DNA from: an uncultured Synergistales bacterium
GTDB lineage: Bacteria; Synergistota; Synergistia; Synergistales; Aminobacteriaceae
Reading direction: 5' to 3'
Length of the DNA: 53,716 nt
NCBI GenBank assembly: GCA_905233565.1
Contig: CAJOCL010000009.1
Span: 1,054 to 54,769 of the forward strand
Positions 1-53,716 of this stretch are shown in pieces. Position numbers and translations under genes: made by a program. The notes under the pieces are model-generated. The model worked only from the letters and a program-made list of their open reading frames with translations, was not told the DNA's origin and did no database searches. Within the stretch, counting starts at the first letter, position 1. Each line of letters starts with the position of its first letter.

Positions 1-92
1 GTTTTACAGGATAGAGGCTGTGTAAACCAGCCCCAGCGAATAAGGCTCTACAGAGCAAACTTCTCTGAAAGCTCTCGACTTTAGTCGAGAGT
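1..92 (+). mobile_element. Right end of an IS200/IS605 (TnpB)-type element, partial
   Basis: The first ~92 bases contain three small hairpins (GGCTG/CAGCC near 16-38, GCTC/GAGC near 44-56) and end in a perfect 9-bp inverted repeat with a 2-base loop at about 71-91 (CTCTCGACT, then AGTCGAGAG). Right ends of IS200/IS605 elements and the overlapping omega/reRNA scaffold typically finish with such a CGACTTTAGTCG-centred hairpin. Bases to the right return to the reading frame of an interrupted gene. The transposase would lie left of the window. No TnpB coding sequence is visible here, so the family call rests only on the end structure; the exact right border could be a few bases further right. Confidence 0.55.
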
Positions 93-2589
93 TGTTTACG
101 TAAAACTGCATATCAGTATTATAAGTTACGTTCTGAATGGGGCCTGCAAGACCGTCAGCAAGTTTAGCTGTCGGAGTGTTCGACGGGTCAACGAATTTTA
201 CATTTATTGCATCGCCCTTCGTTATGGTTTAGTGAAGGCTTTTTTGTCAACCCAGTTAGCGGCGTTTCTGTTTGCCCAGCCCATTTTAACGCCCGTAGCC
301 CCGAGTTCTGCTTTTCCGGCCATTGCGCTGAAAGTCTCGTTTCCATGCCATGTAATGTCCCTTGTTGTCGAGTTGCCGGAAGTGATGGCTTTTTCGAGTT
401 TCAGGGTGTAATCAAGCGTGCTTGTCGTGAACTGCCTTGTAAGGCTGTCAGAAAGAATGGTGCTTCTCGTATCAGAAATATCTTTTATATTTCCGAGTTT
501 TGTAGGATAAGAGAATAAATTTCCCTCCTCGTGCTTTGCCCTGTAGCCGTTTGATATGCCGTCAATGAATTTCGGGTCTTCAGTCATCGTTACGGTGTAG
601 AATAATTTTCCGTCTTTCGTAACCTGTCCTCCGTTCTGCGGCTTGTACCATGCAGGTATCGGGTTTATAGGATATGCCCACCTGTGTTCCCTTATGGTGT
701 ACATTAAGATGCTGTCAGTTGCGCCCGTATTGATTGAAAGGGACATCTGCCTTGTCTGAAGATCGGTTGAAGTGAGCTGCTCGAGATCCGTTGCGCTCCT
801 GCCCACGTCAAAAGTAAACTGAACGCCGATCTGATTAACAAACTTGTCATCAACTTTCGGGATAAGGGGTATTCCGTAAGCATAATTTAATGAACCGTTG
901 AGCGAAATTTCCCAAGTCGTCGAGTACGCCGAAGTTATATCCTTTGTCTGCTGTGTCGAATTGCTCCTCGTGTAATTAACCGTAGTGTCGGGAACATAGC
1001 TGAAGTTTAACATTCTCGGCTTCTTGTCATCACTCCACGGGGACGGTATGTAATCAACATGATAAGGCGGTGAAAGTACCCGAAATAATCCTGAACGCCT
1101 GATCCGTAAATGTCCCGTATTTCAGCGATGTTCGAGGTGCTGAAGCCTTCGAGAAGTTCAGCTTGCTGTCTTTTGCGCTGTTCTTGTAGAACGTCCCGAA
1201 ATCAGCGGCGTTTTTCAGGAATGACGGTTTAAGATTGCTTTTGCTGAAGCTCCAGATGTCGAGAAGTGAAGACCATTCGCCCCAAGTTACATCGTTTGCG
1301 CCGATGAGATACTTGTAGAAGGATATTTCCCACTTTATGACGAGTACGGCAAGCTCAGATTTCCCGTCACCGTCAATGTCGGCAGCTGCAGCCTTAATAT
1401 CCCCGATACTCGTGTACATGTCAGTATAGCCGTTGACATCTTTTCCGAGTTCTTTAATATTGTTGTAATTTTTCGTTTCTGAACTTGCTTTTTCAATTCT
1501 GGGATTTTTTTGAGGGCTGTACTTGTAGACATCGATATGAAACAATCCGATTATATTGTGAACGTCCTTAGCGTAACTGTTTGTGTAACCCTCGTTATGT
1601 CCTTTGTAGACTACGGCTATTTCGTCCCTTCCGTCACCGTTGAAGTCAGCCATTGCGATATCGCCTGCTGCCTTGAAGAACCATTCATCGCGTGTCTTGT
1701 AATTATTTTCGAGGTCATGAGCATAGACTTCGAGGTCTTTGACTGTATTTGTAACTTCAAGTTTTCCGCCGTACCATTCGAGGCTGTAGACGTTCAAATG
1801 GAACTTCCAAGGATCAACGTGATTGCTAAGGACTGCAACTTCTTTTCTGGCTGAACCTGTGAAGTTACCGACAGCGATTTTCATGAAGTTCGGATCTTCC
1901 TTGCTGCTTTTATACTGAACTGAAGTTTCAAGTTTCAGGCTCTTTACGTCCCCGCTCATGCTGAAAAAGTCAAGACGGAAAACGCTTTCAAGACCTGCGT
2001 TGTTTGTCTCGGCAGCGACAAATATTTCCTTCGGACTTCCCGGAGCGAAAATTCCGCCCTTGAAGTCGTTTACGTCGGGGAGAATTGCTTTTCCCAGCGT
2101 CCATGATTTCACTGTAGCTGCAGTTTTTGTTGAGGGCTTTGAACCGTCAAAACTCACCTGGTCAGCCGTAAATCTGAAAGATACGCTTTGGGTGTTAGGG
2201 ATCCTTGCGGGATAGACAACGGCCGGAGGTAACGTTGAAGTCTGATAGTTGCGTGATACGGCTATGGGAAGACCCTGCCTGAGATACTGTTCTGTGTCTT
2301 CGCGGTCATCCTGTTTGAGGCTGACGGTGCGGACTGGTTTACCGTCTCCGCTGATTTCGATTGCCTGGTATCGTCTGTCGCTTGAAGATTTCCAGTCCTG
2401 AATGATTAGCAGGGCATCTTTTTTGATGACCGGCGACAATCCTGCAGCGGCGAAAACGTCATTAACATTCGTCAGCGGTTTGCCTGACAGGGGGTCGGCC
2501 TGAATGCTGAAAAATGACCCTGAAACTAACAGCAAAAACAGTGCAATAAGAATCAGGGGGAAGGGGGGTAATAATTTTTTAATAAACAA
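93..2589 (-). pseudogene. Decayed secreted FG-GAP/VCBS-repeat protein, interrupted by IS end
   Basis: The gene starts at a TTG (2589) preceded by AGGAGGA at 2597-2603. It encodes a signal peptide or N-terminal membrane anchor of ~30 residues and then several calcium-binding FG-GAP repeats (DFNGDGRDEIAV, DIDGDGKSELAV). At about 1075-1078 one extra base in a T run (coding strand) shifts the frame; after it the reading continues as SPPYHVDYIPSPW and on to a 260-residue segment without a recognised domain. At about 228-232 a missing A in a run (ACTAAAACC would restore it) causes a second shift, after which the frame stays open to the IS-like end near 93. Three independent lesions argue for a dead gene, although the two 1-base slips lie in homopolymers and could in principle be sequence errors. 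The length from the start to the IS is about 830 codons, and the true 3' end is unknown. Confidence 0.8.
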
Positions 2590-2661
2590 AATAAAATCCT
2601 CCTTTTTAATATTTAATTTTTAAAAAATTAAACTAAAATGAAGATTAAATCTCAAGAACAC

Positions 2662-2693
2662 AAAAAAAATAGCCCCCTTTTTATTCAGAGGGC
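2662..2693 (-). terminator. Rho-independent terminator of the trxA operon
   Basis: Read on the minus strand, GCCCTC (2693-2688) pairs with GGGGGC (2677-2672) and is followed by a run of T residues (2669-2662). It lies 30 bases beyond the trxA stop codon and upstream of the next minus-strand gene. Confidence 0.75.
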
Positions 2694-2725
2694 ATATTTT
2701 TATTTTATTCTCAAAACATTACAAT

Positions 2726-3040
2726 TCAAATATTAGCTTTTACCCAAGCTCTGAGTTCATCAGCCCCCTGAAAGCCGACCTGCCTTGCGGTAACTTTGCC
2801 TTCTTTCATGATTACGAGATTAGGAATGCTCATAACTCTGAGTTTTTTAGCAAGTCCGGGATTTTCCTCCGCGTCAGCCTTGAAAAATTCGACCTGACCT
2901 GCGAACTCTTCCGATAATTCCTCAACGATCGGAGCGATCATCTTGCACGGTCCGCACCATGTAGCCCAGACATCGAGGAGCGCGATTTTTGAGGCTTCAA
3001 GTTCGGTTGCGTCATCATTAACGATTGTTTTTACTGCCAT
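2726..3040 (-). CDS. trxA: Thioredoxin
   Basis: A 104-residue protein, the normal size for thioredoxin, with the redox motif W28-C-G-P-C-K in the right place and the conserved cis-proline region SIPNL at ~76-80. It reduces protein disulfides in the cytoplasm using electrons from thioredoxin reductase. A good RBS (GGAGGC) lies in the 15-base gap after the glutathione peroxidase-like gene, so the two are almost certainly co-transcribed. Bacterial GPx-type peroxidases commonly use thioredoxin as reductant, so this is a functional pair. A terminator follows. No oddity seen. Confidence 0.95.
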   Translation of the reverse strand: MAVKTIVNDDATELEASKIALLDVWATWCGPCKMIAPIVEELSEEFAGQVEFFKADAEENPGLAKKLRVMSIPNLVIMKEGKVTARQVGFQGADELRAWVKANI

Positions 3041-3055
3041 AATTAACGCCTCCGA

Positions 3056-3604
3056 TTATAAAAGTGATGCAGCACATTTTTCGACTTCGGCCATGTCAGA
3101 CGTAGGCTCAAAGCGTTTAACGACATTTCCGTTTCTGTCGACGATGAACTTCGTGAAGTTCCACTTAATATCGGGCTTGCTTGCGTAACCAGGGTCGGCC
3201 TTTGTGAACATGTCTTCAAGAACTGAAGTGAGTTTGTGATTTTTGTCGAACCCTTCAAAACCTTTCTTGCTCTTCAGGAATGTATATAACGGTAGTTCAT
3301 TGGGGCCGTTTACGTCAGATTTTTTGAACTGCTCATAAGTTGTGTTGTAATGGAGAGCGCAGAACTGGTGGATTTCTTCATCTGAGCCGGGAGCCTGATT
3401 GCCGAACTGGTTGCAGGGTATGTCGATAATTTCAAGTCCCTTGTCATGATATTTTTTGTACATGTCTTCGAGCTGTTCATACTGTGGAGTGAAGCCGCAG
3501 CCCGTAGCGGTGTTGACGATAACGAGGACTTTGCCTTTGAATGCTGAGAGTTTGACTTCTTCGCCTTTAGGCGTGAAGACTGAATAATCATAAATACTGC
3601 TCAT
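3056..3604 (-). CDS. Glutathione peroxidase family (thioredoxin-dependent) peroxidase
   Basis: A 182-residue thioredoxin-fold peroxidase. The family's peroxidatic site is visible as TATGCGFTPQ (Cys36, a cysteine form, not selenocysteine), followed by the IPCNQFGNQ motif with the catalytic Gln and later KWNFTKFIVDRNG with the catalytic Trp/Asn. Cysteine GPx enzymes of bacteria reduce hydroperoxides mostly with thioredoxin, which fits the trxA gene 15 bases downstream. The RBS is AGGAGATG, 8 bases before ATG. The gene lies 38 bases after queA and is probably in the same transcript. Role: peroxide defence. Confidence 0.93.
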   Translation of the reverse strand: MSSIYDYSVFTPKGEEVKLSAFKGKVLVIVNTATGCGFTPQYEQLEDMYKKYHDKGLEIIDIPCNQFGNQAPGSDEEIHQFCALHYNTTYEQFKKSDVNGPNELPLYTFLKSKKGFEGFDKNHKLTSVLEDMFTKADPGYASKPDIKWNFTKFIVDRNGNVVKRFEPTSDMAEVEKCAASLL

Positions 3605-3642
3605 AAATTTTTCATCTCCTGATTAAAATTGAAATGAATTAA

Positions 3643-4719
3643 TTATACTATGAACATTGCATCGCCGAAAGAAAAGAAACGCCATCCGTTTAACGCTGCA
3701 TTTTTGTAAATTTCGATTAATCTTTCTAATATAATATCCTCATGGCCGAATGCGTCAGCTTTGTTGGCGGCGAAAGCTGAGACGAGCATTAACAGGGAAC
3801 TTTGTGGAAGGTGAAAATTAGTGATTAAGGCGTCAACAATTTTGAATTTATAGCCGGGATAAATGAACAGGTCAGTATCTTTAACGCCTGAAAAAATATT
3901 CCCGTCAACATCGCTGAAAGTCTCAAGAGTTCTTGCTGACGTAGTGCCGGATGCTATGATTCTCCCGCCGTTTTTCCTGCATTCGTTAATCATCGAGGCT
4001 GTAACTTCAGGGATTTCACAGTGTTCCGTGTGTATGTCATGCTGCCTGATGTCCTGAGATTTAACGGGTCTGAAAGTTCCCAAACCTACATGAAGAGTAA
4101 CATAAGCGATCTTGACACCAATAGCTTTAATTTTTTCGAGTAATTCGGGCGTGAAATGAAGACTTGCCGTCGGTGCTGCCGATGATCCTTCGTGTTTTGC
4201 AAAGACGGTCTGATACGCTTCTTTCATATTATTATTATCGTTATGAATATAGGGCGGTAAGGGTACAATTCCGTCGGCCTCAATAAAATTCATGAAGTCA
4301 GAGCGTGATGAAAAATCAAACTTTACTGTTCTTATTCCTTCGTCAAATTCTCCCGTAATGATAATTTCATGGCCGTTAATATAAATTTTGTCGTCAACAT
4401 GAATTTTTCTAGCCGGTTTAACGAGAACCTGCCAATTAAGGAAATCGGGGGTTAAATTTTTCAGCAGGAAGATTTCACACTGCCCGCCCGTTTTGCGAAA
4501 TCCTTTTAATCTTGCGGGAATAACTTTAGTGTCGTTAAGGACTAACAGATCTCCCGTTTTCAGGAAATCGGTTATATTTCTGAAATTATGGGAGAACGTT
4601 AAATTTTCCTTCGGCTCCCAGACTAAGAGACGCGATGAATCTCTGGGATCAGCCGGGAACTGAGCTATATTTTCGGGAGGCAGATAATAATCATAAGAGG
4701 AGAGGTCGAAAATATTCAC
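3643..4719 (-). CDS. queA: S-adenosylmethionine:tRNA ribosyltransferase-isomerase
   Basis: A 358-residue full-length QueA. Recognisable family blocks are the N-terminal LPPENIAQFPADPRDSSRLL, LVLNDTKVIPARL, the central GSSAAPTASLHF, YVTLHVGLGTFRPV and the C-terminal ALITNFHLPQSSLLMLVSAF. The enzyme transfers and isomerises the ribosyl moiety of SAM onto preQ1-modified tRNA to give epoxyqueuosine at wobble position 34. It starts 4 bases after the stop of the SpoIID-like gene. Two enzymes of the preQ0 branch (queD, folE2) lie about 9 kb away in another operon, consistent with de novo queuosine synthesis. Confidence 0.96.
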   Translation of the reverse strand: MNIFDLSSYDYYLPPENIAQFPADPRDSSRLLVWEPKENLTFSHNFRNITDFLKTGDLLVLNDTKVIPARLKGFRKTGGQCEIFLLKNLTPDFLNWQVLVKPARKIHVDDKIYINGHEIIITGEFDEGIRTVKFDFSSRSDFMNFIEADGIVPLPPYIHNDNNNMKEAYQTVFAKHEGSSAAPTASLHFTPELLEKIKAIGVKIAYVTLHVGLGTFRPVKSQDIRQHDIHTEHCEIPEVTASMINECRKNGGRIIASGTTSARTLETFSDVDGNIFSGVKDTDLFIYPGYKFKIVDALITNFHLPQSSLLMLVSAFAANKADAFGHEDIILERLIEIYKNAALNGWRFFSFGDAMFIV

Positions 4720-4723
4720 GGTT

Positions 4724-6136
4724 TTATTTAATCCTTCTTACTGATGTACCCGGATAATAATGAGCGAGTATTTTTTCAGCCGTGTAGCCCTGTTCAGCCA
4801 TAGCCATTGCACCCCATTGAGACATGCCGACACCGTGTCCCCAGCCTCTGCCGTAAAAAATGAAGTCATTTCCTGCCTTTTCAATCGAATAACCGTATTT
4901 GTTGCTTGGCCTTGAAGCTGCTGAATTTGATTGATTTGACTGAGAGGGTTTGCCCGTTCTGTTCAGGCCTATCTGATAATACTTGCTGCGCTTGTCGGGA
5001 TTGGTCAGCATGTCGACAAGTTCGGTTGTCGTGAAAACTCCTTCGGAGGTCATTCTGGCGATCCCCTGTTCTTCCTCGAACGTGAGGCCTGAATTTGAGT
5101 TCTGAGGTTTACGCTGAGAGACTAAGCCGCTTGGTGTTGCTTTATTTTCGACCCTGAATGCGCCTCCTGAAGGTGTGAGCATTGTACTTTTGAAGGTACG
5201 TGGGTCAACGGCTGTTCTGAACTGACTTGCTTTGATTGACTTTGAACCGTTTGAGCCTATGAAGGTCATTGTTACGGCTCTTCCGCCCTCATCGACTTCT
5301 GAAACCTGAATTTCACTGATTGTGCCGATGTCTGAGCCTGTAACTTTTTTGATTGCTGACTGAATTTTGGAGGCTGAAATTTTTGCGTTCCAGGTTGACA
5401 CGGGGGATTTGTAATTTACGACTTCAGGGACTCCGGTTAAATAGGGCAGATTTTGCCCCCAAACGTCCTGAATATTCGCCGTGTGTCCTCCGCTGTCAGA
5501 GTGAAAATAAGTGAACGCTAAATCTTTTCCGTAAGTCAAGACTTCACCGGCTGTACTTGAGACTGCCTGATTAGTTTTTGCCGTTTCAACGCCTGCACCT
5601 TTGTAGACCTGATCTGCGTCAGTATCGACAACATCATAACCCTTGTCGGCTCTGTTCATGCTTTGCTTGAGGACGTAAGTACGCGCACAGATTGCCTGAG
5701 TTCTCAGGGCTTCATTGTGCCAGTTGGCTCCGACTTCAGCCGGGAGGACACCGCATAAATACTGCTCAACGTCAAGAACGTTCAGTAAACCGCCCCTCTG
5801 AGTGATGAGGAAAGCACCCCTGTATGTTCTGCCTTTGAACTCCAATAATCCCGAACCTGATATTCTGACGGGCATAAGGAAGTTATTTCCCATGATGCTT
5901 ACATAACCGCCGTTGACTGTGAGCTGTGCGCTGTCGCCGATGTTTGCCAGTCTTCCTTCAGCGTCAATCATTGCCAGCATTCCCTGAGTTATGCTTATTG
6001 AATAAGAATTAGCGTTTGCGAGACGGACATAGACATCACGGGCGTGAAGTTTTGAAGGCCATGTGAAAAGTACCAGAGCAAAAGCCAGAACAAAGAGTTT
6101 TTTATTATTGATGCAAAGAATTAAAATCATCCCCAT
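4724..6136 (-). CDS. SpoIID/LytB-domain protein, secreted
   Basis: About 470 residues. An N-terminal signal peptide (hydrophobic core FVLAFALVLFTW, cleavage near KLHA) is followed by a SpoIID/LytB domain with the hallmarks LPAEVG (the catalytic Glu of SpoIID lytic transglycosylases), SDSGGHT, and the C-terminal GRGWGHGVGMSQWGA block. SpoIID-type enzymes cut denuded peptidoglycan glycan strands. Here the role is general cell wall turnover rather than proven sporulation. The long open frame begins at 6190, but that start lies upstream of the -10 element at 6167-6172, so translation must begin later, at ATG 6136 or ATG 6130; neither has a strong RBS. A linker of ~100 residues separates the two conserved halves. 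Confidence 0.85.
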   Translation of the reverse strand: MGMILILCINNKKLFVLAFALVLFTWPSKLHARDVYVRLANANSYSISITQGMLAMIDAEGRLANIGDSAQLTVNGGYVSIMGNNFLMPVRISGSGLLEFKGRTYRGAFLITQRGGLLNVLDVEQYLCGVLPAEVGANWHNEALRTQAICARTYVLKQSMNRADKGYDVVDTDADQVYKGAGVETAKTNQAVSSTAGEVLTYGKDLAFTYFHSDSGGHTANIQDVWGQNLPYLTGVPEVVNYKSPVSTWNAKISASKIQSAIKKVTGSDIGTISEIQVSEVDEGGRAVTMTFIGSNGSKSIKASQFRTAVDPRTFKSTMLTPSGGAFRVENKATPSGLVSQRKPQNSNSGLTFEEEQGIARMTSEGVFTTTELVDMLTNPDKRSKYYQIGLNRTGKPSQSNQSNSAASRPSNKYGYSIEKAGNDFIFYGRGWGHGVGMSQWGAMAMAEQGYTAEKILAHYYPGTSVRRIK

Positions 6137-6166
6137 TTGCGAATTAATATTGTTTGATTTCGGAAA

Positions 6167-6195
6167 ATTATAGCAAGTTAGCGTTGTCAACGCAA
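6167..6195 (-). promoter_or_regulatory. Extended -10 sigma-70 promoter for the spoIID-queA-gpx-trxA operon
   Basis: On the minus strand: -35 TTGCGT (6195-6190), 17-base spacer, then TGCTATAAT with a perfect TATAAT at 6172-6167 and a TG extension. It fixes the 5' end of the operon and rules out the far-upstream TTG start. Confidence 0.6.
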
Positions 6196-6220
6196 TTTTT
6201 ATATAAAAATTATTTCAGTC

Positions 6221-6229
6221 TGTTATAAT
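6221..6229 (+). promoter_or_regulatory. Extended -10 promoter (TGTTATAAT) for the 49-codon ORF
   Basis: TATAAT at 6224-6229 with TG at 6221-6222; no good -35. It points rightward, back to back with the spoIID promoter, and would give a leader of ~75 bases containing a 6-bp ACAGGG/CCCTGT stem (6260-6265, 6288-6293) before the small ORF. Confidence 0.5.
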
Positions 6230-6310
6230 ACTTTACCAAGAGGGGCTCCGAGTGAGTGTACAGGGGCTTGCCTTTAATGGAGATCCGCCCTGTGGGAAGG
6301 GGGTGAGAAT

Positions 6311-6460
6311 ATGGCTTCCAAGCGAAAGTCGGGAAGGAAGCACAAACCAACCCACAATAATAAGTGGCGGGAAATACTCCGGGCTATGAGTTATCTCGCC
6401 ACCTTGACTCTCTCGTTGGTGAAGTTGATCTTTTTCTTATATGATCGATATCACCATTAA
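6311..6460 (+). CDS. Small basic membrane peptide, 49 aa (type I toxin-like candidate)
   Basis: The ATG at 6311 follows a strong RBS (GGGGGTGAG, 4 bases spacing region). The product has a very basic first half (MASKRKSGRKHKPTHNNK) and then one hydrophobic segment (residues ~28-43, LATLTLSLVKLIFFLY) ending in DRYHH. This is the layout of small membrane toxins and holin-like peptides of type I toxin-antitoxin systems, but I do not recognise a specific family. It has its own promoter, a structured leader, a weak terminator-like hairpin after it, and a -10 motif on the opposite strand just beyond. The function is inferred from architecture only. An internal ATG at residue 26 could give a 24-residue form. 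Confidence 0.6.
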   Translation: MASKRKSGRKHKPTHNNKWREILRAMSYLATLTLSLVKLIFFLYDRYHH

Positions 6461-6489
6461 TACTTAGTTTCATTAACTTCATTGGATTC

Positions 6490-6515
6490 GGCCTACCCCT
6501 CAGGCTGTTTCCTTT
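6490..6515 (+). terminator. Weak terminator-like hairpin after the 49-codon ORF
   Basis: GCCT (6491-6494) pairs with AGGC (6502-6505), with a 7-base loop, followed by TGTTTCCTTTTT. The stem is short, so termination strength is doubtful. Confidence 0.35.
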
Positions 6516-6521
6516 TTCAGA

Positions 6522-6527
6522 ATTATA
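6522..6527 (-). promoter_or_regulatory. Possible antisense promoter (-10 TATAAT) facing the small ORF
   Basis: A perfect TATAAT on the minus strand at 6527-6522, with a poor -35 (CCGACA, 19-base spacing). A transcript would start near 6514 and run antisense to the 3' end of the small ORF, as antitoxin RNAs of type I systems do. It also overlaps the stop of the hydrolase remnant, so chance is possible. Confidence 0.3.
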
Positions 6528-6636
6528 TCACAGAGCAATAAGAGTGTGTCGGAGTTTTCGTAATGAAAGGCTTTGATAAGTCTCTAGCAACATCGTCCGA
6601 GCCGTAAATATCTGATGCGATTAGAATTTTATTCAT
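6523..6636 (-). pseudogene. Truncated alpha/beta-hydrolase-like remnant, 37 codons
   Basis: The ORF starts inside the stop codon of the radical SAM gene (ATGA overlap) and reads MNKILIASDIYGSDD, which resembles the first strand of alpha/beta (dienelactone-type) hydrolases. It stops after 37 codons with an unrelated-looking tail, far short of a ~200-residue family member. The break lies where the small-peptide cassette begins, so it is probably the 5' stub of a gene that was translationally coupled to the radical SAM gene. The family assignment rests on about 12 residues. Confidence 0.4.
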
Positions 6637-7532
6637 TCATTGTTTCCGTTCTCTTCGCTCAAACGCTTTGCCGATTTCCTGACTTCTTCATGGTAAAAAT
6701 AATTGACTACGACCGGCGGCTCTCCGAATTTGGATTGATGTTGGTCATTATCACGTAAATAAAGCATTTTTTCTTGAGCCGTATATTCCCGCATTTGTTT
6801 ATCAAGCGCAGTCCAATATAAACGGCTTTTCTTGTCATAAATTTCATGATAAAGTTTGTCCAACTCAGAATGATGCTCATGAACCCAAGTTAAAATTCTT
6901 GCCCTGTAATCTCCGCGAAGATTTAAGTTTTCGAGCCATACGAGATTACATTGTTTTTTAGCACGCTCAATAATAGCCTTCACGTCTGTAATGCCCGGAA
7001 AAATCGGCGAAATGAAACATGTAGTTTGAATACCGGCTTCATAAAAAATTTTCATGGCCGCTAGTCGCCGCTCAATGCTGACTCCCTTGTCCATTTCCTT
7101 ACGAAAGTTTTCGTCCAGCGTGTTTATCGAGAAGGAAACTCTGGCATTCGGAAATGTACGAATAAGATCAAGATCACGAGTAACGAGGTCTGATTTCGTG
7201 GCAATAGAAATTCTGATACCGCTGCCCTGTAATTGCTCAAGAAGAGCGCGGGTTCTTTTATATTTTTCCTCGCAAGGCTGGTAGCAGTCCGTAACTGAAC
7301 CAAAGAATACTTCCTTTCCGGCGTATTTTTCTGCGTGCTTTACAACAGGCCAGTATTTTACATCAATAAATTCGCCCCAAGGCTCGGTGTGATTCGTAAA
7401 CCGCTTCATGAAAGACGCATAACAATATTTGCAGGCGTGTGAGCAGCCGATGTAAGGATTAACTGCATAGTCCGACACCGGCAAATTCGTTTTTGTCATT
7501 ATCGACTTGACTTTAATTTCTTTAATAATCAT
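6633..7532 (-). CDS. Radical SAM protein, mobile pair protein B-like (SPL family)
   Basis: 299 residues. The radical SAM cluster motif is C30-SHA-C34-KY-C37 in the context YIGCSHACKYCYASFMKRF, followed by HTEPWGEFIDVKYWP, which I recognise from the radical SAM mobile pair protein B group related to spore photoproduct lyase. The reaction and substrate are unknown. The family usually sits next to a partner (protein A), which is absent here; instead a truncated ORF is coupled by ATGA. The RBS is weak. It lies 36 bases after recX on the same strand, and its more A/T-rich codons compared with recG suggest it was inserted behind the operon. Confidence 0.75.
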   Translation of the reverse strand: MIIKEIKVKSIMTKTNLPVSDYAVNPYIGCSHACKYCYASFMKRFTNHTEPWGEFIDVKYWPVVKHAEKYAGKEVFFGSVTDCYQPCEEKYKRTRALLEQLQGSGIRISIATKSDLVTRDLDLIRTFPNARVSFSINTLDENFRKEMDKGVSIERRLAAMKIFYEAGIQTTCFISPIFPGITDVKAIIERAKKQCNLVWLENLNLRGDYRARILTWVHEHHSELDKLYHEIYDKKSRLYWTALDKQMREYTAQEKMLYLRDNDQHQSKFGEPPVVVNYFYHEEVRKSAKRLSEENGNNE

Positions 7533-7568
7533 GACTTTTTCTATCCTAATTCCGTCTATCCCGGCACA

Positions 7569-7970
7569 TTATCTAAAAAAACCGCGTGAAATGAGCCTAG
7601 ACCTAATCTTTTTTTCATCAATCCCCGAACGCCTAAGATCTTCCGCGATTTCTGCCGCCCTTTCAGCCTCATCATCAGCTTCATCAAGCGCAGCCCTGAT
7701 GTATTCACGCGGAACACCCCTAGCCCCCAGCTCATATGATATTTTTGCATTTCCCCAAGTCAAATGGCCGTCAACAAAAAGCCTCGCAAATGCAAAATCA
7801 TCAATAAGCCCTAAATTTTCAGCTTCATTCATTAAAACTTCCCTGTAATTCTCAGGTACTTTTAAGCGCGATAAATATTCATTCGCCTGTTTTTGTGTAC
7901 TAGGCTTCCTTAACAGAAAATCAAAGAATTTTTCACGTATTTCATTATAATTATCATTATTATTATTCAT
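7569..7970 (-). CDS. recX: RecX family regulator of RecA
   Basis: A 133-residue three-helix-repeat protein with the family pattern FLLRKPSTQKQANEYLSRL, LGLIDDFAFARLFVD and GVPREYIRAALDE. RecX binds RecA filaments and limits their activity; recA itself is not in the window. The start overlaps the recG stop by 4 bases, so it is translationally coupled to recG. The association of recX with recG rather than recA is a small peculiarity. Length is typical. Confidence 0.85.
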   Translation of the reverse strand: MNNNNDNYNEIREKFFDFLLRKPSTQKQANEYLSRLKVPENYREVLMNEAENLGLIDDFAFARLFVDGHLTWGNAKISYELGARGVPREYIRAALDEADDEAERAAEIAEDLRRSGIDEKKIRSRLISRGFFR

Positions 7971-10030
7971 GATGTTGTCGCAAGCTCCAATACTTTGCCC
8001 AATCTCCGAAAAATTTCGCGTTTCAGGCTAATTTCGTTTTTCAGTTCCGGGTCATCTTCGAGAATTTCCTTAGCCTCACTGCGCGCAAGTGTCAATATTT
8101 TTTCGTCCCTCACTAAATCGGCAACCCTGAAATCAGTTACACCGTGCTGATGTGTTCCGCAGATTTCGCCCGGCCCACGAACTATTAAATCACGTTCTGA
8201 AAGCTCGAAACCGTCAGAAATATCTACCATTGCCGAAATCCTTTCGCGTCCTTCAGGGCTTATTGAAGAGCCTTCAAGAAGTACGCAGAAACTTTGCGAT
8301 TTTCCGCGCCCAACTCTTCCCCTTAACTGATGAAGCTGTGAAAGCCCGAACTGTCCAGCGTCCTGAATTATAATCATCGTGGCATTTGGGACATCAACGC
8401 CGACTTCAATAATGACCGTAGAGACGAGAATATCCGTTTTGCCTTCCGAAAAATCCTGCATTATCCGGGCTTTTTCATCGGGCTGTAATCTCCCGTGTAT
8501 CATCGAAATTCTTAAATCGGGCATTATACTGCATATTTTCTGATATTCTGACGTTACGTCTTTTAATCCCCGTTCACCTTCATCAATCAGCGGACACACC
8601 CAATAAACCTGATGTTTTTTGCTGATTTCTTTTCGTACCATTTTGTAGACGCTGTTTATATCTTTTGCCGATGCTGATAAAGTTTTTATTTTCTTTCGTC
8701 CCGGCGGCATTTCGTTTAACACTGAGACTTCCAAATCACCGTACACTGACATTATAAGAGTTCTGGGAATCGGCGTTGCTGTCATGGCCAAGACGTGGGG
8801 TGCGTTCCCTTTTGCTGCAAGTTCACCGCGCTGAAGTACTCCGAATCTGTGCTGTTCGTCAACAATTGAAAGCCCTAAATCATGAAATTTAACGCCTTCA
8901 GAAAAAAGGGCGTGAGTTCCTACGGCAATATTTACGCTTCCGTCAGATATGCCGTCTAAGACTTTCCGTCTTTCTGATGTTTTAAGGCTGCCTGTTAAAA
9001 GTGCAACGTTAAGGCCGAGCGGTGTTAAGGATTTATTCAGGCTGATATAGTGCTGTTCCGCTAAAATTTCAGTCGGTGCCATAAACGCCGATTGAGTGCC
9101 AGAATCGTAAGCTGCCGTCATTGCGAATATTGCGACAAGCGTCTTCCCCGATCCAACATCACCCTGTAAAAGCCTGTTCATCGGATACGGTTTTTCAAGG
9201 TCCTGCAGAATTTCATAGACTGCAAGCCTCTGAGCGTCAGTCATATTAAACGGAAGATTCTCGCTGAGCTTAAAAAATGTGTTTCCCGGTTTAAGTATGT
9301 GCGAACGGAAATTTTTGGCATCTTCTTTCTTCCTCATCATTATTCCCGTCTGAAGCAGGAAAAATTCATCGAAAGCAAGCCTGTTTCTTGCACGTATAAA
9401 TAAATTCTCATCGTCCGGGTTATGTATCTGCATTATTGCATCATGAAGGCTTAACATTCCGTATTTGTCCAAAATTTTTGAGGGCAGAAACTCTTTTAAC
9501 AGCGAAAATGAATACTCATCAAACAGTTTATCAATTATCGTCTTCAGTGAACGCTGTGAAAAATCAGCATTTGACGGATAAACGGGAAAAATACGGCCGA
9601 TTATTGACGGCTTTTTTCTTGCATATAATATTTCAAATTCGGGGTGGGTAAATTGTAATTCTGACTGATAACTGCTGACTTGACCATAAATAGCCAGCTT
9701 CATCTTTTTACGGACGAAACCGGCTATCTTTTCCGTGAACCATACAACACGCGCACTCCCCGTATCATCGCTGATTACTGCCTCAGTTTTTCCGCCGTGT
9801 GCAGAAATTTCGGAGACTTGGGCAACCGCACATTCTGTATTACCTTCCTGAAGTCCGCAGAGAGGCTTGGGATTCCTCCTGTCCTCGTAGCGTCTGGGCA
9901 TGAAATAAAATAAATCTTCAAGCGTTAATATTCCCAGTTTTGCCAGTGACTGCGCTTTTTTTGCTCCTACGCCGTCAATTACCGTAACAGGCGAGCTTAG
10001 ACGCTCATTGATTTTCAGTGCCGGAGACAT
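7967..10030 (-). CDS. recG: ATP-dependent DNA helicase RecG
   Basis: 687 residues, full length. The order is wedge/OB domain (VTVIDGVGAKKAQSLAKLGI at the N-terminus), Walker A GDVGSGKT, motif Ia MAPTEILAEQH, DEQHRFGVLQR (DExH-type motif II), TATPIPRT, and the C-terminal helicase block with QLHQLRGRVGRG. RecG remodels stalled replication forks and Holliday junctions. Its 5' end overlaps divIVA by 26 bases and its 3' end overlaps recX by 4, so all three are co-translated parts of one operon. Confidence 0.97.
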   Translation of the reverse strand: MSPALKINERLSSPVTVIDGVGAKKAQSLAKLGILTLEDLFYFMPRRYEDRRNPKPLCGLQEGNTECAVAQVSEISAHGGKTEAVISDDTGSARVVWFTEKIAGFVRKKMKLAIYGQVSSYQSELQFTHPEFEILYARKKPSIIGRIFPVYPSNADFSQRSLKTIIDKLFDEYSFSLLKEFLPSKILDKYGMLSLHDAIMQIHNPDDENLFIRARNRLAFDEFFLLQTGIMMRKKEDAKNFRSHILKPGNTFFKLSENLPFNMTDAQRLAVYEILQDLEKPYPMNRLLQGDVGSGKTLVAIFAMTAAYDSGTQSAFMAPTEILAEQHYISLNKSLTPLGLNVALLTGSLKTSERRKVLDGISDGSVNIAVGTHALFSEGVKFHDLGLSIVDEQHRFGVLQRGELAAKGNAPHVLAMTATPIPRTLIMSVYGDLEVSVLNEMPPGRKKIKTLSASAKDINSVYKMVRKEISKKHQVYWVCPLIDEGERGLKDVTSEYQKICSIMPDLRISMIHGRLQPDEKARIMQDFSEGKTDILVSTVIIEVGVDVPNATMIIIQDAGQFGLSQLHQLRGRVGRGKSQSFCVLLEGSSISPEGRERISAMVDISDGFELSERDLIVRGPGEICGTHQHGVTDFRVADLVRDEKILTLARSEAKEILEDDPELKNEISLKREIFRRLGKVLELATTS

Positions 10031-10895
10031 TTACGCTCTCCGCTTCGTTCTCTGAAACTTCACTGTCAGAACCGCTGCCGCTTTCATTTTCATTATTATT
10101 GACATTAACGCTGTCAGTGTTCACCTGCTCAGGCTCAGAATAACTTGAATGACTGTGATTATGGCCGCGATTGTGATCGCTCTCAAATTCAACATCAACA
10201 TCTTCCTGTGCATTGTCGATAATTTTCCCGAAATCAAGGAGGAGTGAAACGGTATCCTTCAAAAACTGCTGTTTCTGCATTCTCAGGAAATTAATTTTCT
10301 TTGCATATTCAGATGCCTCATCTTCAGCCTCAGCGATTAGCTTTTCAGCCTTAACCCTTGCCGTTGCTAAAATCTCATCGGATTTTATTTCAGCATCGCG
10401 CCTCCTGGATTCAAGTTCCTCTTCAATGCCTGATAATGACTGCTCGGCTTTGCTGCGTTTTTCCTGAGATGCGCGGATCATCTCTTCAGCTGAAAGTTTA
10501 GCCCTTGCGATAATATCTTCTGCTTTTCTGTCGGCCTCGTCAATTCTCGCCTGAACTTGACCGTCAACCGATGCCATATGCTTTCTGGCTTCTTCCTGAG
10601 CGTCAGAGAGTATCTTCTCAGTCTGGGATTTGGCCTGCTCCTCCATGTCATTAGCGGCTTTACGTGCCTGAATGAGGGCATCTTTTATCGCGTCAGTCAT
10701 TGCCTCCTGCTTCTTAACGAATGCTTCAAGCTCCTGTATTCTTGCGTCCTTTTCGTCAATCAGGGTAACATAAGTCTCCAAATCATCGGCAACCTGATTA
10801 AGAAAATCTTCAACTTCGGGAACAGAATAACCGCCGAAACGTACTTTCTTAAAGACTTTGACTTCAACATCTTTTGCGGTTAAAAGCTCGTTCAT
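10005..10895 (-). CDS. divIVA: DivIVA-domain cell division/polarity protein
   Basis: 296 residues. The N-terminal DivIVA motif (LTAKDVEVKVFKKVRFGGYSV, VEDFLNQVADDLE) is followed by a long Glu/Lys/Ala-rich coiled coil (~35-225) and an acidic, low-complexity tail rich in His, Ser, Asn and Glu. DivIVA proteins bind negatively curved membrane at poles and septa and recruit partners. It sits directly after sepF with an ATGA overlap, the same sepF-divIVA neighbourhood seen in Gram-positive ylm clusters, even though this organism has an outer-membrane lipid A gene upstream. The disordered tail is longer than in typical Gram-positive DivIVA. Confidence 0.92.
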   Translation of the reverse strand: MNELLTAKDVEVKVFKKVRFGGYSVPEVEDFLNQVADDLETYVTLIDEKDARIQELEAFVKKQEAMTDAIKDALIQARKAANDMEEQAKSQTEKILSDAQEEARKHMASVDGQVQARIDEADRKAEDIIARAKLSAEEMIRASQEKRSKAEQSLSGIEEELESRRRDAEIKSDEILATARVKAEKLIAEAEDEASEYAKKINFLRMQKQQFLKDTVSLLLDFGKIIDNAQEDVDVEFESDHNRGHNHSHSSYSEPEQVNTDSVNVNNNENESGSGSDSEVSENEAESVNVSGTENQ

Positions 10896-11305
10896 TCCTG
10901 ATTATCCTCCGGTTTAGGCCACGCCTCGAACATATCCGTATAGGGCGTAACGAGGTACTGCGCCGGCTCTATGAATTTCAGTTCGCCGTTTCTGGCAAAA
11001 GCAACGCCACCCATAAAAGTGATAAAGTCCTTGCCGTCTTCATCATATTCACGCTGGTTTAATTCGTGAAGGTCTATCAGTATCATAGCACCGTTGTTGA
11101 ATGCATCGCGTAATTTGCACTTGTCGTTGTCAGATGCTATACCCTTGAAGAGTATTAATTTTCCGCCTGACGCTGACTGACTGCCCGAACTGCCTTCACG
11201 GCGTGCAGAGGCTTTCTTCGGGCGTGTACGTTCCTCGCGGTAATCATCGTTATCATCGTAATCATCTTCGTCATTCTCAAAACCGAAGAACTTCATTAAA
11301 TTCAA
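10892..11305 (-). CDS. sepF: SepF cell division protein
   Basis: 137 residues: an N-terminal amphipathic helix (MNLMKFFGF) for membrane binding, an acidic/basic linker (~10-45) and the SepF domain (ILFKGIASDNDKCKLRDAF, INLDL-like ILIDLHEL, FITFMGGVAFARNGEL). SepF tethers FtsZ to the membrane and organises the septum. Translation starts at TTG 11305 with GGAGG nine bases upstream; the next ATG, three codons in, is too far from the RBS. It overlaps divIVA by 4 bases. Confidence 0.93.
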   Translation of the reverse strand: MNLMKFFGFENDEDDYDDNDDYREERTRPKKASARREGSSGSQSASGGKLILFKGIASDNDKCKLRDAFNNGAMILIDLHELNQREYDEDGKDFITFMGGVAFARNGELKFIEPAQYLVTPYTDMFEAWPKPEDNQE

Positions 11306-11353
11306 AGTAAAACACCTCCAGTAAATTTATGCAGATGCAAATACGTTAATATA

Positions 11354-12055
11354 CTATATCATAAAATTTTTTTCTGTGTAATTTCTGGGGCCGAATAAGA
11401 GCGTTCCTATCCGTATTAACGTGCTGCCTTCAAGTATTGCCGATTCAAAATCTCCGCTCATTCCCATAGATAAAACTGGAAGGGTTAAGCCTGTTTTTTC
11501 CCTTGCATTTTCAGATAACGTTCTGAGATTTGCGAATGCCGATCTTATTTCGCGCTCATCTTCAGTTATGGGGCCTACGGTCATAAGGCCGTCAAGCCTT
11601 AAATTTTCCTGTTTGACAACAATATCAACAAGGCTGTTAAAATTTTCGGGTGATATTCCTGACTTGCTGGCCTCGCCTGAAGTGTTGACTTCGATTAAGA
11701 CGGGGATTACTTTTCCAGTTTCGCCCGCGATTCTGTTCAGCCTCAGAGCTAAGTCCGAACTGTCAACGCTGTCGATATAGTCAAAAAGTTCTACTGCTTT
11801 ACGCGCTTTATTGGCCTGAAGATGACCGATTAAACGCCATGAAATTTTTGAAGTTCCGTAGATTTTCCGTTTGCTTTCTGCTTCCTGCACCCTGTTTTCG
11901 CCGAAAAAGTCAACCCATGATATTTTTTCAGCCTCTTTCATTTCCTCAACTGTTCTTGTTTTGCTGACTGCAGCGAATGATATTTTGTCTTTGCGCCCTG
12001 CTTTTTCCTTTGCTTTTTGAATGCGTTCATAAATCATGTTTATATCTTTATTCAT
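11354..12055 (-). CDS. yggS: YggS family pyridoxal phosphate homeostasis protein
   Basis: 233 residues, standard size. PLP-binding lysine in FAAVSKTR (~37), then FGENRVQEAESK, WRLIGHLQANKARK, SVDSSDLALRLN, VLIEVNTSGEASKSG and LSMGMSGDFESAILEGSTLIRIG near the C-terminus. The protein binds PLP without known catalysis and keeps B6 vitamers balanced. In many bacteria (ylmE) it sits beside sepF, as here, 48 bases upstream of it. Two bases separate it from the HlyD-like gene. Confidence 0.95.
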   Translation of the reverse strand: MNKDINMIYERIQKAKEKAGRKDKISFAAVSKTRTVEEMKEAEKISWVDFFGENRVQEAESKRKIYGTSKISWRLIGHLQANKARKAVELFDYIDSVDSSDLALRLNRIAGETGKVIPVLIEVNTSGEASKSGISPENFNSLVDIVVKQENLRLDGLMTVGPITEDEREIRSAFANLRTLSENAREKTGLTLPVLSMGMSGDFESAILEGSTLIRIGTLLFGPRNYTEKNFMI

Positions 12056-12057
12056 TT

Positions 12058-12987
12058 TTACCAGAACCTTCCGTTTATGTCTTTTATCATTTCGGCTTCG
12101 AGTATTACTTTATCGCCCTGCCTTACGCCCTTTTCAATAAAAAAATTCTTTTCGTCAGCCGGGAAACCTTCAACCTCACGGATTACCGCGCTGTTGCCCT
12201 GAACAATGAAGACCTTGTTTTTGCCTTCACGGGTTATTACGGCAGTATCTGGAACCATGATGCCTTTTTGAATATCAGTTACAACGCTTGCCTTGAATGC
12301 TCTTGAACGCAGCATACTTGGAGGGAAAAATGGAAGACGCAGATAAACTTTCAGCTTCTGACCTGAAGATTTGACGGCGACAACTTCTGATTTTCTGTCT
12401 TTTCCGTCGTATTCAGTCCTTATGCGTATTACTGGATTATCTTTATTTTTCAGGGCGCGTTCAAGGGACGGCGTATAGTCAAGATATGCAATACATCTCA
12501 GGACTTGGGGCTGAGGTGCTATTTTCCCGATCGGCTCACCGCGCTTTATGTATGTACCGTTCTCAATAAGTTCGGCATCATGAAATTCAGGGAACGGCGC
12601 AAAATCCGGCCATAATTTCGGATATACCCAGCTCCCTTCCTGACCGTCAAGAGCAGGATAGAAATATCCCGGATAAGGGGCATATACTGCGCGCCCGTCA
12701 AGAGCCGCTAAGATTTCGCCTTTTGAAACTATTCTCGGACGCGGTGAAGGGTATGTCAATATACCGTCCTGAGGTGCATATATCAACTGTTCATCCCATA
12801 ATAATATCCCTTCGAGGGGCTGTTCCTCGCTGTAATCGGCTGCCAGTGCCTCTATCATTTGAGGGTGTGAAAGCCTGTAATCCTCAAGCCATGCCTTATA
12901 AACCCTGTAAGCAGTAATAAATATGAATAAAATTATCGAGTAATATAAAATTCTCTGCGGTAATCCTCTGCGTTTTCTTTTCCTCAT
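12058..12987 (-). CDS. HlyD-like membrane-anchored protein upstream of yggS/sepF
   Basis: 309 residues. A short basic N-terminus (MRKRKRRG) and one transmembrane helix (ILYYSIILFIFITAYRVY, ~13-30) are followed by a periplasmic part with lipoyl/barrel-sandwich features (APQDGILTY..., VSKGEILAALDGRAVYAP) and a C-terminal adaptor-like barrel (VPDTAVITREGKNKVFIVQG). This matches HlyD_D23-type proteins often found next to sepF/ylmE clusters in Gram-positive relatives. The role is unknown; without an ABC partner nearby an efflux function is only a guess. Starts overlap folE2's stop by 4 bases. Confidence 0.75.
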   Translation of the reverse strand: MRKRKRRGLPQRILYYSIILFIFITAYRVYKAWLEDYRLSHPQMIEALAADYSEEQPLEGILLWDEQLIYAPQDGILTYPSPRPRIVSKGEILAALDGRAVYAPYPGYFYPALDGQEGSWVYPKLWPDFAPFPEFHDAELIENGTYIKRGEPIGKIAPQPQVLRCIAYLDYTPSLERALKNKDNPVIRIRTEYDGKDRKSEVVAVKSSGQKLKVYLRLPFFPPSMLRSRAFKASVVTDIQKGIMVPDTAVITREGKNKVFIVQGNSAVIREVEGFPADEKNFFIEKGVRQGDKVILEAEMIKDINGRFW

Positions 12988-13787
12988 GATTTACTTTTAT
13001 CACGCTCAATTCTTGCAAATGCGTTGTGTTCGTGAATGCTTTCCTGACTTTCAATCTCAGCCCTGTACCATGTTACGCGCTCTTCATTGTCAAGTTTTAC
13101 TGCAAGTTCGCGTATTACGTCCTCGACAAAGCGGGGATTTTCGTACGCGTGTTCAGTAACATATTTTTCGTCCTCGCGCTTCAGCAGCGTGTATAACGGC
13201 GATGACGCTGAACTTTCAATCATTGAAATCATTTCTTCAAACCATACGAGGGATTTGCACCTGACTTTAAGAGATACTAAGGCTCTCTGATTATGCGCGC
13301 CGTAACTTGAAATTTCCTTAGAACAAGGGCATAAAGTCTGAACGCTCAGAGACAGCCCGATAATCATATCAAAATGTGAATTGCGTGAATTTTCGTTCTC
13401 ACTCTCACTGTAATGTGCTTGAAGATTAATGTCGCACTTGCTGAAACTTTCAATGCCTGAAACGGGGGCTTTTTTTCTGAAGTAATAGGGAAATTCTATA
13501 TTAAGCGAACTTTCAGGGGCGTTTAACTTTTCGCAGAGACGGCGGGTGAATGCCTCAAGATTGTGAGGCGATACCCTGCCGCGGTACTCTTCAAGCGTCT
13601 CAATGAAACGGCTCATGTGAGTTCCGCGATATTCACGGGGAAGCATGACGCTCATTGAGATTTTTGCGATTGTTCTTTGCGTTGAGTTGTCATGATCTAA
13701 GGCGATTATAGGACAGCTTACGTTCCTTACGCCCACGCGGTCAATGTGGATATTTCGGGGGTCATATTCTTTCTGTACGTCCTTCAT
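12984..13787 (-). CDS. folE2: GTP cyclohydrolase IB (FolE2 type)
   Basis: 267 residues. Family marks include DRVGVRNVSCPII at the N-terminus, the MSVMLPREYRGTHMSRF block and the metal-site region SLSVQTLCPCSKEISSYGAHNQRA with the conserved Cys and His. The enzyme converts GTP to 7,8-dihydroneopterin triphosphate and, unlike FolE, does not need zinc. Its product feeds both folate and, through QueD, queuosine. The start overlaps the queD 3' end by 26 bases, which strongly suggests channelling into preQ0 synthesis. No zinc-regulatory site was recognised. Confidence 0.95.
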   Translation of the reverse strand: MKDVQKEYDPRNIHIDRVGVRNVSCPIIALDHDNSTQRTIAKISMSVMLPREYRGTHMSRFIETLEEYRGRVSPHNLEAFTRRLCEKLNAPESSLNIEFPYYFRKKAPVSGIESFSKCDINLQAHYSESENENSRNSHFDMIIGLSLSVQTLCPCSKEISSYGAHNQRALVSLKVRCKSLVWFEEMISMIESSASSPLYTLLKREDEKYVTEHAYENPRFVEDVIRELAVKLDNEERVTWYRAEIESQESIHEHNAFARIERDKSKS

Positions 13788-14151
13788 TTAGTACATCTTC
13801 CCTTCTGACAATTACACAACTATCTGCCGTTTCCCAAACATGAACTTCATAGAGCCTGCAATTTTCGCGCTTTACGGCATCATCTATCTCATTCCAAACC
13901 CATAACGCTATATTTTCCGCGCTAGGCTGTTCGATTATGTCATTTAGATACGAGTGATCAAGCCGTGAAATTACGCGCCCTTTGACAATTTCTTTAAGCT
14001 CAAGGAAATCCATAATCATACCTTCACTGTCAGGCGTACCCTCAAGAATTACCCTGAGTTTATATGTATGTCCGTGTAACTTTTCGCATTTCCCGTGATA
14101 ATGTATCAAATTATGCGCTGCATCGAAAACAAAATCCTTGCTAAGTAACAT
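13762..14151 (-). CDS. queD: 6-carboxytetrahydropterin synthase
   Basis: About 129 residues of the PTPS/QueD family. Zinc ligands appear as FDAAHNL (His) and LHGHTY (two His), the catalytic Cys as GKCEKLHG, and Asp-His as LDHSYLND. It converts dihydroneopterin triphosphate to 6-carboxytetrahydropterin on the way to preQ0. The open frame begins at 14166, but GGAGG at about 14160 sits 8 bases before the ATG at 14151, so the latter is the start. The gene lies 2 bases after the acyltransferase stop. Confidence 0.93.
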   Translation of the reverse strand: MLLSKDFVFDAAHNLIHYHGKCEKLHGHTYKLRVILEGTPDSEGMIMDFLELKEIVKGRVISRLDHSYLNDIIEQPSAENIALWVWNEIDDAVKRENCRLYEVHVWETADSCVIVRREDVLNEGRTERI

Positions 14152-14153
14152 TT

Positions 14154-15020
14154 TTACGGCCTCCATCGTTTATGAAGCCAGAACCATAGTTCCGGCCTCT
14201 TTCTGATAAAATTTTCATAAGCTCTGTTGCACTCAGTAACTATCAGTTTCAAGCGTTCCTCATGGCTTAAATTCTTGTCAGGCATTTTAACGGGGTCAAA
14301 AAATTCTGCCTCATGTTCAAACGGCGCAGCACGGTAAAGACATGCAGGTATGACGGGAACGCCCGTGAGCATGGCCATAACTGCAGGGCCGGCCATGTTC
14401 GTAGCGTCATGACCCATGAAAGGAGCCATCATTTTACCTGTTCCCGAAACGTCATTGAGAACGGCGATGTGTTTTCCCGATTTCAGCATGTGAGACATTT
14501 TCATAACTGATATGTCCTTGTTCATCATTACCATTCCGCCGCGTTCACGAGTATTCTGAACGTAACGCGATATATCTTCGTCCCTCATTTCAGTGAAGAT
14601 GACATAAAGTTTACGGCCATGCTTGATTTCCTGCTGTGCCATCCAGTTACCGTAAAGTTCCCAGTTCCCGAAGTGGGCAGTAAGGTATAACGCCCCTTTG
14701 TTCTTAGTCATTAACTCCTGTGAAAACTCAAAGTTTTTGACGCTTTTTACCCATTTTTGAGCCTGTGAATTATCCTGCTGCAAAACAAGAGTCTCCGTTA
14801 ATGTCCACGCTAAATTCTCGTAAACTTTTCCGGTTATATCTTTGCGCCATTGTTCCGAACTTTCAGGATATGCAAGTTTCAGATTATCATTAATGACTTT
14901 TGAACGCGGCCTGATTAATTTTAAGAGACCTGAAAAAAATTTTGCCGTCATTCTTCCCCGAATGCCCGTATCCGGGAGTTTTTCAAAAAACTTTATGGCA
15001 CTTACCGCAATTTTGCTCAC
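14154..15020 (-). CDS. Lipid A biosynthesis acyltransferase (LpxL/HtrB family)
   Basis: About 289 residues. The catalytic HxxxxD/E-type motif is visible as LTAHFGNWELYG, with later VPVIPACLYR and the C-terminal LWFWLHKRWRP typical of lauroyl/myristoyl acyltransferases. It adds a secondary acyl chain to lipid A at the inner membrane, which tells that the cell is a diderm with LPS or LOS. The longest frame starts at 15065, but a GTG at 15020 with GGAAGG upstream overlaps the previous stop (GTGA) and is the better start. Which acyl position it modifies cannot be told. Confidence 0.9.
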   Translation of the reverse strand: MSKIAVSAIKFFEKLPDTGIRGRMTAKFFSGLLKLIRPRSKVINDNLKLAYPESSEQWRKDITGKVYENLAWTLTETLVLQQDNSQAQKWVKSVKNFEFSQELMTKNKGALYLTAHFGNWELYGNWMAQQEIKHGRKLYVIFTEMRDEDISRYVQNTRERGGMVMMNKDISVMKMSHMLKSGKHIAVLNDVSGTGKMMAPFMGHDATNMAGPAVMAMLTGVPVIPACLYRAAPFEHEAEFFDPVKMPDKNLSHEERLKLIVTECNRAYENFIRKRPELWFWLHKRWRP

Positions 15021-15790
15021 CGTGAAATGACCTTCCTGTAAAGTGAAATTATAGACTCCGCACACCTGTCGTGTGACCGGCGCGATTTCAAAAAGTGCCG
15101 CGCTGAAACGGCCATGTGTCTGCCCTTGCTGCCAAGTCCCTGACGTATTATTCTGGGAAGATCATTATCATCTTTTATCATGAAATAACCGTCAGGCCCT
15201 AAAATCTCGTCAAGATAGCCTGATTTTTCGGAGGCTATTGAAACTCCCCTCATTGTCAGAATGCCTGCTCTCATTGCTTCCCTAGGGCCTGTACCGTTAG
15301 CGATGTATATTCCGCTGAGTGCTTCGGGACGCAGCAATCTTTCTGATATGTCGGCAATCTCATAATCTCCTTCAGGGACTTTTCTGTTATCACGGATAAA
15401 CACGGCCTTTTCACCGTCTTCAGAATAAGAGCTTAAAGGGTCAAAAACAGGAAATATTACGGCCTCGCCGGATTTTGCGCCCTCATTGAAAAAACGTGAA
15501 GGCAGTCCCGACCAGTTATTGCTTTCAAGAAGGCTGTGAACCGTCCTTGAATGAAATTTCACGATACGCCACCAGATCGGAGCGCGTCCGAACAAGTGCC
15601 ATATTTCACGCTTCCTGAATATATTGCTGACGTTCTCAAATCCCGGTCTTGAAAATTTATCCTTTGCGCTTATCACTTCAAGTTCTATATTTCTTGAATG
15701 GCTTCTCAGCGCGGCGGCCATGTCCTTTATTACCTGAGCGAGAACGTCGCTTACATTGTCAGATATATACCAAGTACAAGTATGAGCCAT
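15017..15790 (-). CDS. Glycosyltransferase-like protein
   Basis: 257 residues, no clear signal peptide. The C-terminal half has a pattern seen in GT-B fold (GT4-like) enzymes: IYIANGTGPREAMRAGI, SEKSGYLDEILGPDGYFMIKDDNDLPRIIRQGL, ending in a helical SARHFLKSRRS. The N-terminal half (WHLFGRAPIWWRIVKFHSR) would be the acceptor domain. The protein is shorter than most GT4 enzymes (~350 or more). Location between tyrS and the lipid A acyltransferase suggests work on envelope saccharides, but substrate and activity are unproven. Confidence 0.5.
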   Translation of the reverse strand: MAHTCTWYISDNVSDVLAQVIKDMAAALRSHSRNIELEVISAKDKFSRPGFENVSNIFRKREIWHLFGRAPIWWRIVKFHSRTVHSLLESNNWSGLPSRFFNEGAKSGEAVIFPVFDPLSSYSEDGEKAVFIRDNRKVPEGDYEIADISERLLRPEALSGIYIANGTGPREAMRAGILTMRGVSIASEKSGYLDEILGPDGYFMIKDDNDLPRIIRQGLGSKGRHMAVSARHFLKSRRSHDRCAESIISLYRKVISR

Positions 15791-15792
15791 GA

Positions 15793-17070
15793 TTAAGCAA
15801 ATTCCGACATTACAAATTTTTTGCGGCCTATGCGGATAAATATATATCTCCCGTCTATGAGGGCAGCTTTGTCAATTTCTGATTTTTCGTCATTTATTTT
15901 TACGCCGTTTATTGACACACCGCCCTGACGTATTGCGCGTTTTGCCTCGCCGTTTGAATCGCATGCCCCTGACGATGATAATATATTCACGGCACTGACG
16001 GGGAAATTAACGCCCTCAAGTTTCGCAAAAGGAATCTCATTCTTTAACATTTCGCAGGTTTCCCGGTTTACTCCCGAAAAATCAATTTTAGGATTAAATA
16101 AAATCTCGCTGGCTCTCACTACGCTGTCAGCCGTTTCAATCCCGTGTACCGTAGCCGTAACTTCATGAGCCAGTCTTTTCTGGGCTGATCTTTTTTCGGG
16201 TGATTTTACATGTTCGCTCATTATTCCGCTGATTTCCTGAACCGGTATGAACGTGTAAAGTTTAAGCAGCTTTTCAACGTCCCTGTCGTCCGTATTAAAC
16301 CAGAACTGATAGAATTTATACGGGCTTGTCTTCTCAGGGTCAAGCCATACCGCTCCTGCTTCAGTTTTTCCGAACTTAGTACCTGATGATGTCAGCAGCA
16401 AAGGCTGTGTCAGTCCGAAAACCTCAGCCCCCGTTGTCTTGCGGATATACTCAGAGCCTGCGAGCAGATTACCCTGCTGATCGTTTCCGCCCATTTGAAG
16501 CCTGCAGTTGTAATGTTCATTGAGATACTTGAAATCCATTGCCTGAAGAAGCACATATGAAAACTCTGTGTAAGAAATTCCCTTTTCAGGGTCTTCAAGC
16601 CTTGAACGTATATATTCACGTGCTATAAGATTGTTGATCGAAAAATATTTCCCTACATCATGAAGGACATCGAGGAATGAAATTTTGCCGAGCCAGTCAT
16701 AATTATTGAGAAGCAAAGCAGAATTTTCACCGCAGTCAAAATTCAGGAATTTAACAAGCTGTTTTTTAACTCCCTCGATATTGTGCATAACTGCCTCAAG
16801 CGTTATGAGATTACGTTCTTTGCTCTTTCCTGAAGGATCGCCGATTAATCCCGTTCCGCCTCCTGCAAGTGCTATGGGTCTGTGTCCTGCTTTCTGAAGC
16901 CAGCCGAGCGCCATTAACGGGATTAAATGCCCTACGTGAAGGCTGTCTGCTGTCGGGTCAAAGCCCACATAAGCCGTAACCATTTCTTGATTCATGACTT
17001 CAGAGAGTCTTTTTTCGTTCGTACACCACTCGAAATAACCGCGTTCTTTTAGCGTCTCAAATGCGTTCAT
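15793..17070 (-). CDS. tyrS: Tyrosyl-tRNA synthetase
   Basis: 425 residues, class I synthetase. The HIGH-type motif is HVGHLIPLMALGWL, with YVGFDPTADSLHVG before it; the tyrosine pocket includes QLQMGGNDQQGNL (here RLQMGGNDQQGNL) and the KMSKS counterpart is KFGKTEAGAVW. A C-terminal S4 RNA-binding domain (GVSINGVKINDEKS) is complete. RBS AGGAG lies ahead of ATG. It is the first gene of the 11-gene minus-strand operon; the divergent lytic transglycosylase shares the intergenic region, where TATAAT-like hexamers occur on both strands near 17105-17114. Confidence 0.97.
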   Translation of the reverse strand: MNAFETLKERGYFEWCTNEKRLSEVMNQEMVTAYVGFDPTADSLHVGHLIPLMALGWLQKAGHRPIALAGGGTGLIGDPSGKSKERNLITLEAVMHNIEGVKKQLVKFLNFDCGENSALLLNNYDWLGKISFLDVLHDVGKYFSINNLIAREYIRSRLEDPEKGISYTEFSYVLLQAMDFKYLNEHYNCRLQMGGNDQQGNLLAGSEYIRKTTGAEVFGLTQPLLLTSSGTKFGKTEAGAVWLDPEKTSPYKFYQFWFNTDDRDVEKLLKLYTFIPVQEISGIMSEHVKSPEKRSAQKRLAHEVTATVHGIETADSVVRASEILFNPKIDFSGVNRETCEMLKNEIPFAKLEGVNFPVSAVNILSSSGACDSNGEAKRAIRQGGVSINGVKINDEKSEIDKAALIDGRYIFIRIGRKKFVMSEFA

Positions 17071-17162
17071 TTTATATTATCAATCTCCTTTGCATTGAGA
17101 GATTATTATATAATAAGTCAGAAAATTTCATTACGGCTTAAAGGAGCAGTATTTTTTACAAA

Positions 17163-19121
17163 ATGCGGAAAATAATTCAGTCAGTCATTATTATAATGAC
17201 AATCACTTTATCTTCTTTATCTTCATTTGCTGCATCGAACCTTCAGGATTTATTCTGGCGGCGTTCATGGGCTGAAATGGAAATGCAGTTCAATTCAATA
17301 AGTAAAAAGACAACCCGTGATTATTCACTTATGGCAAATGCTTACAGATTCCAGAACAAATGGGCTGAAGCCGTCAGCATTCTTGAATCACAGTTAAAGA
17401 ATTTCCCTGCATCGGTCAGGCCATACGCTGAAATGACTTTATTACTTGGCTACGAGAATACGGGACAGAAACAGAAAGCGTTAAACCTTTCAGAATCTCT
17501 TTATAAAAATGCTCCGTCAGACCTGAAATATTACGTTGCATTAGCTCAATACAAGATTAATGACGCTCAGGGAAATTCACGCGGAACGCTGAACGCCTTA
17601 ACGCGGATGATCTCACATGCAGTCAATGACGAACAGAAAATTTACACGCTGACGAGGCTTGTTCAGCATTCAGGGAACGGGAAAATAAGAGAACATGCCT
17701 TACAGCTTCTAGAAATGCAGGCAGGAAGCAAGGAAGCTGCCTCAGTTCTTGCACAGGTTCAGAATCCCAACAATAATATCCGTGTCGCACTTGGAGTTCA
17801 CTATCACACCGTAGGGAACAATCAGGCAGCCTTAGACATTCTCAGGAATGCAGCGGGACGAAAAGCACAGTATTACCGTGCGTGGGCAAATTCGAGGCTG
17901 AAGCGCAACAACGAGGCTTTGAACCTCTGGGGAAATCTCGCAGTCAGCGGAAATTCATATTCAGCAAGCGCAGTAACGAGAATCGCCAATCTTGCGAAAG
18001 ATAACGGAATGCGTGAACCATGCCTCAGAGTTCTTGACAGAATCTCGAGGGAGAGACGGGGGAACGTTCAGGCACGGGCAATTCAGGCACTTATAAATTT
18101 AACCGGGAAATCCGACACAAAACGCCGTGATATTCTCGAAGCTCAGATTATACGTTCATTCCCTAACTCAAATTTTGCATTTAACGTATTATGGTCAAGG
18201 GCAATGCGGAATCTTGACGCAAGGAATTATTCAGAGGCCGTTAAATTATTCCGTCAGTGCGACGCTCCTAGCATAAATCAATACAAGAGGGCGCGTATTC
18301 TCTACTGGCTTTCAAAGGCTCAGGCACTCGCAGGGCAGAATCAGGCATCGGCAAATACTCTGGCACTGTTAAAACGGAAATATCCATTAACAATTTATGC
18401 CTTTCTTACGGGGCAGAAACTGAACATAATTAACGGCACTAACCCGAATTTGACGCTTAAGCCTAATGAGCTTGAACAGTGGGGATTTATGTATCATGCT
18501 TACATGAAATTATCGAGACCGAAGGCAAGCACACGCGAACTATACAGAGCCCTGCATTTGTCGCGGTGGCTCGGGCTTGAGGAAAGCTATTCGGAAGCAA
18601 GGCGGCTTGAAACCCTCATGACTTCCAGCACGACAATGTACCGTCAGGATTTGGAGGCACTATATCCAAGACCGTATAAGGCAAGTGTTGACGCAGCAGC
18701 GAGGCAGTACGGTGTTGAGAGTAATTTTGTATGGGCGATAATGCGTCAGGAAAGTGCTTTCAAAGTCAACGCGAGGAGCTGGGTAGGTGCAGCAGGATTA
18801 ATGCAGCTTATGCCGGCAACAGCAAAGGAAGAGGCACGCCGCGCAGGTCTTGCGCGTTATGACCTTTACAACGCTAACGACAATATAAGGCTTGGGACAT
18901 CACATTTAGGCTGGCTTGGGAAGAATTTTTCACGCAAAGAATACGTAATGGCTGCATATAACGCCGGTTCAGGCAACGCCCGGAAATGGCTGAAAACTGT
19001 AGGCAATAATCCGGATTTAGCGAGATGGATCGAAGCCGTCCAGTTCAGCGAAACAAACGGATATGTTCAGAGAGTGAGCGCAAATCTCGAAGTCTACAGG
19101 CTCTTATATGATGGCAGATAA
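17163..19121 (+). CDS. Soluble lytic murein transglycosylase (Slt70-like)
   Basis: 652 residues. A signal peptide (~1-24, ending SSFAA) is followed by a long alpha-helical repeat (TPR/superhelix) region (~30-490) and a C-terminal SLT domain with the catalytic Glu in WAIMRQESAFKVNARSWVGA, then GLMQLMPATA and AAYNAGSGNARKW. It cleaves glycan strands in the periplasm to give 1,6-anhydromuropeptides. The size and layout match Slt70. Its stop overlaps the tilS start by 14 bases. Confidence 0.93.
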   Translation: MRKIIQSVIIIMTITLSSLSSFAASNLQDLFWRRSWAEMEMQFNSISKKTTRDYSLMANAYRFQNKWAEAVSILESQLKNFPASVRPYAEMTLLLGYENTGQKQKALNLSESLYKNAPSDLKYYVALAQYKINDAQGNSRGTLNALTRMISHAVNDEQKIYTLTRLVQHSGNGKIREHALQLLEMQAGSKEAASVLAQVQNPNNNIRVALGVHYHTVGNNQAALDILRNAAGRKAQYYRAWANSRLKRNNEALNLWGNLAVSGNSYSASAVTRIANLAKDNGMREPCLRVLDRISRERRGNVQARAIQALINLTGKSDTKRRDILEAQIIRSFPNSNFAFNVLWSRAMRNLDARNYSEAVKLFRQCDAPSINQYKRARILYWLSKAQALAGQNQASANTLALLKRKYPLTIYAFLTGQKLNIINGTNPNLTLKPNELEQWGFMYHAYMKLSRPKASTRELYRALHLSRWLGLEESYSEARRLETLMTSSTTMYRQDLEALYPRPYKASVDAAARQYGVESNFVWAIMRQESAFKVNARSWVGAAGLMQLMPATAKEEARRAGLARYDLYNANDNIRLGTSHLGWLGKNFSRKEYVMAAYNAGSGNARKWLKTVGNNPDLARWIEAVQFSETNGYVQRVSANLEVYRLLYDGR

Positions 19122-20136
19122 AAATATCCCTTATGAACTTTCAGATTATGTCTTGAACAAATATTTTTTTGAGACGGGGAATCGTCAGGGCTGGCTGAAT
19201 AATAATCACATAGCCCTTGCAGTTTCAGGCGGAGGCGATTCAACGGCTCTTTTATGGATATTTGCGAAATTTTATGACGGCAAAATCACGGCAATACATG
19301 TCAATCACGGAATAAGAGGAAAAGAGGCCGATGATGACGAAAAATTCACGTGCGATTTTTCAAAGAGCTTGGGAGTCTCGTTTAAGTCAGTCAGCGTCAA
19401 CGTTCCTGATGAAAAAATGAAGGGCGAATCAATCGAATCAGCTGCAAGGCGTATCAGGCTCGGCGTTCTCATAAAGTCAGCAAGGGAAATGGGAATAAAT
19501 ACGATCATGCTAGGCCACAACAGAGATGATTTAGCGGAGACGGTACTATTCAACATTCTCAGGGGTACGGGAATAAGGGGCAGTGTCGGCATGACTGAAA
19601 GCACATTCACCGACGGAATAACTTTTTACCGCCCTTTACTTGGAATGAGGCGCGAATTTCTGCGTTGTATTCTCAGAGCCAGAAATATAAAATGGCGGGA
19701 GGACAGCACAAATAATGACGATAAATATACACGCAATTTCATACGCTTAAAATTAATGCCGTTAATCGAGGAAAATATAAACGCCTCATCAACTGAACAT
19801 TTGGCACAGTTCGGCGAAGACATGAGGAAAGTACGGGAAAACGAGGACAGAATAAGCCGTGAACTTCTCAGCTCATGCCTTGAAAATGAAGATGATTATA
19901 TCCTGAGCAGGAAGATATTACGTTCATTCAGTGATGACGACATATCATTAATAATCCGTGAAATAGGCAGAAGGCTCGGGCTTAGGACACTGGCACGGAA
20001 AAGGTGCAGCGAACTTTCAGGGCTTATTAAAAAAACTGAAAATTTCGTGTTTCAATGGAGCGGAAAAATGACGGTTTCAGGGAGGAAAGGGAAAATATAT
20101 TTTTCTGATGAAGGGAGCATGAAAAATAATGGCTGA
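19108..20136 (+). CDS. tilS: tRNA(Ile)-lysidine synthase
   Basis: 342 residues. PP-loop motif AVSGGGDSTALLWIF near residue 34, then HVNHGIRG, SIESAARRIR, LGHNRDDLAETVLFNILRGTG and REDSTNNDDKYTRNFIR. TilS changes cytidine 34 of the AUA-reading tRNA(Ile) to lysidine. The core domain is intact; the C-terminal tRNA-binding extension is short. ATG ATG at 19108 overlaps the end of the transglycosylase gene, and the last 8 bases overlap the SbcC-like gene. Confidence 0.93.
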   Translation: MMADKNIPYELSDYVLNKYFFETGNRQGWLNNNHIALAVSGGGDSTALLWIFAKFYDGKITAIHVNHGIRGKEADDDEKFTCDFSKSLGVSFKSVSVNVPDEKMKGESIESAARRIRLGVLIKSAREMGINTIMLGHNRDDLAETVLFNILRGTGIRGSVGMTESTFTDGITFYRPLLGMRREFLRCILRARNIKWREDSTNNDDKYTRNFIRLKLMPLIEENINASSTEHLAQFGEDMRKVRENEDRISRELLSSCLENEDDYILSRKILRSFSDDDISLIIREIGRRLGLRTLARKRCSELSGLIKKTENFVFQWSGKMTVSGRKGKIYFSDEGSMKNNG

Positions 20137-22579
20137 AATTCTCAAACAATGCAGTGAACTTAAACAAATACTTCAACATAGAGCCGAAGAGAGACATTAT
20201 ATTGACTTGCTCAAGGACATAGACGCAAAGCGCGTAGACCTTGAGCGCAGAACGGCTTTATTTGTCCCCTCAAAACAGAGGCTGGAAAGAGGCGGAAAAA
20301 CTCTCGAAATCGGCGAAGAATACGAGACAATAAAGGCCTTGAGGCTTCAGCGCGGAAAGAACAAGATTAAACAGGACATTTTAAGAACGGAAATGACTGA
20401 GGCGCGTAATTCCCTGCAGAACGCGGAGGAAGCCTTGGCACTTATTGAAACTGAATACCGCGACAAACTCGCAGAACAGACGAAACTTGCGAATACTGTT
20501 CAGCGGGTGAAATCTCTTGACGTTCAAATTGAAGACAGGAAAAACGCTGCTGTTCAGGCACGGAATGACTACGATGAATCAGAAAAGAAACTCCGTGAAT
20601 GTTCAATGCTTGTCGAGAACGAACAGACATCACTTGAACACATTGAACTCGCACTCCGTGAGGCCGGGAAATTCCTTCAAATGCACTCGATAGACGAAAA
20701 ATTACAGGCCGCACTGCCCGGCATACATAAATGTTTCAACATGTATACTCAGGCTGACGAAAAGCAATCCGCGCTTAAATCCTCATGGGCTAAATCAATA
20801 CAGAAAAAGCTGCAGGCTCAGAGCGTGTTGAACGACAGAATAGCGATGTTCTCAGAAACAAATCACCGTTATTCAGTCATCGAAAAAAATTATGTACGCG
20901 CAAAATCTTTCTATGAAGGAACGTTAAAAGGGAAAAGCATAGCTGAATGGCACGAAATCTGCGACAACAGCGTAAAAAGATTAGGAGAACTTGACGAACT
21001 TTATAGAAAATTTCAGGAAATAAGATCCCTTGAAGAACGATTGCAGAATATTCTTGACACGAAATCACGCATTCAGCAGGAAACAAGAAGCCTTAATATC
21101 CGCGACGTTGCACGGTCAGGGAAAATTCACGAATTACAGCAGGAAGCTGCGAGGCTTGAAAAACGCTCATCACTGCTGAAACGGATAGAAGACCTTGACG
21201 CGGTTCGGGAACTTTTGCAGGACGGCGCACCGTGTCCCCTTTGCGGTTCAATGACACACCCGTATACTTCGGGGGCTGTTATCCCTGATCCTGAGGAAGT
21301 TCACAGGCAGTTATCGCAGACACAGAAAGAACTTGAGAATCTCAATACCGAGCTGTCATTGAGGCAGGAAAAAGCAGGGCAGTTAAGCGATGAGATTACG
21401 TCAGTGAGCCGTGACGAGTCGGATATAAGGAAGCAGATCAATGAGCTTACGTCAGAGGCAGCGTCAAGAATATCTCTTCTCGGGCTGAAATTCAGCGCAA
21501 ACATGAAATCTTTAATAGCACCTTTTGAAGATCTTGACAGGGAGAGGCAGAAGACGCGCGATACCCTTCAGCTTGCGAGGAACGTAACGGACACGGCAGA
21601 ATCGGCGCAGAGAGATGCTAAGGCTGCTGCTGACGAACTCGACAAAATCCGGGAAACACTGGAAGAAGTTACGCGCTATCATCAGGAGGCGTTATTTTCG
21701 TTCCAGAACGCTAAGACCGAAGAGGAACAGTTAAACGCTGAATGCAAATCACACGCTGAAATTCTTGAGAGCCTGAAACGCGAGTTAATTTCGCAGATTA
21801 CTCCGTACGGTTACAAGACACTGCCCGATAAAAACCCTTCAAGGATAATTGAAACTCTTGAAAACCGTAAAAATGAATGGCAGGAAAACCTGAAAAAACG
21901 TGATGAGCTTGAACGCAGTCTTTCACTGGCGGGAACGAAAATGTCATCATTGAAGAAAAGAAAAGAATCTCTCAGGCTTGAACGCGATGAAATGATGGGA
22001 CGGATGAAGGCAGTTGAGGCTGAAAGGGACACCATACAGCAGCAGAGAGTGATAATTTTTGCATCAATGAACCCTGATGATGAGATGTCGAGAATGAACA
22101 AGGACGTTGAGACGCTCAGGGAACAGCTCAACGAAAAGCGCGGGGAAAAGAACGAGAAGGCTCAGAAATTAGACGGCATTTTAACATCAGTACATTCTCT
22201 TGAAACTGAAATGTCAAAAGGCCGTGAAGAGCTGCAGAGACACGAAATAGCTTTCAACAAGAGCCTTTTGTCACTGGGCTTCAGGAACGAGGAAGATTAT
22301 TCCGCGTCATGTCTTACGGCTGACGAGAGGCGGGATTTACAGAACAGGCTGCGCGAACTTACACAGAGTGATCTGGATCTTAAATCAGAACGCGAAAATA
22401 CACGCGCTAAAATCCTTGAGCTTCAGTCAGAAGGTATGAATATGACCGATGATGAGATTAACGCAAAAATCAGGGAACTAAAAGATTCATTGACTGACGA
22501 AGACAGATCAGAATATGCAGATACAATTGAAGAAATAAAAAATCTCATTCTTTCCTGCGGCCTTGAGGAGGTATTTTAA
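20129..22579 (+). CDS. SbcC-like zinc-hook coiled coil without ATPase domains
   Basis: 816 residues, nearly all charged coiled coil. A zinc-hook motif C369-PL-C372 (DGAPCPLCGSMTHP) sits close to the middle, and the flanking residues resemble the hook region of SbcC/Rad50 family proteins. There is no Walker A at the N-terminus and no signature (LSGGE) or Walker B at the C-terminus; the ORF starts cleanly with its own RBS inside tilS and ends just before the chromate transporter. About 130-200 residues at each end are missing compared with a complete SbcC. No sbcD nuclease gene is nearby. It could be a structural tether, or a remnant whose frame is still open. Confidence 0.75.
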   Translation: MAEILKQCSELKQILQHRAEERHYIDLLKDIDAKRVDLERRTALFVPSKQRLERGGKTLEIGEEYETIKALRLQRGKNKIKQDILRTEMTEARNSLQNAEEALALIETEYRDKLAEQTKLANTVQRVKSLDVQIEDRKNAAVQARNDYDESEKKLRECSMLVENEQTSLEHIELALREAGKFLQMHSIDEKLQAALPGIHKCFNMYTQADEKQSALKSSWAKSIQKKLQAQSVLNDRIAMFSETNHRYSVIEKNYVRAKSFYEGTLKGKSIAEWHEICDNSVKRLGELDELYRKFQEIRSLEERLQNILDTKSRIQQETRSLNIRDVARSGKIHELQQEAARLEKRSSLLKRIEDLDAVRELLQDGAPCPLCGSMTHPYTSGAVIPDPEEVHRQLSQTQKELENLNTELSLRQEKAGQLSDEITSVSRDESDIRKQINELTSEAASRISLLGLKFSANMKSLIAPFEDLDRERQKTRDTLQLARNVTDTAESAQRDAKAAADELDKIRETLEEVTRYHQEALFSFQNAKTEEEQLNAECKSHAEILESLKRELISQITPYGYKTLPDKNPSRIIETLENRKNEWQENLKKRDELERSLSLAGTKMSSLKKRKESLRLERDEMMGRMKAVEAERDTIQQQRVIIFASMNPDDEMSRMNKDVETLREQLNEKRGEKNEKAQKLDGILTSVHSLETEMSKGREELQRHEIAFNKSLLSLGFRNEEDYSASCLTADERRDLQNRLRELTQSDLDLKSERENTRAKILELQSEGMNMTDDEINAKIRELKDSLTDEDRSEYADTIEEIKNLILSCGLEEVF

Positions 22580-22583
22580 TCCA

Positions 22584-23126
22584 ATGAACATAAAACTTTT
22601 ATGCGATTTATTCATAACGTTTGCGAAAATCGGTGCGGTAACATTCGGGGGCGGTTATGCGATGCTCCCGATACTTCAGCGCGAAATAGTCGAGAATAAA
22701 CGCTGGGGAACTGATGAGGAACTTGCGGACTATTACGCCGTTGGACAGTGTACGCCCGGAGTTATCGCCGTAAACGTTGCAACTTTTATCGGACGTAAGA
22801 CGGGAGGAATTACGGGTGGAATTATAGCGACGATTGGTGTAGTTTTCCCGTCAATAATAATAATCACCCTTCTTGCAGGCGTAATTCAATTTTATTCAAC
22901 GCTTGAATGGGTAAAACATGCTTTTTCAGGAATAAGGGTTTGCGTCTGTGTCTTAATCTTCAACGCCGTAATGAAACTTTTCAGCAAGGCAATAATTGAC
23001 ATCAATACATTTTGTTTATACCTGATAATACTTGCCGGTTCAGTATTTTTGAATTTACCACCCACAGTTTTCGTAGTCCTTGCAGGTCTTGCCGGAATAA
23101 TTCTTAAAATGACTGTAAAAAGGTAA
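22584..23126 (+). CDS. Chromate transporter family (CHR), first half-size subunit
   Basis: About 180 residues with ~5-6 transmembrane segments and the CHR motif FGGGYAMLPILQREIVE near the N-terminus plus QCTPGVIAVNVATFIG. Half-size CHR proteins work as pairs, and the next gene is the partner. Substrate in anaerobes is uncertain; chromate export is the family label only. A TTG at 22563 opens the frame, but the GAGGAGG at 22565-22571 points to ATG 22584. Confidence 0.88.
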   Translation: MNIKLLCDLFITFAKIGAVTFGGGYAMLPILQREIVENKRWGTDEELADYYAVGQCTPGVIAVNVATFIGRKTGGITGGIIATIGVVFPSIIIITLLAGVIQFYSTLEWVKHAFSGIRVCVCVLIFNAVMKLFSKAIIDINTFCLYLIILAGSVFLNLPPTVFVVLAGLAGIILKMTVKR

Positions 23127-23143
23127 AAAGGTGAAAAAGTAAA

Positions 23144-23701
23144 ATGATGACATATATAAATTTATTCTGGGAATTTTTCAAGACGGGATTATTCGCAGTC
23201 GGCGGAGGAATGGCAACCCTTCCTTTCCTGTATGACATTTCGGACCGTACAGGCTGGTTCACACATGAACAGCTTGCGGACATGATAGCGGTCAGCGAGA
23301 GTACTCCGGGACCGATAGGCGTGAACATGGCCACATATTCAGGATACATAACGGCAGGGATACCGGGCGCGTTAATTTCAACGTTAGGGCTTATAACTCC
23401 GAGCGTTATAGTGATACTGCTTGTTGCAGCGTTTTTGTCGGCGTTCCATGAAAATAAATACGTAATCGGGGCATTTTACGGGCTGAGGCCGGCAAGTTCC
23501 GCGATGATTTCAGCAGCAGGGTTAATACTTGCGCGTGTAGTTTTCTTTGCGGGCAATTTCAGCAATCCCCTTAACCTGAAGGCTGTTATTCTTGCGGTAA
23601 TACTTCTGGCCTTCACTAATGCCGTAACTTTTACAAAGAAACTTCATCCAGTAATATGGATAGCGTTTTCAGCAATTGCAGGGATAATATTCAAATATTA
23701 G
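23144..23701 (+). CDS. Chromate transporter family (CHR), second half-size subunit
   Basis: 185 residues, ~6 membrane segments, CHR motif AVGGGMATLPFLYDIS and SESTPGPIGVNMATYSGY. It lies 17 bases after the first half, as usual for split chrA pairs where the two subunits insert in opposite orientation. The second subunit starts with ATG ATG. Regulation is unknown; no ChrB or regulator lies beside it. Confidence 0.88.
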   Translation: MMTYINLFWEFFKTGLFAVGGGMATLPFLYDISDRTGWFTHEQLADMIAVSESTPGPIGVNMATYSGYITAGIPGALISTLGLITPSVIVILLVAAFLSAFHENKYVIGAFYGLRPASSAMISAAGLILARVVFFAGNFSNPLNLKAVILAVILLAFTNAVTFTKKLHPVIWIAFSAIAGIIFKY

Positions 23702-23782
23702 GACAGGTTTAGTCAAAAAGTCAGTAAAAGTTATTAGTTAAGATTAGTTTATTCTCCTGATATGGTTAAAGAAAGTCAGTAA

Positions 23783-23829
23783 TATAATTCTCCATGTCGT
23801 GAGGGGAAAAGATAAAGAGAACCTTCACG
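23783..23829 (+). promoter_or_regulatory. hsp20 promoter -10 and leader hairpin
   Basis: TATAAT at 23783-23788 without a clear -35 is followed by an 8-bp stem: CGTGAGGG (23798-23805) with CCTTCACG (23822-23829), 16-base loop. The hairpin starts about where transcription would begin. It is not a CIRCE element (no TTAGCACTC/GAGTGCTAA) and does not cover the RBS, so it may stabilise the 5' end. Role inferred. Confidence 0.4.
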
Positions 23830-23881
23830 GAAAGAAAATTGAAATTTGAAAATGAAATAAATGAAGGAGAATGATTTTACA

Positions 23882-24331
23882 ATGGCAAGAGATAGATTTT
23901 ATCCTATGATGAGAATGATGGATCCTGAGAGCATACTGGACAGTTTCACGAGAGGATTTACAGAGCCTTTCTTTGGGGATAACTTCCCGGATTTCGGGGC
24001 AAAAGTTGACACTTACAGGAAGAACGGGAAAATTTTTGTTGAGGCTGAGTTACCCGGAATTACTCCCGATGATGTAGAACTTCATGTCTATTCCGACAGG
24101 CTGACTTTATCGGCAGAGAAGAAGTCAGAGACAAAAGAGGGCGGAGAAGATAAAAGCTACTTCCGCAGCGAAAGAAGATGGGGCAAAGTTGAACGCGTTG
24201 TTTCATTCCCCGTTGAGGCTGATCCCGAAAGCGCAAAAGCTGCTTTCAAGAACGGAGTATTAACTGTTGAAGTTGCTGAAAAGAGCCAGGATAAAGCTCA
24301 CAAGAAAGTAAGTATTACCGCAGAATCATAG
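23882..24331 (+). CDS. Small heat shock protein Hsp20
   Basis: About 149 residues with a full alpha-crystallin domain (VDTYRKNGKIFVEAELPGI through AFKNGVLTVEVAEK, including the conserved A-x-x-x-n-GVL). The protein holds unfolding proteins in a refoldable state. A methionine at 23861 lies in the RBS (AAGGAG), so ATG 23882 (MARDRFYP) is the start. Monocistronic between its own promoter and a strong terminator. Confidence 0.95.
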   Translation: MARDRFYPMMRMMDPESILDSFTRGFTEPFFGDNFPDFGAKVDTYRKNGKIFVEAELPGITPDDVELHVYSDRLTLSAEKKSETKEGGEDKSYFRSERRWGKVERVVSFPVEADPESAKAAFKNGVLTVEVAEKSQDKAHKKVSITAES

Positions 24332-24346
24332 AATACAATAACACTT

Positions 24347-24381
24347 GGCCGCAGTCTGAAATATGGCTGCGGTCATTTTTT
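24347..24381 (+). terminator. Rho-independent terminator after hsp20
   Basis: GGCCGCAG (24347-24354) pairs with CTGCGGTC (24367-24374), 8 bp, followed by ATTTTTT. It touches the 3' end of the convergent DUF721 gene. Confidence 0.85.
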
Positions 24382-24844
24382 ATGCTGAATGTTTTTGATC
24401 AAAAAAAGCCTTTAGGTGTGAAAGGGCGTAATTTATGTCATAAGGCAGAGTTTCAGGAGCATTGCTCATGTATTCATTAACTTTGTCATCGCTTACTTTG
24501 ATATTATGATTCGCTATATTTTTTGCTGATGCCTTGTATTTTTGAATTTTAGGAAACTCAATCTTCAGCGAAAACTCACCTGACGGCTTATAATTCCATT
24601 TTACGGAAAGCGCACGGAGTATATTTCCCTTCATTTTTGAGAGGCTGTCAGCGGCGTAACTGTTTAACACAGAAACAACAAGTTCATTAACTCCAAGAAT
24701 ACTGGGCTTTGAGTATCTTGCAATTCTTAATCCGACAACTGAAGGCCATGAATTTTTAAGCTCTTCAAGAATTTTTACTCTTCGTGCTGCCTCAGGGAAC
24801 ATTTTTTCAGCGTCAATTGTTATTTTTTCCTCGTCATAAGTCAT
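24380..24844 (-). CDS. DUF721 (DciA-like) protein
   Basis: 154 residues. The N-terminal half has the DUF721 pattern: WPSVVGLRIARYSKPSIL, ELVVSVLNSYAADSLSKMKGNIL. Members such as DciA load the replicative helicase in bacteria lacking DnaC/DnaI, and others are simply conserved hypothetical proteins. The C-terminal ~60 residues are not conserved as far as I can see. The start overlaps the mnmG stop by 4 bases, and the gene ends at the hsp20 terminator. Confidence 0.75.
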   Translation of the reverse strand: MTYDEEKITIDAEKMFPEAARRVKILEELKNSWPSVVGLRIARYSKPSILGVNELVVSVLNSYAADSLSKMKGNILRALSVKWNYKPSGEFSLKIEFPKIQKYKASAKNIANHNIKVSDDKVNEYMSNAPETLPYDINYALSHLKAFFDQKHSA

Positions 24845-26748
24845 TGTTTTGCCTTCTCGCGTTCATTTCTTGAAAGTATCACTGAAATCAACTGAACATC
24901 AACGGGCGTAACTCCTGAAATTCTCAGCGCATGGCCGAGAGATTCGGGTCTGTAACGTTTCAATTTCTGCAAACTCTCCAAACGCAGCCCCTTAACACTG
25001 TCATAATCGAAATTATCAGGAATTTTTGAGCCGTCTAAATTTTTCATTTTCCCTGCAACTCTCGCTTCACGTTCAAGATAGCCTACATAGCGTAGCTCAG
25101 TTTCAACGTGCGCTGCTTCCTCGCGTGTTAATTCTGACGGCGGGGGCGATATTTCGGTTATCAACTTGTAAGTTACTCCCCTGTGTTTCAGGAAATCTGA
25201 AAGCGTCATAGTGTCCTGCAGAATTTCAGAATCATAATCACTACATAATTTCATGATTTCTTGTGAAGGCGATATTTTTGTTGATTTTAGGCGTGATATT
25301 TCCTTGTTTTCATTTTCAAACCTGGCCTCTAAAAATTTCCAGCGTTTATCGTCAATCAATCCTGCTCTGCGTCCGTACTGCGATAATCTGTGAGCTGCAT
25401 TGTCCCAGCGCAATAATAATCTGTGTTCACAGCGTCCGGTCAGCATTCTGTAAGGCTCATTTGTACTCTTTGCAGTCAGATCATCAACCAGTACTCCTAA
25501 ATAGCCCTCGTCACGCCCAAGAATTACCGGCTCTTTTTTCTGAACATACATTGACGCATTTATACCTGCTAAAAGTCCCTGTGCTGCTGCCTCCTCGTAA
25601 CCTGATGTACCGTTGACCTGTCCTGCAAAAAATAACCCTGAAATATTCTTATTCTCTAAATTGTGCTTCAACTGTTCGGGCAGAATGTACGTGTATTCAA
25701 TTCCGTAACCGGGCTTTATGATTTTAGCGTTTTCACAGCCGGGCAGTGAGTGAATCATTTCAACCTGTACATCATAAGGAAGACTGGTTGAAAAATTTTG
25801 AACGTAAACTTCATTAGTATTCATTGAGACCGGCTCAAAGACAATCGGGTGGGTTACATGATCGGGAAATTTCAGGAACTTATCCTCGATTGACGGGCAG
25901 TAACGCGGGCCGTTAGCTTCAACATCTCCCGTAACTAACGGTGAACGGGATATATTTTTCGATAATATTTCGTATGTCCTCTCAGTTGTCCTTGAGAACC
26001 AGCAGGCGTAACCCGTATTTGCGTAAATTTTCCCTTCTCCCCATAAATCAAAGCATAACGGCTCATTCTCTGATAATTGAGGCGTTGCGGTCTTGAAATC
26101 TATAGTATTTATGTTAAGTCGCGGCGTTGTGTCAGTTCTCATTTTACCCGTTTTTATGCCTAAATCTGCAAGCGATTTCGGCAGTTCCTCAGAATTATTC
26201 TGACCCATAGGCCCTGACCTGAACGAAACATCACCCATGAATACCCTTCCGGCCATGTAAACGCCTCCGCAGATTATTATTGCCTTAGCTTCGTATTCTG
26301 CCCCGTGCCGTGTGATTACGCCTGAAATTTTCCCGCTTTTAGTGATAATGCGTATTGCTTCGTCCTGATTAACATCAAGATTTTTCTGAACGGTCAATAA
26401 TTTTCTGTAATACGTCGAATACAAAAACGGGTCGCACTGTGCCCGCAATGCCCTGACCGCAGCACCTTTTGAAGTGTTCAACCACCGGATCATCAGGGTT
26501 GACGCGTCAGCAGCCCTTGCCTGTTCACCGCCTAACGCGCTGACTTCGCGGACGAGATGGCCTTTTGCCGGGCCGCCGATTGAAGGGTTGCAGGGCATTA
26601 GAGCAGTGTTGTCAACGTTAAGATTAAGCATGAGGGTTTTACAGCCTGTACGCGAAGAGGCCAAAGCTGCCTCACAGCCTGCATGACCTCCGCCGATTAC
26701 AATAATGTCATATTTTTCACGGAACAATAAATTAAACTTCCTTTTCAT
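24841..26748 (-). CDS. mnmG: tRNA uridine 5-carboxymethylaminomethyl modification enzyme MnmG
   Basis: 635 residues with the FAD-binding GGGHAGCEAALASSRTG at the N-terminus, PCNPSIGGPAKGHLVREV, ARYCPSIEDK-like GPRYCPSIEDKFLKFPD and the GidA C-terminal helical domain. With MnmE it forms the complex that makes cmnm5U/nm5U at wobble uridines; mnmE lies ~6 kb away at 32574. An ATG opens the frame at 26748 with no RBS; an in-frame TTG at 26727 has AGGAAG nine bases before it and would give the usual short N-terminus, so the start may be there. Confidence 0.96.
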   Translation of the reverse strand: MKRKFNLLFREKYDIIVIGGGHAGCEAALASSRTGCKTLMLNLNVDNTALMPCNPSIGGPAKGHLVREVSALGGEQARAADASTLMIRWLNTSKGAAVRALRAQCDPFLYSTYYRKLLTVQKNLDVNQDEAIRIITKSGKISGVITRHGAEYEAKAIIICGGVYMAGRVFMGDVSFRSGPMGQNNSEELPKSLADLGIKTGKMRTDTTPRLNINTIDFKTATPQLSENEPLCFDLWGEGKIYANTGYACWFSRTTERTYEILSKNISRSPLVTGDVEANGPRYCPSIEDKFLKFPDHVTHPIVFEPVSMNTNEVYVQNFSTSLPYDVQVEMIHSLPGCENAKIIKPGYGIEYTYILPEQLKHNLENKNISGLFFAGQVNGTSGYEEAAAQGLLAGINASMYVQKKEPVILGRDEGYLGVLVDDLTAKSTNEPYRMLTGRCEHRLLLRWDNAAHRLSQYGRRAGLIDDKRWKFLEARFENENKEISRLKSTKISPSQEIMKLCSDYDSEILQDTMTLSDFLKHRGVTYKLITEISPPPSELTREEAAHVETELRYVGYLEREARVAGKMKNLDGSKIPDNFDYDSVKGLRLESLQKLKRYRPESLGHALRISGVTPVDVQLISVILSRNEREKAKQ

Positions 26749-26828
26749 TAAAAGTCATAATATGACGCTGATTATACGCTATAATTTTCACATACACATA
26801 AAATTTCAAGGAGGCATTTTATTTTATT

Positions 26829-27314
26829 ATGGAACGTTTATATGCAACTTGGAGAATGTCATACATTGAGGCTCCTAAACATGAGGGCTGTATATTCTGT
26901 GATTTTCCGGCTGAAAATAAGGATGACGAACATTTTATCGTTCACAGGGGCAAGACTTGTTTTGTAATAATGAATCTTTATCCCTATAATCCGGGACATC
27001 TGATGATAATTCCATATCGCCATACGAATGTTTACGAGAGTTTAACGGAACAGGAAGTTTCAGAACTTCACGGATTTACGGCAAAAGCAATAAAAGTACT
27101 CAAGAAAGTAATGAATCCTGACGGCTTCAACATGGGAATAAATCTCGGTCAGACGGCAGGCGCAGGGGTAGCAGGACACATTCACAGGCATGTAGTACCG
27201 AGATGGAACGGCGATAATAATTTCATGCCTGTTCTGAGTGAAACGCGGGTTCTTTCTGATGCCATAGAAAATTCCTGGCGAAAAATAAAAGATGCCTGGA
27301 ACGAATGTTTATAG
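26829..27314 (+). CDS. HIT family hydrolase (Ap4A phosphorylase-like)
   Basis: 161 residues. An N-terminal CIFCDF pair of cysteines, VIMNLYPYNPGHLMIIPYRH and the histidine triad GHIHRHVVPRWNGD. These HIT proteins hydrolyse nucleotide phosphates such as diadenosine polyphosphates. A -10 TATAAT lies at 26780-26785 and AAGGAGG at 26808-26814, 14 bases before ATG. First gene of a five-gene operon (HIT, YigZ, EEP, HTH, MBL), with its end overlapping the next gene by 23 bases. Confidence 0.92.
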   Translation: MERLYATWRMSYIEAPKHEGCIFCDFPAENKDDEHFIVHRGKTCFVIMNLYPYNPGHLMIIPYRHTNVYESLTEQEVSELHGFTAKAIKVLKKVMNPDGFNMGINLGQTAGAGVAGHIHRHVVPRWNGDNNFMPVLSETRVLSDAIENSWRKIKDAWNECL

Positions 27315-27930
27315 AGAGCCGGAAAAATCCGTAACATTTGAAGAAAAAATAAAACGCTCGGTATTTATTGCCAACGTCTCAGTATGCCATGATGAGGAAG
27401 AAGCAAGAAACTTTTTGACGTTCACGGCCTCAAAATACAGGGACGCAACCCACAACTGCCGGGCGTATGTTCTGGGTAACGGCAGTGAATATTATTCAGA
27501 TGACGGCGAACCTTCAGGGACGGCAGGAAGACCGATACTGAACGCAATAAAACGCAGCGGGCTTGTTAATGTCATTGTAATAGTTACACGTTATTTCGGT
27601 GGAATTAAGCTCGGAGTTAGGGGGCTGATTGATGCTTACGGCGATACTGCCGAAAAAGCCCTGAACATGGCCGGAAGCGTTGAGAGAGTAATAACGTCAG
27701 CTTTCAAAATTTCAATGGGATATAACGCTGTCGGGAATGTTACGAGATTGCTTGAGGCTTGCGGAGCTGTTAATCTGTCGTGGAATTATACGGAGAATGT
27801 TAATGTGATTTGTTATGTTCCTGTTGATTTCTGTGAAAGATTATCGAATGAATTAAATGAATTGAAAGCAAGAAATATTATTTTTGAATGGGAAAATGAA
27901 AATTCTTTTTTGGAATTTAATGAAAAATGA
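27292..27930 (+). CDS. YigZ/IMPACT family protein
   Basis: 212 residues. The UPF0029 N-terminal domain is clear: RSVFIANVSVCHDEEEARNFL, YSDDGEPSGTAGRPIL, VIVTRYFGGIKLGVRGLIDAYG. A C-terminal DUF1949-like ferredoxin fold follows. The bacterial members are thought to bind nucleic acid or ribosomes; the biochemical role is not settled. The start lies within the HIT gene and the end within the EEP gene, so translation is coupled. Confidence 0.92.
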   Translation: MPGTNVYREPEKSVTFEEKIKRSVFIANVSVCHDEEEARNFLTFTASKYRDATHNCRAYVLGNGSEYYSDDGEPSGTAGRPILNAIKRSGLVNVIVIVTRYFGGIKLGVRGLIDAYGDTAEKALNMAGSVERVITSAFKISMGYNAVGNVTRLLEACGAVNLSWNYTENVNVICYVPVDFCERLSNELNELKARNIIFEWENENSFLEFNEK

Positions 27931-28675
27931 TCTGTCAAAAATTGCTTCAGAACTTGTAACTTCATACGGGATTGATGTAGCGTTATTTGCAGAACATCAG
28001 GCACTCGATATAAATAAATTTAAGGCTGGGGCAGAAAGCTATAATTTCCTTGAAGATAAGGGCTGCGAAAAAATTATAATTTTCCATAAGAAAGATATTT
28101 CCGCTTCAATCAGAAGGGGGGCTCATTATTACAGAATTATCAGCGTTGAAACAGAAACAGGCGATTTAATAATCACAGGTCTTCACCTTCCTGCTATGGA
28201 ATCGGGAAGAGAGGACAGGCTGGCAGTGATTGAAGATATAGTCCCCGATATTTGCGAACAGGAACGCAAGATTAATTCTCAGTATAGTATAGTAATAGGA
28301 GATTTTAACGCTGATCCGTTTGATATAGAACTTACAGGACACAGATATTTTAACGCTGTTCTGTTCCTTGATTTAATAAACAGGCACGAGACAGTAACTT
28401 TTAACCATAAAAAATACAGAAGATTTTATAATCCCATGCTGAATTATATTTCAGAAACAGAAAAACATTACGGCTCATACTATTATCATAATAAAAACAG
28501 GCCGATTTATTGGCATTGTCTTGACCAGATAATCGTAAGAAAGCCGCTTGCTGATAAAATACTTAACGTTGAATACTGCAGGAAGATAGATAAAAAGCCC
28601 TTAGTAACAAAAAACGGAATTGTCAACGAAAGATACAGCGATCATTTGCCTTTAATTGCCGAGCTGAATATATGA
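27896..28675 (+). CDS. Endonuclease/exonuclease/phosphatase (EEP) superfamily protein
   Basis: About 259 residues. MKILFWNLMKND at the start, a VIGDFNADPFD motif in the middle and ERYSDHLPLIAEL at the C-terminus are the metal- and phosphate-site motifs of the EEP (DNase I/exonuclease III-like) fold. The substrate could be DNA, RNA or a lipid phosphate. An upstream in-frame ATG at 27884 is possible, but the family usually begins at M-K-I-L-x-W-N. The gene overlaps yigZ by 35 bases and sits ahead of an HTH gene and an RNase Z-like hydrolase. Confidence 0.75.
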   Translation: MKILFWNLMKNDLSKIASELVTSYGIDVALFAEHQALDINKFKAGAESYNFLEDKGCEKIIIFHKKDISASIRRGAHYYRIISVETETGDLIITGLHLPAMESGREDRLAVIEDIVPDICEQERKINSQYSIVIGDFNADPFDIELTGHRYFNAVLFLDLINRHETVTFNHKKYRRFYNPMLNYISETEKHYGSYYYHNKNRPIYWHCLDQIIVRKPLADKILNVEYCRKIDKKPLVTKNGIVNERYSDHLPLIAELNI

Positions 28676-28708
28676 TGAAATATACAAATATGAAAGAGAG
28701 TGTTAAAA

Positions 28709-29440
28709 ATGAGTTTATGGGGTTTTAGTTCAGTAAAAAATGAACCTGAAGTGAATATGTCTGAAGATCTTATCCGTGATGCAATTGATGAACTTGAACG
28801 GGAAACAAACGGGAAAATTAAGGCTACATTCTCAAAAATCGAGTATGCTAAAGCAGGTGATACGCGCCCTTTCACTGAAATTCTGGAAATCAGCAGAAAA
28901 ATTTCAATGCCTTTTTCACTTCATGAAGAGGATAAAGGACGCATAATTGAGGTTGATGATAAAGAACTTTCTGATAAAGAAGATATTAACACTTTTCATG
29001 ATATGGAAGTTTACAAGTTTGAAATATTTAATGACAAGTACAGGTTCAGGATATTCACGCTTGTAAACAGCATAGCATTTCCGGTGAAAATTATGCTTGA
29101 TGAAGGTATAGCCTCTGAACTTGAAATGAAAAAACCAAGCATGGAAATTTTTTCAAATGACGATATGGAAAAATCTCTGCGCCAAATTCTCAGAACGCAG
29201 AAAGTTAGAAATGTTGTTAATCAGTTAATAGTACTTTCTGATGTAGAAAACAATGAAACTCTGTTAAATTACTTGTCTGAATATCCTGATTCCAGTTTAC
29301 GCGAAATAGCAAGCGGAATAAAATGGTCTAGGGCGTTGACGCAGGAAAGATTAACAGAACTGGAATCTGAAGGAAAGATAGAATTTTCTGTTGACAGCAG
29401 AAAGAAAGTAAAGACATTCAGGGTAAAAGAATCATCATGA
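28709..29440 (+). CDS. Hypothetical protein with C-terminal winged-helix domain
   Basis: About 243 residues, not recognised. The first ~150 residues are acidic, mixed alpha/beta, with no known motif. The last ~75 (LLNYLSEYPDSSLREIASG through LTELESEGKIEFSVDS) look like a winged-helix DNA-binding domain with the typical recognition helix and wing. RBS AAAGAGAG precedes ATG 28709 by 8 bases; an earlier GTG (28700) lies in the RBS. Overlaps the MBL gene by 4 bases. Confidence 0.6.
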   Translation: MSLWGFSSVKNEPEVNMSEDLIRDAIDELERETNGKIKATFSKIEYAKAGDTRPFTEILEISRKISMPFSLHEEDKGRIIEVDDKELSDKEDINTFHDMEVYKFEIFNDKYRFRIFTLVNSIAFPVKIMLDEGIASELEMKKPSMEIFSNDDMEKSLRQILRTQKVRNVVNQLIVLSDVENNETLLNYLSEYPDSSLREIASGIKWSRALTQERLTELESEGKIEFSVDSRKKVKTFRVKESS

Positions 29441-30237
29441 AAATTACAATGCTCGGAACGGGGAACGCCCTCGTAACTGAATGTTTCAACACCTGTTTTA
29501 TTCTCAGCAGTAACGGCAATAACTTTATGATTGATTCAGGGGGCGGAAATGTAATCCTTCACCAGATCAAACACGCCGGCTTCAGTCTTGATGACATTCA
29601 CGATATATTTATAACACACTCACACATTGATCATTTACTCGGAATAATCTGGGTGATCAGGATTTCGGCTCAGCTTATGAACAGAAATAAATTCAGCGGC
29701 GACATAAATATATATTCGCATGATGAAGTTATATCCCTGATTAATGACTTTGTTGAAAAATTACTGCTTCCGTATCAGGCGGCATTCGTCGGAAAACGTA
29801 TTCACCTTCATACGGTTAATGACGGAGATAAAATAAACATAATCGGCCATGATGTTAAATTTTTCGATATTCATTCAGAACGTACAAAACAGTTCGGCTT
29901 TGTCATGAACTATGATTCTGATAAATATCTGACATTCTGTGGTGATGAACCCTGCTGTTCTCAGTGTGAACATTATGTTAAAGGCACTGACTGGCTTATT
30001 CATGAGGCATTCTGCTTATATTCGCAGCGTGAAATTTTCAAGCCATATGAAAAGCATCACTCTACCGTTAAGGACACCTGCGAACTGGCAGAGAGGTTAA
30101 GCGTTAAAAATCTTATTCTCACTCATACTGAGGACTCTGATTTACAAAACCGCAGAAAGCTCTATACTGAAGAAGCAGTAAATTATTTCAACGGTAATGT
30201 ATTCATTCCCTGTGATTTGGAAACGCTGACACTGTAA
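29437..30237 (+). CDS. MBL-fold metallohydrolase (RNase Z-like)
   Basis: 266 residues. The metal-binding motif is T-H61-S-H63-I-D65-H66 in FITHSHIDHLLG, with the N-terminal MLGTGNALVTECFNTCF resembling RNase Z/arylsulfatase-type beta-lactamase folds, FCGDEPCCSQC and a later His (EAFCLY, HHSTVKD, THTED). Likely a phosphodiesterase or hydrolase, exact substrate unknown. The last 55 bases are convergent with and overlap the 3' end of cobH. Confidence 0.85.
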   Translation: MKITMLGTGNALVTECFNTCFILSSNGNNFMIDSGGGNVILHQIKHAGFSLDDIHDIFITHSHIDHLLGIIWVIRISAQLMNRNKFSGDINIYSHDEVISLINDFVEKLLLPYQAAFVGKRIHLHTVNDGDKINIIGHDVKFFDIHSERTKQFGFVMNYDSDKYLTFCGDEPCCSQCEHYVKGTDWLIHEAFCLYSQREIFKPYEKHHSTVKDTCELAERLSVKNLILTHTEDSDLQNRRKLYTEEAVNYFNGNVFIPCDLETLTL

Positions 30238-30827
30238 GTTATGGCGTTTATGATTGCACATGCCACAGTAGTACCGCCCTTGTTGCCGTGAGCTATTATT
30301 CTCGGTACGTCAGTGAGTGAAGCCAGCATGTTCTTTGATTCGATTACGTTCACAAAACCTACGGGAACTCCGATAACCAGAGCCGGTAACGCTTTCCCCT
30401 CTTTAATCAGCTCACAGAGACGTATTAAGGCCGTCGGAGCGTTGCCGATTGCGTATATTGCGTCAGGGTAATCATTAACAGAACGCTCAATATTCACGAT
30501 TGCCCGCGTTATGTTCCGTGATTTCGCTTCTGATATAACGTCATCATCTGAGACATGACACACGATTTTCAGGCCGTATTTTTTTGTTATTCCTGATGTC
30601 AGCATGAGCGTATCAGTGATTATGGGAGTGTGTTTAATCAGGGCTTCACGGGCTTTCATTACTGCACCTTCAGAGAAGTATAAAGTTTTTAGGAAATCAA
30701 AATCAGCCGTTGCATGAATTACGCGCTTAACAACGGGAAGATTTTCGGGCGGACAGGAATATTCGCCGATTGTATCCTGAATTATTCTCATACTTTCAAG
30801 TTCAATTTTCTGTGGATCTAATATCAT
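30183..30827 (-). CDS. cobH: Precorrin-8X methylmutase family protein (CobH/CbiC)
   Basis: 214 residues with the family patterns VVKRVIHATADFDF, AIGNAPTALIRLCELI, GVPVGFVNVIESK and AHGNKGGTTVACAIINAI. The enzyme moves a methyl group from C-11 to C-12 to form hydrogenobyrinate (or the cobalt equivalent). No other corrin gene is in the window. The 3' end overlaps the MBL gene by 55 bases, tail to tail, which is unusual. I saw no cobalamin riboswitch in the short 5' region and only a weak RBS. Confidence 0.92.
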   Translation of the reverse strand: MILDPQKIELESMRIIQDTIGEYSCPPENLPVVKRVIHATADFDFLKTLYFSEGAVMKAREALIKHTPIITDTLMLTSGITKKYGLKIVCHVSDDDVISEAKSRNITRAIVNIERSVNDYPDAIYAIGNAPTALIRLCELIKEGKALPALVIGVPVGFVNVIESKNMLASLTDVPRIIAHGNKGGTTVACAIINAITYSVSVSKSQGMNTLPLK

Positions 30828-30942
30828 AATTATGACTCTTATATAAATTTTTAAGAATTATATCAAAATCAATACTGCTTATTTCATTTTTTTGTGGCAT
30901 AATTCTATAATGAGAAAATCAAAAACAGGAGGATTTTTCTTT

Positions 30943-31617
30943 ATGAAAAAAGTTATAGCTTTATCGTTTGCAGTTATGCTGATTTTCGCGGGAGTTTCAT
31001 TTGCTGATACAACGCCTGAAGACATCATCAGGGACTCAATATCAATGCTCAGTGAAATTTCATCAGAAGGCGACGTTTCAACAATGGCCGACACCGTGAA
31101 AACTTCTCACGCTGTAGCATTAATCCCTTCAATGGTTAAGGCAGGATTTCTTATCGGCGGCGAATACGGCGAGGGTCTTATACTTAGGCATGAGAATGGA
31201 AAATGGTACGGCCCGAGTTTCTATAACATAGGCGGCGGCTCATTCGGTCTTCAGGTAGGCGCTCAGAGTATCTCACTTTTACTTGCGGTCATTAATGAGC
31301 GCGGTGTTGAAGCATTCATGAGCAGCAAAACGAAATTGGGCGGTGATTTCGCAGTGGCCGCAGGACCTGTCGGAAGACGTGCCGAAGCTGCTACGGATGC
31401 TCAGGTTAAGGCATCAATATACAGCTATTCGATAAGCAAGGGACTTTTCGCGGGCGTTTCGCTTGAAGGTTCAGTCATAAGCATCAGCGTTAAGCGCAAC
31501 GGCGAGTACTGGGGCGGAAAAGTTACGGCTAAAGAGGCTCTTCAGAAACCGGCAACGGATAAGAGAATACTTCCGCTTATTGAAGCATTGAACAAATTAA
31601 TCGAGAAAGCAAATTAA
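30943..31617 (+). CDS. Secreted SYLF-domain (Ysc84/DUF500) lipid-binding protein
   Basis: About 224 residues. Signal peptide of ~21 residues (FAVMLIFAGVSFA); then a SYLF domain: AVALIPSMVKAGFLIGGEYGEGLIL, WYGPSFYNIGGGSFGLQVGAQS, GGDFAVAAGPVGRRAEAATDA. Bacterial members bind lipids or associate with the envelope. RBS AGGAGG precedes ATG 30943; the upstream codons in frame are not translated. A TATAAT at 30906-30911 may be the promoter. It ends with a strong bidirectional terminator. Confidence 0.9.
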   Translation: MKKVIALSFAVMLIFAGVSFADTTPEDIIRDSISMLSEISSEGDVSTMADTVKTSHAVALIPSMVKAGFLIGGEYGEGLILRHENGKWYGPSFYNIGGGSFGLQVGAQSISLLLAVINERGVEAFMSSKTKLGGDFAVAAGPVGRRAEAATDAQVKASIYSYSISKGLFAGVSLEGSVISISVKRNGEYWGGKVTAKEALQKPATDKRILPLIEALNKLIEKAN

Positions 31618-31640
31618 CGATTCTTAACAAAAAAAATAAG

Positions 31641-31673
31641 CCCCCTGCATAACACAGGGGGTTTTCGTTTTTT
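31641..31673. terminator. Bidirectional rho-independent terminator (SYLF gene / budA)
   Basis: CCCCCTG (31641-31647) and CAGGGGG (31655-31661) form a 7-bp stem; T residues to 31673 serve the plus-strand gene and an A run at 31630-31638 serves the minus-strand budA. Confidence 0.85.
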
Positions 31674-31684
31674 ATTTCTTAATT

Positions 31685-32485
31685 TTATTTTTTAACTTCT
31701 ACTTCTTCAATGGCTTTGCTCATGTCAGACGCTAAATCTTTATCGTTGAAACTTTCACGGTTAGGCACGACCATGACAAATTCGCTTATAACGTCTAAAT
31801 TGACGGTGCAGTCTTTAACGGAAAGTGTCAGGACATGGCCGCCCTTTTCTTTGTTTTCTGATATGAAGTGCAGGTGCCAGCCGGGAGTGTTGAGGCCGTC
31901 CATGTAGTCAGGGCAGTACAAAGCGACAACGGTACCGTCAATATTCTCATATGAAAATTCACGCTGATCCGTTTTCAAGGCATCATTCAAATGTCTGTAG
32001 GGTTCATTCTGTGCCAATTCACTGCGTACTGTGATTGACGGCATGCGCCCGGTTATTTTCGCCATGTAGAATTGATTTCTTCCGTGTTCCTTTGCAATTG
32101 AAGTAAGGAAGTCTTTCAGTTCCTCAATCGAAGCGGCGTTCACGTGTTCTCTTGTAACATCAGCATCAAAGAACGTAACATTTGCAAACGGTACTGTCTC
32201 ATCATCTGAAGCAATTTTCACGCTGCCGTCCCAGATTGCCTGATAGACATTGCCGTCAAGGGCTATCAGTTCCCCGTTCACTGACTGGAACGTCCCTATA
32301 CCCGTATCACCGTAAGCTTTAAGATCCTTAACGGTAATTACACCGTCATACTCGCCCTGCATAAGCGACTGAAGCAGCGCAACCTGAAATAATTTATCTT
32401 TCAGGTTCGTATCCTGTTCAGACGAAGCAACAGAGCTGAAGACCAGCAATGATACAAGCAACACAGTTAAAAATAATCTTTTCAT
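31685..32485 (-). CDS. budA: Alpha-acetolactate decarboxylase, with signal peptide
   Basis: 266 residues. The family blocks are GEYDGVITVKDLKAYGDTGIGTF, TGRMPSITVRSELAQ and YMDGLNTPGWHLHFIS with the zinc-binding HLH, then KGGHVL. The enzyme converts acetolactate to acetoin (butanediol route) or drains excess acetolactate. It begins with a hydrophobic signal sequence (FLTVLLVSLLVFSSVASSEQ), so it is exported; a few secreted forms are known from Bacillus relatives. The promoter -10 TATAAT is at 32519-32524 and the RBS is AGGAGG. No acetolactate synthase is nearby. Confidence 0.9.
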   Translation of the reverse strand: MKRLFLTVLLVSLLVFSSVASSEQDTNLKDKLFQVALLQSLMQGEYDGVITVKDLKAYGDTGIGTFQSVNGELIALDGNVYQAIWDGSVKIASDDETVPFANVTFFDADVTREHVNAASIEELKDFLTSIAKEHGRNQFYMAKITGRMPSITVRSELAQNEPYRHLNDALKTDQREFSYENIDGTVVALYCPDYMDGLNTPGWHLHFISENKEKGGHVLTLSVKDCTVNLDVISEFVMVVPNRESFNDKDLASDMSKAIEEVEVKK

Positions 32486-32573
32486 GAGTTTTATACCTCC
32501 TGAATATTTAATAAAACTATTATATCATTATCAGCTAAAGCGTAACTGTCATTTTTGTATGATATATTATTTT

Positions 32574-33923
32574 TTATTTCCCGACACAGAAACGGCTGAA
32601 CATGGAATCGAGAAGCTCATCGCCTGCGTCAATTCCCAAAACACGGAGAAGTGATAATCTTGCAGAACTTAACAGCCCCGCCGTAACGTCCTCACCGAGA
32701 CAAAAAGCGGCGGTTTTTTTTGCCTCTTTCAAAACTTCAAGAGCATTGTTTAATTCATTAAGCTGAAAAGCTGAAACGTTAAGACCCGAACTTAAAACGG
32801 CATTTTTTGCGGCCATGTCATAAATTGCAGATTTAAGGGAATCAATGCCGATATTTTTTTTTGCCGACACTTTTATCTTTCTGCACGGCGTGTCTATATC
32901 TCCTGCTTTATAGTCTAAATCTGATTTATTAAAAACTATTATTGAATTATGGCCTTCAAGTGAATTTATGTAATTTTTATCTTCATTCGTAAATTTTCCT
33001 GAACCGTCAATAACGTACAGGCATATATCGCTGTCATTAACAGCCTCAAGAGCCAGCCTTACGCCCTCAGCCTCTATAACGTCCCCTGTATTCCGCAGCC
33101 CTGCCGTGTCCGTTAATTTCACGGGTACGCCGTTTATTATTATGCCCTCTTCGATTATGTCCCTTGTAGTTCCCGGAATGTCCGTAACTATTGCCCTGTT
33201 TTTCCCTAATAGCGCATTTAACAGTGAAGACTTCCCGGCGTTCGGCCTTCCCGCTATTACGGCCCTTACTCCCTCGCTCAGTATAAAACCTGCTGAACAT
33301 TTGGGGATTAAATCTTCAAGTTCAGAAATTACAGCATTAATTCCTACTTCAGCGTCAAAATCGTTAAGAGTTTCACCTTCAGGAAAATCGAGCTGAATTT
33401 CTAAACTTCCCTGAAGCGTCAAAATATCGTCATGTATTTTCTGAACTGAGCGCGACAATTCACCCGTTAATGTCCTTGCCGCCGCGTGAAGTGCCTCAAT
33501 GCTGCGCGATTTTATAATGTTCAGAACTCCTTCTGACTGTGCAAGGTCTATACGCCCGTTAAAAAAAGCCCTGCGCGTAAATTCTCCCGGTTCCGCAATC
33601 CTTGCGCCGTTTTTCAGGACAAGTTCAAGGCATGTTTTCGCCGCTAAAATTCCGCCGTGCGTGTGTATCTCGATTATGTCCTCGCCCGTGTAGCTTTTAG
33701 GCTTCATGAAGTGAACGCATAAAACCCTGTCAATAATACCTCCGTCATCATCAATGAGGCTTGTTAAATACATTTTCGAGTGTTCGGGGAAATCCTTGCG
33801 CCTGAGAATTTTTCTTGAAATTGAAACGGCATCAGGGCCGGAAATTCTCACTATTGCGATTGCTCCCTCGCCTAATGCCGTTGATATTGCTGCTATCGTA
33901 TCAGGATTTTTTGAAACTGTCAT
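32574..33923 (-). CDS. mnmE: tRNA modification GTPase MnmE
   Basis: 449 residues, complete. N-terminal tetrahydrofolate-binding domain (TIAAISTALGEGAIAIVRISG), a G domain inserted in the helical region (G1 GRPNAGKSSLLNALLG, G3 DTAGLR, G4 NKSD), and the C-terminal FCVGK (counterpart of CxGK with the essential Cys). With MnmG it makes the carboxymethylaminomethyl group at U34. It overlaps the nucleotidyltransferase-like gene by 4 bases and ends a four-gene operon. Confidence 0.97.
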   Translation of the reverse strand: MTVSKNPDTIAAISTALGEGAIAIVRISGPDAVSISRKILRRKDFPEHSKMYLTSLIDDDGGIIDRVLCVHFMKPKSYTGEDIIEIHTHGGILAAKTCLELVLKNGARIAEPGEFTRRAFFNGRIDLAQSEGVLNIIKSRSIEALHAAARTLTGELSRSVQKIHDDILTLQGSLEIQLDFPEGETLNDFDAEVGINAVISELEDLIPKCSAGFILSEGVRAVIAGRPNAGKSSLLNALLGKNRAIVTDIPGTTRDIIEEGIIINGVPVKLTDTAGLRNTGDVIEAEGVRLALEAVNDSDICLYVIDGSGKFTNEDKNYINSLEGHNSIIVFNKSDLDYKAGDIDTPCRKIKVSAKKNIGIDSLKSAIYDMAAKNAVLSSGLNVSAFQLNELNNALEVLKEAKKTAAFCLGEDVTAGLLSSARLSLLRVLGIDAGDELLDSMFSRFCVGK

Positions 33924-35221
33924 GCGGTCTGTTCTTTGAGCCAGCGTTCAGCACTGGAACGGCTGTTCACTTTTCCTGTTCCTACGGCCATGTCCAAGCC
34001 CTCGAGAAGTTCGCCGACACGTTTTCCGGGTTTCATGTGCAGCAGGGTCATGACCTCGCGGCCCGTCATGTAACGTGATGCGCCTTCGGTCTGAAGTTTG
34101 ACATGATTAAATCTCCTCAAAACCTGCTTCAAATTCCAGTGGTTATTCTCAAGCGTATCGGATACATCATTAACAAAGCCTTCAGCTTCCGCAACACATT
34201 TTGCAAATTCGACGGCAACTTCAACGCCCTTAGTTGAAAACTGCAGGACGTTTTTACAGAAATCTTCTTCAGTAACGGGCGAATATACTTTGTTAAAGTG
34301 CGTTATTATTTCGATTACATCGCTGACCGTCTCTGAAGTAACGTTCCACTGGGTCATATAGTCAGTTATAAGCCTTTCGGAGTGTTTCCCCCTGTCGCTG
34401 CCGTCAAGCGTCTTAGTGCCTACATACTTAAACAGTCCTGCAAGGACAAATGCTTCACTCTGCATAAGTCTGTTAGTGTCAAATCTCGCCTCAATTACTT
34501 TCAAGACGTTAAGAGTATGTTCATAAAGGCTGATGCCGTTCTTTCTGCCGTCAGGAATATTATTAAGGTCGTAAAGGTCTTTAAGGAAAAACGGTATAAG
34601 GTCGTAATCATCACAAAGCTCAATAAAACTATAAGGCCTCCTGATAAGCCCTTTCATAATTTCGCGCCCCCAGCGTTCAGCCGGAATATCCTTCATTCTG
34701 TCGGCGTGAACATCAAGGAACTTGCGTACATCAGTTTCAGTCTTCCAGAAAATATCCATTTCAAATTCTGCAGCGAATCTTAACATGCGTAAAATCCTCA
34801 GCGGGTCAGCCTCTATAAGGTCTACATTATCGCCCGTCAGGCGTATAACGCCGTTCCTTATGTCGAACCTTCCGCCGAACGGGTCAACAACTCCGCCGTC
34901 AGATCTTATGGCTATTGCCTCTATGCTGAGATCCCTGCAGGCTAAATCTTCTTCAATGCTTCCTCCCCTTAACCCGAACGCCCTGAAGGGAACGCCTAAA
35001 ATTTCGCCCCTGAGAGCCGGGAAGGGTCCTCTTGCGTCAACCGTACCTGTGCCTAATGCCTGAGATACTGCGTACATGTCATCAGAATCAATCGCAAGCG
35101 TAATTATTTCGGGCTGTATTCCCATTTCAAGCATACGGACAGTATCGCCGACCAGCCATGTTTTAGCCCCTGTCTCTTCAATTTTTGTGAGAACGTCAAG
35201 ATAATTGCGCATTAAATTCAT
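33920..35221 (-). CDS. CCA-adding/poly(A) polymerase-like protein with degenerate active site
   Basis: 433 residues, with the layout of class II tRNA nucleotidyltransferases: head (1-130), neck and a C-terminal helical HD-like body. Recognisable parts are DLACRDLSIEAIAI, DPFGGRFDIRNGVIRL and DPLRILRMLRFAAEF. The N-terminal GG-x-VRD motif reads VGDTVRM and the catalytic DxD lies where E-I39-I-T41-L is found, so both catalytic aspartates appear lost. It may be RNA binding only, or a remnant partner of a true CCA enzyme elsewhere. Start could be ATG 35221 or 35212. Confidence 0.75.
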   Translation of the reverse strand: MNLMRNYLDVLTKIEETGAKTWLVGDTVRMLEMGIQPEIITLAIDSDDMYAVSQALGTGTVDARGPFPALRGEILGVPFRAFGLRGGSIEEDLACRDLSIEAIAIRSDGGVVDPFGGRFDIRNGVIRLTGDNVDLIEADPLRILRMLRFAAEFEMDIFWKTETDVRKFLDVHADRMKDIPAERWGREIMKGLIRRPYSFIELCDDYDLIPFFLKDLYDLNNIPDGRKNGISLYEHTLNVLKVIEARFDTNRLMQSEAFVLAGLFKYVGTKTLDGSDRGKHSERLITDYMTQWNVTSETVSDVIEIITHFNKVYSPVTEEDFCKNVLQFSTKGVEVAVEFAKCVAEAEGFVNDVSDTLENNHWNLKQVLRRFNHVKLQTEGASRYMTGREVMTLLHMKPGKRVGELLEGLDMAVGTGKVNSRSSAERWLKEQTA

Positions 35222-35225
35222 CCCC

Positions 35226-36650
35226 TTAATGTGTCATCAATATTTCAGCGGCCTCTTTCAGTGTGCTGTCTTCTCCTACATTTCCCGGAAATATAACGTA
35301 GGGCGTTGCTGGGAATCTGCTTTCCTCCCCTGTCTGCCACACTGGAATACCCGGCCTTATCTGCCCAAGAACAAGCGCACGTTTCACGCGCAGTGCCTTA
35401 GTTCCTACATCGCTTGAAGTTATTCCGCCTTTTGCGATTACGAATGACGGAGTAACGTTAAGCCTTCCGACCAGAGACTGTACAGCGTCAGAAATTTTCA
35501 CCGACAGCCTCAGCTCGTCTTCCTTATCTCCCGTATCTGCCGTTATCAATGCCCTTGTAGTATAACAGCATACAGTTTTGCCGGACGATATTGCTTTTTC
35601 CTCAAGATCCAGGCATCTCTGAACTTCTTTTGAAAAAGCCGCGTCATCCCGTACAAGTTTAGCATCAAGTTCAATGAACTCAATATTTTTCAGGGATTTT
35701 AACGCCTCGAGCTGCCTTGTTGTCTTTTCCGTGTGAGAGCCGACAACAATAACACCGCCGTTGTTGTTCCCTGCCTTAACCATGTCTTTGCGCGTCAGTA
35801 ACGGAATATCGGTAACGCCCCCCATTACTTTTACTATTGAAGCCGCTGTCCTGAACATGAAGACTTTGCCTTTTTTCATTGCCCTGAACAGCGCTATGCA
35901 GAAGACTTTTACATCAAGATAATCAACGGCATTGACGATAATTTTATTGAAATCTTTTACGGCCATTAACTGAGCCTCTATCGTGTCAATGTTCATTGCG
36001 TGAATGTCATCGAGTGATATACATGTAACACTGTCGGCCTTGAACTCACCGCCCGTTTTTTCCTCGATGTAAGACGGCATGTCGGCAGCCGTATAACCGA
36101 AAGTTTTGTCCTTTGCAAATTCAGTCTCATTTGCGGGGACTAACTCATCGCCGTATTTTACGTAATGTACGTTATTTATCGTAAATCTTCCGCCCTCTTT
36201 GAAAAACGGGCAGAGTATTTCGCCGTCTATGATCTTCCCGGTGTATTTTTCGTAGTCATCGCGCAAAATTTTTGTTTCGAGCGGGTAATGTCCGCGTAAT
36301 GTGCTGTCGCTTCTGCTGATGTAAATATATTCCCGTCCTGTTTCTTTTGCAACATCATTAACGACTGACGCGATCTCATTATGTGCTTTTATGGTCTGTT
36401 CCTGAGTGAATCCGCGTGAATTTGTGAGAACGTAGAATAAATTATTGCTCTCACGGAAACCGGCGAGAATCTCATCATGCCCCCAGCCCGTATAAACGTG
36501 AATGTCATGAACTGTCTGAACGCCTGTAGGATCGTCATCGAGTACGACAATCTTTCTGTTATTCTCAGCGATTTCACGCGCTAAAAGCTCATCAGCCTTT
36601 GCAGCGTCGATCTTTGGATATGAATCAAGTACTGACGCGTTAAGCCTCAT
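35226..36650 (-). CDS. Four-carbon acid sugar kinase family protein (DUF1537)
   Basis: 474 residues. Hallmarks are LDDDPTGVQTVHD (N-terminal phosphoacceptor region), ISRSDSTLRGHYPLE, and the C-terminal nucleotide-binding part with AKGGITSSDVGTKAL and PYVIFPGNVG. The family phosphorylates 2-oxotetronates in the catabolism of threonate and erythronate. The upstream dehydrogenase supports this role, but the aldolase/decarboxylase that would finish the pathway is not in the window. Overlaps the dehydrogenase by 11 bases and lies 4 bases from the nucleotidyltransferase-like gene. Confidence 0.88.
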   Translation of the reverse strand: MRLNASVLDSYPKIDAAKADELLAREIAENNRKIVVLDDDPTGVQTVHDIHVYTGWGHDEILAGFRESNNLFYVLTNSRGFTQEQTIKAHNEIASVVNDVAKETGREYIYISRSDSTLRGHYPLETKILRDDYEKYTGKIIDGEILCPFFKEGGRFTINNVHYVKYGDELVPANETEFAKDKTFGYTAADMPSYIEEKTGGEFKADSVTCISLDDIHAMNIDTIEAQLMAVKDFNKIIVNAVDYLDVKVFCIALFRAMKKGKVFMFRTAASIVKVMGGVTDIPLLTRKDMVKAGNNNGGVIVVGSHTEKTTRQLEALKSLKNIEFIELDAKLVRDDAAFSKEVQRCLDLEEKAISSGKTVCCYTTRALITADTGDKEDELRLSVKISDAVQSLVGRLNVTPSFVIAKGGITSSDVGTKALRVKRALVLGQIRPGIPVWQTGEESRFPATPYVIFPGNVGEDSTLKEAAEILMTH

Positions 36651-37548
36651 GCTTTTTCACCTCGACATCTGCCAGCCTCTCGAAATACTGGACTATTCCG
36701 CCGTGATCGTCTTCCATATGGCCGTGAATTTTGAGCGTCTGCAGTATTTCGTAAAGCTGTGCCGTATAAGGGATCGGGACATCAATTGCGTGAGCTGATT
36801 CAACACAGTTCTTTATGTCCTTGTGATTAATTCTTATCGGTCCGCCGGGCTTGAAATTGCGTTCGATAATCATCGGTATTTTTGCATCGAGAACGGCTGA
36901 ACCTGCAAGGCCGCCCCTGATTGCCTGATAGACTTTTGCGGGGTCTGCGCCTGCTTTGGCTGCAAAAACGAACGCTTCACTTACTACGGCTATTGTGTTG
37001 TTGACTATCATTTGATTTGCAAGTTTTGCCGTACTTCCTGAACCTGACGGGCCTATGAGCAGTGCGCTTGAGCCGAGAATGTCAAAATAAGGCTTCATTC
37101 TGTCAAAATCTGCCTTGTCGCCTCCGCACATTATGGCGAGTGTTGCATTTACCGCGCCCGGTTCACCGCCGGAAACAGGAGCATCAACAAATCCGACCCC
37201 CATAGCCTTTAACTTGTCATAGCAGAATTTTGACTCGACCGGCGTAACTGAACTCATATCACAGACTAGAGAGCCTGATTTTATGCCAGAAGCAACGCCG
37301 TCATTTCCGAAGAGAATTTCCTGAACTATACGACCGTTCGGAACCATTGTTATTATGATGCTGCACTCCCTGCCGATTTCCGCGTACGAAGCCTCACGCG
37401 CTCCGGCCTTTACGAGAGCGTTTACGGCATCTTTATTGAGATCCGAAACGAGAAGTTCAGAAGCGGGATCATCCTTTGCCTTCAGAAGGTTCAACGCCAT
37501 AGGCCTGCCCATAATTCCGAGTCCTATAAATCCGAGTTTTATTCCCAT
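36640..37548 (-). CDS. Beta-hydroxyacid dehydrogenase (GarR/LtnD-like)
   Basis: 302 residues. N-terminal Rossmann motif GFIGLGIMGRPMALNLLKA, PVSGGEPGAVNATLAIMCGG (substrate loop), GSGSTAKLANQMIVNNTIAVVSEAF with the catalytic Lys. It reduces or oxidises small hydroxyacids with NAD(P); with the DUF1537 kinase it would oxidise a four-carbon sugar acid. The frame is open from 37611, but GGAGG precedes ATG 37548 (MGIKLGFIG), which is the start. Confidence 0.92.
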   Translation of the reverse strand: MGIKLGFIGLGIMGRPMALNLLKAKDDPASELLVSDLNKDAVNALVKAGAREASYAEIGRECSIIITMVPNGRIVQEILFGNDGVASGIKSGSLVCDMSSVTPVESKFCYDKLKAMGVGFVDAPVSGGEPGAVNATLAIMCGGDKADFDRMKPYFDILGSSALLIGPSGSGSTAKLANQMIVNNTIAVVSEAFVFAAKAGADPAKVYQAIRGGLAGSAVLDAKIPMIIERNFKPGGPIRINHKDIKNCVESAHAIDVPIPYTAQLYEILQTLKIHGHMEDDHGGIVQYFERLADVEVKKHEA

Positions 37549-37647
37549 GATTCTTTTGCCTCCGTAATAAAATTTGTGCATATTTGCGTGTATCAGAGTA
37601 GAAATTTTCACAGCTTAAATTTTATCACTTTTCTTATAATTATCTGC

Positions 37648-37656
37648 TGTTATAAT
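37648..37656 (+). promoter_or_regulatory. Extended -10 promoter for the 80-codon gene
   Basis: TGTTATAAT with TATAAT at 37651-37656; a second TATAAT is at 37635-37640. No clear -35. Confidence 0.45.
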
Positions 37657-37698
37657 TACTTGTAATTAAAAAAATATAAACGCGGAGGTCAGAACAGC

Positions 37699-37941
37699 AT
37701 GAAGAATAAAATAACGGTCAGCAAGGCAAACGACATGATAACATTTTATTTTCATGTCGGAAAGAAACGTTTCTTCCTCTTCGTTCAGAAATACAGTAAA
37801 GGAGTCTATGATTTCTTTGAAGGCGGACGCTCTGAGGAAGAGATACGGAATTTCAGAATGTGGAACAAAAATCCACGACTTGACAAGACAATAAGCAAAA
37901 TACCTCTTTATATGAAGTACGTTCTGCGTTACGAAATATAG
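37699..37941 (+). CDS. Small hypothetical protein, 80 aa
   Basis: Not recognised. The product is basic and aromatic (FYFHVGKKRFFLFVQKYSKGVYDFF), without signal peptide or membrane helix; predicted alpha/beta. GGAGG precedes ATG by 12 bases, it has its own promoter and terminator, so it is a real standalone gene. Neighbours (a tetronate dehydrogenase and an LRR surface protein) give no hint of role. Confidence 0.7.
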   Translation: MKNKITVSKANDMITFYFHVGKKRFFLFVQKYSKGVYDFFEGGRSEEEIRNFRMWNKNPRLDKTISKIPLYMKYVLRYEI

Positions 37942-37951
37942 AAATATAAAA

Positions 37952-37986
37952 GACCCCCCGAATCAGCTTCAGGGGGTTTGTTTTTT
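37952..37986. terminator. Bidirectional terminator between the 80-codon gene and the LRR gene
   Basis: CCCCC (37955-37959) pairs with GGGGG (37972-37976), extended by GAA/TTC with one bulged base; T-rich tract at 37977-37986 for the plus strand and T-rich sequence on the minus strand too. Confidence 0.75.
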
Positions 37987-38000
37987 GATTTGTCCGTAGA

Positions 38001-41000
38001 TTATTCTGAAATGATGTAGACTTCTTCTGATTCGATTTCAGCGCCTTCACTTTCAGCCTTAACTATGACTTTGAAATCATTGTTTACGATTTCGGCCGGA
38101 AGGGTGAATCTGTTATCCTTAACAGTTACATCACTGACAATCTCATCATTGACGTAGACGGAAATATCCGAGACGTTCACGCCCCAGTCGCCTATGATAA
38201 ATTCAACCGGCTTTCCTGAACTGACTTTTACGAGATCGCTGTCCCTGCCCTCGTAAGTTTCGATTATGCTTTCACTTGCAACGCTAAGAGCTGCAGGAGC
38301 AATTATTTTTCCTTCTCTTTGAAGCCCTTTAGCTTGAAGTCCTTCAGCCTGAACAGTTACGGGGATTGCGGTTTTCAGGCTTTGAGTGCTTAACGTTCCT
38401 GATGAAGATTGAGAAGCCGGCGTCTGTTCCGTTGATGTTGATGATGAAGATGAAGGGCTGCCAGCGGCTTTGTTTGAAGATTGTGAAGTACCGGCTGAAG
38501 CTGCCGTTACCTTGACGGTGAATGCCTTAGTTGCTGCAACACTGTTCTTGTCTGCTGCCTTGACTGTGAAAGAAAAAGTTCCTGCCTTAGTGGGCTTGCC
38601 AGTAATTTTTCCTGTTGAAGCGTTAATGCTCATTCCGTCAGGGAGTAAACCTTTGCTGATTGTCCACTTGTAAGGTGATGTCCCGCCTGAAGCCTTTAAC
38701 GTCCATGTGTAAGAAGTATTTAATTTTGCCGAAGTCGGAACCGTTCCGCTGACTGCAGTTTTCGTTATCTTGACGGTGAATGATTTAGCTGCTGCAACAC
38801 TGTTCTTGTCAGCTGCTTTGAGCGTGAACGTGAAAGTTCCTGTCTTAGAGGGCTTGCCGGTAATTTTTCCTGTTGAAGCGTTAAGCGTCAGGCCGTCAGG
38901 AAGTGCGCCGTCACTTATTGACCACGCGTAGGGGGAAGCACCGCCCGAAGCCGTCGGAGTTCCCGTGTAAGCCTTTTTGACTATTCCTTTTGCCGGGACT
39001 GTTCCGCCGATTTCAGTTTTCGTTACTTTCATTGTAAAACTCTTAACGGCTGTTGTTCCGTTGGAATCTTTAAGCTGAACGGTGAACGTAAATGTTCCTG
39101 CCTTCGTGAACTTTCCCGTAATTTTCCCCGTGCTTGCCGCTAGTTTCAGGCCGTTGGGAAGTTTACCGCTGCTTATGCTCCAGGTGTAAGGGTTTTTTCC
39201 GCCCATTCCCTTTAACGTTACGCTGTATGATGATCCCTGAGTCATGGCCGTTACATCACCCGACACTTGGGGCGTTAAATCCGTGATTATCGTAACGGTA
39301 CGGACTAACATGACGTAATCATCGCAGCAAACTGAAATATTCTTTGCACAGTTGCTTACATCAAGCGCACTCAGAGCATTATATCTGCAAACCAGCCCCG
39401 TTAAAGCCGGACAGCCGCTAACATTGAGGGTTTGTAACTGGTTGCCTTTGCAAGACAAATATTTTAGAGCAGCGTTTTTGCTGACATTCAGGGTGGACAG
39501 CTGATTAAAATCGCATGTCAGCTTCACCAATGCCGGACATTTACTCGCATTAAGCGTAGTTAATTGATTATTGTTGCAATCAAGAACAATCAGAGATGTG
39601 CATTTAGTTATGTCAAGTTTAGTCAGCTGATTATACCCGCAATTTAACTTGGTTAAGGCCGTACATTTGCTTACGTTAAGCGTTTTGAGCTGACCGCCTC
39701 CACAGTCCAGTTCAAGTAATGACGAACAACCGCTAACATTAAGGGTCTGCAGCTGATTGCCTCCGCAGATCAGTTCAAGTAATGACGTACATTTACTGAC
39801 ATCAAGTTTAGTCAGCTGATTATACCCGCAATTTAACTTGGTTAAAGCCGTACATTTGCTTACGTCAAGCGTTTTGAGCTGACCGCCTGCGCAGCGCAGT
39901 TCAAGTAATGACGAACAACCGCTAACATTAAGGGTTTGCAGCTGATTTCCTTCGCAGATCAGTTCAAGTAATGACGAACAACCGCTAACATTAAGGGTCT
40001 GCAGCTGATTGCCTCCGCCGCAGCTCAGTTCAAGTAATGATGTACATTTGCTGACATTAAGTTTTTTCAGCTGATTATTCCAGCAGTCCAGTTTACTTAA
40101 TGCCGTACATTTGCTGACATCAAGCGCGGTCAGCTGATTATCAGCGCAATACAGGATAAGCAGGGCTGTACAGTCGCTAACGTCAAGTGTAGTAAGCTGA
40201 TTACCGTTGCAGCTGAACTCAACAAGAGACGAACAGCCGCTTACATTAAGTGTAGTGAGCTGATTTATATCACAACCGAGATAATTTAGTTTATTGCATC
40301 CGCTGACATCAAGCGTAGTAAGCTGGTTTTCAGCGCAACCCAAACAAACTAAATCTTTACATTTGCTGACATCAAGTGTAGTAAGCTGATTTGCATTGCA
40401 GTACAGATCCGTTAAGGCCGTATTTTTGCTGACATTGAGCGATGTAAGGCGGTTACGCTCACAGTTCATGCTGTTTAACAGCGTGCATTTGCTGACGTTA
40501 AGCGAGGTAAGGAGGTTATCCCAGCACTGCAGATTTCTCAAATTCGTACACTTGCTTAAATTAAGCGAAGTAAGACGGTTATTCCAGCATTCGAGACCCA
40601 TTAAAGACTTGCAGCTTGTTAAATCAAGTTTTGTCAGCTGATTATCATTGCAGTGAAGCTCAATCAAGTTTGAACAGCCGCTGACTTTCAGGGAAGTCAT
40701 GCCGTTGTTCCAACAGAACAGCTCAACTAAGGCCGTGTTTTTGCTGACATCAAGAGTGCTGATACGGTTATCATGACAGTGAAGCCTCTCCAAAGCCGTG
40801 AAGTACTCAATTCCTTTGAGGCTGGATATTGAGGTATTTGCGACGAAAAATTCCCTAACGTCAGAAATTTCCGCCTCGCTGAGTTTTCCGTCTCCGTTCC
40901 TGTCGCATTCTCTGACGGCATTGCGGAACGATTCATCCGGAAAATTCGCTTCGTTAATCTGAACCGGATCCGCAAAAGCTACTGTTGCTGCTGCTATCGT

Positions 41001-41039
41001 TAATACGAGAAACAGTACAAATAATAATACTTTTTTCAT
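38001..41039 (-). CDS. Secreted leucine-rich repeat protein with Ig-like domains and conserved C-terminal domain
   Basis: 1012 residues. Signal peptide (~1-23, TIAAATVAFA); an EF-hand-like loop DRNGDGKLSEAEI (47-59); 23 LRR units of 21 residues (81-564, pattern LxxLxCxxNqLtxLdvSkc, most with a Cys); three putative Ig (He_PIG type) domains (~590-835) with PYTWSIS and STGKITGK blocks; a Ser/Thr-rich linker; and a 95-residue C-terminal domain (918-1012) shared with the M23 protein nearby. Probably a surface protein binding host or dietary ligands. RBS GGAGGG, 10 bases before ATG; promoter at 41081-41110. The regulator gene behind it is separate. Confidence 0.9.
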   Translation of the reverse strand: MKKVLLFVLFLVLTIAAATVAFADPVQINEANFPDESFRNAVRECDRNGDGKLSEAEISDVREFFVANTSISSLKGIEYFTALERLHCHDNRISTLDVSKNTALVELFCWNNGMTSLKVSGCSNLIELHCNDNQLTKLDLTSCKSLMGLECWNNRLTSLNLSKCTNLRNLQCWDNLLTSLNVSKCTLLNSMNCERNRLTSLNVSKNTALTDLYCNANQLTTLDVSKCKDLVCLGCAENQLTTLDVSGCNKLNYLGCDINQLTTLNVSGCSSLVEFSCNGNQLTTLDVSDCTALLILYCADNQLTALDVSKCTALSKLDCWNNQLKKLNVSKCTSLLELSCGGGNQLQTLNVSGCSSLLELICEGNQLQTLNVSGCSSLLELRCAGGQLKTLDVSKCTALTKLNCGYNQLTKLDVSKCTSLLELICGGNQLQTLNVSGCSSLLELDCGGGQLKTLNVSKCTALTKLNCGYNQLTKLDITKCTSLIVLDCNNNQLTTLNASKCPALVKLTCDFNQLSTLNVSKNAALKYLSCKGNQLQTLNVSGCPALTGLVCRYNALSALDVSNCAKNISVCCDDYVMLVRTVTIITDLTPQVSGDVTAMTQGSSYSVTLKGMGGKNPYTWSISSGKLPNGLKLAASTGKITGKFTKAGTFTFTVQLKDSNGTTAVKSFTMKVTKTEIGGTVPAKGIVKKAYTGTPTASGGASPYAWSISDGALPDGLTLNASTGKITGKPSKTGTFTFTLKAADKNSVAAAKSFTVKITKTAVSGTVPTSAKLNTSYTWTLKASGGTSPYKWTISKGLLPDGMSINASTGKITGKPTKAGTFSFTVKAADKNSVAATKAFTVKVTAASAGTSQSSNKAAGSPSSSSSTSTEQTPASQSSSGTLSTQSLKTAIPVTVQAEGLQAKGLQREGKIIAPAALSVASESIIETYEGRDSDLVKVSSGKPVEFIIGDWGVNVSDISVYVNDEIVSDVTVKDNRFTLPAEIVNNDFKVIVKAESEGAEIESEEVYIISE
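39348..40799 (-). repeat. 23 tandem 63-bp LRR-coding repeats
   Basis: Period 63 bp (one unit is 66 bp). The core is L-x-x-L-x-C-x-x-N-x-L-x-x-L-D/N-V-S-x-C. Units 14-16 and 17-19 are nearly identical as a block, so 39600-39977 is a tandem pair of 189-bp higher-order repeats that should be prone to slippage. Confidence 0.9.
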
Positions 41040-41080
41040 GGAGATTTTTCCCTCCTTATAAATTTTTATTTAGTAATTTT

Positions 41081-41110
41081 ATTATAAGCATGACATCTTC
41101 AAACTTGCAA
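41081..41110 (-). promoter_or_regulatory. Sigma-70-like promoter of the LRR gene
   Basis: On the minus strand: -35 TTGCAA (41110-41105), 18-base spacer, -10 TATAAT (41086-41081). It gives a short leader with RBS GGAGGG. Confidence 0.55.
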
Positions 41111-41158
41111 TATAAATTTTTGTAAAAATTACGTAAATGAAGCAATGAGCCTTTGTCA

Positions 41159-41509
41159 TTATTTAGCAGTGCTGTTGTCAATCATTCTGTCAACACGCTC
41201 CCAGAATTGCTGTGCGAATGCTGAAGTTGCGGGAACTTCAAGCCTCTGTGAACCCATTTCAAAAACGAGTACGCCTTTATTTTCAATTACAGAACGTTCT
41301 TTGATTTCAGAGTTTTCACCTCTCATGAAATAGTCGACAGGTTTTTCAAACACTTCAGATAGTTTTATCATATAATAATGACTTGGGTTAGATGCACCAC
41401 GTTCCCAGCGGGATATAACGTTTCCTTCAGTTCCAACAAGAGAAGCTAAATCAGACTGTGTTAATCCTTTTTCCTTTCTTAACTCTTTAATCAGTGTTCC
41501 GTCAATCAA
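41159..41509 (-). CDS. XRE-family transcriptional regulator
   Basis: 116 residues. HTH_3 domain at 5-60 (ELRKEKGLTQSDLASLVGTEGNVISRWERGASNP), then a helical C-terminal part with no recognised effector domain. It starts at TTG 41509 with GAGGTGA six bases before. It lies between the LRR gene (same strand, 120 bases further on) and the divergent M23 gene, so one or both could be targets; the intergenic AACTAGGCT repeats are candidate sites. Confidence 0.85.
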   Translation of the reverse strand: MIDGTLIKELRKEKGLTQSDLASLVGTEGNVISRWERGASNPSHYYMIKLSEVFEKPVDYFMRGENSEIKERSVIENKGVLVFEMGSQRLEVPATSAFAQQFWERVDRMIDNSTAK

Positions 41510-41614
41510 TGATAATCACCTCTTTAATTAAAGATTAAATATAGACTTTTAGAACTAGGCTGCACAAGGTTATTCGAGGCTAGATATTGATGATAAATTG
41601 AATATTGAATGCTA

Positions 41615-41643
41615 TTGACAAAAATAAAAACGTAATTTATAGC
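41615..41643 (+). promoter_or_regulatory. Sigma-70 promoter upstream of the M23 gene
   Basis: TTGACA (41615-41620), exactly 17 bases, then TATAGC (41638-41643). The leader of ~115 bases ends in AAAGGATG before ATG 41765. The rest of 41510-41764 holds no gene that I can support. Confidence 0.6.
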
Positions 41644-41764
41644 CATTAATAAATCCAAGTTTTTGAAGTCTAATAAAGCATATATCCAACTTGCAAGTTC
41701 ATTAAATGCCATAAAAGACTAATATTAAAACTAGGCTCAATTTTTAAAAAAGGATGATATTTTC

Positions 41765-44008
41765 ATGAAGAGCAAAAAGGTTTTACGTCTTATTGTTCTA
41801 ACGTTGTGTTCCATCCTGCTATTTTCAGAGCAGGGCTATGCTGAAGTTTTTGACTGGCCTGTACTGGGATATACAACTCTTACTACTACGTACTACTATA
41901 TTAGTGGTAACCCACACTCATGCCGGTATTGGTGCGATGGGAAACCTGCAGGTATAGACATTGCTGTCCCGTCAGGCACACAGATAAAAGCTCCGGCAGA
42001 TGGTGTAGTGCAAAGTCTTGCAAACTTAGGAAATACAAGTTTCGGAAAGTATTTCGAGATAAAACACGATGATGGGAATATAACGCTTTATGCTCATCTC
42101 AGTGAGTTTAAGGTGTATAACGGTCAGCGTGTCTATAGGGGCGATGTCATTGCACTCAGCGGAAGTACAGGAAATTCCACAGGTCCGCATTTGCATTTCG
42201 AGATGTCGAACTACGACACTTATCGTTATTACTTCGACCCTAATTATCCTGAACCTGATAACACGATTAATCCCGGACTGCGTATGCTGAATACAACAAA
42301 ATACGCAAAAGCATTCACGCTTACGTCAGGAAGATACACCGGCGTATACACAAATTCAAACTTGACAACAAGGGTTTCAGCTAATGCGTGGACAGGCGAA
42401 AATGACGAAGATTGGATTACAGGTGTCGGCAGGAACAGCAGTGGCGTATTGTATGCACGTATCTCGTACCCTGTCGGCAGCAGCAGGCAGACAGCATATG
42501 TGAATTTGCATGATGTATTCGTTCCCGGTAATGTAAACGAAGAGCCTAAAACGGCTGTAGTAAAATCAAAGGCTCTTTATAAGCGCAAAAATTCAGGTCA
42601 GAATAGTGATTACTGGATTGATGCCGGAGATACTGTCTATCTGCTCACGAAAGATGACGGCTGGTATCAGGTAATGTACCCGATAACGGGATATTCGTAC
42701 TGGCGTATTGCATGGATGCCTGAGAGTGAGTACAACAGGATTATGCCTAGTCCTGTTACAATAAAATACACATTCAAGAATGGAACTGTGGGTACGTCAT
42801 ATTCTGACTGGGTAAGTGCAAGCAACGGCACATATCCTTATACATGGACAAAAGCAAGCGGCAGTCTACTGCCCGGTTTGAGTTTAAGCTCATCTGGAAT
42901 AACGGCTACATTATCAGGCACTCCGACTCAAGCAGGTACGTATAACTTTGCGCTCAAGGTTACTGATAAAAATGGAAATACTGCTATAAAATTGTTCACT
43001 ATTATCATAGAGCCTAAAACACTTGCTATAAGTTGGACATTTAAGAATGGGACTATAGGCACGTCATATTCTGACTGGATAAGTGTAAGCGGCGGTACGT
43101 CTCCTTATACGTGGAAAAAGTCAAGCGGCAGTTTCCCGACCGGTTTGAAGCTGACTTATTCAGGAACAAAGGCCACATTATCTGGGAAACCGACTAAAGC
43201 AGGAACGTATATTTTCACACTCAAAGTTACTGACAAAAACGGAGTATCTGAATCAAAGGCGTTTATGGTAATTGTAACTAAGACTACGATCAACGGTACA
43301 CTGACAGCAGGAATGCGCGGAGTATCGTACACGGGTATGCTAATTGCAACGGGCGGTACTTCACCTTACACGTGGACAATAAGCAAGGGCAGTCTTCCTA
43401 CTGGTCTGAAGATTAACGCCAGCTCCGGCAGAATTACAGGAACGCCTACAAAAGCCGGCACGTTCTCATTCACCGTAAAAGTAAAAGACAAGAACGGTAT
43501 TACAGCAACAAAAGCCTACACTGTGAAGATAACGGAAGCCTCATCAAAGACTTCTCAGCCTGAGCAGGCTACTACGAAGACAACAACACCGCCCGTAGAA
43601 TCACTGTCTGAAACTGATACGGTAAACACTCCAAGCGTTGCGGTTCCAGTTCCGGGAGAAGATCAGACCGAAACGCTCACAGAACTTCAGAATAACGGGA
43701 CAGCAGGTTTTGCCGTAACTCTTAATGTAGCCAGTGAAGATATTGTTGCCTCTCATGACGGAAAAGACAGCGATCTCGTTACGGTCACAGCAGATAATGC
43801 GCTGAAATTCATATTGGGCAATTTGAGCGCAGATGTTTCGGCAATAACCGTATACATTGATGACAATGCTGTTGAAGGAGTAATTGTTGAGGATAACAGT
43901 TTCACCCTCCCGGCTGAAATGGTACACGATGATTTCAAAGTCGGCGTAAAGGCTCAAAGCGGAGATATTGAACTGGAATCCGAAGAGCTTTACATCATTT
44001 CCGAGTAG
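41765..44008 (+). CDS. Secreted M23-type peptidase-like protein with SH3-like and Ig-like domains
   Basis: 747 residues. Signal peptide (~1-26, ending GYA); M23/LytM domain (~55-150) with GIDIAVPSG (D65), YAHLSEF (H111) and PHLHFEM (H142, H144); SH3-like region (~185-325); three putative Ig domains (332-592) like those of the LRR protein; a linker; and a 95-residue C-terminal domain (653-747). The first zinc ligand of M23 (His four residues before D65) is a Pro (P61), so hydrolysis is doubtful unless H51 substitutes. Likely a surface or wall-binding protein. Confidence 0.85.
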   Translation: MKSKKVLRLIVLTLCSILLFSEQGYAEVFDWPVLGYTTLTTTYYYISGNPHSCRYWCDGKPAGIDIAVPSGTQIKAPADGVVQSLANLGNTSFGKYFEIKHDDGNITLYAHLSEFKVYNGQRVYRGDVIALSGSTGNSTGPHLHFEMSNYDTYRYYFDPNYPEPDNTINPGLRMLNTTKYAKAFTLTSGRYTGVYTNSNLTTRVSANAWTGENDEDWITGVGRNSSGVLYARISYPVGSSRQTAYVNLHDVFVPGNVNEEPKTAVVKSKALYKRKNSGQNSDYWIDAGDTVYLLTKDDGWYQVMYPITGYSYWRIAWMPESEYNRIMPSPVTIKYTFKNGTVGTSYSDWVSASNGTYPYTWTKASGSLLPGLSLSSSGITATLSGTPTQAGTYNFALKVTDKNGNTAIKLFTIIIEPKTLAISWTFKNGTIGTSYSDWISVSGGTSPYTWKKSSGSFPTGLKLTYSGTKATLSGKPTKAGTYIFTLKVTDKNGVSESKAFMVIVTKTTINGTLTAGMRGVSYTGMLIATGGTSPYTWTISKGSLPTGLKINASSGRITGTPTKAGTFSFTVKVKDKNGITATKAYTVKITEASSKTSQPEQATTKTTTPPVESLSETDTVNTPSVAVPVPGEDQTETLTELQNNGTAGFAVTLNVASEDIVASHDGKDSDLVTVTADNALKFILGNLSADVSAITVYIDDNAVEGVIVEDNSFTLPAEMVHDDFKVGVKAQSGDIELESEELYIISE

Positions 44009-44020
44009 CATGTAACATTA

Positions 44021-44055
44021 AATCCCCCTGAAATTAAATTGGGGGGATTTTTTTT
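44021..44055 (+). terminator. Terminator after the M23 gene
   Basis: AATCCCCC (44021-44028) pairs with GGGGGGATT (44041-44049), then a T run to 44055. Confidence 0.85.
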
Positions 44056-44120
44056 CAGGGCTTGACAGATCTGCCATAATAGAATCATCATAATTAATTA
44101 AAGGAGACGTAAAAAATAAA

Positions 44121-44693
44121 ATGCTTAAAGATTTAGGCTCACTGCCTGCCGTGTTTCCCATGCCTGTTTTAATGGTCGGGACATACGGCGAGGACGGAAA
44201 AATTGACGTAATGAACGTAGCATGGGGCGGTATCTGCGGAATGGACAAAATCGCCCTTAACCTCGCTGCAGAACGCAAAACCCTCAAGAACATTCAGGCA
44301 CGCAAAGCCTTCACAGTTGCCCTTGCCGATGAAGCTCACATAAAAGAAGCTGACTTTTTCGGCACAGCGTCAGGAAACGTAATGTCTGACAAGTTCGAGA
44401 GAACGGGACTTCACGCCGTGAAAAGCTCACATGTTGACGCGCCCGTAATTGAAGACTTCCCGCTTACTATGGAATGCAGGCTCGAGGAAATCAGGGACTG
44501 CTTCGGCGAAATGAGAGTTGTCGGAACAATCGTTAATGTATTGGCTGATGAAAAAGTCCTCGACGGAAAAGGCAAAGTTGACGCTTCAAAACTTAACGCG
44601 ATAATGTTCGACCAGTTCAAAAATACTTATTACACTGCCGGAAAAGAAATCGCTCAGGCTTGGCGCGTAGGTGCCGAATTTATGAAAAAGTAG
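44121..44693 (+). CDS. Flavin reductase-like (flavoredoxin family) protein
   Basis: 190 residues, FMN-binding split-barrel: PVLMVGTYGEDGKIDVMNVAWGG at the N-terminus, LAAERKTLKNI, FFGTASGNVMSDKFERTGL. Such proteins bind FMN and pass electrons in anaerobes (flavoredoxin). RBS AAAGGAGA in the leader. Monocistronic between two terminators. No partner is nearby. Confidence 0.88.
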   Translation: MLKDLGSLPAVFPMPVLMVGTYGEDGKIDVMNVAWGGICGMDKIALNLAAERKTLKNIQARKAFTVALADEAHIKEADFFGTASGNVMSDKFERTGLHAVKSSHVDAPVIEDFPLTMECRLEEIRDCFGEMRVVGTIVNVLADEKVLDGKGKVDASKLNAIMFDQFKNTYYTAGKEIAQAWRVGAEFMKK

Positions 44694-44708
44694 AAATTAA
44701 AATTTTTG

Positions 44709-44743
44709 TCCCCCTTCATTATTGATATGACGGGGGATTTTTT
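44709..44743. terminator. Terminator between flavoredoxin-like gene and GGDEF gene
   Basis: TCCCCC (44709-44714) pairs with GGGGGA (44732-44737), 17-base loop, T run to 44743; A/T-rich on the other side, so it may also end the minus-strand operon. Confidence 0.7.
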
Positions 44744-44746
44744 ATT

Positions 44747-45973
44747 TTAAGCGTTGTGCCAGATTTTCTGGAATTTCCGCTGCTCTTTGTTCTCGTTCAT
44801 CATTTTTTCAGCTTCCTCGATTAATCCTGAAATTGTTTCAGTCTTGCTGTAATGCTCAAATTTTGACCAGCCTATATTAACTCTCACATGATATGGAAGT
44901 TTCATTGACATGGCCGCATTGCTCACGTAATTTCTTATATGTTCGGCGAAAAGTTCGCGTTCCTCATCGTCATTAATATCAGCAGTCAGTATAAACTCGT
45001 CGCCGTAATATCTTGATATATAGCAATTATGCTCTTCTCTGCTGAATTTCTTTAACGCATCGGCTGTCATTACTAATATTTTGTCGCCTTCCTGCCTTCC
45101 GTAATTCGCGTTTACCGTTCCTAATTCGTCAATATCTACAGCAAATACGTGAAGTGTTTCAGTATTTTCATTTTTTATAAGGCGGTCTGACAATGCACGC
45201 ATTAATTCATTCCTGTTCGATATTTTTGTTAGAGGGTCAACAGATACCAAACTGTCAGCATAAGATATATATACGAAAATATCAGATATTACTATGACAT
45301 AGCACAGGAACGGTATTCGCCAGTTAATATCCTGAAGCGGCCCGCATATCATGAAAAACGCCGGATAAATGGCCATTACGGAAATGGTATTCCGTTCATA
45401 AAGCGTCATTTTTTTTCTGCGCCTTATGGATAAGAACACGGCTGCTACGGGATAAGCAAAATTTATGGCCATCATTAACGGGTAAAGTATTCCCCTTTCC
45501 ATATCTCCGTTATCAAAGCTGACAAACCACCCTGTAAACGCTGACAATACAAGCATGGCCGTATTAAATGCAAACGGCAGGGCTGAAATCAGCCTTCTTG
45601 TTCCTGATTCAAGGAGCTTTGATATTTGATAAAGTTCTATGTACATGAAAACAAGCCAGCACATGCACCCGAAAAGCCCGAAATTAACCGCCGTTATTAC
45701 GTACTGTGATGCAATAGTCTTCGGGATAATGTCAACATCGATAAGTACTCTTATAATTCCTGATATACAGTATAGTATCTGAACAAAAAGCAGCCTGCTC
45801 CAAGTCAAACGGGCTTCAGTCTGGTCTGAGGAATTTTGCTGACGGTAAAATAATATTACGAGTACGGCAGCACATACTACATGAGCCTCGATTTTGAAAA
45901 ATGAATATCCTGAATTTGTGAAGACGGCTGAACTTTCCGCCCATATTTTAGATAATGTATCTTCAAGAGACAT
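44747..45973 (-). CDS. Membrane-bound GGDEF-domain protein (YGDEF variant)
   Basis: 408 residues. Six to seven transmembrane segments fill the first ~235 residues; the C-terminal part is a GGDEF domain (VDPLTKISNRNELM, VFAVDIDELGTVNANYGRQEGDKIL, ISRYYGDEFIL). The signature GGDEF reads YGDEF, so the first Gly is lost; activity as a diguanylate cyclase needs testing. It follows the GTPase cassette by 32 bases on the same strand and is probably its last gene. The membrane part may sense a signal. Confidence 0.85.
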   Translation of the reverse strand: MSLEDTLSKIWAESSAVFTNSGYSFFKIEAHVVCAAVLVILFYRQQNSSDQTEARLTWSRLLFVQILYCISGIIRVLIDVDIIPKTIASQYVITAVNFGLFGCMCWLVFMYIELYQISKLLESGTRRLISALPFAFNTAMLVLSAFTGWFVSFDNGDMERGILYPLMMAINFAYPVAAVFLSIRRRKKMTLYERNTISVMAIYPAFFMICGPLQDINWRIPFLCYVIVISDIFVYISYADSLVSVDPLTKISNRNELMRALSDRLIKNENTETLHVFAVDIDELGTVNANYGRQEGDKILVMTADALKKFSREEHNCYISRYYGDEFILTADINDDEERELFAEHIRNYVSNAAMSMKLPYHVRVNIGWSKFEHYSKTETISGLIEEAEKMMNENKEQRKFQKIWHNA

Positions 45974-46005
45974 TTTTTATTTTCAACACCTTCTATTAAA
46001 TTATA

Positions 46006-46950
46006 TTACTTTTCGGCTTTAATCTTTTTGATTTTTTCGTCTATTGATGTTACTTTTTCAGGGTCATTTGATGACACTCCTAAATCTTCTGAAAGGCTCA
46101 TGATATATGTTATATCTGCTGAAATTTTATTCAGTTTTTCTTTTGCCCTGTCTCTTTCGGGCATCAGGAGATTCAAGTCTTCAAGGTCTGACCGCGTTAT
46201 ATTGCCTCCTGCCCGTGTTATCTCTTTTATTTTGTTGAACGCGTCATTATATTCATTGCTGACGGCTTCTAATTCGTTTTTCATGTTCCATAAAATGTCG
46301 TATATATTCCAGCGTACTGATTCATAGTCCGTGCTTGTCTCATAATTATTATTATTGACCGTATCACGGGGATAATTCGCAAAGATTATCATTGCTGAAA
46401 AAATAAAAATCAGCACTGCTGCAAAAATATATTTTTTGACTTTCTTTTTTTTAGGAGATTTAACGGGAATTATTTTATTTGATGATTTTTCCCATTTAAG
46501 ATTACTGCCTGACGGAAGGGGTGATATTTTATTGTCATAATCTTTCAGGGCTTCGGTGAATTTGTAAAAATCAAATATTATTTTGTCCTCATCGAATGCT
46601 TTAACATCCAGGCAGGAACGCATGATTTTTTCAATCTCTTCCCAACCGTTCACAATGTGCATGAATATTTTTCCTGCATCATCTTCATCTGCATTCATAA
46701 CAAACGTAAGGCGTACGCGTGTACCTGAATAATCTTTCAGCCCCGTCTGAATGCCCCCTGACATTACAAAGAATTTTCCTTCTGATTTTATGAGCAGGGC
46801 AAAAGGGTTTTCAGTTCCTTTTATTCCTGAAGATTTCTTGATGTAATTGAAAAATTTTTCATCATTATCATCAGCGTAATCACCGTTATTTTTTCTGAGA
46901 ACGTAATCTTTTCGCTTTGTTCTCGTCAAAAACAGAAAATTACCGGACAT
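46006..46950 (-). CDS. Single-pass membrane protein of the GTPase cassette, unknown family
   Basis: About 314 residues, not recognised. A cytosolic N-terminal domain (~1-150, FALLIKSEGKFFVMSGG, a mixed alpha/beta pattern), a Lys-rich stretch (VKSPKKKKVKK) and one transmembrane helix (IFAAVLIFIFSAMIIFANY, ~185-203), then a helical, coiled-coil-like ~110-residue tail outside or in the cytosol. The start ATG 46950 overlaps the previous gene and has GGAG seven bases before; the frame opens earlier but without RBS. It is clearly one operon with the two P-loop genes. Confidence 0.7.
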   Translation of the reverse strand: MSGNFLFLTRTKRKDYVLRKNNGDYADDNDEKFFNYIKKSSGIKGTENPFALLIKSEGKFFVMSGGIQTGLKDYSGTRVRLTFVMNADEDDAGKIFMHIVNGWEEIEKIMRSCLDVKAFDEDKIIFDFYKFTEALKDYDNKISPLPSGSNLKWEKSSNKIIPVKSPKKKKVKKYIFAAVLIFIFSAMIIFANYPRDTVNNNNYETSTDYESVRWNIYDILWNMKNELEAVSNEYNDAFNKIKEITRAGGNITRSDLEDLNLLMPERDRAKEKLNKISADITYIMSLSEDLGVSSNDPEKVTSIDEKIKKIKAEK

Positions 46951-47875
46951 TTTCATTCTCCGCAGGAAGTCCGAGAAGTTCGCGCCCTGCAATAATTTCC
47001 GCACCTCTTATATTCTGTTTTATACCACTGCGAATTTCTGATGTTATGCTGTCTAAATTTCCGTTCCCGAAAACATTATCGAAAAATGACATTATTCTTG
47101 AGCGTCTTTTCTTGTACTGTTCAATCATGAAGCTCATTGCATAGCGTAAAGGCTGATCCGTATCTTCCGGCCTGAAAACGTTGCTGACTTTCCCGAATAT
47201 CTGTATCGGCGTACCGTCTCTTATTTCAACACGCCTCAACTGTACATTTCCCATAGTTTTTACGGGCAGAACGGCTATTGCGATTTTTCCGTAATAAGGC
47301 GATCTGCTGTCAGCAAGGCTTATGGTATCGGCAAAATCTTTTTTGACTGTATCGCGGAGAAGTTCGCCGTATTTCCCGTTAGTCAGGTATTTTTCGCATT
47401 TAACGGGGACTAGGAGAATCAATTTTCCGCCCCCGTCATGAGTCATGCTGTTTCTGATGACGTATTCTATATTGCTTATGCCCGCCCAGGAATTTATCAC
47501 GGCAATGATTACTGATGAGTTTTTCGCCGTCTCAGATACTTTCTTGAACTGAGGAGCATTCAAATTAAGCCAGTCTCCGGGAAAATCAAAAAATCTTAAC
47601 GATATATTTTTACGGCTTCCCTTCAGGGTAAACGGGTATTGCTTTTCGTCGTCAGTACCTTCAATTCCTCCGCTGAATATAATATCGTTTTCGCCTTCCG
47701 CGTCATCTTTTAGCTTGTTGTATGCCTCGTTCAATTTCCCGAACATTTCGGGGTCTCCTGATTGGAATGAGCTGGGCATTACGCGCCCGAAATACTCATT
47801 CATGCAGGCAAGGAGCGTTGTTTTTCCGCACCTTGAGGGGCCCAGAACCGTAAAATTAAGTTCGTTTGTATTCAT
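46940..47875 (-). CDS. P-loop GTPase-like protein (cassette paralogue 1)
   Basis: 311 residues. Walker A G12-PSRCGKT19, a G3-like DFPGDW, and then LLVPVKCEKY where a G4 (NKxD) would be expected, so guanine specificity is uncertain. C-terminal blocks IAVLPVKTMG, FRPED, LRYAMSFM and IIAGRELLGLP recur in the next gene, showing that the two arose by duplication. No transmembrane segment. Cytosolic. Possible GTPase or ATPase switch that acts with the dynamin-like protein; the family resembles large TRAFAC-type GTPases but I cannot name it. Confidence 0.75.
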   Translation of the reverse strand: MNTNELNFTVLGPSRCGKTTLLACMNEYFGRVMPSSFQSGDPEMFGKLNEAYNKLKDDAEGENDIIFSGGIEGTDDEKQYPFTLKGSRKNISLRFFDFPGDWLNLNAPQFKKVSETAKNSSVIIAVINSWAGISNIEYVIRNSMTHDGGGKLILLVPVKCEKYLTNGKYGELLRDTVKKDFADTISLADSRSPYYGKIAIAVLPVKTMGNVQLRRVEIRDGTPIQIFGKVSNVFRPEDTDQPLRYAMSFMIEQYKKRRSRIMSFFDNVFGNGNLDSITSEIRSGIKQNIRGAEIIAGRELLGLPAENENVR

Positions 47876-47898
47876 AAAATTTTCCTCCTGAAATTATC

Positions 47899-49158
47899 CT
47901 AAAAAGGCCATAATGTCCATCTTTTAGGCTTTTTCTTTTCGCTGTCAAGTTCCTGCTTCAAGCTGCTTATTTGCTGCTGCAGGCGTTCAATTTCTTTTGT
48001 CTGCTGATTTATATGTTCCTGAAGGCTTCTGAGCTGTTTTTCAAGATTAGATTTCTGCCCCTTCAAGACAGTAATTTGAGTAAGTGCTTTATTCAGTTCG
48101 TTGAGTGCGTCTTCTTCCGAATTTCTTGCTTCAGTGATTTCACGCTGAGCCCTGCTTTGATTCTCTTCGTTCTGCCTGACGCTTTCTGCTATTGTTTCCT
48201 GAAGTTCGGCTGCTGTTTTCTGCGCGTTCCTGCCCTGCCTCATGAAGATGTAACCTGTTATTATCAAAACGGCAAGCAAAGAAACAACGGCAACAATCTT
48301 CATTGCAGTATTTTTCTTCGGGGCTTCGGGTTCAAGAAGTTCACGTCCGCAGAGAATATCAAAACGATTATCATCAAGTACGGCATTATCTGAAATTTTT
48401 CGGACGGATTGAATGTCATTTGAAAAAGTCCCTTCATGCAGAAGGAAATTCACGGCAAAACGCAGAATATTATCTGCAAATTCAGGCCTGAAATTAACGT
48501 TTTTGTCGCGCCTGAACTTTTCAGCCGTTATATTACCGTTTTCAATGACAAAATCATAGAATGACGCTCCGCCCATAGTATGAACTGGAATGACGGCTAT
48601 TGCGGAACGTCCCCGATATTTTGTGCGCGATAATTCTGCAAGTTCTTTGAAACTGTCAGATATTTTTGAGATTAAGGAATTATAATCACGCCTCGTATAT
48701 GCCTCGCATTTCAGCGGTACGATAATGAGCAGCTTATTTTCGTTTGAAGATTCAAGTGCCTTTTTGAATGTCCCGATTGCCTCTTTAACTCCTGATTTTT
48801 CTTCATGACCGTTCATTAATAAGGGAGTGTCAATAACTGAGACAAAAATTTTTGTGCCGTCAAAAATATCCGTATTCTCCTGAAGCATAAAATGTATATC
48901 GTTGTCCTTATCCTTCAGAAAAATATCATACTCCCACCCTTCATTATTCGATTGAGTCAGTGACGATTGAAAATCTGACCTGTTGCCTGAAGCAGTTCTC
49001 TCTAAATTTGTTAATGTTCCCGTCATTGCGTCAAAGTCCTCTGTTTCAGGAAGCCTGAAATAACCGGGCATTGAGGCATCAAGAGATTTATACATGCAGG
49101 ATATGAGCGACGACTTCCCGGAACACGGCCTCCCCGTTACGGCTATATTAATATACAC
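47899..49158 (-). CDS. P-loop protein with transmembrane helix and coiled coil (cassette paralogue 2)
   Basis: 419 residues. Walker A G9-RPCSGKS16, degenerate G3 (IDTPLL) and IIVPLKCEAY matching paralogue 1. Blocks IAVIPVHTMG, FRPEFAD, LRFAVNFL and ILCGRELLEP are shared. Then one transmembrane helix (~285-305, VAVVSLLAVLIITGYIFM) and a ~100-residue Gln/Glu-rich coiled coil ending KRWTLWPF. The NTPase is therefore cytosolic and tethered to the membrane. It lies 3 bases from the dynamin-like gene and 23 bases from paralogue 1. Confidence 0.75.
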   Translation of the reverse strand: MYINIAVTGRPCSGKSSLISCMYKSLDASMPGYFRLPETEDFDAMTGTLTNLERTASGNRSDFQSSLTQSNNEGWEYDIFLKDKDNDIHFMLQENTDIFDGTKIFVSVIDTPLLMNGHEEKSGVKEAIGTFKKALESSNENKLLIIVPLKCEAYTRRDYNSLISKISDSFKELAELSRTKYRGRSAIAVIPVHTMGGASFYDFVIENGNITAEKFRRDKNVNFRPEFADNILRFAVNFLLHEGTFSNDIQSVRKISDNAVLDDNRFDILCGRELLEPEAPKKNTAMKIVAVVSLLAVLIITGYIFMRQGRNAQKTAAELQETIAESVRQNEENQSRAQREITEARNSEEDALNELNKALTQITVLKGQKSNLEKQLRSLQEHINQQTKEIERLQQQISSLKQELDSEKKKPKRWTLWPF

Positions 49159-49161
49159 GAA

Positions 49162-51453
49162 TTATTCACCCTGACCCGTAAAATTGAAGTCCATGTTATC
49201 GCAAAGTGTAAGAGCTGTGCTTAAAGGTCCGCTGATTTTTGCGAATGCTTCCGATTTTGCCTGAGAATTTCCAAATTCCTCCTGCCATACATCGCCCCTT
49301 ATATATCTGTAAAGTGCGCGCCACTGAGTATCAATTTTTATCACGTTTAACGATGATGAGTCAGTGTTTCTTCTCACTAAGTCATCGACAAAATTATCGG
49401 CAGCTGCAAAAGCAAATTCATTAGGTTCCGAATAAATTTCCTCACGGTCAAGGCTTTCACGGAGCATGGCCAGCGTATCCCTGTATATTTCTATGAGCGA
49501 CATATATATACCGTCAGCACTGTTTAATATTGCTTTCCGCTGCCTTGATTCCTCTTTCATCGGATCAAGCAGGTTAAGAGCCTCACGAATCAATGGCTGT
49601 ATTCTGTTCTGGCAGGTTATGGCGGTCTGATCAAGACGTTTAAGGCCTTCAAGAATTGACGGCATTATATCCTGTTTCCCGTCCTCAATGAATGCTATTA
49701 TCTCGCTCAAAATTCCGGCTCCTTCAGATTTGAAATACATGTTTAATTTTCCGTTTTCAGCAAGAATTTTGCATAATTCCTCCTTCATTGGGATTAAAAC
49801 AACGTTCTTTAATGTTTCATCTAAATCCTGCTGCATTTTTCCGCTCAAATCAGTTCTTAACTGGTGCAGAAGATTTGTATATGCTGCTTCGGGGGAGCCT
49901 GCCCTGCGTACCATACGCCTTACGGTTTCGGGCGTAATGCTGCTGATTTTCCCGTCGTCAGCTGCGTCCTCTTCAATTTTTAATGTTCTGTTGAACTGTT
50001 CGCGCAGTTCCGTGCATGGCTCATTCTTTCTTTTCCCTAAAAATGAGTCCGGCTCAACGCTTCCGACAAGGCCATCAACTAAATCATCAAACTGTGAATC
50101 AAATAATCTGTCTAATAATTCGCTGTCCTTCTCAAAACTCTTGTTATCAGAAAAAATATTCTTTGCTCCGCTCAAAACGTCATGAAGGTTATTAACAACG
50201 TCATTCATAATGTCCTGAAGGCTTTTAGCGTATTCCCTGTCGTTGCGTTCGATATTTGCCTCAAGGAAATTCAAGGCATTGTCTATAAGATTTTCAGAAA
50301 CTTCCGATTTATTAACGCAGTCAGCAATAACTATTTTTGCCACGTGAATATCCTTGCTTCTCAGTGTCATTGCAAAATCCTGACACTGCTTTATGTTGTC
50401 ATCTCTCGAATTGTGATTGATGACCCAGAACGACCAGCGGTCAATCGGCAGCTTACGCCCTAATGCGCGTCTTGCCTGACTGTACAGGTTAATATCGCTG
50501 TCGAAAACATCATCACCCGTGCTTCTCGGCATCGTAACAAAAAACACCAAGTCAACCTGATCTGAAAGTGCCTCGATCATTCTTTCAGTGTCGCCGATTC
50601 TCGTATCACCTAAACCGGGAAGGTCTATCAGCCTTAAAGACCCTGCCTCATGATTGGGGAATTTGCAGTGTATTTCAACGCTCTCAACGGCCATGTGCCT
50701 GAAATATTCCTCGCCGGTCTCAGCGTCTTTCTGAACTACATAAAGTTTAATCTCACTTTCGGGAATTTTAGAACTTCTCCCGGTTCCTAAATATGCCTTA
50801 TACTCAAGAAGATGAGCCTGCAACTTTTTCAATTCTCCGATGTAATTGCGCATTCTAGTTTCATCTTCGACATTTTCAGTCGTAAAAGTATCTCTGTCTG
50901 GTAAAACGCAGTGCCTGAACTCAGTTAAAGTTTCAGGAATTGAAATCCCTGATTTATGACGCTGTAACTCCCTGAAATATCTTCCTACGGTGTTGTTAAT
51001 GAACTCTTCCTCGCTCAAAAAATTAACATATGCAAAGGTCTCCTGAGCGTCAGGATCGTTTATGATGTCCGAACGTACTCCGGTGCATACGGATCTGTCG
51101 CTGTCGGGGATTACTTCAGGGCTTAATCCCGTAATTGTCTGAAGGAGGCGCGATTTTCCCTGACGTGCCAGACCGATTACGGCTATATTGAGCGTGTTTC
51201 TTGATAAACGCCTGTAAATATTCGTCATATCAGCCTGAAGCTCATCAGCTTTATGAGCGTTGAAGCCCCTGAAAATTTCGCTTACTTCTCCGCGTTCATC
51301 GGCCAAAGAATCATCAGACAGTGCGGAAGAACATACGCCTTTTAATTTTATGAACTGTTCAAGAATTTTATCGAGGCTGTTTTTTGCGTCAATTATACTT
51401 TTTGCGAGGGGCTTTCTGCGCTGAATTATGCTGTTGATTTTTTCGCTGCTCAA
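49162..51453 (-). CDS. Dynamin-like GTPase
   Basis: 763 residues. After ~85 helical residues comes a G domain: G1 G94-LARQGKS101, a switch I Thr (SVCTGVRS), G3 RLIDLPGLGD (D277) and a G4-like VINHNSRDD. The remainder is a long helical stalk typical of bacterial dynamin-like proteins. No transmembrane helix seen. Bacterial dynamins remodel or tether membranes, some in phage defence. TTG start (51453) with GGAG eight bases before. First gene of the cassette, with a -10 TATAAT at 51494-51489; the flagellin gene is divergent. Confidence 0.85.
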   Translation of the reverse strand: MSSEKINSIIQRRKPLAKSIIDAKNSLDKILEQFIKLKGVCSSALSDDSLADERGEVSEIFRGFNAHKADELQADMTNIYRRLSRNTLNIAVIGLARQGKSRLLQTITGLSPEVIPDSDRSVCTGVRSDIINDPDAQETFAYVNFLSEEEFINNTVGRYFRELQRHKSGISIPETLTEFRHCVLPDRDTFTTENVEDETRMRNYIGELKKLQAHLLEYKAYLGTGRSSKIPESEIKLYVVQKDAETGEEYFRHMAVESVEIHCKFPNHEAGSLRLIDLPGLGDTRIGDTERMIEALSDQVDLVFFVTMPRSTGDDVFDSDINLYSQARRALGRKLPIDRWSFWVINHNSRDDNIKQCQDFAMTLRSKDIHVAKIVIADCVNKSEVSENLIDNALNFLEANIERNDREYAKSLQDIMNDVVNNLHDVLSGAKNIFSDNKSFEKDSELLDRLFDSQFDDLVDGLVGSVEPDSFLGKRKNEPCTELREQFNRTLKIEEDAADDGKISSITPETVRRMVRRAGSPEAAYTNLLHQLRTDLSGKMQQDLDETLKNVVLIPMKEELCKILAENGKLNMYFKSEGAGILSEIIAFIEDGKQDIMPSILEGLKRLDQTAITCQNRIQPLIREALNLLDPMKEESRQRKAILNSADGIYMSLIEIYRDTLAMLRESLDREEIYSEPNEFAFAAADNFVDDLVRRNTDSSSLNVIKIDTQWRALYRYIRGDVWQEEFGNSQAKSEAFAKISGPLSTALTLCDNMDFNFTGQGE

Positions 51454-51488
51454 TTCAAATTCTCCATATGAATTAATAATTTTTTTCC

Positions 51489-51494
51489 ATTATA
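51489..51494 (-). promoter_or_regulatory. -10 element for the GTPase cassette
   Basis: TATAAT on the minus strand (51494-51489), ~36 bases before the TTG start. The -35 is not clear. It lies just left of the divergent flagellin promoter. Confidence 0.4.
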
Positions 51495-51497
51495 TAA

Positions 51498-51525
51498 TAA
51501 ATTCATTCCGCTAACATTCCGAAAA
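51498..51525 (+). promoter_or_regulatory. Sigma-28-like promoter of the flagellin gene
   Basis: TAAA (51498-51501), 16-base spacer, TCCGAAAA (51518-51525), close to the flagellar consensus TAAA-N15-GCCGATAA. Transcription from here would match late flagellar expression. Confidence 0.5.
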
Positions 51526-51578
51526 TAACATAAATGTTCCAAAGGATTGATTAATTTACAGGAGGTTAAAGAATTTGA

Positions 51579-53716
51579 ATGAGAATAGCGAATAATCTTT
51601 CAGCGATAACAGCCTTCAATTCGCTGAACGCAACTAACAGATCATTAAACAAGACTATTCAGGCATTATCAACGGGACTGCGTATAAATTCGGCCTCAGA
51701 TGACGCGGCGGGTTTTGCAGTCAGTGAAAAAATGCGCTCACAGATAAGCGGCCTTGATACTGCGATCAGAAATGCTCAGGACGGTATATCGCTTTTACAG
51801 ACGGCGGAGGGGGCGTTAGGTCAGGCAAATTCAATGCTCCAGAGAATGAGAGAGTTGACGGTTCAGGCAAGCAATGACACTCTGACTTCACAGGACAGGG
51901 GTTATATACAGCTTGAGATTGACGAGCTGAAAAAACAGATTGATAACATTGCGAATAATACGCAGTTCAACGAGAAGAGAATACTTGACGGCTCATCGGG
52001 GGCTTTGTGGGCAAGCAGTGATTTCAACGTCAAAGCAAAGATTAACGGCGGATTGACGTATATTGACCAGTTCGGGCAGAAAGTAAGCTCTGAAGGGAAT
52101 TACAGGATTGAGATTAAGGCAGATCCGGGACAGGCTCAGGTTCGGAAGACAAATATAATGTATCCGATAAACAAAATCGAAGAGCCTACTACAGTACGAA
52201 CCAGGAAGACGGCTAAAGTAGTTTTCTGCATTGACGTTTCAGGCTCTATGGGCAGAGAACTTCAGAAAGTCAAGGATAATATAGCGGCATTCAAGACCAA
52301 AATTGAGTCTTCAGGCGTTGACGATGTGGAAATAGGAATATGTACTTACGGGACAGGTAATGTAGACGATCCTAATTTCGTAGCATACAGATTTCCGCCC
52401 GGAACTTCACCGTACAGTGATGAAGGCTCGCTATGGTCATCGGATATAAACGAGATTACAGAACTTCTTGCTCCTATAACCGCACCGTACTCAATTGACA
52501 CATATAACTATTACGCCGTCCAGAAAGCAGCGGAAACTTACAAGGATTCTTACGGAGCTAACAGTTATATGGTTCTCGTTACGGATGTTGATCACACTAC
52601 CTATGGCGGCGCTATTTCTCCCACCGATGCAAGAATAACTTATACGGAAGACACTGTAAGGTCAGCACTCTTCGGAGATGATTCTACAGATACAGATGAC
52701 ATAAATCTGACAGTTATAGGCCCTAAAGCTAATGATGAAAGCTCAGAATTTTACTCCTTGTGCAATGAAACGGGCGGTAAAATGTTCCTGTCAGGTACAG
52801 CGTGGGGAGAAGAACTTGTTAATGATCTCGGAAAATCAATCAGCGAAGAAGTCGTAGAAGAAGTAGTAGAAGGGGAAGAAGTTGAACTTTTCCCGGCTGA
52901 TTCAAGTCATAAACTCTCAGAAATCAAGAATTTTATCTCGCCTGAAGGTACTTTCATTCTCAGCACTCCCAAGCAGATAACTCTTCATCAGGGCGGAAAA
53001 AGCGCAACTGTTACCCTTGATGCCTCTGACACTCTCGGAAGTATGGCCGAAAAACTTAACAACGCAATCGCAAAAGGATTAGGGCAGGAACGTTACACAT
53101 CAAATCACACTCACTTCGCTACGTATGTTTCAAAAGAGGAAACGGCAGACGCAACAAGCCAGGGCGCACCGGGTACGATCGTCCTGCGTTCAGTTATACC
53201 GGGCAAAGACGGCGAAATAACTCTGTCCGGCGATGATGATTTGTTGAACGTTCTCGGCCTCAACACGATTCAGGAATCCTCAGAAACAAGATTCACCGCT
53301 TCAATCTATGACGCTCACACGGGAAAGCCAAAAGCTACGGGCATTCACTTAACGGGAAACGTAATATCAGGAGTAATTCCGAATGTTGATATTGAGTTTG
53401 ACCCGCTGGCCGGAATAAGCTCAACATGGGATGAAAATTCAAAGCGATATTTCACGAAAAGCAGCGGAACTTACTCGGCTCTCCTGCACCTGAAGGACAA
53501 TTCAATAACATTTCAGACAGGTTCAAACAAGGGCGAGGATTTCACTTTACAGCTCGGTGACATATCCTGCAGTTCTCTCGGAATTTCAAACGTTAATGCA
53601 GTCTCACGAGAAACGGCTTCACGTTCAATCGGCGTAATTGACCGCGCAATCAACAAAATCTCTTCTCAGCGCGCAAAAATCGGCGCATTCATTAACGGTC
53701 TTGAACACACAATGGA
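51579..53716 (+). CDS. Flagellin with an inserted von Willebrand factor A domain, partial
   Basis: More than 712 residues; open to the window edge. N-terminal D0/D1 (1-145: MRIANNLSAITAFNSLN, STGLRINSASDDAAG, RMRELTVQASNDTLT) and C-terminal D1/D0 beginning (SIGVIDRAINKISSQRA) are typical flagellin. Between them is a vWA domain (~210-425) with MIDAS FCIDVSGSMG (D219), the Thr/Gly strand ICTYGTGN and MVLVTDVDH, plus a hook-IN-like segment (DDLLNVLGLNTIQ, YDAHTGKPKATG). AGGAGG is 13 bases before ATG. About 30-40 residues are probably missing. A flagellum made or decorated with it could bind a ligand through metal. The vWA domain shows no frame defect. Confidence 0.9.
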   Translation, partial: MRIANNLSAITAFNSLNATNRSLNKTIQALSTGLRINSASDDAAGFAVSEKMRSQISGLDTAIRNAQDGISLLQTAEGALGQANSMLQRMRELTVQASNDTLTSQDRGYIQLEIDELKKQIDNIANNTQFNEKRILDGSSGALWASSDFNVKAKINGGLTYIDQFGQKVSSEGNYRIEIKADPGQAQVRKTNIMYPINKIEEPTTVRTRKTAKVVFCIDVSGSMGRELQKVKDNIAAFKTKIESSGVDDVEIGICTYGTGNVDDPNFVAYRFPPGTSPYSDEGSLWSSDINEITELLAPITAPYSIDTYNYYAVQKAAETYKDSYGANSYMVLVTDVDHTTYGGAISPTDARITYTEDTVRSALFGDDSTDTDDINLTVIGPKANDESSEFYSLCNETGGKMFLSGTAWGEELVNDLGKSISEEVVEEVVEGEEVELFPADSSHKLSEIKNFISPEGTFILSTPKQITLHQGGKSATVTLDASDTLGSMAEKLNNAIAKGLGQERYTSNHTHFATYVSKEETADATSQGAPGTIVLRSVIPGKDGEITLSGDDDLLNVLGLNTIQESSETRFTASIYDAHTGKPKATGIHLTGNVISGVIPNVDIEFDPLAGISSTWDENSKRYFTKSSGTYSALLHLKDNSITFQTGSNKGEDFTLQLGDISCSSLGISNVNAVSRETASRSIGVIDRAINKISSQRAKIGAFINGLEHTM

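Follow-up and report, generated by a model that had tools for sequence, protein, structure and literature searches.

The window analysed here, that is, the whole stretch of 53,716 nucleotides from an uncultured Synergistales bacterium (contig CAJOCL010000009.1 of GenBank assembly GCA_905233565.1, termed G000:C9:1054-54769), terminates within a flagellin gene whose product harbors a von Willebrand factor A (vWA) domain, which raises the question of whether the gene is an intact flagellin and what such a domain would do on a flagellar filament. The source genome comprises 2.02 Mb in 34 contigs and is 96.5% complete. The gene starts with an ATG on the forward strand and occupies 51579-53716, where 712 codons lie inside the window before the contig end cuts the open reading frame. 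It is preceded on the same strand by a sigma-28-like promoter, TAAATTCATTCCGCTAACATTCCGAAAA, at 51498-51525 and by a Shine-Dalgarno motif read from the sequence (AGGAGG, 51560-51565). Of 76 regions upstream of flagellin genes, 45 contain a promoter box of this type, versus 3.9 in shuffled sequences.

The domain layout predicted originally, in which flagellin D0/D1 at the N-terminus and the beginning of its C-terminal counterpart flank a vWA domain, was borne out by Pfam. Residues 3-139 (51585-51995), which constitute the D0/D1 helices, matched Flagellin_N with an E value of 2.7e-43 and 147.8 bits against a cut-off of 26.6. The vWA domain spans residues ~210-431 (52206-52871), as delimited by Pfam, an alignment of 17 domains and a predicted structure, and is followed by a Flagellin_IN-like stretch at residues 467-495 (52977-53063), which scores below the cut-off (E 0.0048) and lies in a region also present in the plain flagellins of the same genome. 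Residues 685-712 (53631-53716) form the beginning of the C-terminal D1 helix, with a partial match to positions 2-29 of Flagellin_C, and these first 28 residues score below the cut-off because the domain is cut by the contig end. The vWA domain is inserted between D1 and the remainder of the outer domain.

The assignment of the domain itself is founded on sequence profiles as well as on fold. Residues 214-385 of the window protein reach 27.1 bits for VWA_2 (cut-off 27) and 25.3 bits for VWA (cut-off 23.8), and Pfam VWA was matched at an E value of 0.01 or better by all 17 aligned domains, 15 of which derive from flagellins. Modelled alone by AlphaFold2, the domain adopted a vWA fold with a mean pLDDT of 89.9, and these consistent matches together with the predicted fold exclude a chance call. 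Comparison by Foldseek and VIA-align 2 placed the model next to the I domains of integrin alphaM and beta3 and the bacterial structure 4fx5 (Z ~16, 12-16% identity), and the vWA-like subunits of TFIIH and COPII matched at the same level, so that function is not readable from the fold alone. The solved relatives retrieved by sequence profile include collagen VI, the thread matrix protein, SpaC, Mfa5 and integrin alpha-X. Hence, a Rossmann-type vWA fold in the window flagellin is predicted with confidence.

The metal ion-dependent adhesion site (MIDAS), which had been predicted to be intact, was found by alignment with all of its residues in place, namely D219, S221, S223, T308 and D336. The first three belong to the motif DVSGS (residues 219-223, 52233-52247), the aspartate D336 (52584-52586) lies within a VTD triplet, and T308 (52500-52502) was assigned as the MIDAS threonine from the alignment rather than from a solved structure. 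Across the 17 aligned domains, D219, S223, M224, T335 and D336 are invariant and the middle serine, S221, is nearly so. T308 is retained by the window and the related loci L021 and L022 alone, and is replaced by V, E or other residues in the more distant flagellin vWA domains, which means that the full motif is not constant and that most members of the wider family lack its threonine.

Since contig C9 terminates at the last base of the window with the reading frame still open, the truncation of the gene is attributable to the assembly and not to mutation. Over its final 72 bp, C9 overlaps exactly, and in the same frame, with the end of contig C13, and C13 carries an in-frame C-terminus with a stop codon, which scores 91 bits for Flagellin_C on C13 alone; the joined product would be ~771 aa in length. 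The 72-bp overlap sits in a flagellin repeat shared with contig C1, and the join is therefore likely but unproven. On C1, a decayed flagellin remnant (G000:C1:200589-200839, about 6590-6840 of L017) retains fragments of the N-terminal and C-terminal flagellin regions. It shares the final 99 bp of C9 and probably caused the assembly break. An edge-bound open frame and the decayed copy might suggest that the gene is merely broken or mis-assembled, a flagellin relic left at the edge of a contig, but this explanation is rejected as very improbable, given the full Flagellin_C that continues in frame on C13 and the complete single frames of the relatives L021, L026 and L041. One of them, L021 from goat duodenum, is 68% identical to the window protein and encodes Flagellin_N, vWA and Flagellin_C in one 767-aa frame, although its VWA match taken alone (20.6 bits) is slightly under the cut-off. 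A C-terminal flagellin domain disrupted beyond the window, which had been named as a result that would speak against the proposal, was thus not encountered. A model of full-length L021 (21 rows) shows long D0/D1 helices at both ends and a confident vWA domain at ~206-425, which is bounded on either side by linkers of low confidence (199-206 and 426-431); the model's pTM of 0.48 makes the relative placement of the domains unreliable.

The vWA flagellin is accompanied by three other flagellins in the source genome, located on C4 (961 aa), C19 (at least 821 aa, reaching a contig edge) and C3 (599 aa), in agreement with the expectation that plain flagellins would also be present. A fifth match to Flagellin_N, on C18, resembles FlgL and adjoins FlgK, and FlhA is encoded on C13. 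The C4 flagellin lacks a vWA domain and is 69% identical to the vWA flagellin over the N-terminal part and 47% identical over the C-terminal part, the middle being unrelated, which identifies the vWA region as a swapped outer module. Flagellin_N genes occur in all 43 genomes of the genus, with 2 to 14 in each (FlgL included) and very different lengths, so that the flagellins of the genus make up an enlarged family whose outer regions have been shuffled. The flagellin of a related species (L025:8001-10532), for instance, bears a Beta_helix_3 stretch in its outer region, a further large outer module, and no vWA. Divergent from the window flagellin, a run of four genes on the reverse strand (46006-51453) encodes a dynamin-like GTPase, two P-loop/GTPase-like proteins (one of them matching DO-GTPase2) and a fourth protein, all with Pfam matches below the cut-off; no pointers to adhesion were seen among the neighbouring genes. 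Elsewhere in the genome, a 1216-aa protein (L019:3227-6877, on G000:C17) combines an N-terminal vWA, a lipase-like alpha/beta-hydrolase stretch and a C-terminal sorting-like segment, and is probably secreted.

The distribution of vWA flagellins was surveyed by searching the vWA segment across the family (83 genomes) and the phylum (188 genomes), with matches read together with their open reading frames. They were found in 14 of the 43 species of this gut genus, some being cut by contig ends, and one neighbouring genus (G066) contains a partial vWA flagellin, while none was detected elsewhere in the phylum at E 1e-6 among the genomes searched; two further matches, L050 and L054, are non-flagellins. 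The type seen in the window, with the vWA directly after D1, is present in six species, of which L040 is counted from the place of its domain in the tree, its N-terminus lying off the contig. In the remaining species, the vWA is located near residue 400 in flagellins of about 1050-1120 aa. A frameshift divides the vWA flagellin of L022 into frames of 592 and 176 codons. Named relatives belong to Synergistaceae or uncultured Synergistales, and many originate from the rumen or gut of goat, sheep or deer. In the phylogenetic tree, the 15 flagellin vWA domains constitute one clade (100/100) apart from the three secreted vWA proteins of the genus, within which the window groups with L021 (L037 in the tree, 97/93) and with L022 (L038, 100/99). 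A recent capture from the secreted vWA proteins of the genus is not seen, as the tree, albeit with a small outgroup, separates them.

Flagellins with a vWA domain had been supposed to be an undescribed class, which has to be abandoned, because vWFA is already catalogued in Table 1 of Eckhard et al. 2017 (PMC5595980), where it ranks eighth among the hypervariable-region domains of 26,587 collected flagellins, with 21 sequences. A prior catalogue entry had also been named as a result that would count against the proposal, and it thus applies in part. Those flagellins likewise contain the vWA inside the hypervariable region, and in that table they are counted only, in contrast to the genus spread, MIDAS analysis and structure model given here. 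No functional study of vWA flagellins was found in the literature searched, whose coverage leaves out most subscription journals. As far as seen, they are therefore a catalogued, apparently uncharacterised class of which the window gene is a further member, and what is new is the spread within one genus, the single vWA clade, the conserved MIDAS core and the structure model.

Several known systems provide comparisons. Flagellinolysin (NF033876) similarly combines a functional-looking insert in the outer region with plain flagellins beside it; however, the window protein possesses no peptidase match, and the HExxH gluzincin peptidase motif is absent from its sequence. Its own membership in NF033876 was rejected, since it attains 73.6 bits against a cut-off of 205 and the best stretch, 598-701, is the shared C-terminal flagellin part. 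SpaC from Lactobacillus rhamnosus and Mfa5 of the minor fimbrium, both matched by sequence profile and SpaC also by fold, resemble the window protein in that a surface filament displays a vWA domain, whereas the filament is a pilus or fimbria in their case and the vWA here resides in a subunit of the flagellar filament. Pilus vWA subunits such as SpaC are adhesins, as the title of PDB 6m3y indicates. With the integrin I domains (alphaM, alphaX, beta3) the window vWA shares the fold (Z ~16) and a DxSxS-type metal site, a likeness of fold and motif, with no sign seen of an allosteric shape change or of any one ligand.

The control regions of some relatives contain a further element. At six loci (L022, L023, L026, L098, L101 and L115), a G8-G11 tract lies in a short, Shine-Dalgarno-led open reading frame in the interval between promoter and flagellin, and three of these flagellins (L022, L023 and L026, the latter two being near-identical relatives) carry a vWA. 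At all six, one tract length in three (G-1, G or G+1) brings the TGA of the leader into overlap with the ATGA start of the flagellin, and the other two lengths tested stop the leader early. The joint chance by shuffling is 0.002 for five sites and 0.012 with one of the two related sites dropped, modest values obtained with hand-chosen leader starts. Such leaders look like phase-variable translational coupling. Leaders that end on ATGA without a long G-tract were noticed at L021, L024 and L107, and the window's own vWA flagellin gene has no G-tract.

Many of the poly-G tracts are preceded by the heptamer TACGTAA, with the run of at least 8 G beginning some 7-18 bases after it. The pattern TACGTAA-N5-22-H-G8 occurs at 71 sites in 27 of the 43 genomes of the genus, in comparison with a single match for the reversed pattern and one match in total across 140 genomes from elsewhere in the order; examples are found around 7934-7961 of L022 (G042:C40:43447) and, in the source genome, at G000:C3:60591-60617. 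According to annotations read from translations, these sites are situated in or before varied genes, including permease-like C-termini, methyltransferase- or glycosyltransferase-like proteins and surface proteins. The reading frame of the heptamer varies between genes (YVI, VRN, LRN), which points to a role at the DNA level, and TACGTAA is thus probably a DNA-level signal that goes with poly-G tracts; the tracts marked by it are possible contingency loci. Poly-G phase variation is well known, for instance from Campylobacter (PMC8355987). No description of the TACGTAA/poly-G association emerged from a limited literature search on the related topic, in which the element itself was not named.

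The non-adhesive roles of vWA domains are numerous. The likeliest role, to which we assign a probability of roughly 0.55, is metal-dependent adhesion through MIDAS sites displayed on a mixed filament. In this proposal, the gene would encode a working flagellin. Its transcription would probably start at the sigma-28-type promoter, and the product would leave the cell through the flagellar apparatus and polymerise together with the three other flagellins, giving a filament with scattered vWA domains. The MIDAS would bind a divalent metal and thereby an acidic group of a ligand, for which the candidate sources are the mucus or epithelium of the host, fibre from plants and other microbes, and the flagellum would act as an adhesive in addition to a propeller. 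The thousands of MIDAS sites per filament that had been envisaged are an upper bound, as the vWA flagellin is one of four flagellin genes.

The same domain could instead be structural, contacting neighbouring vWA or other outer domains and tuning stiffness or waveform for swimming in a viscous gut, in which case the metal would stabilise the domain or the contact. In enteric and soil bacteria, flagellin outer domains are known to form dimers that build sheaths or screw-like surfaces with effects on motility, and such bacteria commonly inhabit the relatively viscous surroundings of intestine and soil (PMC8931119), a setting that suits a genus derived largely from ruminant guts and endowed with many large flagellins. 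We nevertheless consider this account unlikely, given a MIDAS core kept beyond apparent packing needs, the flexible-looking linkers predicted around the vWA in the L021 model and the restriction of the domain to 14 of 43 species. That patchy distribution, along with the numerous Flagellin_N genes per genome, their open frames of very different lengths and the switching suggested by the G-tract leaders, would suit an antigenic variant, in which outer modules are shuffled within an expanded family against host immunity or phages and no particular ligand is involved; yet the core MIDAS residues are invariant over the 15 flagellin vWA domains, whose identity to the window domain falls to 23%, and we regard such a variant as distinctly improbable. 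The conservation of the MIDAS accordingly favours ligand binding over both alternatives, without proving it.

An extension of the adhesion proposal, which we advance tentatively, is that the vWA flagellins are switchable adhesive subunits. Their MIDAS would recognise a particular ligand on the host or on fibre, and slippage of the poly-G tract, in a leader that overlaps the flagellin start with its stop, would toggle their expression in several species. The tract would belong to the genus-wide class marked by TACGTAA on its upstream side, an element conserved at the DNA level irrespective of reading frame.

Before the protease was recognized, only structural and adhesive natural functions were known for the hypervariable region, according to the discussion of PMC5595980. 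If binding at the metal site proves true, the flagellum itself would act as a multivalent adhesin whose repeated binding unit is an integrin-type module, and the vWA would join the proteolytic insert as the second functional type of inserted outer domain. The adhesion proposal could be addressed with a single recombinant domain. Meanwhile, the family offers natural comparisons with and without the domain, and perhaps between its on and off states, inside one genus of the ruminant gut.
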